IMG/VR virus record: IMGVR_UViG_3300033141_001232
Coordinates: 1-25,915 of that record
Reading direction: 5' to 3' (one strand)
DNA length: 25,915 nucleotides
From: a virus
Shown here: piece by piece, positions 1 through 25,915 of the stretch
Numbering within the stretch: position 1 is the stretch's first letter
How the letters are laid out: every line of letters starts with the position of its first letter
Program-made: the position numbers and the translations under genes
Notes under the pieces: generated by a model
Told to the model about the DNA's origin: nothing
The model's input: the letters and a program-made list of their open reading frames with translations, nothing else
The model's database searches: none

Positions 1-954
1 AAGAATTTCAAAGGTCAAATAAAAACACAAATAACATCTTTTGTAAAGAAAATACCGTTTAGATATTTGACAACTGCTACACCCTCTCCTAATGATTTTA
101 TAGAACTAGGTACGAGTTCAGAGGCTTTAGGATACATGGGTTATATGGATATGCTAGGTAAGTTTTTTAAAAATAATCAAAATACTGCTGATAGTAGTGC
201 TAAGAATATTGGAGAGAAATTTTATCTAAAGCCTCATGCTGAAAGAGGTTTTTTTCAATGGGTTAATAGTTGGAGTATGATGATAAAAAAGCCCTCAGAT
301 ATAGGGTTCTCAGATGAGAGATATAAACTACCAAAGCTTATTACAAATACTCATATAGTTAATAATGATTCTCTTTTAGGTTCAGATGGTCAATATAGTT
401 TATTTACTATTGAAGCTAGAACTATGAGTGAAATAAGAAACGAGCAAAAGCAAACTGAATATGAAAGATGTGTTAAAGCGGTTGAATTAGCAAAAGATAA
501 GGTATCGGTTTATTGGTGTAATACCAACAATGAAAGCAAGATTTTAAAGAGCCTCGATAGTGAAGCGGTTGAGATAATAGGTAGTCAAACGATAGAACAA
601 AAAGAGACTATTTTAAAAGATTTTGCGGATGGTAAAATCAAAAGGCTTATCACTAAAGCTAAAATAACTGGAATGGGTTTAAACTGGCAGCACTGCAATC
701 ACTCTGTGTTTTTTCCTACTTGGAGTTATGAACAATATTATCAAGCCATAAGAAGATTTTGGCGGTTTGGTCAAACTAATGAAGTGGTTATTGACTTAGT
801 AATTTCAGAGGGTCAAACTAGAGTAATGGAAGCATTAAAACAAAAGACTCAAAAGGCAAAAGATTTATATGAGAATTTAGTTAAGAATGTGAATGAAGTG
901 TATCAAGAAGATATTAAAAAAGATAAGCAGCTGCTTATAAAACCAAAGTTTTAA
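1..954 (+). CDS. SNF2/DEAD-like phage helicase, C-terminal part (5' end outside window)
   Basis: The frame is open to base 1, so the gene begins left of the window; the first internal start-like codon is a TTG at 67, which falls inside a conserved motif and is not the real start. The visible 317 residues hold the second half of a superfamily 2 helicase. Motif III is the TTATPSPND stretch (residues about 24-32 from the edge). Motif V is LITKAKITGMGLNW, and motif VI is the QAIRRFWRFGQ box with its arginine finger and GQ, typical of SNF2-like enzymes. It should couple ATP hydrolysis to DNA translocation, probably in phage replication or recombination. Walker A and DEAD/H motifs must lie upstream. 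It is followed after 10 bases by a methyltransferase on the same strand, consistent with one early operon. The helicase assignment is firm; the exact role is inferred. Confidence 0.85.
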   Translation, partial: KNFKGQIKTQITSFVKKIPFRYLTTATPSPNDFIELGTSSEALGYMGYMDMLGKFFKNNQNTADSSAKNIGEKFYLKPHAERGFFQWVNSWSMMIKKPSDIGFSDERYKLPKLITNTHIVNNDSLLGSDGQYSLFTIEARTMSEIRNEQKQTEYERCVKAVELAKDKVSVYWCNTNNESKILKSLDSEAVEIIGSQTIEQKETILKDFADGKIKRLITKAKITGMGLNWQHCNHSVFFPTWSYEQYYQAIRRFWRFGQTNEVVIDLVISEGQTRVMEALKQKTQKAKDLYENLVKNVNEVYQEDIKKDKQLLIKPKF

Positions 955-964
955 GGATAAGAAA

Positions 965-1987
965 ATGGAAAATGTAGAAGTAAAAAATCAAGTAGTAACA
1001 GATAGATATGCGATTTACAATGATGATAATATGAAAGTGTTACCAACTTTAGAAGATGAGAGTATTGATTTAGCAGTTTATAGTCCTCCATTCGCAGGAT
1101 TATATAATTACAGTTCAGACCCTAGAGATATGAGTAACTGTGATACTAAAGAGCAGTTTTTAGAGCAGTATGAGTTTATGGTTAAGGAAATGGCTAGAGT
1201 GACTAAAAAAGGTCGTATTAATGCTGTTCACTGTACAGATGTATTTGATAATACTAGCCGTTTATGGGATTTTCCTCACGAAGTAATTAAGATACATGAG
1301 AAATATGGCTTTGAGTATCGTAACCGTATTACAATATGGAAAGAGCCATTAAAAGTTAGAATGAGAACTATGGTACAGTCTTTAATGCATAAATTCATAG
1401 TAGAAGATAGCACAAAATGTTTTACTGCTATGCCCGATTATGTTTTAGTATTCACGAAAAAAGGAGATAACGAAGTTCCAGTTACTCATCCATTTGGAAT
1501 AGAGCATTATGCAGGAGAAATTCCAATACTTCCAAATATTCTAAGAGCTTGGAATAATGCGAATAACACTGATTTTAATGAATCTCAACTATGGAAACAC
1601 TTAAACTATATAAATAAAGATGATGAGATTACAAAGCTAAATCATTATATTTGGCAGCGATATGCTTCAAGTGTTTGGGATGATATTAGAATTGATAATG
1701 TACTCCCGTTTAGAGATAGCAGAGAAGAGGATGATGAGAAGCATGTACACCCACTTCAATTAGATGTTATTGATAGGATAGTGGAATTGTATAGCAATCC
1801 TGATGAAGTTGTTTTAACTCCTTTTATGGGTGTTGGTAGTGAAGTTTTTAGTCCTGTCTCAATGGGTCGCAAAGCAATAGGAATTGAATTAAAAGATAGT
1901 TATTTCAAACAAGCTACTATTAATTTGCAACACACAAAAGAAAGATTTGAAAAAAGAGCTGAACAAAAAGGCTTATTTGATGAATAA
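965..1987 (+). CDS. Beta-class DNA amino-methyltransferase (N4-cytosine or N6-adenine)
   Basis: 340 aa, ATG preceded by an AAGGATAAG ribosome site. The catalytic motif IV is SPPF at residues 40-43, near the N-terminus. The AdoMet-binding motif I is FMGVGS at about 287-292, near the C-terminus, followed by GIELKDSYF. The order motif IV, target-recognition region, motif I defines the beta class. A serine in the first position of motif IV is commoner in N4-cytosine enzymes, whereas D/NPPY is usual for N6-adenine, so m4C is somewhat more likely; this is inference. No restriction endonuclease gene is next to it, so it is probably a solitary phage enzyme that protects the phage genome from host restriction or marks it for regulation. 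Its stop overlaps the next small ORF by 8 bases. Confidence 0.9.
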   Translation: MENVEVKNQVVTDRYAIYNDDNMKVLPTLEDESIDLAVYSPPFAGLYNYSSDPRDMSNCDTKEQFLEQYEFMVKEMARVTKKGRINAVHCTDVFDNTSRLWDFPHEVIKIHEKYGFEYRNRITIWKEPLKVRMRTMVQSLMHKFIVEDSTKCFTAMPDYVLVFTKKGDNEVPVTHPFGIEHYAGEIPILPNILRAWNNANNTDFNESQLWKHLNYINKDDEITKLNHYIWQRYASSVWDDIRIDNVLPFRDSREEDDEKHVHPLQLDVIDRIVELYSNPDEVVLTPFMGVGSEVFSPVSMGRKAIGIELKDSYFKQATINLQHTKERFEKRAEQKGLFDE

Positions 1988-2150
1988 ACTAAACTCAATT
2001 CAAAAAGATAGAATTAAAAACATTCTCAAAAATGCCAGAATCATGAACGATGAAGATTTAGAAGCACTTAGGTGTAATATCTCTTCATCTGATGGAAATA
2101 TGCAAGTAAAAGAAGTTTATATTAGAGGGTATCGAATCTATAATGAATAA
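1980..2150 (+). CDS. Small unknown protein (56 aa), coupled to the methyltransferase
   Basis: The ATG at 1980 lies inside the end of the methyltransferase gene, with an 8-base overlap reading ATGAATAA, and an AAAAAGG purine stretch sits just upstream. A TTG at 1947 in the same frame is open but would overlap the methyltransferase more deeply without a good ribosome site, so the ATG is preferred. The product is charged and hydrophilic (begins MNKLNSIQKDR; contains NDEDLEAL), with no membrane segment or motif I recognise. The arrangement suggests translational coupling within the early operon. Confidence 0.5.
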   Translation: MNKLNSIQKDRIKNILKNARIMNDEDLEALRCNISSSDGNMQVKEVYIRGYRIYNE

Positions 2151-2214
2151 AGAACAGCTTGCTAATATCGCTATTATTTGTGAGCCTGAATTAAAACTAG
2201 GAGAATCATCATGA
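2143..2214 (+). CDS. Possible 23-aa coupled micro-ORF
   Basis: A 23-codon ORF (begins MNKEQL, ends GESS) starts in another ATGAATAA overlap with the preceding stop. It ends in ATGA, sharing bases with the start of the following gene at 2211. Tight overlap at both ends suggests it is translated, either as a small protein or only to pass ribosomes on to the next gene. The latter has its own AGGAG, lying within this ORF. No homology can be judged from so short a sequence; it may not make a stable product. Confidence 0.3.
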   Translation: MNKEQLANIAIICEPELKLGESS

Positions 2215-2633
2215 CTGTAAACAGATTAATATTAATGGATCATAGTGTATCCGATTTAGATTCGTCGGCTTTGATTAAAAAAGCTAATCAGTATAAAGGT
2301 GTAAAAATTTTTGATAAAATGTGTACAAGCGTAAGAGGTCATTTAATAGCTATGCCACATTTCAATATAAACGAGATGATTAATTCTCAAAAAATATTTA
2401 ATGGTATCGTGAGAGCTATTAATTTACCTCGCAATATTGAATATTTGAAAATGCTTGAACGTGTACGGGATAGATTGATTATTGAAGAATTGGCAAGTGA
2501 TGTAAATCCTATGAAATTTGATGATATCGAAACTATCTATAAGGATATGAATGATAATTATCCTTTGAAAAATAGAAAGCTTAGTGGTGTTATTGATGAT
2601 TTAAGTCATGGGTATATTGCTATCAGATTTTAA
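2211..2633 (+). CDS. Hypothetical early phage protein (140 aa)
   Basis: The ATG at 2211 has an AGGAG ribosome site 7-8 bases upstream. I do not recognise the product. It looks soluble, mixed alpha/beta, with no signal peptide or membrane segment. The middle carries a basic helical stretch (LKMLERVRDRLIIEEL) and the C-terminus is an acidic and glycine-containing strand region. It sits 9 bases upstream of the VRR-NUC nuclease in the same operon, so a part in DNA processing or in countering host restriction is possible but not shown. Confidence 0.7.
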   Translation: MTVNRLILMDHSVSDLDSSALIKKANQYKGVKIFDKMCTSVRGHLIAMPHFNINEMINSQKIFNGIVRAINLPRNIEYLKMLERVRDRLIIEELASDVNPMKFDDIETIYKDMNDNYPLKNRKLSGVIDDLSHGYIAIRF

Positions 2634-2642
2634 GGATTATAT

Positions 2643-3080
2643 ATGTTTTTTAAAAAGAAGAAACAATCTATGACATCTCAACAATATAGAGAGTTAGCAT
2701 ATAGCCAAATGAGTGAATCACAACATCAAGAACAGTTTATATATTATTTAGATAAACATGGAATTCATTATGAAGTTTCAATAAGTGGTGTATATTTTCC
2801 AAATCCTCATAAGAAATATAGTAATGCGTGGGCTATCCAAAACAGAGCTAATTTAACTGAAATTGGTAAGCTCAAAAAGCAAGGATGGAATAAAGGACAA
2901 TCGGATATTAAAATTTATTTAAAATCTATCGAATTGCAAATTGAACTTAAAAAGATAGGTGGTACTGCTTCAAAAGAGCAGCTTAAAACTCAAAAGATTA
3001 TTAATAAGACTAAATATGCTAGGTATGTTATTGTTGAGGGTTATATGGCTTGTATTGAGTTGGTTGAGAAGTATTTATAA
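2643..3080 (+). CDS. VRR-NUC domain nuclease
   Basis: 145 aa. The PD-(D/E)xK-type VRR-NUC signature is visible: an early HQEQF (E30), then KKQGWNKGQSDI with Asp88, then IELKK with Glu101 and Lys103, then a conserved Gln113 after the KIGGTASKEQ loop. A short basic N-terminal tail precedes the domain. Stand-alone VRR-NUC proteins of this size are common in tailed phages and are thought to act on branched or flap DNA in replication and recombination. Here it lies between two unrelated DNA methyltransferases, 9 bases upstream of the second one. Metal-dependent endonuclease activity is the family expectation; the substrate is inferred. Confidence 0.82.
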   Translation: MFFKKKKQSMTSQQYRELAYSQMSESQHQEQFIYYLDKHGIHYEVSISGVYFPNPHKKYSNAWAIQNRANLTEIGKLKKQGWNKGQSDIKIYLKSIELQIELKKIGGTASKEQLKTQKIINKTKYARYVIVEGYMACIELVEKYL

Positions 3081-3089
3081 AGGATATAT

Positions 3090-4130
3090 ATGTTTACTTA
3101 CAAATGGAATTTAAAAGATTTAGATAATGTGCCAAAAAATGGTTTTACAGTCTTTAGTTGCTTTGCCGGAGGTGGTGGAAGTTCACAGGGTTACAAAATG
3201 GCTGGATATGATGTAATCGGTTGCAATGAAATAGACCCTCGACAAATGGAAATATATAAACATAATCTTAAACCTAAACATAGCTACTTAATGGATATAA
3301 GAGAGTTTAGAGAGCTTGATGATTTACCAAAAGAGCTTTATGAGCTGGATATTTTAGATGCTTCATTTCCATGTAGTTTGTTTTCAACTATTAACCCTAA
3401 ATCTGATGATAAAAAAGGTAAAAAGGTCAAATTTAGAGAGGGTCAATCAAGTCAAGTTTTAGATGATTTAGCATTTGAAACAATCAAGTTAGTTGATAAA
3501 ATAAAACCTAAAATTTGTGTATTTGAGAATGTAAAAGGTTTACTGCAAGAAAAAAACAAATGGTATGTAGAACAAATTTACTCACAGTTTGAAAGTATTG
3601 GCTATAAAATAGTTCATCATTTAATAGATTGTGCCGACTTAGGAGTACCGCAGCACAGAAATAGAGTTTTTTTCTTTGCAATTCGTGATGATATAGAAGT
3701 TCCTACAAATGATTTGTTTGGAGTTGAACCGTACCTGGACATATCAATAAAATTAAAACATATTCCATTTAAAGATATTGAGAGTTTTGGAGAAAAACCG
3801 CTTTTTGATCATCCGGCACCGAGTTGTTTAGAGGGCTGGACCAGTGCATTACCTGGTGCAAAACTATATGATGATAAAAAGTTTGATACCTATAAAATAA
3901 ATCCAAATGAAACACTAAAAACATTGACAGCTAGTATTTCAAAAGGACGAAGCGGAGCACTACATTATAAAGATTTTAGACTACTTACCATGAGTGAAGT
4001 TTTTAAAGCGTTTTCATTTCCTTTAGACTATGAATGTGAAGACCCTTATTATACTTGCGGAATGAGTGTACCACCACTTGCAATGTATAGAATATCAAAA
4101 GAGATTGAGAAACAATGGTTAAAAGTGTAG
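3090..4130 (+). CDS. C5-cytosine DNA methyltransferase
   Basis: 346 aa. All main C5-MTase motifs appear in order. Motif I is FSCFAGGGGSSQG at about 22-34 (AdoMet loop). Motif IV is FPCSLFS with catalytic Cys95. Motif VI is the FENVKGL box. Motif VIII is GVPQHRNRVFFFAI (QxRxR type). A target-recognition region of roughly 90 residues follows, then motif IX (RLLTMSEVFKAFSFP) and motif X (GMSVPPLAMYRISKEI). The usual PCQ of motif IV is PCS here, a minor variation. Without a dedicated endonuclease beside it, an anti-restriction or solitary role is likely. It is the last gene before a hairpin-rich non-coding stretch, so it probably ends the first early operon. Confidence 0.93.
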   Translation: MFTYKWNLKDLDNVPKNGFTVFSCFAGGGGSSQGYKMAGYDVIGCNEIDPRQMEIYKHNLKPKHSYLMDIREFRELDDLPKELYELDILDASFPCSLFSTINPKSDDKKGKKVKFREGQSSQVLDDLAFETIKLVDKIKPKICVFENVKGLLQEKNKWYVEQIYSQFESIGYKIVHHLIDCADLGVPQHRNRVFFFAIRDDIEVPTNDLFGVEPYLDISIKLKHIPFKDIESFGEKPLFDHPAPSCLEGWTSALPGAKLYDDKKFDTYKINPNETLKTLTASISKGRSGALHYKDFRLLTMSEVFKAFSFPLDYECEDPYYTCGMSVPPLAMYRISKEIEKQWLKV

Positions 4131-4147
4131 GAATCTTATTTTAGATA

Positions 4148-4178
4148 AAACCCTTAGCGAGATTAAGTCTAAGGGTTT
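4148..4178 (+). terminator. 10-bp hairpin after the C5-methyltransferase gene, possible terminator
   Basis: AAACCCTTAG (4148-4157) pairs perfectly with CTAAGGGTTT (4169-4178) around an 11-base loop, 17 bases after the methyltransferase stop. The 3' side is followed only by TTT then AAGGAG, so the U-tract is poor. It could terminate weakly or stabilise the 3' end of the upstream mRNA. The AAGGAG just after it precedes an 8-codon ORF (ATG at 4190), which may be chance. Confidence 0.4.
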
Positions 4179-4192
4179 AAGGAGTGTATATG

Positions 4193-4244
4193 TTCATTTC
4201 TTTTGGGGAAAAATGAAAGTAAGTAGTCATTCAAGGTGCTGAAT
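4193..4244 (+). repeat. Two small inverted repeats in the non-coding stretch
   Basis: TTCATTT (4193-4199) pairs with AAATGAA (4211-4217), and ATTCA (4229-4233) pairs with TGAAT (4240-4244). Each is weak alone. They lie between the hairpin at 4148 and the long structure at 4270, so nearly the whole non-coding stretch can fold locally. Only micro-ORFs of 8-9 codons are present here. Confidence 0.4.
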
Positions 4245-4269
4245 CTTGGTGACTTTGTATTGTATCGTA

Positions 4270-4382
4270 ATTATCACTAACTAAGGCTACTTCACTTAAA
4301 AAGGAGTCTCTTAAGTAAATTAATTATCCTCTCACTAATAGTGGTGATGAAAATATTTTAAGTAGCTTTAGTTAGTCGTAAT
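4270..4382 (+). ncRNA. Long-stem, three-way-junction-like structured element upstream of the MazG-like gene
   Basis: Bases 4276-4292 pair with 4360-4376 over 17 consecutive pairs (one G-U). After one C-C mismatch the helix continues for five more pairs (4270-4274 with 4378-4382). Inside are two short hairpins: ACTTAA (4294-4299) with TTAAGT (4311-4316), and CACT (4333-4336) with AGTG (4340-4343). The loop of the first carries AAAAGGAG (4299-4306), a copy of the ribosome site that serves the next gene (4396-4403). No ORF fits. It could be a structured 5' leader, a small RNA, a replication-related structure or a tiny element with terminal inverted repeats; these cannot be told apart from sequence alone. 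Confidence 0.5.
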
Positions 4383-4408
4383 GGCTATATTATTTAAAAG
4401 GAGATGTT

Positions 4409-4705
4409 GTGAAGATTAACGAGCATATACTAAAAAAGATTACTGAAGAGTGTTCTGAGGTTATCAAAGAGATATCTAAAGCTGAATTATTCGGAATGGA
4501 AGATTGCGAACCGGGTCAAGAATTATCCAATAAAGAGAAAATTCAAGATGAGCTTGCTGATTTACTTGGAGCTATTGAGTTGGTTTGTGAACATGGCATT
4601 TTAAATGATAGAGAGATATTTAACAGAGAAAAAGTTGAGGCAAAAAAAGCTAAGATTTTAAAATGGCTTAAATATTCTCAGGATAAAGGTATTACAGATG
4701 TCTGA
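4409..4705 (+). CDS. MazG-like nucleotide pyrophosphohydrolase
   Basis: 98 aa. The start is GTG at 4409, chosen because an AAAAGGAG ribosome site ends 5 bases upstream; the nearby ATG at 4404 reaches a stop after a few codons. The all-alpha NTP-PPase signature is clear. ITEECSEVIKEI supplies the metal-binding E-x-x-E helix (EECSE, about residues 13-17), and DELADLLGAIEL (about 47-58) supplies the paired E/D ligands. The family hydrolyses (d)NTPs to monophosphates; phage members are thought to adjust nucleotide pools or alarmone levels. Its stop overlaps the ASCH gene start by 8 bases. Function by family is solid; the preferred nucleotide is unknown. Confidence 0.78.
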   Translation: MKINEHILKKITEECSEVIKEISKAELFGMEDCEPGQELSNKEKIQDELADLLGAIELVCEHGILNDREIFNREKVEAKKAKILKWLKYSQDKGITDV

Positions 4706-4987
4706 TTTACATCTAAACCTAAAAGGTGAGTATTTTGATGAGATTGTTGCTGGTACTAAAAAGTTTGAATACCAGTTGAAGAATGATTATTGGACTAAGA
4801 GATTAGTTGGTCGTAGTTATGGTCGAATTCACTTTAAAAAAGGTTATCCTAAAGCTGATGATCTTTCTAAGATACATACTGTTCCATATAGAGGTTATGA
4901 GTGCAGACTATTACACATCCTCATTTTGGAAGTGAACCGGTTGAAGTGTTTGCTATCTATACTGATGATAGTGTAGTTAAATTTTAA
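4698..4987 (+). pseudogene. ASCH-domain protein, frameshifted near its C-terminus
   Basis: The first 69 codons read as a phage ASCH-domain protein: LNLKGEYFDEIVAGTKKFEY, then NDYWTKRL, GRIHFKKGYPK and VPYRGYEC. After codon 69 (about 4904) the frame degenerates and stops at 4976. One frame over, from 4907, the expected ending appears (TITHPHFG, then EPVEVFAIY) and runs to TAA at 4985-4987. Adding one base near 4905-4908 restores a 96-aa protein of normal family length. Either the gene is disrupted or a base is missing from the sequence. ASCH folds resemble the RNA-binding PUA domain and some family members are ribonucleases or bind modified nucleosides; the role in phages is unsettled. It is coupled to the MazG-like gene by an 8-base overlap. 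Confidence 0.75.
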
Positions 4988-4998
4988 AAAGGAAAATT

Positions 4999-5175
4999 AT
5001 GAGTTTCAAAGATAGAGTCGATAAACATCATGAATGCCCTAAATGCAAAAGTCATATAATCTTTATACATAGTGGCGGATGGGATTACGATATAGAGTAT
5101 TGTTCAAATAGAGAATATGACTATGAAGTGGAATATGATACTTCTACTGATATAAATGAGGATAATAATGAGTAA
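4999..5175 (+). CDS. Small CxxC-knuckle protein (58 aa)
   Basis: The ATG at 4999 follows an AAAAAGGAAAA ribosome site. The N-terminus has HHECPKCKSH (about residues 10-19), a CxxC with flanking histidines that could bind zinc, plus a lone Cys35. The second half is very acidic (tyrosine, glutamate and aspartate rich). It ends inside an ATGAGTAA overlap with the next ORF. No family is recognised. Small acidic proteins of this kind are often DNA mimics or inhibitors of host enzymes, but nothing here proves that. Confidence 0.55.
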   Translation: MSFKDRVDKHHECPKCKSHIIFIHSGGWDYDIEYCSNREYDYEVEYDTSTDINEDNNE

Positions 5176-5305
5176 AAATCAAGCAGCAATATTAAAAGCA
5201 TATATAGTTCAAGTGGTATCACACCCGAATCTATCAAACATAGAAAAAATGGAAAAAGTTGAATCTTTTATTGATAAAATAGCTAATGAAAGTAAGCAAT
5301 TATGA
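5168..5305 (+). CDS. Small unknown protein (45 aa)
   Basis: It starts in an 8-base overlap (ATGAGTAA) with the preceding ORF, with GAGGATAA as a plausible ribosome site. The product begins MSKNQAAILKAY and is largely predicted helix with no Cys. Function unknown. Coupling to the upstream gene is the main reason to believe it is translated. Confidence 0.4.
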   Translation: MSKNQAAILKAYIVQVVSHPNLSNIEKMEKVESFIDKIANESKQL

Positions 5306-5327
5306 GTATTTAGAATATTAAATAAAA

Positions 5328-5333
5328 TATAAT
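5328..5333 (+). promoter_or_regulatory. Possible -10 box upstream of the HUH initiator
   Basis: A perfect TATAAT lies in an AT-rich gap after the small ORFs, about 90 bases upstream of the initiator reading frame. No convincing -35 is present. A purely AT inverted repeat (TATTTA 5307-5312 with TAAATA 5319-5324) sits directly upstream. In DNA this AT-rich the match can be chance. Confidence 0.35.
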
Positions 5334-5425
5334 TAAAAGTGGTGAGAGAATCAAGAGGTATGAACTCTTATGGATTGCTCTCAGTGTGTTAAGTCTACCT
5401 GCATGGATTATCTAACGAGGAATAT

Positions 5426-6265
5426 ATTATATCTACTTATCCACAATATAGCAATAATACTCCCTACGATAGACTAAAAAGCATTAAGAAGCGAAACAAT
5501 GCCACTAGATTTGAATACTATCATCTTGCAAATAAATATAAACATCTACAAAAAAACCTCATCACGTTTACATATCTTGATACTGATCCATTTACTAAGC
5601 TCTCCATGATAAATGATATTCGTAACTATTTTAATCGGCTTGTAAAGAATACTAAGAACGATAATATAAAGTTTTTTAGTAATATTGAACTTGGAACTAA
5701 ATCAAAAAATCCTCACTTACATATTCAAGTATGGCATGATAATCAAAAACAGATAGATAATATATATAATAAGGTCATTGAAAGGTTTGGATTGTTTGTT
5801 GAGTTTTGCGATTTAGCTAAACAAAAAAGTGATGTTAAGATTTTTGAATATGTGATTAAAGATTATAGCAAGAGTATGAGTGATGATGAGTTATTGTCAT
5901 TAGATGATAGTAAGCGAGTTTTTAGAGGTGTATTAGAGAAGAAAATTAGATTTTCGAGTCATAGTAAGGGTAGATATACAAAAGCGGTTTATAAGAGCTT
6001 ATATAGAAAGTTTGATTTGAAGAAAAAAGATGTAGATTTGATGCTAGATAATAATGTTATTGATATTCGTGGACATGTTAATAGTAATGTTATTGAGTTT
6101 ATGTATTTAATTATAGAGATAATGCAAGTTTTAAGTCAAATAGATAACAAGAGTAGATTGAGTTGTCAAGTAATCCTTGACAACTTGAATTTAAGAGAAT
6201 TTCAATATCTAATCTTGTTTGAGTGGTGGACTTATGGGAAATATCGAAATAGTGATTTTATTTGA
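5426..6265 (+). CDS. HUH endonuclease / rolling-circle type replication initiator, start uncertain
   Basis: The three HUH-Rep motifs are visible. Motif I is LITFTYLD at 5558-5581. Motif II is HLHIQ, with histidines at 5714-5716 and 5720-5722. Motif III is EYVIKDYSK, with the candidate nicking tyrosine at 5849-5851 and lysines 3 and 7 residues later. Family members nick one strand and stay covalently bound through the tyrosine. The first ATG in frame (5606) lies after motif I, so it cannot be the real start. The frame is open back to a TAA at 5390-5392, and between that stop and 5606 it holds no ATG, GTG or TTG. I place the start at ATT 5426 only because GAGG (5417-5420) lies 5 bases before it. 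The alternative is a start at ATG 5360 (AAGAGG upstream, same frame) interrupted by the TAA. Confidence 0.62.
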   Translation: MISTYPQYSNNTPYDRLKSIKKRNNATRFEYYHLANKYKHLQKNLITFTYLDTDPFTKLSMINDIRNYFNRLVKNTKNDNIKFFSNIELGTKSKNPHLHIQVWHDNQKQIDNIYNKVIERFGLFVEFCDLAKQKSDVKIFEYVIKDYSKSMSDDELLSLDDSKRVFRGVLEKKIRFSSHSKGRYTKAVYKSLYRKFDLKKKDVDLMLDNNVIDIRGHVNSNVIEFMYLIIEIMQVLSQIDNKSRLSCQVILDNLNLREFQYLILFEWWTYGKYRNSDFI

Positions 6266-6303
6266 CTTAGGTCAAAGACTTTAATTTAAATATTTTATAT
6301 AAT
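6261..6303 (+). promoter_or_regulatory. Promoter with Crp/Fnr-like palindrome
   Basis: TTTGAC (6261-6266) and GTCAAA (6271-6276) form a perfect inverted repeat with a 4-base spacer. A TATAAT -10 lies at 6298-6303. If transcription starts near 6310, the palindrome centre is at -41.5, the classical position for Crp/Fnr-family class II activation. The half-site resembles the TTGAT/TTAAC half-sites known for that family. The repeat overlaps the stop of the initiator gene. A phage repressor operator is an equally possible reading. Confidence 0.4.
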
Positions 6304-6334
6304 TAGGCATATCAAAAGAAATAAAGGATTTAAT

Positions 6335-6607
6335 ATGGTAGTTGGAGTTTTAAAAGGTCAGAGAGATAAGTTTTATGGAATGTATAATGAAAGAAAAACA
6401 ATAGAACATAACATTAAAATCGTTATAAATGAAAAACAGTATACTGGATGGGCTGAAATCATGATTCATTCTGATAGAGTTTTTCTAGGGGATGTTTTTG
6501 ATTCCGATAATAAAATCGTCAATGTTAGTTATGGGACAAAATCACAGATTGAAAATTTGCTCCCAAGTGCTTTAAAATCATTTATATCAAAAATAGAGAC
6601 TATATAA
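6335..6607 (+). CDS. Hypothetical protein (90 aa)
   Basis: The ATG at 6335 has an AAAGGA ribosome site, and the gene is the first behind the promoter at 6298-6303. The predicted product has a beta-rich centre (KIVINEKQYTGWAEIMIH, then DRVFLGDVFD) and a helical C-terminus (LPSALKSFISKIE). No signal peptide, cysteine motif or membrane segment is seen. I do not recognise the family. Confidence 0.6.
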   Translation: MVVGVLKGQRDKFYGMYNERKTIEHNIKIVINEKQYTGWAEIMIHSDRVFLGDVFDSDNKIVNVSYGTKSQIENLLPSALKSFISKIETI

Positions 6608-6632
6608 AAAGAAAAGGTTTTAAGGAGTCATT

Positions 6633-6782
6633 ATGTCTGGATACGCTGAAATGAAATATTTAAATAGTTTGGTTCGTTACTCATTGGGTATTTCGATAAA
6701 AGATGCAAGTAAACTTCTTTTAGTTAGACAATCAAATATTACTGATAGGAGGTTAAAAGAATGTCTAAAAAACGTAAAATAG
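6633..6782 (+). CDS. Small possible helix-turn-helix protein (49 aa)
   Basis: A strong AAGGAG lies 5-6 bases before the ATG at 6633. The 49-aa product (begins MSGYAEMKY) has two helices separated by a turn, LGISIKDASKLLLV then SNITDRRLKECL. This is compatible with a helix-turn-helix but too short to be sure. Its last 22 bases overlap the next gene, whose AGGAGG lies inside this ORF, so the two are probably co-translated. Confidence 0.5.
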   Translation: MSGYAEMKYLNSLVRYSLGISIKDASKLLLVRQSNITDRRLKECLKNVK

Positions 6783-7240
6783 CATTGATAAATATTTCTC
6801 ATATTACTAAACATGAATCTGAGTATCTTGTTGCAAATCGTATAATTAATATTCTTAGAAAAAATATTGATACTGAATCGAAATATTGCATATCTAGAAA
6901 CACTGGTAATAGTGGTAAATTTTATTATACTAATATCAAATCTATTTTTATGGATATTAAAGAATCTATTGTAATGATGGAGAAATTGAGAGATAATCCA
7001 AAATGTAGACTTAGAAAATTTGACTATCAGAATTATGTAGACATTCTTCATAAAGTTTTAAATGATAGATTAGAATATGGTGATTCTATTCCGGATACTA
7101 CTGATGTTTGGAGTGATTTATATCATGCCCCGATTGTGCGTAAAAGTAGAAATGATAGAGTTAAAAAAGTCGCTTTGAAAAAAGCTAAACAGTTAGAATT
7201 TCTTTTAAGATTTTCTAAATCAAAAGTTATATGGAGTTAG
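6761..7240 (+). CDS. Hypothetical basic protein (159 aa)
   Basis: The ATG at 6761 is preceded by AGGAGG, the best ribosome site in the left arm. The product is lysine and arginine rich at both ends (begins MSKKRKIALINI; NDRVKKVALKKAKQ near the C-terminus), soluble and mostly helical. It may bind nucleic acid, by charge alone. No recognised domain. It lies 3 bases before the next ORF. Confidence 0.65.
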   Translation: MSKKRKIALINISHITKHESEYLVANRIINILRKNIDTESKYCISRNTGNSGKFYYTNIKSIFMDIKESIVMMEKLRDNPKCRLRKFDYQNYVDILHKVLNDRLEYGDSIPDTTDVWSDLYHAPIVRKSRNDRVKKVALKKAKQLEFLLRFSKSKVIWS

Positions 7241-7243
7241 ATT

Positions 7244-7621
7244 ATGGAAATTGAAATTAAGAGTGAATGGATACATAAAGATGGTGGTGTTTGCACTATA
7301 TCGGATATAGCATTGAGTCTTCATAAAGAACCTATTATCTTTTATAAAAATAATGATGATAGAGAATTTTGCAGGACTAAATCTCATTTTTTAGAGAGTT
7401 TTAAAATTAAAGAGCCTTTTACTATTACAGAGCAAACAAAGATTAGATGGTATGAAAATGAATGTAATTTTCCTGCATTGGTTGTTGATAAAGATGGTTC
7501 TTTTATAGTGGTTACAAGATATGATGATCCATATCTTTTCAATGATTCTAATAAATATTATTCAATTGAGGATATCAGACTTGCAACTAAAAATGAATAT
7601 GATAATTTATTTTATTTTTAA
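7244..7621 (+). CDS. DUF1653-like phage protein (125 aa), weak match
   Basis: The N-terminal half, with WIHKDGGVCTISDIAL, then EPIIFYKNN and a later FCRTKSHFLESF, follows the pattern of DUF1653-type small phage proteins (aromatic, H-x-x-GG, a central YxN, then a C-terminal F). The C-terminal half repeats a W, P, VVDKDG pattern and ends with an RLATKNEYDNL helix. Its function is unknown. It is the last gene of the left arm. Its TAA at 7619-7621 overlaps the stop of the convergent right-arm gene in the four bases TTAA. Confidence 0.55.
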   Translation: MEIEIKSEWIHKDGGVCTISDIALSLHKEPIIFYKNNDDREFCRTKSHFLESFKIKEPFTITEQTKIRWYENECNFPALVVDKDGSFIVVTRYDDPYLFNDSNKYYSIEDIRLATKNEYDNLFYF

Positions 7622-9099
7622 AACATTTCAGTCCAGTTTACCGACCATGCTATATTTGTAGTTCCCACTGATATATTTGCAGCTATTATATATATATTAT
7701 CTGGATCAAGAAAAAGACCTAGAGCTTCGGCATCTATGTCTGTGGGAGTATAATTTATTTTACTTCCGCTTGTAGTAGGAAAACTATACAATGTAAGTCC
7801 TGCTTGTCCTCCAGTAAATCCAACTAAATCTGTTGATATTTCCATTACACTATTTTGGCTATCTATGTCTGTGAAATTATAATCCGTTCCCTCAACTCCA
7901 TCAATAGTAGCATTTGCTATAAATTGAACAGTAACTAATCCCTCTCCATTAAATGCTAGTGCATTAAATAACAACAGTTTGGCTCTAATTTTATTTAAAA
8001 AACCTTGAAAATTAGTTTTATTTCTAAATGCTGCAATTGGTGTCATTGCTGTTGGTATATCAGCTTTTATTGCTGAACCAGGAACTAATGGATAATGAAA
8101 AGGTCTATTGCCACAATCAACACAAAAACCAAATGAGCCACCCTGCCAACTTCCAGTTCTTATTTGTACATCTGTATTATTGCCTTCATTTTCTACACTC
8201 ATTTTTATAGGCAGATAAGGCAATTGTATATGTGTTTGTGCTATCTTGCCTTGTAGTCGTATAGTATGTATAGGTACGAATGCATTTTTATCTTTAGGCA
8301 TAATCTCAAATGATACTGGAGCTATTCCTAAATATCCATATACAATTCTAAATAAATTAATTTTTGTAAAATCTATATCTGCAATATTTATACTTCCATT
8401 TAATTCAGTAATATGAGTATGCACTCCTTTTCTCATTCTAGTTACGCTAAATATACCGTTTTCAAATCCAAAAGCAAATCCGTCTATACCATCTGCCACG
8501 CCTATCCATTGATGAGTATTATCAGCTAATGGATTTGTAAAAACGGCTGTAAATTGTGCCATTGCTGTATGTCCTGGTCTATATCTTATTGAATTAAAAG
8601 ATTCTATTTCTGCACTACCATCTATATCTATTCCAGTAGATGCTGTTAATAAATTATCATTTTGAATTGTTACAGTTCCAGTGCCTATAATATTTTCATT
8701 TTTTAAATCTCTATTGCTTTTACCATAGCTAAATTGAGCCAATATATCATTTTTTATATCAGTTGCCCATTGCTCACCAAATACACCTATAGAGTTGCTT
8801 CTACCTGCTGCATCTGTAATTGTGGATATTGTTTTGTTTATAATACTTCTTTTTCTAACTTTAGATTTATTATCTATAAATATCCAAAGTCTATCAGTTC
8901 CATTTCCTATAAAATCTCTTGGAGTATTCTTTAAAAAATACATACTATTTGTTTCTTTTGGATCAGTTGGAGGCTCTAATGGTGATTCAATAAATGATAC
9001 ATCATTTTTTAAACTTTCTATTTCGCATTGTTCAAATTCAGTACAAGCTAAAACCCATTCTTTTGTTTCGGATTCTGTTGTTATGTTTTTGGTTGCCAT
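7618..9099 (-). CDS. Phage virion structural / adhesion protein (493 aa)
   Basis: The central part carries a set of strings I associate with large structural proteins of several tailed-phage groups: RYRPGHTAMAQFTAVF, then THQWIGVADGIDGFAFGF, then FRIVYGYLGIAPVSFEIM. The region reads as a beta-sandwich like those of fibres and neck or head decorations. The N-terminus is polar with several Glu/Asp-rich stretches and no signal peptide. As the last gene of the late operon, 2 bases after a possible morphogenesis gene, it may be a receptor-binding or decoration protein. Placing it in this structural family is reasonable; the location in the virion is unknown. Confidence 0.55.
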   Translation of the reverse strand: MATKNITTESETKEWVLACTEFEQCEIESLKNDVSFIESPLEPPTDPKETNSMYFLKNTPRDFIGNGTDRLWIFIDNKSKVRKRSIINKTISTITDAAGRSNSIGVFGEQWATDIKNDILAQFSYGKSNRDLKNENIIGTGTVTIQNDNLLTASTGIDIDGSAEIESFNSIRYRPGHTAMAQFTAVFTNPLADNTHQWIGVADGIDGFAFGFENGIFSVTRMRKGVHTHITELNGSINIADIDFTKINLFRIVYGYLGIAPVSFEIMPKDKNAFVPIHTIRLQGKIAQTHIQLPYLPIKMSVENEGNNTDVQIRTGSWQGGSFGFCVDCGNRPFHYPLVPGSAIKADIPTAMTPIAAFRNKTNFQGFLNKIRAKLLLFNALAFNGEGLVTVQFIANATIDGVEGTDYNFTDIDSQNSVMEISTDLVGFTGGQAGLTLYSFPTTSGSKINYTPTDIDAEALGLFLDPDNIYIIAANISVGTTNIAWSVNWTEMF

Positions 9100-9101
9100 G
9101 A

Positions 9102-9734
9102 TTAACCTTTTAATATTTTGAGATAGTTTTTTTCTATATTTCTTTCAAGTTTTATATTGTATGTTCTCTCAATTGTTTTTTGAAATTTGAATAATTTTTT
9201 ATCATGAGTTGCTTTATCTACAAAAGAATATAATAATCTTAAATCCCCCCCGCCTGTTCTAATAAAAACACCTCTTTTTAATATAAACGGTTTCACACCT
9301 TTAATTTTATATATCGTTTCGCCTTTTTTTCGTGGTGCTTTATTCATGATTGTCTGTATTGATAATGATTTTGGTATTTTTTTATCCCTTGGAACTCCGG
9401 CATATTGAGCAAAGTTTTTTCTAATTGGTATCGCTAGTGTTTTGCCTTTTGGTAATTCTATACCTCCGAATTGTTGTAATCCCATTTGTTCTTTAAAGTG
9501 ATATAATTCTATTGTAAGATTATTTTTAGAAGATTTATTTATTCTTATCGACCTATCACTTCCAAAAACTTTATTTCTAATCTCCATATTTTTATGCATA
9601 TCTCTTGATAAATCTTTTCTAGCATTATTAAAAGCTATATCGTTTAATGATTTTGATATTATAAATCTTGTGCTACTTGCTGCTTTATTAAATGTATCAA
9701 ATTGTTTAGTTACGTCAAATTTTATAACATCCAT
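9102..9734 (-). CDS. Possible virion morphogenesis protein (210 aa)
   Basis: The ATG at 9734 shares one base with the lysozyme stop (TAATG). The protein is very basic, with a helical N-terminal half (FNNARKDLSRDMHKNMEIRN). A middle stretch reads MGLQQFGGIELPKGKTLAIP, then a glycine-rich FIRTGGGDLRLLYSF. The QFGG, AIP and FxRxGG pattern is like that of small head-tail completion or minor tail proteins, for example the HK97 gp10 or DUF6441 type, but the match is loose. Its place between lysozyme and a structural gene is unusual for such a protein. Confidence 0.4.
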   Translation of the reverse strand: MDVIKFDVTKQFDTFNKAASSTRFIISKSLNDIAFNNARKDLSRDMHKNMEIRNKVFGSDRSIRINKSSKNNLTIELYHFKEQMGLQQFGGIELPKGKTLAIPIRKNFAQYAGVPRDKKIPKSLSIQTIMNKAPRKKGETIYKIKGVKPFILKRGVFIRTGGGDLRLLYSFVDKATHDKKLFKFQKTIERTYNIKLERNIEKNYLKILKG

Positions 9735-10270
9735 TACACTATATATCTCGTTTCTGTTAAACCAATTTCTATAGCTTCATCTATTGTATCTATAATATTA
9801 AAATATTTCCCAATCTTAGCTATTCTACTATCCAATTCATGCTGTTTTCTTCTAGCTTCAAGTAAAACTTTTTTAGGCTCTGTTTCTAAAAATACTTTTT
9901 TCCAATTTTTACAACTTCCAGTATTATAAACAATATCACATAGAATAAACTTATGATATTGTGGTAATTCTTTATAAGATATTTTTAATTCATCGCATCT
10001 ATCTTTTGCTTTGTCTTCACATCTTATCCAAAAGTCATTAAACAATATAGAAGCTGTTGATTGTGTAATTTCTTCTTTTTTATTATAAACATTGTCAAAA
10101 TCTTCTGAAATATTCAACCTGATCCATATATTTCTAGCTACTGAACTATCCATATTGAAACCATAGCCAATAGTGATTTTTTTTGCAGTACAAAGATATG
10201 AAGTTGTTTCATGTCCCTCCAATATGTCCATTAATTCTAATGTTTCATATTCCGCACTATTGGTTTTCAT
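9734..10270 (-). CDS. Endolysin, T4-lysozyme-like muramidase
   Basis: 178 aa. The catalytic triad of T4-type lysozymes has spacing E-8-D/C-5-T. Here it is Glu18, Cys27 and Thr33 in LEGHETTSYLCTAKKITIGYGF, the cysteine variant of the middle position. The TIGYGFN string and the later FILCDIVYNTGSCKNWKK helix region also fit the family. There is no N-terminal signal or SAR segment, so the enzyme probably stays in the cytoplasm until the holin opens the membrane. It cuts the beta-1,4 bond between MurNAc and GlcNAc. The start overlaps the holin stop by one base, giving a holin-endolysin pair. Confidence 0.85.
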   Translation of the reverse strand: MKTNSAEYETLELMDILEGHETTSYLCTAKKITIGYGFNMDSSVARNIWIRLNISEDFDNVYNKKEEITQSTASILFNDFWIRCEDKAKDRCDELKISYKELPQYHKFILCDIVYNTGSCKNWKKVFLETEPKKVLLEARRKQHELDSRIAKIGKYFNIIDTIDEAIEIGLTETRYIV

Positions 10271-10632
10271 TACTTTCCCTTATGTGAGTTTAAACCATTG
10301 ACACCAAAAGATGCACCGACTATTGCAGTAAACATGCTCGTTATTGGAATAAACAAATCTGTTAAACTATCAATAGCTTCTTTTATTTGTTCTGTATTGC
10401 CTATGCTGAATGACTGGCAAAGAACCAATAGCATAGTGATAAATAAATACACCATATATGCAGAAGATACTTTTTGACTGATATCTCGCCTCATTAATCC
10501 ATTAGGGTCTAGTGTTTTAACCATGAGAGCCTTAGATTCAGCAGATTCCATATCTGTTTCAATAAACTCAGTAGCTATATTTTCTATAGATTTTACTACT
10601 CCACCGCCTAATATATTTGATAACCAATTCAT
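10270..10632 (-). CDS. Holin, GTA-type 3TM-like family
   Basis: 120 aa. The N-terminus NWLSNILGGGVVKSIENIATEF matches the amphipathic opening of the GTA_holin_3TM family. Two hydrophobic segments follow: MVYLFITMLLVLCQSF at about 59-74 and the LFIPITSMFTAIVGASFGVNG region at about 92-112. The NG-L end is typical. It should form membrane lesions that release the lysozyme encoded immediately downstream. The position directly before a T4-type lysozyme supports this. Confidence 0.72.
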   Translation of the reverse strand: MNWLSNILGGGVVKSIENIATEFIETDMESAESKALMVKTLDPNGLMRRDISQKVSSAYMVYLFITMLLVLCQSFSIGNTEQIKEAIDSLTDLFIPITSMFTAIVGASFGVNGLNSHKGK

Positions 10633-10642
10633 TATTTACCCT

Positions 10643-10945
10643 TTATCTCTTTTGAATATCTATGCCGAGAGTCGTTTCTATTTTCTGCATTCGCTTATCT
10701 GAAGTGTGCGTAAAGTCATTTAACCATATTCCAAAACTAAGAGCTACCCCTATAATAGATAATAATATAGCTATGGATTCTCTACGTCTATCTCGTTTAT
10801 CATCCCTACGTTCTATTCTTTTAGTTTTTTCCATTTCATCATGTTTATCCATACGCTCTAGTATTCTTTCCATAACACCATTTACCTTGACCTTTTCAAG
10901 TTTTAATTCATTACACGCACTACACTCTTCACAATTACCTGGCAT
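10643..10945 (-). CDS. Small single-pass membrane protein of the lysis cassette (100 aa)
   Basis: The N-terminus has CEECSAC (Cys5, Cys8, Cys11), a C-x2-C-x2-C run. A long highly charged helix (MERILERMDKHDEMEKTKRIERR and following, about 26-54) comes next, then one membrane segment (SIAILLSIIGVALSFGIWL, about 56-74) and a short C-terminal tail. The layout resembles accessory proteins next to phage holins. It could be an antiholin, a holin partner or a structural membrane protein. It starts the lysis cassette, 10 bases upstream of the holin, behind an AGGATAAAG ribosome site. Confidence 0.6.
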   Translation of the reverse strand: MPGNCEECSACNELKLEKVKVNGVMERILERMDKHDEMEKTKRIERRDDKRDRRRESIAILLSIIGVALSFGIWLNDFTHTSDKRMQKIETTLGIDIQKR

Positions 10946-10972
10946 TCTTTATCCTAATTAAAATTTTTCATA

Positions 10973-13570
10973 CTATACTGCTGTCACTATTATTCCATTT
11001 ACAACAGTGACAGTTTCACCACTTTGTGCAGTAAAAGAACCTGTAAATCTATCTGAATAATCAATAATATCTTTATTATTTATAAGCACATTTCCTACTT
11101 CTAGTTGCATAGCAGTTGAAGCAATTGATCCTTGCGCTCCTATCCTAAATTCAGTTGGTGTTGCTGTGTTTGTATTATCAAAAATATCTGATGATACAAG
11201 CTTATCGTTTAATTCAAATGCTACTGCACCCTCTGAATCTCCAACTTGCTTCTTTACATTAAATATTACATGATTTAATTTATTTGGTTGCAATGAGCCA
11301 CTCCCTTCAAAAAGAGTATTTCCACCCAATCCATCGTATGCTCTTATTCTTAATTTTGCACTTTCTGGCTTCAATACCATCTCGCATGTATATCTATCTG
11401 CCATATTAAATAAAATAATTGTAGTTGTTGATGGCACTAGATTTGTAGTTTGATCCATCCAGAAATCAAATTCTATTTTAAAAGAATCATCAAAAGCTAA
11501 TGTTTTTTTAATATAAGATGTAGTATTTGTATCAGGGTTAAACAATACAGAATTTTCGCCCACATCCCATGATGATGTTTGCACCATTGGATCTACTGTC
11601 GATGTACCATCTATTGTCCATGCTGCTAAATTTGTAAAAATTTCATTTATCAACACTAGTCCATCTAATATAATATCTGTTCTCGATCCCCATTTTCTAT
11701 CAAAAATACTATATAAAGCTTCTCTATTATTTATTGCAACATTATTACTTTCAAGAAATGCCGTACCACTTGGAATAATTTTGCCACCTTTCGCCCAACT
11801 AGCCCAATGGGTAGCCAGAACATTACGAGTTACTAAAGTTGTGGGATGAACATCATCTGGAAAATAGAATAGTTGGTCTTGTTCTGTTACTTCCATTGAA
11901 TGAGCAACGTCGAATGCTGAAAACCCTCTTTCATCTGCATAATCTCTTATATCTGCAAAGTTTGACCAGATAGTAGGTGTTTTAGTATCATTTGTATATA
12001 AACTTGGCGCACCGGCAAAAACAATATCAGGTATATTCCCAGATGTATTAAAGCTTTGATTTACTATAAATTTTTCAAGAAATAAAAATGCACCATACAG
12101 TGTATATTTATCAACTATTTGTATTCCTCCACCTGTAAATGTACCAATACTCAATGAAGTATCTATATTAATAGTAACTGTTGTTGCAGTAGTTGATTGA
12201 ACCCTTGCCGCTAATGAAAATAGCTCTTTAATTCCCTGTATTGTTCCTACAATTGAATCTCCGACTGAAATAGCACTCGAATCATCTAATGTTAATATTG
12301 TTGTTGCTCCAAATGTCACACCAGTTACTATATAACTTGTACTGTCTAATATTCCTTTATCTCTAGCTCTATCATTGTGATTATGATCCAAAATAACAAT
12401 ATCAATTTGTTCATCTTCTGCGATTGTACCGATTCTATAGTCGCATGTCATTTGAGAAGCTTTCGTTACCGGGTGGAAATTATCATTATATGCTGAACTA
12501 GCACCATACAATGCCTCTCCTGCTGCTCTATCGTCCTCAGTCATAGATAATGATATTATTGTGTCAATTTCAAAAGCATCGCCATCAATGTTATAATTAG
12601 CGTGAGAACCCGACCATGCCATATTAATAACTTTACACCCTAAATATTCACCAAATAAAGTTGGATAACTATCTGTATTTTCACCTTGATGCGGGATAGA
12701 TGTTCCTAGCCACAATACAGTTTTACCTTCCCATTCTAAAATCTGAGACTTTCTTCTATTAGCAACTAAAGAAAAATCATCGAGTGTTGTAGTTGGTTTA
12801 ATCGGGTGAGTAGTATCTCCTGGTAAAACATTTTTAACGATAAGAGAGCCATTAAAATAGTTATTTGTCAATGATGAATCAATAAGAGTTGTAATGTAAG
12901 TGCCACCACCTAAATCTATATCTTCACCACTAAATGCTGTTTCAATTTTAGTGATAGCAACTGTATCATCAGTGACACCATCGCCAGTTGCTCCAGACCA
13001 TTTCGCATTAATTGCTCCGATATATTGCCTCTCCCATCCAATAAATATAGTTACTTCATTATTAATTGCAGATTTACTTTCATCATATACTAATATCCCA
13101 CTTCCACCATCATTAGATGACGTGTGTCCAGTTGCGTACACTGATATCCCATCAATTTTTGGAAATGCCAATAATTCAGCTCTTGTTGAAACTGTATGAA
13201 TAATTTGTGAATCATTTGATAGTTTCCATTTTCCGGTAATACTTCCAACTGGGTTATCTCCAATAATTGCATTTGCTTGTGCTTCATAATATAATCCATC
13301 ACTACCTAATACTACATCGTTAACTGTCTGAGTTACAATACTAGAAGTATTATATGTAAATGTTGATTTATATCTTCCTTTCAATGCTTTTGTTAATTGT
13401 GATAAATCATCATCTACTAATGTATATCCTGCTTGTTCTACTAGATTAAATATATTCCAACTATTATCATTTATTACTTTTGCTTTATAAGTTGTTCCTG
13501 GGTCTAATTCTGTTTTATCTTTTGCTGTTCCATCGACATTACCGCCATCTGCTGTTTTAAATTTTTGCAT
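10973..13570 (-). CDS. Tailspike: pectate-lyase-like head, SGNH esterase, lectin-like end (865 aa)
   Basis: Residues 1-65 are a tail-fibre attachment region (SWNIFNLVEQAGYTLVDDD, SQLTKAL). About 75-115 is a small Y-x-A-x-G-x-NP-type binding module. About 191-206 holds the GDGVTDDTVAI signature of pectate-lyase-like beta-helix spikes. An SGNH/GDSL hydrolase follows: block I LGTSIP with Ser291, block II around Gly321, block III HNHND with Asn399, and block V DDVHP with Asp572 and His575. A beta-rich insert of roughly 90 residues splits blocks III and V. From about 640 the chain looks like a LamG/concanavalin-type lectin domain. It probably binds and deacylates surface polysaccharide. It lies 12 bases after gp48, the usual site for a fibre gene. 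Confidence 0.75.
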   Translation of the reverse strand: MQKFKTADGGNVDGTAKDKTELDPGTTYKAKVINDNSWNIFNLVEQAGYTLVDDDLSQLTKALKGRYKSTFTYNTSSIVTQTVNDVVLGSDGLYYEAQANAIIGDNPVGSITGKWKLSNDSQIIHTVSTRAELLAFPKIDGISVYATGHTSSNDGGSGILVYDESKSAINNEVTIFIGWERQYIGAINAKWSGATGDGVTDDTVAITKIETAFSGEDIDLGGGTYITTLIDSSLTNNYFNGSLIVKNVLPGDTTHPIKPTTTLDDFSLVANRRKSQILEWEGKTVLWLGTSIPHQGENTDSYPTLFGEYLGCKVINMAWSGSHANYNIDGDAFEIDTIISLSMTEDDRAAGEALYGASSAYNDNFHPVTKASQMTCDYRIGTIAEDEQIDIVILDHNHNDRARDKGILDSTSYIVTGVTFGATTILTLDDSSAISVGDSIVGTIQGIKELFSLAARVQSTTATTVTINIDTSLSIGTFTGGGIQIVDKYTLYGAFLFLEKFIVNQSFNTSGNIPDIVFAGAPSLYTNDTKTPTIWSNFADIRDYADERGFSAFDVAHSMEVTEQDQLFYFPDDVHPTTLVTRNVLATHWASWAKGGKIIPSGTAFLESNNVAINNREALYSIFDRKWGSRTDIILDGLVLINEIFTNLAAWTIDGTSTVDPMVQTSSWDVGENSVLFNPDTNTTSYIKKTLAFDDSFKIEFDFWMDQTTNLVPSTTTIILFNMADRYTCEMVLKPESAKLRIRAYDGLGGNTLFEGSGSLQPNKLNHVIFNVKKQVGDSEGAVAFELNDKLVSSDIFDNTNTATPTEFRIGAQGSIASTAMQLEVGNVLINNKDIIDYSDRFTGSFTAQSGETVTVVNGIIVTAV

Positions 13571-13582
13571 ATTTTTTCCTTT

Positions 13583-14116
13583 TTATTGACATACTAATGT
13601 ACCGCCAAATGTGCTTCCAAATGTGCTATCCCCAAATATAAATGGATCTTCAATTGCTGGTGAGTTAATATAAATAATCTGTAAATATGGAGGTTTAAAA
13701 TAATTTGCTAAAAATCTAATTTTATTAAAATATTCACAATCTATACTTGAAATAAATGTAATTTCTAAAATCATTATTTCTGCACTATCCCATGTTATTG
13801 GATGCCCTATATAAGTTGCAAAATCTTCTATAATATCTTTTAATCCTAAATCTTTATTTATATATTCAACTATTATTCTTTGAATTTCTGCATTAGTATA
13901 TAAGTCTGTATTTAATAAATAATCTCTACCATGCTCAATTGCTAATACTTCGCTGTTTATAATATTAAAATTAATATAAAATTCTTTTGCACTATCATAA
14001 GCTCTTAAAAATTCTATACTCATTCCAGTAATTAAATCAATGAAATTTGTTTGGAATATCCATATCTGACCTTTTGGAAAAAAAGATTTTAATATGTTCT
14101 CAAATTTTACTGCCAT
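13583..14116 (-). CDS. Mu gp48-like baseplate protein (DUF2313 / YmfQ type)
   Basis: 177 aa. The N-terminus ILKSFFPKGQIWIF followed by an acidic helical region fits the DUF2313 pattern, in which the opening reads LLPPGxAW. The first 10 bases overlap the baseplate J-like gene upstream, as gp47 and gp48 adjoin in Mu. The C-terminus is glycine and phenylalanine rich (FIFGDSTFGSTFGG), which may contact the fibre encoded next. The family helps attach fibres to the baseplate. The assignment rests on order plus the N-terminal pattern. Confidence 0.7.
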   Translation of the reverse strand: MAVKFENILKSFFPKGQIWIFQTNFIDLITGMSIEFLRAYDSAKEFYINFNIINSEVLAIEHGRDYLLNTDLYTNAEIQRIIVEYINKDLGLKDIIEDFATYIGHPITWDSAEIMILEITFISSIDCEYFNKIRFLANYFKPPYLQIIYINSPAIEDPFIFGDSTFGSTFGGTLVCQ

Positions 14117-15138
14117 GTAATCGTACCTAAATCTAAGATTTCATCATTACCTAAAACTATACTATCCAGTGGATCTGGACTAATTAATCTTGCTCCATTT
14201 GCTCCGATAAAATCTGATAGCCCTTGAAAATTAAATCTAGTATTTGGCTCTTGATTTAAATACATATAATCAATAATTAATTGCTCTACAATAGCTTGAT
14301 TTGTTGCATCGTTTATTGCTAATTGAATTGTATAATTTTGATTTATTATCGTTGGAATGAAATATTCTGCAATTACATATACGGGTACAGCATTATTATC
14401 TATAAAATATTGTTCTACTTCGTCAATATCTGATTGAATTGGTACACCATCATTGCTAAAAGTCAATATAGTTATTCCGAATGTTCCAACTCCATTTTTC
14501 AATTGAGATATAAAAGATGCTTTCACGTTTGATACTTCATTTGCTAATGATTTATAATAATTAACATTATCCACATTTGAAGTAGTTGCAAATTTTTGTT
14601 TCGTTCTTGTTCTAACACTCTCAACTATCTCTTGGTCTATTGCACCACTAAATCCTAATACTGATATAGCATTGTTATCAACACCAACAATAGGCGATGA
14701 TAAAACTAATGTAATATTTGCTAATGTATTGTTTAAACTCCCTTCACCTATTGATTCACAATTGATATCAATTGTTCCTACTGTGATTGTTCCATCTGCC
14801 AATGTGATATATTCCAACTCATTATAAATAAGAATTGTTCCCGTTGGTATAATTGTAGTATCTACTCCAGTAAAAGTTACTACACCAGATGATACTGTTG
14901 GCTCTTTTCTGATTATATTCTTTAGTGGTGCGAAATAATTTAAAACTCTACTTTCAGTACAAGTTGTTAAAAAACTATCATTTACAATTCTATCAAAATG
15001 TATATATACCAATTGAAATGTTGCTGCCAAAGTATTTGATAATTGCTCGAAAAATGATTTTTTTAATGGTGTGATAGCGTTTTGGAAAGATGATATAAAG
15101 TCGTTATAGATTCTATCTTTTAACTCTCGTATTGTCAT
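14107..15138 (-). CDS. Baseplate J-like protein (Mu gp47 family)
   Basis: 343 aa. The N-terminal helical stretch, the IPTGTILIYNELEYIT strand region (about 97-112), the IGEGSLNNTLANI loop (about 129-141), the central ESVRTRTKQKFATTSN and the NEVSNVKASFISQ region are all hallmarks of Baseplate_J. It should form the wedge connecting baseplate hub and tail fibres. In Mu it directly follows gp46; here four genes and a promoter intervene. It starts about 50 bases downstream of that promoter. Confidence 0.88.
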   Translation of the reverse strand: MTIRELKDRIYNDFISSFQNAITPLKKSFFEQLSNTLAATFQLVYIHFDRIVNDSFLTTCTESRVLNYFAPLKNIIRKEPTVSSGVVTFTGVDTTIIPTGTILIYNELEYITLADGTITVGTIDINCESIGEGSLNNTLANITLVLSSPIVGVDNNAISVLGFSGAIDQEIVESVRTRTKQKFATTSNVDNVNYYKSLANEVSNVKASFISQLKNGVGTFGITILTFSNDGVPIQSDIDEVEQYFIDNNAVPVYVIAEYFIPTIINQNYTIQLAINDATNQAIVEQLIIDYMYLNQEPNTRFNFQGLSDFIGANGARLISPDPLDSIVLGNDEILDLGTITWQ

Positions 15139-15188
15139 TTTGTAATTCCGTTGTTAAAGTAGAGTAAATTTTCATACTCATTTTTGAT

Positions 15189-15194
15189 ATTATA
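15189..15194 (-). promoter_or_regulatory. Promoter for the gp47-gp48-spike segment
   Basis: On the minus strand a perfect TATAAT (15194 to 15189) is preceded by TTTTTTTGG. Campylobacterota sigma-70 promoters use T-rich upstream signals and a strong -10 with little -35. It lies in a 97-base gap, the longest inside the late operon, and points at the gp47 gene 51 bases away. No clear terminator is seen on the upstream side of the gap. Confidence 0.5.
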
Positions 15195-15235
15195 CCAAAA
15201 AAATATAATTAATATCTTTTTAATATATTTATTCA

Positions 15236-15712
15236 TTATATTAAGTCTTCTGGATTAAATAGAATCTCAAACCCATACATAACTAAATCAGATTTATCTT
15301 TATCAGTGGACTTTATATGCTCAACAAAGAGTCTCTTGTCACCATAGTTGATTCTAAGACCATATTTATATACAGTCTCAGTGAACTGCTCAGAGTAGTA
15401 AGAACCATCAAACTTTTCACTATGCCAACCATATCCACCATAGATATCTACAAACTTGTATGAAGCTTTTAAATGAGCCGATAAAAGGTTCAAACATCTT
15501 GTTTCAATACCTACATTAGGTATAGAAGAGATATGCTTATATTCAAGCTCTATGATGTTCTCATAGCGTACACCAAAGTTACCTAGTGGAGAGTCTGCTT
15601 TAGTGTCTACATGTTCTAATGATTTAGTGTGCATAGATAATCCAGCAAACGGAATTAATCCATCTGCAAAGAGTTGTAATGATAGCAATGCTATTAGTAG
15701 TAACTTTTTCAT
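15236..15712 (-). CDS. Outer-membrane beta-barrel candidate with signal peptide (158 aa)
   Basis: The N-terminus is a clear signal peptide: two lysines, a leucine-rich core, then LFADG as the likely cleavage region at about 17-19. The mature part alternates polar and apolar residues in strands (FGVRYENIIELEYKHISS; LKASYKFVDIYGGYGWHSE; YKYGLRINYG; LVMYGFEILF). This is consistent with a small outer-membrane barrel of about 8 strands. EYKHISSIPN recalls the H-x-S site of lipid A deacylases (PagL), but the match is short. Hand count gives about 35% GC over 360 bases, against about 31% in nearby gp47. It lies inside the tail operon with AGAGGAA before the ATG. A moron that alters the host surface is the main guess. 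Confidence 0.55.
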   Translation of the reverse strand: MKKLLLIALLSLQLFADGLIPFAGLSMHTKSLEHVDTKADSPLGNFGVRYENIIELEYKHISSIPNVGIETRCLNLLSAHLKASYKFVDIYGGYGWHSEKFDGSYYSEQFTETVYKYGLRINYGDKRLFVEHIKSTDKDKSDLVMYGFEILFNPEDLI

Positions 15713-16123
15713 CTATTCCTCTGTAAAACTTATAGTAAGTCTAATGAACATAGGAGATCCACTAACAAAATTAGCATCTGTAATAGCTACATCAAGACCA
15801 TTTGAAACAGGTTCACTGAGTGAAATTGAGGTATCACCGCTAACTATAGTTGCAGTAGGAACTTCACTGAATGTTACTCTAACTGGTGAAGTGGGTGATA
15901 CAAAACTAATACCTGCTTTTGCAATAAATGGATTTCCTTCTATTGTATAATTACCTATTGGCTTTGTTGCTGTTACTATATCTTCAAATTCACAATGTAG
16001 AGTTATCTCTTTGCCCATTTTTGAAAAAGTACCTATACCAGGATATTCTCCACTTGTAGATCCAGTTAATACTGGATTCCACTCTCCACTATATATCTCA
16101 CTTAAACTTGGTTGATTTCTCAT
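15713..16123 (-). CDS. Fibre-tip-like beta-sandwich protein (136 aa)
   Basis: SGEWNPVLTGSTSGEYPGIGTFSKMGKEITLHCEF (residues 12 to about 46, given here as a pattern: G-x-W-x-P, then G-x-Y/F-x-K-x-G-x-x-I) is the same layout as a common C-terminal module of phage fibres and tailspikes. The rest is strand rich and lacks a signal peptide or cysteine pair. As a separate small gene it could be an interchangeable receptor-binding tip for the fibre encoded two genes upstream. Moderate confidence in the fold, low in the role. Confidence 0.5.
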   Translation of the reverse strand: MRNQPSLSEIYSGEWNPVLTGSTSGEYPGIGTFSKMGKEITLHCEFEDIVTATKPIGNYTIEGNPFIAKAGISFVSPTSPVRVTFSEVPTATIVSGDTSISLSEPVSNGLDVAITDANFVSGSPMFIRLTISFTEE

Positions 16124-16133
16124 AATTTATTCC

Positions 16134-16559
16134 TTATGCAAATACGCCAATCTTATCAGGAAGATTGCGTGTTTGTTCTATACCATTCTCATCTACATAT
16201 GTCTGTGGCATATGATATGGATATACTGATTTATACTTCTCATGTGCTACTTCATTAGCAAACATCTCATCATAATCACCTATATTCTCAACTGTTATTA
16301 AATCTTCTATAATTGCTAATAGTTCTGTATTAACTATCGAATAGCCTAAACTAGCTGTTCCATTCTTTTTTAATGGGGTATGGATTATATTAATTTTCTT
16401 TACAATATTAATATAGTTGTTTATTTTATCTATATTAAATATTTCAATCTCTCCATTCTCTGCATTTACTCCTGCATATATTAAATATTCAGGATATTTA
16501 GCTTCTATCTCTGCCATAAAATCTGTTATATCTGGCATATAAGTTAATATTGTTCTCAT
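16134..16559 (-). CDS. Small unknown tail-module protein (141 aa)
   Basis: I place the start at ATG 16559, one base after the fibre gene's stop, because GGAG lies 7 bases upstream of it. The in-frame ATG at 16571 would put that GGAG inside the gene. The product begins MRTILTYMPDI, contains two short Asn/Asp-rich stretches and ends with PDKIGVFA. I do not recognise a family. Its position directly after a fibre gene is where many phages keep a fibre chaperone, and its size would suit that. The sequence itself does not prove it. Confidence 0.6.
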   Translation of the reverse strand: MRTILTYMPDITDFMAEIEAKYPEYLIYAGVNAENGEIEIFNIDKINNYINIVKKINIIHTPLKKNGTASLGYSIVNTELLAIIEDLITVENIGDYDEMFANEVAHEKYKSVYPYHMPQTYVDENGIEQTRNLPDKIGVFA

Positions 16560-16560
16560 A

Positions 16561-18012
16561 TTATGCTCCATGCATTAAAAGTATTTCTTCTGACGATGCA
16601 ATAAAATCGTAAAAATTTATATTATTTACAGCACCATTGATTGGTCTTGCTGGTGATATTAAATTACCTATTACAAACACATCAGCTATGCTAGTAGTAT
16701 ATGGTGTATAAGTTTTAGTTGCTACTAAAATCCCATTAAGACGTACCCAATAAGTACCATTTTCAAAAGTTACAGCTATTTTATATGTCACACCAACTTC
16801 AACATCTGCAACAATATCAGCCGCTATTCCATTAATGTTTATTCTAATAGTATTATTGGTTCTGTGTTGTATACTCAATCCACTAACTGCTAATATATAC
16901 CCATCAAGTGCTGTAACACCATTTGATGTATATTCAATTAAATACGTACCTTGTTTAGTTATGGAGGGAAGATTCCCGTATGGGTCTACTTGCAATAGAT
17001 TTGCATTTCTAGTGACAGCTCCAATTGTAGTAGGAGTATATGACGTAGCACTAGGTAAGTTTTCAAATTTAATTCCTCCCATATAATAAGAACCAACATC
17101 TGAATTTACTAAATATGCTGGTGCTAAATATATCGATGCTGTTGTATTTCCTGAACTATTATTTTGAGCAGTTATAGATATTCTATATCCATATTCTCCA
17201 TCATCTTCTAAAACCTCTACATCTGTAAATATAGGATTTAAATCATTAGTTAAATCAGCATAACCAATACTATCAACTTGAGTAGTTCCACCATACAGAA
17301 GTATTCTAATCCTACTTTTTACAAGGGATGTTCCTTTTTTAATAAATAAACTTAATGTGTGTGAAGATGAATCATCTGGAATTGTAAATATTTGAGTCAT
17401 ACTAGCTTTTGCTCCAGTGTTTGTTTCATCTATCTCTTGTAGGATTAGATTTCCAAATACTGTAGTTGTGTTTACTGTTGAATCTATGCCAGCATTAGTT
17501 CTAGTCCAATTACCAACTAAATATGTTACATCTTCACTAGGATAGACTTCATTTGTACTAAGAGGTTCATTAATCCATCCATGCTTATTAAATCTAGGCT
17601 GATCTTTATTGAAATATTTTAGAGCATTATATCTATCTATTATAGTTACACTTCCATCTGTGGCTTGGTCACGCTTAAAACTGAGACTACCTGCACCCTC
17701 AAAATTTAAACCATTCTTAGCAGAAAATCTACATAGTGGATTATTCATTCTTCCAAGTGTGCCTGATAATTCAGTCTTAGTAAAAACATCATAAGTAGTA
17801 TCAGTAAACAATGCACCTTCTGGGATTGCTGTGCCTATTTGATATGGTAATGTATTCCAGCTTGTTGCACTATCTCCTACTTTTTGCTTTAAAGTATCGG
17901 TTTCAATTCCAATTTCTCCATCAAGCAAAATAGGATTTTGAGATGTCCATTCTGTAGACAATCCTCTCGCAATTCGTATTCTTTTATCCTCTGTTATTAT
18001 TACTTCTGACAT
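16561..18012 (-). CDS. Tail fibre with Mtd-N domain and LamG-like lectin end (483 aa)
   Basis: Residues about 10-58 (IRIARGLSTEWTSQNPILL, GEIGIETDTLKQKVGD, TSWNTLPYQ) are the Mtd / hyaluronidase N-terminal domain found at the base of many phage fibres. About 103-145 has the GSLSFKRDQAT and QPRFNKHGWI strings of the head-spike-fibre module. A carbohydrate-binding-like region with NWTRTNAG follows, then the SATSYTPTTIGAVTRNAN linker (about 321-338). A LamG/concanavalin-like domain (about 355-475, with YKIAVTFENGTYWVRLNG) ends the chain. It should bind a host surface glycan. Placement right after gp46, instead of after gp48, is odd. Confidence 0.72.
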   Translation of the reverse strand: MSEVIITEDKRIRIARGLSTEWTSQNPILLDGEIGIETDTLKQKVGDSATSWNTLPYQIGTAIPEGALFTDTTYDVFTKTELSGTLGRMNNPLCRFSAKNGLNFEGAGSLSFKRDQATDGSVTIIDRYNALKYFNKDQPRFNKHGWINEPLSTNEVYPSEDVTYLVGNWTRTNAGIDSTVNTTTVFGNLILQEIDETNTGAKASMTQIFTIPDDSSSHTLSLFIKKGTSLVKSRIRILLYGGTTQVDSIGYADLTNDLNPIFTDVEVLEDDGEYGYRISITAQNNSSGNTTASIYLAPAYLVNSDVGSYYMGGIKFENLPSATSYTPTTIGAVTRNANLLQVDPYGNLPSITKQGTYLIEYTSNGVTALDGYILAVSGLSIQHRTNNTIRININGIAADIVADVEVGVTYKIAVTFENGTYWVRLNGILVATKTYTPYTTSIADVFVIGNLISPARPINGAVNNINFYDFIASSEEILLMHGA

Positions 18013-18027
18013 TTTATCACCTTGCTA

Positions 18028-18588
18028 TTAGTTTTCATTAAGTATTCCTCCGTCTATTATATCTAATATTAATGATATTGTATTTGGATTCCCACCATCT
18101 ACTTCTGTTGTTATTGATTCAACTGTTTCAGCTGACCCTCCATTAATGATATAAAGTATATCTGCTACTTCTTCTATTTCTTCCCCTAATATCTCTAGTT
18201 TCTCATCTAGAGAATAGATTAAATTATCTTCATTTTCTGAATCAGTAGTAAAAGTTATTTTAATATCAAGTCTATTTCCATTTTTCTCTGTTGATATCTG
18301 TATATTTGTTACAATCTTATCATCTAATAACCATTGTAAAGATTCTTTAAGTCCATCCTCATAAGCTTTTATGTTTTCTTCATTAAGCTTATCTAAATTA
18401 TAATTTTTATTTCCTAAAATTTTTCCATCAATTTGAGTTCCTATTTGCGGTTGACTTGCATCTGTAAATATTGATAGTAGTGAAGCTGTAACATAAGTAT
18501 TGTCTGTTTGCAAATCATTGTTTTCCACTACCATATCAAATAATAAATCTAATTCTAAATCTTCTTTTTTTAAATATATATCTGCCAT
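18028..18588 (-). CDS. Mu gp46-like baseplate wedge protein
   Basis: 186 aa. The N-terminus DIYLKKEDLELDLLFDM, then DNDLQTDN-like text and SIFTDAS, matches the gp46/gpW pattern (D-x-x-L-...-G-D-L at the start, S-x-FTD/TDRRA-type in the middle). ESLQWLLDDKIVTNIQI and IKITF towards the centre are also typical. After about residue 125 an acidic extension beyond the Mu length is present (EEIEEVADILYIINGG). It is a wedge partner of gp47. The gene order places it after the spike and hub genes, as in Mu. Confidence 0.68.
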   Translation of the reverse strand: MADIYLKKEDLELDLLFDMVVENNDLQTDNTYVTASLLSIFTDASQPQIGTQIDGKILGNKNYNLDKLNEENIKAYEDGLKESLQWLLDDKIVTNIQISTEKNGNRLDIKITFTTDSENEDNLIYSLDEKLEILGEEIEEVADILYIINGGSAETVESITTEVDGGNPNTISLILDIIDGGILNEN

Positions 18589-18596
18589 ATTAAACC

Positions 18597-18794
18597 TTAT
18601 GTTATTGTTGCAACATATGTTCCAGCACTTGATCCACCTGGAATAATTGTTGTTATTGTTGCTTTTTTAACTTCCTCTACTACTCCATCAGCAATTGCAT
18701 TTGATAATGCTCTATTTTGTGTAGTTTCTATAAAGTCATTTGCTAACAATACCGCCATTACTGCATTTGATAATGCTGATTTCGACATAGCCAT
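18597..18794 (-). CDS. Small tail-module protein (65 aa)
   Basis: It starts directly after the stop of the spike gene; a second in-frame ATG at codon 3 is also possible. The middle reads ALSNAIADGVVEEVKKATITT, like the small proteins with an AxAIADAI...Y motif found in baseplate regions of Mu-like prophages, and the C-terminus is glycine/threonine rich. No function is known for them. Confidence 0.55.
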   Translation of the reverse strand: MAMSKSALSNAVMAVLLANDFIETTQNRALSNAIADGVVEEVKKATITTIIPGGSSAGTYVATIT

Positions 18795-19271
18795 TTATTT
18801 TACCGCCTTTGTAATTGTTGAGCCATCTATATGTGGGCTACCTGTGAATGGATCTATACTATCCATTGTTATTATACCTTTACCGCCAATTGCACCCAAA
18901 TCAACACTATTGGCATTCACAATTACACTATCTGCTTGTATTGTAATTTTATCTTTTTCAACTTTCACATAATCACCATTCTCATTATATACAATACTAT
19001 CTCCAGATGATACATCAATAATACTTGCTATATGCTCATTTGCAATAACAATATTTTCATTTCCTATTTTAGCAACAACTACTCTTGATTCTAATGGAGC
19101 TTTTGAATTGAATCCAAACTGCCCCACTTTCATAGCATCTTCAATATTTCTAAGTGTTTTAAGCTGTATTTTTTGAAGTTCTCCATCTACTCCATTTGTT
19201 TTTGTATAGCTTCCTATTTTTAAAATATTTTCTATTCTATCTTTTAAAGATTTAATTATTTGTTCAAACAT
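18795..19271 (-). CDS. Mu gp45-like baseplate spike protein
   Basis: 158 aa. An N-terminal helix is followed by an OB-like region with GQFGFNSKAPLESRVVV. Then come repetitive beta strands (SIVYNENGDYVKV, ITIQADSVIVNANSVDL) that fit a trimeric beta-helix. It ends with DPFTGSPHIDGST, a variant of the tip motif seen in phage spikes. It should form the central membrane-piercing spike below the hub. The start lies within an 8-base overlap with the hub gene. Confidence 0.75.
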   Translation of the reverse strand: MFEQIIKSLKDRIENILKIGSYTKTNGVDGELQKIQLKTLRNIEDAMKVGQFGFNSKAPLESRVVVAKIGNENIVIANEHIASIIDVSSGDSIVYNENGDYVKVEKDKITIQADSVIVNANSVDLGAIGGKGIITMDSIDPFTGSPHIDGSTITKAVK

Positions 19272-20184
19272 TATATAAATCCTTTGATATAAAAGTTACA
19301 TTTGATGTAGTTCCGCCATCACTTTTATTATATGTAATTTCTTTTATTAAAAAGCTATTATTTACTGTTGAAGTTTCTAATTTAACAATAGTATTTATTT
19401 CTAAATCCCATCCTTCAACTATTCCTGTCAAACTTACTTCATTCACTTTATTAAAGTTTTTTTGCCATTCTGCCATATCTTGATTTGTTTTATCTTCTGT
19501 ATTCACACCTACGAATGGTCTGAATCTTTGGACTGTATCATCATCTATCGAACCATCTGTTACATCTGTAATAGCACTCTCTTTTTTATATATAAACTTA
19601 CTAAATCTATTTGATAATTTTTTAGGATAATTAATCTCTTTAAAATCTCCATCTTTTAAAATTATTGAAGATTCTTTTTGTTCATTTTTTGCAATCTCAA
19701 TATTTCCAAAATTATCACTTATTGGCAGTGTATTAGTTTGCTTACAAAGTCTATTTATAGAATCAAAATAAGTTTCTCCAACTTTAGTATTAAATATCTC
19801 TAATGGCTCTAATTTTAATGATGAAGATACATTTATATTAAAAGGTTTTATTAAATCACTTATAATTTGTTTTATATTTTGTTTATTATATTGTTTAATA
19901 TCTGAAATATTACAATCTATTAAATCTACTGATTTACTTCTTCCATTTATTAAAAGTGGTTTTTTCTTATCTGATATCCCTAGTGTTATATTATCCAAAT
20001 AGCCAGTGAAGAAAATTTTATCATCTTTTAAAATCTGAATTATATCATCATCTTCTATTGATAATTGATCCCCATTATAAATATTCATAGAAAAATTATG
20101 AGCTATTGATTGCATAGATTTTGAAATAGTTACATTTTCCCATCCGCTATATTTTCTATTAGCTACTTTCAATTCTAATTTCAT
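19264..20184 (-). CDS. Mu gpP-like baseplate hub protein
   Basis: 306 aa. ELKVANRKYSGWENVTISKS, then the DIIQILKDDKIFFTGYLD region (about 47-64), and a GRSKSVDLIDC string (about 82-92) are the hub pattern shared by Mu gpP and gp27-type proteins. The C-terminal region holds the usual LxGxVEGWDLEINTIV. The ATG shares a base with the gpN stop (TAATG). It links tail tube to spike. Confidence 0.8.
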   Translation of the reverse strand: MKLELKVANRKYSGWENVTISKSMQSIAHNFSMNIYNGDQLSIEDDDIIQILKDDKIFFTGYLDNITLGISDKKKPLLINGRSKSVDLIDCNISDIKQYNKQNIKQIISDLIKPFNINVSSSLKLEPLEIFNTKVGETYFDSINRLCKQTNTLPISDNFGNIEIAKNEQKESSIILKDGDFKEINYPKKLSNRFSKFIYKKESAITDVTDGSIDDDTVQRFRPFVGVNTEDKTNQDMAEWQKNFNKVNEVSLTGIVEGWDLEINTIVKLETSTVNNSFLIKEITYNKSDGGTTSNVTFISKDLYNV

Positions 20185-21395
20185 TATCTATCCAATAATT
20201 TCAAATCGCCATTTATAAAAAATGGATCAACAATATCGTTATTTATTAAAACTTCATCAACTCTTTCAATATTAATATATTTCTCCATAGTTAAATTTAA
20301 AATATCAATAGTTGCTACTATGGTATTATCCTTTAAATTTTGGAGTCCTGAATATTTTTGCGTATAAAATTGTATAAATTCTCTTTTTGCTAAATGATAT
20401 TTATCTAGTAAGTTTTGTTTAATTACAATTTCATCTATTGGATTATCAGAATCTACGATAACACTTTTTTCTAATATTTCCATTATTGATAAAACATCAT
20501 CTTTCACGCTTCCTAAATCGTCACCTGTATTAAAATCAATGTTTTCTAAATTCTTTATTGATGTTTGTGTCAATCCTGCGACAACTGTATTTATATAAGT
20601 TTGCGATTGTATATTTGCTGTTGTTTCTGCGGTATTTATGAAAGCTTCATCTATGCTTTGCTCGATAATCTCTCTTAAAGTATTTGTAAAGCTTTTTTGT
20701 TCATCTGCTCCAAACAAATCAGTATCTAAAACTTCATCAAAAGAAGTCCATATATTTACAATATCTTCTGATAAACTTTCTATTGATAATATAGCTGTTT
20801 TGATTTTAGCAATTATTCTTCCGATAGCTGTTTTTATATCTTGCAATGTATCACCAACATCTTCAATAAATTTAATTATGTCTAATATATCATTCCAAAA
20901 ATCTATAATATCACCAATAATAGTATTTCTTAATTCATCACCTATTTTATTATCGAAGTCATTAATGAAATTAAAAATAGCCTCTTCTCTTACATTCACA
21001 CTATAAACGATATCAAAATCTTCTACGACTTGATTTTCTGCTAATTTAAAAGTAACTTCAATATCGGCTCTTCCAAATCTCGCTATGCTTTCTTTTATAC
21101 TCCACTTATCAACATATACTTGCTGAATGCCATAAAATTTATCAATTAGAGTTCCGCTTGTTATATCTTCAAATGCTTCTCTTAATGCTTGTTTTTGAGT
21201 TAAATAATCATTACCGCCAATATAAGCAGATATTTTAAAAACACCATTTTCTATACCATTACTTTCTGTTTTTGTACCGCCATTAATAAATTTATGGTCT
21301 GTTAATCTTTGACCGCCAGATAATTCATCATCTCTTGTATAAAAAGGTATGCCTCTAAAAGAGGATTGATTTAATTGTGTAATATCGAAGCTCAA
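20184..21395 (-). CDS. Mu gpN-like tail/DNA circularisation protein
   Basis: 403 aa. The start is a TTG at 21395 inside TTGA, overlapping the tape-measure stop. The N-terminal domain (SSFRGIPFYTRDDELSGGQR, then GGTKTESNGIENGVFKI, ALREAFEDITSGTLI) is the DNA_circ_N domain. A coiled, isoleucine-rich middle (about 145-230) is followed by a less conserved end. Despite the family name, it is a tail component above the hub. No ATG lies close, so the TTG is reasonable. Confidence 0.8.
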   Translation of the reverse strand: MSFDITQLNQSSFRGIPFYTRDDELSGGQRLTDHKFINGGTKTESNGIENGVFKISAYIGGNDYLTQKQALREAFEDITSGTLIDKFYGIQQVYVDKWSIKESIARFGRADIEVTFKLAENQVVEDFDIVYSVNVREEAIFNFINDFDNKIGDELRNTIIGDIIDFWNDILDIIKFIEDVGDTLQDIKTAIGRIIAKIKTAILSIESLSEDIVNIWTSFDEVLDTDLFGADEQKSFTNTLREIIEQSIDEAFINTAETTANIQSQTYINTVVAGLTQTSIKNLENIDFNTGDDLGSVKDDVLSIMEILEKSVIVDSDNPIDEIVIKQNLLDKYHLAKREFIQFYTQKYSGLQNLKDNTIVATIDILNLTMEKYINIERVDEVLINNDIVDPFFINGDLKLLDR

Positions 21396-23121
21396 AATTG
21401 TTTCCCATCATTAAGAAATACATCTGTTTTTGTACTTCCTGTTGTCTCTACACCCTTAACTTTATTATCAACGATGCTAACATTAACTGCAACTGGTATA
21501 TTATTTACTGAATTTGATTGTATAGCTTGTGTTGCTAGTGCTGGTGCTATATTTGTAGTTGCAGTTTGATTTATTTCATTATCTCCAAATCCTAAAACAT
21601 CCCCAATTTTTCCAATACTTCCCAATATATCTGAAAAATTAAAACCTTTTAACATTTCCCATAATTTAAAAAATGTATCAGTCACTTTTTCCCAATTTTG
21701 ATATAGTGCTATTCCTGCTGTTGCTAACGCAGTGACACCAACAACTAATAAACCTATTGGATTTGCACTCATTATAAAATTAAAAGCTATCATCCCTACT
21801 TTTGCTATTTTTAAAGCTGTACTCATTGCTGTTATTGCAGGAGTTATTAACCACATTGCAGCGGTATATGCTAATGCTACAACTTTACTTGCAAGTAATA
21901 CACCTGCAAATATTCCAACTCCGGTTATTAGAGTTTCATTATTTTTAATAAAGCTTTGCATTGGTGTTGTAAGTGCTGTCATTGCTGTTGCCATACCTCT
22001 TACTAATGGAGTTAAAATACTCCCAAATGATATAGCCAATCCCTCAACTGCACTCATTAACTGCACGATACTACCCTCAGTAGAATCCATGCGAATTTTT
22101 GCCATTTTTTTAGCTACACCCTCTGAGTTTTGAAGATTTTTAAGCATCTTGTTAAAGTCTCCACTCGCTACTGCTTTACTTAAATTAATAGCTCCACTTT
22201 TGCTTTTTTACCTAGATTAAGCATTATCTTTTCCATTGGTAACATATTACCAGCACTATCAGAAGTTGCAATTCCAAGTTCTTTTAAAACTTTTGCACCT
22301 TCTGCTGCTGGACTTGCTAATCTTACAAAAGCATTTTTAAGAGCAGTACCAGCCATTGAGCCTTTAATACCAACATTACCTAATAATGCAGTTGCTGTTG
22401 TGATTCCCTCCATGCTTTGACCTGCTGCAATACCAATAGGTGCTGCAACTTTTAAAGTTTCAAATAGAGTCTCCATATCAACATTAGCACTTGAAGTTGC
22501 TGAGGCTAAAACATCTGCTAATCTTCCGCTATCTTTTGCTTGTTTTCCAAACGCTCCAAGTAAATCTGATAAAATATCTGATGTTCTTCCAAGCTCAGTT
22601 CCACTTGCTGCTGCTAAATCTAGTAATGAAGGCATTGATTTAAGTATTTGATTTGTTTTAAATCCAGCTTTTGCTAAAAAGATTTGACCTTCTGCAGCTT
22701 GTGTTGCACTAAAAGCTGTTGAAGCTCCTAGTTTTTTTGCTTGTTCAGATAACAGAGCCATATTTTTAGCTACCGGAACTGTTGAATCTGCACTACCAAA
22801 TGCCACTGCTTGTAAATCTTTCATAGATTGTTCAAATTTTATAGCCGGACTAAGTGCTGCTTTAAATGATAATGCAAGTGCTGCAATTCCTACTGCTTGA
22901 CTTCCTATATCTCTAGTGTTTCGTTTGATGTTTGCATTGACTCTATTTAATCTATTTTGAGCTTTTGAAATACTATTAATAGCTCTCTGTGTATTTGTTA
23001 AATCTTTATTTGTTTTTTTAGATTGATTACCAAGTTTAAGAAAAGCACCTGCTATTGAGCGTAATGGTTTAGTAGCACGATCTATTATTGATACTGATCC
23101 CTTTGCGCCTTTGAAACTCAT
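21392..23121 (-). CDS. Tape measure protein (TP901 type), split by a one-base frameshift
   Basis: Two adjoining frames make one protein. The first runs from ATG 23121 to a stop at 22180, with the TP901 core (SMKDLQAVAFGS, AFSATQAAEGQIFLAKAGF, SMEGITTATALLGNVGIKG). The second frame supplies LSKAVASGDF, LKNLQNSEGVAKKMA and hydrophobic segments ending in NPIGLLVVGVTALATAGIAL, before a stop at 21392. The frames join at an A6 run at 22204-22209 (minus strand). One extra base, or a -1 slip, restores 576 aa. At about 1.5 angstrom per residue this predicts a tail near 86 nm. A break in so essential a gene points to a sequencing or assembly error first, then to a real mutation. Confidence 0.78.
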
Positions 23122-23154
23122 AATTTACCTTTCTTTTATTATTTATATATAATC

Positions 23155-23180
23155 AAAGAGCAGAATATTTACTGCTCTTT
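23155..23180 (-). terminator. 9-bp hairpin between chaperone and tape-measure genes
   Basis: AAAGAGCAG (23155-23163) pairs with CTGCTCTTT (23172-23180) around an 8-base loop. On the minus strand the stop codon of the -1 chaperone product (23171-23169) falls at the start of the loop, and only TTTGATT follows. A weak attenuator or mRNA-stabilising hairpin is possible. Confidence 0.4.
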
Positions 23181-23563
23181 TGGTATATATAAAATTGCTT
23201 GATTATAAAGATTGTCTATAATCGTTATATTTCTCATTTCAGATAGTTGTGTATGGAATGTTTTCATTATCACACCTATCTTATTTTGATACTCTTTTGC
23301 TATTCGATATACTTTCCCACTTCAGCACTTATTGCAACATAATCTTTGACATGGAGCGATGCAACTTGTGAATCAGTCAATCCGCATAGATTAGCGATTG
23401 TATCAGCCATTGCGCCTAATTTCGATGACCCATCTGCATTAAATGAAACATCATAAAAATCAGATGCTGATATATCTTTTTCATCTTTAATCTCTATCTC
23501 TGTCAATTCACCTTTGCCAGATGCATCTTCGATTGGTCTTTTTAATTTAAACTTCTTTTTCAC
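23169..23563 (-). CDS. Tail assembly chaperone, -1 frameshift product (131 aa)
   Basis: Ribosomes that slip back one base at the heptamer on codons 83-84 leave the 87-aa frame. They continue for 47 codons (VYRIAKEYQNKIGV onwards, ending in ILYIPKEQ) and stop at 23171-23169, ahead of the tape-measure gene. The extended form equals the shared N-terminus plus a helical tail, the arrangement known for lambda gpG/gpGT and found in Mu-like phages. The extension would recruit tube protein to the tape measure. Confidence 0.68.
23300..23563 (-). CDS. Tail assembly chaperone, short form (Mu gp41 / E family, 87 aa)
   Basis: The protein KFKLKRPIEDASGKGELTEI, the DISASDFYDV region and a C-terminal GLTDSQVASLHVKDYVAI stretch fit the Phage_TAC_7 / P2 E type of chaperone: a beta-strand start, then the conserved L-x-x-x-D. 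It lies between tube and tape measure, its usual place. It coats the tape measure while the tail tube grows and is absent from the finished virion. Confidence 0.75.
   Translation of the reverse strand: MKKKFKLKRPIEDASGKGELTEIEIKDEKDISASDFYDVSFNADGSSKLGAMADTIANLCGLTDSQVASLHVKDYVAISAEVGKYIE
23312..23318 (-). promoter_or_regulatory. GGGAAAG slippery heptamer for -1 frameshifting
   Basis: In the chaperone frame the bases read G GGA AAG (codons 83-84), an exact X-XXY-YYZ heptamer and the same one used in lambda gene G. The 0-frame stop is three codons later (23302-23300). The -1 frame stays open for 47 codons. Confidence 0.72.
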
Positions 23564-23581
23564 TTTAACTCCTTATTTTAA

Positions 23582-23941
23582 TTAGCGTAACGCTACATCA
23601 CCCATAAATTCTAACTCTAATACTCCATCTGCTGCTGTTACTGAGTTGTTTGCAGTTTGAGTCATATTTGAACCTACTACTGTTGTACCATCAATAAGTT
23701 CTAATACAATCTCTGCATCTTCTAAATCTCTAAGATTTTTAGTATCTGCACTTTTAAGAGTAGAAACTTGAACTTTTATCATTCCCGGTTTCTTCTCTTG
23801 TGTAGTAAACATCATCGCACCAGAGCCATCATCTAGTACTGGTGTTTTTTCTGCTGAACTTGGAGTATATTCCGCTGTTCCCGTTTTTGTTTGAATTGTC
23901 TTATTATCTACCGTAAGACGTTTTATACCAACTGAAGCCAT
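23582..23941 (-). CDS. Tail tube protein (Mu gpM family)
   Basis: 119 aa. KRLTVDNKTIQTKTGTAEYTP, then the GSGAMMFTTQEKKPGMIKVQV region and the EIVLELIDGTTVVGSNM strand match the Tail_tube family of contractile tails. It polymerises inside the sheath and is guided by the tape measure. It starts 3 bases after the sheath gene ends. Confidence 0.85.
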   Translation of the reverse strand: MASVGIKRLTVDNKTIQTKTGTAEYTPSSAEKTPVLDDGSGAMMFTTQEKKPGMIKVQVSTLKSADTKNLRDLEDAEIVLELIDGTTVVGSNMTQTANNSVTAADGVLELEFMGDVALR

Positions 23942-23944
23942 TTT

Positions 23945-25405
23945 TTACACCTCCCATTTTATTTGCATAGCTTGCTGAATCATCACATTTATTACATTTA
24001 TGAACATTGAAGAGTTCATGCGATTTCCAACTTTCTCAACAACGATAGTATCTTCAAAATTTGCTAAATCTTCACAAACTGCATCTAATACAAGTTGCTG
24101 ATAGTTAAGAATAAGATTTTGTTTATAGATATTTGGAGTCATAACTTGAACACCTGCACCAAATATATCATCATCATTCCCAACTTTGAAATTTTGATAT
24201 TGAGACATGCGAACTACAAATGTATATCTTACATAAGAGATAGTTAAGAACACTCTTAAATCAGTATCATCAATATCAATAGCGATAGATTGTGAATCTT
24301 TTTGCAATGTAGTTACCGTTCTATCAACAATTACTTTTGATCCTACTGTTCTTAAAGTTGCAACACCACCACCAGCTAAAACATTTCTTTCAGTTCTGAT
24401 TCTTTCACTTAATGGCAAGAATCCGGCAAGTTCTTTATTTAGATATCCACTTCCCGGACTACTTTGTGCAATATCTCCAACTAAACCAATCATACCTGCA
24501 GCTTGTTCAAAACCAGTTGCGAAAACTGAGTAATTATCCAACGCTGTAATAAATGCTGTGTTTATAATATCTGTTTTGGTAGTTAGGTTGGTGACTGTAT
24601 CATCAATACCAACTAAACAAAAACCATCTAGCATTTCAGTAGCTTTAAAATTATCAGTCAATGCATTATCAATAAGAACTAAATTTGCATTATCTGTATA
24701 TGGTTGAGCGATTAGATTAAATTGATTTTCTTCAAGAATACCAATCACACCACTTGTTTCTAAATCTGGATCACCTGCGCCAGTATCTAATGTTACAAAA
24801 TCAACTACTGTTGCTGTAATATTCAATGGTGTCTCATCATCTGCATTGTAGTTCATTCTAGCTTTTAAAGTATTTCCATAAGTACCTTTGTGAACTGCAG
24901 TTAAAGTCAATTCACCTGCTAAATCATCTACAACAGTAAACTGATTATCATCTGATTCATCAATCTTGCTTTTTAGTAATGTTGCAATCTCTATATGAGT
25001 ATCACTAATAGCAACTGCAACTTTATATGATTTTCCATTTACATAAAATGCCAATGTTCCTGCACTTGTAGCTGTTCCAGCTAATGTTAATGTTGATGTG
25101 GCTTGTGTGCCTGCACCTTCATCATCTAATGCGATAACTTTTAGTTTTACACTCTTATTGATATCGTAATATCTGCCAATAGCATGAGCCAACATTGAAG
25201 TTTTACCAAATTTAGCTTGTGCTTCCGCTGCACTAAAGATATCTAAAACTTCACCTGTCACCGCTGTACCTGCTGCTGTTTTTTGTCCGAAAATCAAAGC
25301 TGTATATTCTTGTTTAATTGTGCCAGTAGTGCTTATCGCTCTTACTAACTCAGCTTGAACAAAAGGAATATTCAGATTAAATATTTCATTAAAATCTATA
25401 GCCAT
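23945..25405 (-). CDS. Tail sheath protein (Mu gpL family)
   Basis: 486 aa. FNLNIPFVQAELV at the N-terminus, a central less conserved beta insertion (about 105-195), and a conserved C-terminal part fit Mu gpL. That C-terminal part holds GYLNKELAGFLPLSERIRTE, LAGGGVATLRTVGSKVIVDR, and LRVFLTISYVRYTFVVRMSQ. It forms the contractile sheath. It overlaps the small gene upstream by one base and is the most diagnostic marker that this is a myovirus tail. Confidence 0.92.
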   Translation of the reverse strand: MAIDFNEIFNLNIPFVQAELVRAISTTGTIKQEYTALIFGQKTAAGTAVTGEVLDIFSAAEAQAKFGKTSMLAHAIGRYYDINKSVKLKVIALDDEGAGTQATSTLTLAGTATSAGTLAFYVNGKSYKVAVAISDTHIEIATLLKSKIDESDDNQFTVVDDLAGELTLTAVHKGTYGNTLKARMNYNADDETPLNITATVVDFVTLDTGAGDPDLETSGVIGILEENQFNLIAQPYTDNANLVLIDNALTDNFKATEMLDGFCLVGIDDTVTNLTTKTDIINTAFITALDNYSVFATGFEQAAGMIGLVGDIAQSSPGSGYLNKELAGFLPLSERIRTERNVLAGGGVATLRTVGSKVIVDRTVTTLQKDSQSIAIDIDDTDLRVFLTISYVRYTFVVRMSQYQNFKVGNDDDIFGAGVQVMTPNIYKQNLILNYQQLVLDAVCEDLANFEDTIVVEKVGNRMNSSMFINVINVMIQQAMQIKWEV

Positions 25406-25608
25406 TATTTTTTCTCCTCAATTTTTTTAGATGCCACTACATGAGATTTCTTTTTAGATAGATTCTCAATCGTGATATCACCATCTTCTTTTCGTCTTTT
25501 CCAATAAGTTGTGATTTTTGGAATTACGATACCCTCTTTTGGTACTCTTTTGTGAGTATCAGGATTGATAACCTTTTTATTTTCATCATTCGGAATGATT
25601 CTATACAT
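25405..25608 (-). CDS. DUF2635 small tail protein (Mu gp38 type)
   Basis: 67 aa. NPDTHKRVPKEGIVIPKITTYWKRRKEDGDI carries the DUF2635 pattern (shown here as D-P/T-x-x-x-x-L/V-P-x-x-G, then Y-W-x-R-R-x-x-D-G-D). It sits directly before the sheath gene, as in Mu. The function is not established. It overlaps the following sheath gene by one base and the gp37-like gene by 8. Confidence 0.78.
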   Translation of the reverse strand: MYRIIPNDENKKVINPDTHKRVPKEGIVIPKITTYWKRRKEDGDITIENLSKKKSHVVASKKIEEKK

Positions 25609-25915
25609 TTTCCGGTACTCCTGGATTTATAATTTGAATATGAGCGATACTAGCTTCTATATCAAAATCTTCTAATGCTAATGAAACAATAGGAAGTGCA
25701 TATTCATACTCAATTTTATACGTTAGCATTGCACTACCAATATCACTACCACTATCATTATTATGATCTGTTGTAGAACCTACCAATACTATATCATCTA
25801 GCAGAGCATAAAAGTCTTCTGCTGGATTCTTAGATTGAACTGTAATAATTCTACTCATTACCTCTTCAACATCAAACATGATATTTTCAGCAACTTCATA
25901 AAAGTCACCACTTGC
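25601..25915 (-). CDS. Mu gp37-like tail protein, C-terminal part (start outside window)
   Basis: The frame is open to the right edge (ASGDFYEVAENIM before the first ATG at 25879), so the real start lies outside. The visible 104 residues contain VEEVMSRIITVQSK, ALLDDIVLVGSTTD, and the EYALPIVSLALEDFDIEASI strand region. Position just before the DUF2635 gene is that of Mu gp37 (DUF1834). The sequence alone does not prove it; a tail terminator is another option. Confidence 0.5.
   Translation of the reverse strand, partial: ASGDFYEVAENIMFDVEEVMSRIITVQSKNPAEDFYALLDDIVLVGSTTDHNNDSGSDIGSAMLTYKIEYEYALPIVSLALEDFDIEASIAHIQIINPGVPENV

Follow-up and report, generated by a model that had tools for sequence, protein, structure and literature searches.

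An HUH replication initiator of tailed phages with a probable AUU start codon lying in the -10 box of a predicted antisense promoter

The replication initiator gene (rep) described here is probably translated from AUU, a very rare start codon, which here sits in the -10 box of a predicted antisense promoter; the transcript of this promoter would block translation of the Rep protein. The gene lies in a 25,915-nt stretch of viral DNA, referred to here as the window (IMG/VR record IMGVR_UViG_3300033141_001232, positions 1 to 25,915). On balance, we favor the wider proposal that one lineage of tailed-phage HUH initiators combines, in the same six base pairs, its start codon with the -10 box for an antisense RNA of its own, forming a plasmid-like copy-control switch of which the AUU start would be a consequence.

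The window belongs to a tailed phage: its minus strand encodes Pfam sheath, baseplate J, baseplate hub and tape-measure domains, and its plus strand encodes methyltransferases. Judged by sequence and predicted fold, its rep gene is an intact phage HUH (rolling-circle-type) replication initiator. Read from the AUU at 5426, the predicted Rep comprises 279 aa (5426..6265, plus strand; stop codon at 6263-6265). The preliminary description had placed motif I (LITFTYLD, 5558-5581), motif II (HLHIQ, 5714-5728) and the catalytic tyrosine of motif III (Tyr142, codon 5849-5851) in a single frame, and a frame listing confirmed this: all three share one plus-strand frame, which runs uninterrupted from 5393 to the stop codon at 6263-6265. 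The window protein matches Pfam family PF23343 (REP_ORF2-G2P) with E=5.3e-8 and 33.5 bits, against a cut-off of 27.8, and matches to this family at E<=0.01 were obtained for all 12 members of the protein family studied (the window and 11 aligned relatives). Residues T47-F48-T49, H97, H99, Y142 and K145 do not vary among these 12 aligned sequences. An AlphaFold2 model of Rep, computed with the 12-row alignment as input (mean pLDDT 79.9), has a strand at residues 42-49, a helix, strands at 82-88 and 97-104, a second helix, a strand at 128-132 and a helix bearing the tyrosine, which is the HUH (RRM-like) order, and carries an additional helix (residues 13-37) before motif I. The top match of this model in the PDB is entry 2x3g, which we take to be SIRV1 ORF119, a viral HUH Rep (Z 9.7, rmsd 2.8, 111 residues aligned, 18% identity); unrelated ferredoxin-like folds score lower, with Z values of 7-8.5. 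SIRV1 ORF119 differs from the window protein in being a single short domain from an archaeal rod-shaped virus. The HUH identity proposed earlier is thus upheld by both the Pfam matches and the best structural match, and the fold, the absence of which was to have counted against it, is seen in the predicted model. Foldseek searches with the model placed AAV Rep origin-binding domains at the top, weakly, and also matched microviral initiators; the weak tblastn matches of Rep were likewise to microviral replication initiators. No match for the window Rep was found in PHROGs or NCBIfam, and the plasmid collection searched held no relative of either the window Rep or the Rep of locus L031. With other PF23343 initiators, such as the filamentous-phage G2P type and microvirus VP4, the window protein has in common the HxH motif, Tyr-x-x-Lys and motif I, but here the initiator is carried by a phage with contractile-tail genes and is associated with an AUU start and an antisense element, neither of which was found on record for this family in the literature searched.

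Relatives of rep were drawn from IMG/VR by means of peptide patterns together with one DNA pattern for a conserved motif. The element described below is present in eight loci (the window, L002, L003, L017, L018, L027, L031 and L032), all of them from uncultured phages that are related to one another; because of this relatedness, counts over the eight loci are not independent and the P values given below are optimistic. Six of the relatives (L002, L003, L017, L018, L027 and L032) share the ATT-ATA start region of the window and are diverged, at 38-69% identity. Four further relatives, L026, L037, L019 and L020, have an ATG start.

A codon-by-codon listing of the window bore out the earlier observation that no ATG, GTG or TTG occurs in the rep frame from the TAA at 5390-5392 to motif I, the first such codon being the ATG at 5606. 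L002 and L003, too, have no standard start at all ahead of motif I; in L017, L018, L027 and L032 the frame does contain an ATG, 13 codons ahead of the TFT in motif I, but this ATG has no Shine-Dalgarno (SD) sequence and falls inside the conserved N-terminal helix. Initiation at ATG 5606 was rejected, as the codons upstream of it evolve as coding sequence. Over the 37 codons from DRLK to motif I, the window differs from L002 at 4, 1 and 10 sites in codon positions 1, 2 and 3, respectively (10 synonymous versus 3 non-synonymous changes), and from L003 at 5, 2 and 14 sites (16 synonymous versus 2 non-synonymous). From the ATT to motif I, the corresponding counts are 6, 2 and 17 for L017 against L018, and 7, 1 and 22 for L027 against L032. 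By this pattern of substitution, the stretch between ATT 5426 and ATG 5606 is truly coding. Homologs that begin at the 5606 ATG and lack motif I were to have counted against the earlier HUH reading, and a check for them did not refute it.

The start most likely lies at AUU 5426 (5426..5428, plus strand), because the relatives share its layout of an SD sequence followed by ATT-ATA. In the window, the SD sequence is GAGG (5417..5420, plus strand), and in the relatives TAAGGA or AAGGA; the two near-cognate codons ATT and ATA, of which the AUU is the first, are the sole candidates behind it. In seven of the eight loci the SD sequence is followed, after 4-5 nt in the alignment, by ATT-ATA in the rep frame, and no other candidate start has an SD sequence. 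The eighth locus, L031, has a GTG start with an SD spacing of 4; since the GTG is kept at the same spacing, SD sequence and start codon appear to move together. The AUA at 5429, codon 2 of the predicted reading frame, lies behind the same SD sequence and may be the actual start instead. In the six ATT-ATA relatives the frame opens only 3-33 nt before the ATT, and in L002, L003 and L017 an in-frame TAA overlaps the SD sequence itself (TAAGGA), so that there is no space for an upstream start. The preliminary description had offered three explanations for the missing standard start: an ATT start at 5426 behind GAGG, an ATG at 5360 cut off by the TAA through mutation, readthrough or error, and a -1 shift from an ORF beginning MDCSQCVKSTC. 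All of these features are present in the window as described, and the ATT start is backed by the same ATT-ATA behind an SD sequence in six homologs. The short ORF that would require readthrough (MNSYGLLSVC*, 5360..5392, plus strand), the first 24 bases of which fall within the antisense hairpin described below, and the out-of-frame ORF proposed for the frameshift (5370..5477, plus strand) have no counterpart in these six relatives, and because neither is conserved, readthrough and -1 shifting are unsupported. The earlier reading was thus sound as regards the ATT start and not as regards its two alternatives, and it missed the probable reason for the ATT, the putative antisense -10 box.

On the complementary strand, the first two codons of rep, ATT-ATA, read TATAAT, the -10 box of a putative antisense promoter (5426..5431, minus strand), and this hexamer is found in all eight loci. 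It is followed at a spacing of 17 nt in the window by a -35 box, TTGCTA (5449..5454, minus strand), and a -35-like hexamer occurs 17-18 nt from TATAAT on the minus strand in 8/8 loci: the hexamer is TTGACA in L017, L031 and L032, matches it at four of six positions in the window, L002, L003 and L027, and at three of six in L018. Under a sigma70 model, which is assumed for the host, the combined -10 and -35 score is 12/12 in three loci, 10/12 in four and 9/12 in one. Sites scoring 12/12 number only five in ~133 kb of phage DNA, both strands included, and three of the five are these rep loci. Antisense promoters scoring at least 10/12 were found at seven of the eight such rep starts, versus 2/136 SD-preceded ORF starts of the same records (P ~1e-9), and one of these two is the L031 rep itself; ATTATA occurs near the start in only 2/136 of the SD-preceded ORFs. 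The ATTATA motif was spotted before it was tested, making its count partly post hoc, and the -35 boxes, the terminators and loci L031 and L037 provide the fairer tests.

The ATTATA hexamer is invariant in eight genes with variable surroundings, and it appears to be conserved as DNA, because L031 retains it out of the rep frame. Alignment of seven antisense strands shows invariance chiefly at the -35 TTG, at TATAAT and at the complement of the SD sequence, and the amino acids encoded over the -35 box differ among homologs. The promoter is absent from the rep start of all four ATG-start relatives; of these, L037 was obtained after the idea had been formed and therefore constitutes a fresh test of the correlation between an ATG start and the lack of a promoter. 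The window copy is among the weaker ones, with a 4/6 match at its -35 box, a 4-base SD sequence and a U tract that begins 4 nt past the stem of its terminator. In the window leader, single-site promoter scoring found three promoters versus 2.4 expected in shuffled sequences, which is not unusual for AT-rich DNA; as this count is not above chance, the case for the antisense promoter rests on conservation. A role of ATTATA as a nicking site was also considered; no nicking site was located, and a promoter agrees better with what is seen at the -35 box and the terminator.

A transcript initiated at this promoter would run away from rep and end at an intrinsic-terminator-like hairpin, TGAGAGCAATCC...GATTCTCTCA (5343..5383, minus strand; -12.4 kcal/mol), which is followed, after a CCAC gap, by a U tract at 5335-5338. 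The predicted counter-transcribed RNA would be ~85 nt in length (5335..5419, minus strand), as deduced from the promoter and terminator, with a start uncertain by a few nt. The minus strand of 5330-5420 folds at -16.1 kcal/mol (z -2.05). In each of the seven loci whose upstream sequence is long enough, the antisense strand has a terminator-like hairpin with a T-rich tail, and the distance from the -10 box to the hairpin end is 61-93 nt. In a purpose-built terminator scan, with 600 random stretches of the same phages as the null, the hairpins gave single P values of 0.003-0.07, and the seven loci combined gave a Fisher P of 3e-7; the window hairpin by itself outscores 96% of the random stretches. 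The antisense side carries the more T-rich tract in 7/7 loci, although in the window the difference is a single base. A scanner based on a fixed terminator consensus gave no hit in the window leader, and missed this hairpin because it requires loops of 3-8 and a T-rich tail within 2 nt of the stem. Covariance models from Rfam matched no ctRNA family in the leaders of the window, L017 or L003. The predicted antisense RNAs measure 63-95 nt, with a 5' tail that holds the complement of the SD sequence (UCCUU or CCUC) and a 3' part formed by the hairpin. In L017, L018 and L031, the whole interval from the upstream ORF to rep is taken up by the antisense element.

From this conserved layout, which is observed directly, we infer that Rep is initiated at the AUU and that the antisense RNA is synthesized and represses it. 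In the proposed mechanism, Rep would be translated from AUU 5426, and codons 1 and 2 would double, on the opposite strand, as the -10 box for a promoter of the sigma70 type. That promoter would fire away from rep and yield a short RNA (~85 nt in the window and 63-95 nt in its relatives) ending at the intrinsic terminator, and the RNA would pair with the rep leader, hide the SD sequence and block Rep translation, by analogy with pMV158 RNAII. Such pairing and translational block are most likely, because the 5' tail covers the rep SD sequence and the 3' half is a terminator hairpin. Gene dosage would set the level of the antisense RNA, which would therefore exert negative feedback on initiation, and the weak AUU start would keep basal Rep low. 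The overlapping -10 box may dictate the AUU, as an ATG at this position would turn TATAAT into TATCAT, or the AUU may be an added restraint on Rep.

That antisense RNAs control rep genes is well established for plasmids. In plasmid pMV158, translation of repB is blocked by RNAII, an antisense RNA of 48 nt in which a 5' tail of 17 nt precedes a single terminator hairpin (PMC4485353). The predicted phage RNAs follow the same plan: they are short, combine a single-stranded 5' tail with one terminator hairpin and its U tract, and lie opposite the rep leader immediately before the start signals of rep. The target in both systems is an HUH rep. As with RNAII, the phage promoter would stand opposite rep and face away from it, and its RNA is predicted to be short and to end at an intrinsic terminator within the rep leader. 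The phage arrangement differs in that the rep start codon itself lies within the antisense -10 box, the RNA is predicted to be longer (63-95 versus 48 nt) and to cover the SD sequence, and the carrier is a tailed phage, for which repression is predicted from sequence. In contrast to pMV158, no copG-like repressor gene was noticed before rep in a non-systematic look. The OOP RNA of phage lambda is also a short antisense RNA with its own terminator that acts on an early phage gene (PMC5869508), but it overlaps the 3' end of cII, whereas the RNA predicted here faces the start of an initiator gene. In the literature searched, mainly papers available without subscription, we found no report of antisense control for a phage HUH initiator, of a -10 box doubling as a start codon, of an AUU/ATT start in phage or replication genes, or of counter-transcribed RNAs on phage initiators.

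Four other explanations of these observations were weighed. The least probable, and one to which we give very little credence, is that the window gene is damaged or mis-sequenced at the TAA at 5390-5392, or is expressed through readthrough or a -1 frameshift from the upstream ORFs. The window does contain both the ATG at 5360 and the -1 ORF at 5370-5477, but the six relatives likewise have no standard start behind an SD sequence, and they show in-frame stops shortly before the ATT and no upstream ORF from which to shift. A more substantial possibility, though still an unlikely one, is that the AUU start serves low, IF3-sensitive expression by itself and the antisense promoter is coincidental or non-functional. 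Two E. coli genes with AUU starts, infC and pcnB, differ from the phage rep in being chromosomal, and we know of no overlap of their AUU with an antisense -10 box. The AUU starts of infC (PMC9410913) and pcnB (PMC5472188) are real, limit expression and are held down by IF3, and the suitable spacing between SD sequence and ATT-ATA in seven genes agrees with such a function. The low-expression explanation gives no account of why codon 2 is always ATA, of the -35 TTG that is invariant across codon boundaries or of the retention of ATTATA out of frame in L031, and it leaves the antisense terminators without explanation.

Two further explanations assign other roles to the minus-strand signals. The promoter might make an RNA primer for complementary-strand synthesis, as part of a single-strand origin of the filamentous-phage or rolling-circle-plasmid type, and no translational regulator; single-strand origins use RNA polymerase, and Rep is of the HUH type employed in rolling-circle replication. 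We regard this as improbable, as a terminator-like hairpin and a U tract close every element, and as RNA synthesis would start at the rep SD sequence in all loci, which is needless for a primer; primer and regulator roles could nonetheless coexist in one RNA. Slightly less probable still is that the hairpin is a boundary terminator for leftward late transcription or for the end of the upstream gene, unrelated to any antisense RNA. Late genes do run leftward towards rep in the window and in the related phage G001, but a terminator for these genes would be expected beyond the 3' end of rep, the hairpin is present even in L032, which has plus-strand ORFs downstream of rep, and the T tract favors the antisense side in 7/7 loci. 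Antisense repression of an AUU-initiated Rep remains the reading that we prefer.

Several features of these loci bear on how the phages have exchanged DNA. In the rep tree, the ATG-start gene of L026 is placed among the ATT-start genes, on a fork that is not resolved. An HNH-like gene in L026 (3406-4002) ends across the start of rep, which has an ATG and no antisense promoter, and this is consistent with loss of the antisense element by insertion. The C-terminus of the L026 Rep (FEWWVYGKYRNSDFI) is almost identical to that of the window, though the two proteins are only 43% identical, a likeness that suggests recombination. The rep genes of L037 (3989), L019 (4953) and L020 (4953) have the N-terminal sequence MDSKNSNTI in common, and the core of the L037 protein is closer to the ATT-start genes; the leader and N-terminus may have been exchanged as a cassette along with the ATG start. 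The 19-kb contig of L014 (G002) has Rep as its only protein match to the window, and the initiator therefore occurs on unrelated phage backbones. Locus L004 (JAFCGI010000036.1), binned as a Pacearchaeota archaeon, is a clear relative of the window phage in its Rep C-terminus and tail-region proteins and looks mis-binned. Within the window, positions 1-1987 hold helicase and N6/N4 methyltransferase genes with ~76% DNA identity to Flavobacterium phages hattifnatt9-1 and snusmum6-1, while the remainder of the first 8 kb gives only short cytosine-methyltransferase matches; from sequence comparison, this segment is an exchange between distant phages. Two minus-strand ORFs of the window (21392-22147 and 22180-23121) match one single tape-measure ORF of G001, and the window tape-measure gene is therefore split by a frameshift or a sequence error.

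A practical consequence is that automatic annotation truncates these initiators: a gene caller restricted to ATG, GTG and TTG would begin the window gene at 5606, and motif I would be lost. If correct, the proposed switch would explain the conserved near-cognate AUU start of these rep genes and would represent two regulatory signals packed into six base pairs. It would also suggest that these phages limit their own initiation as plasmids do.
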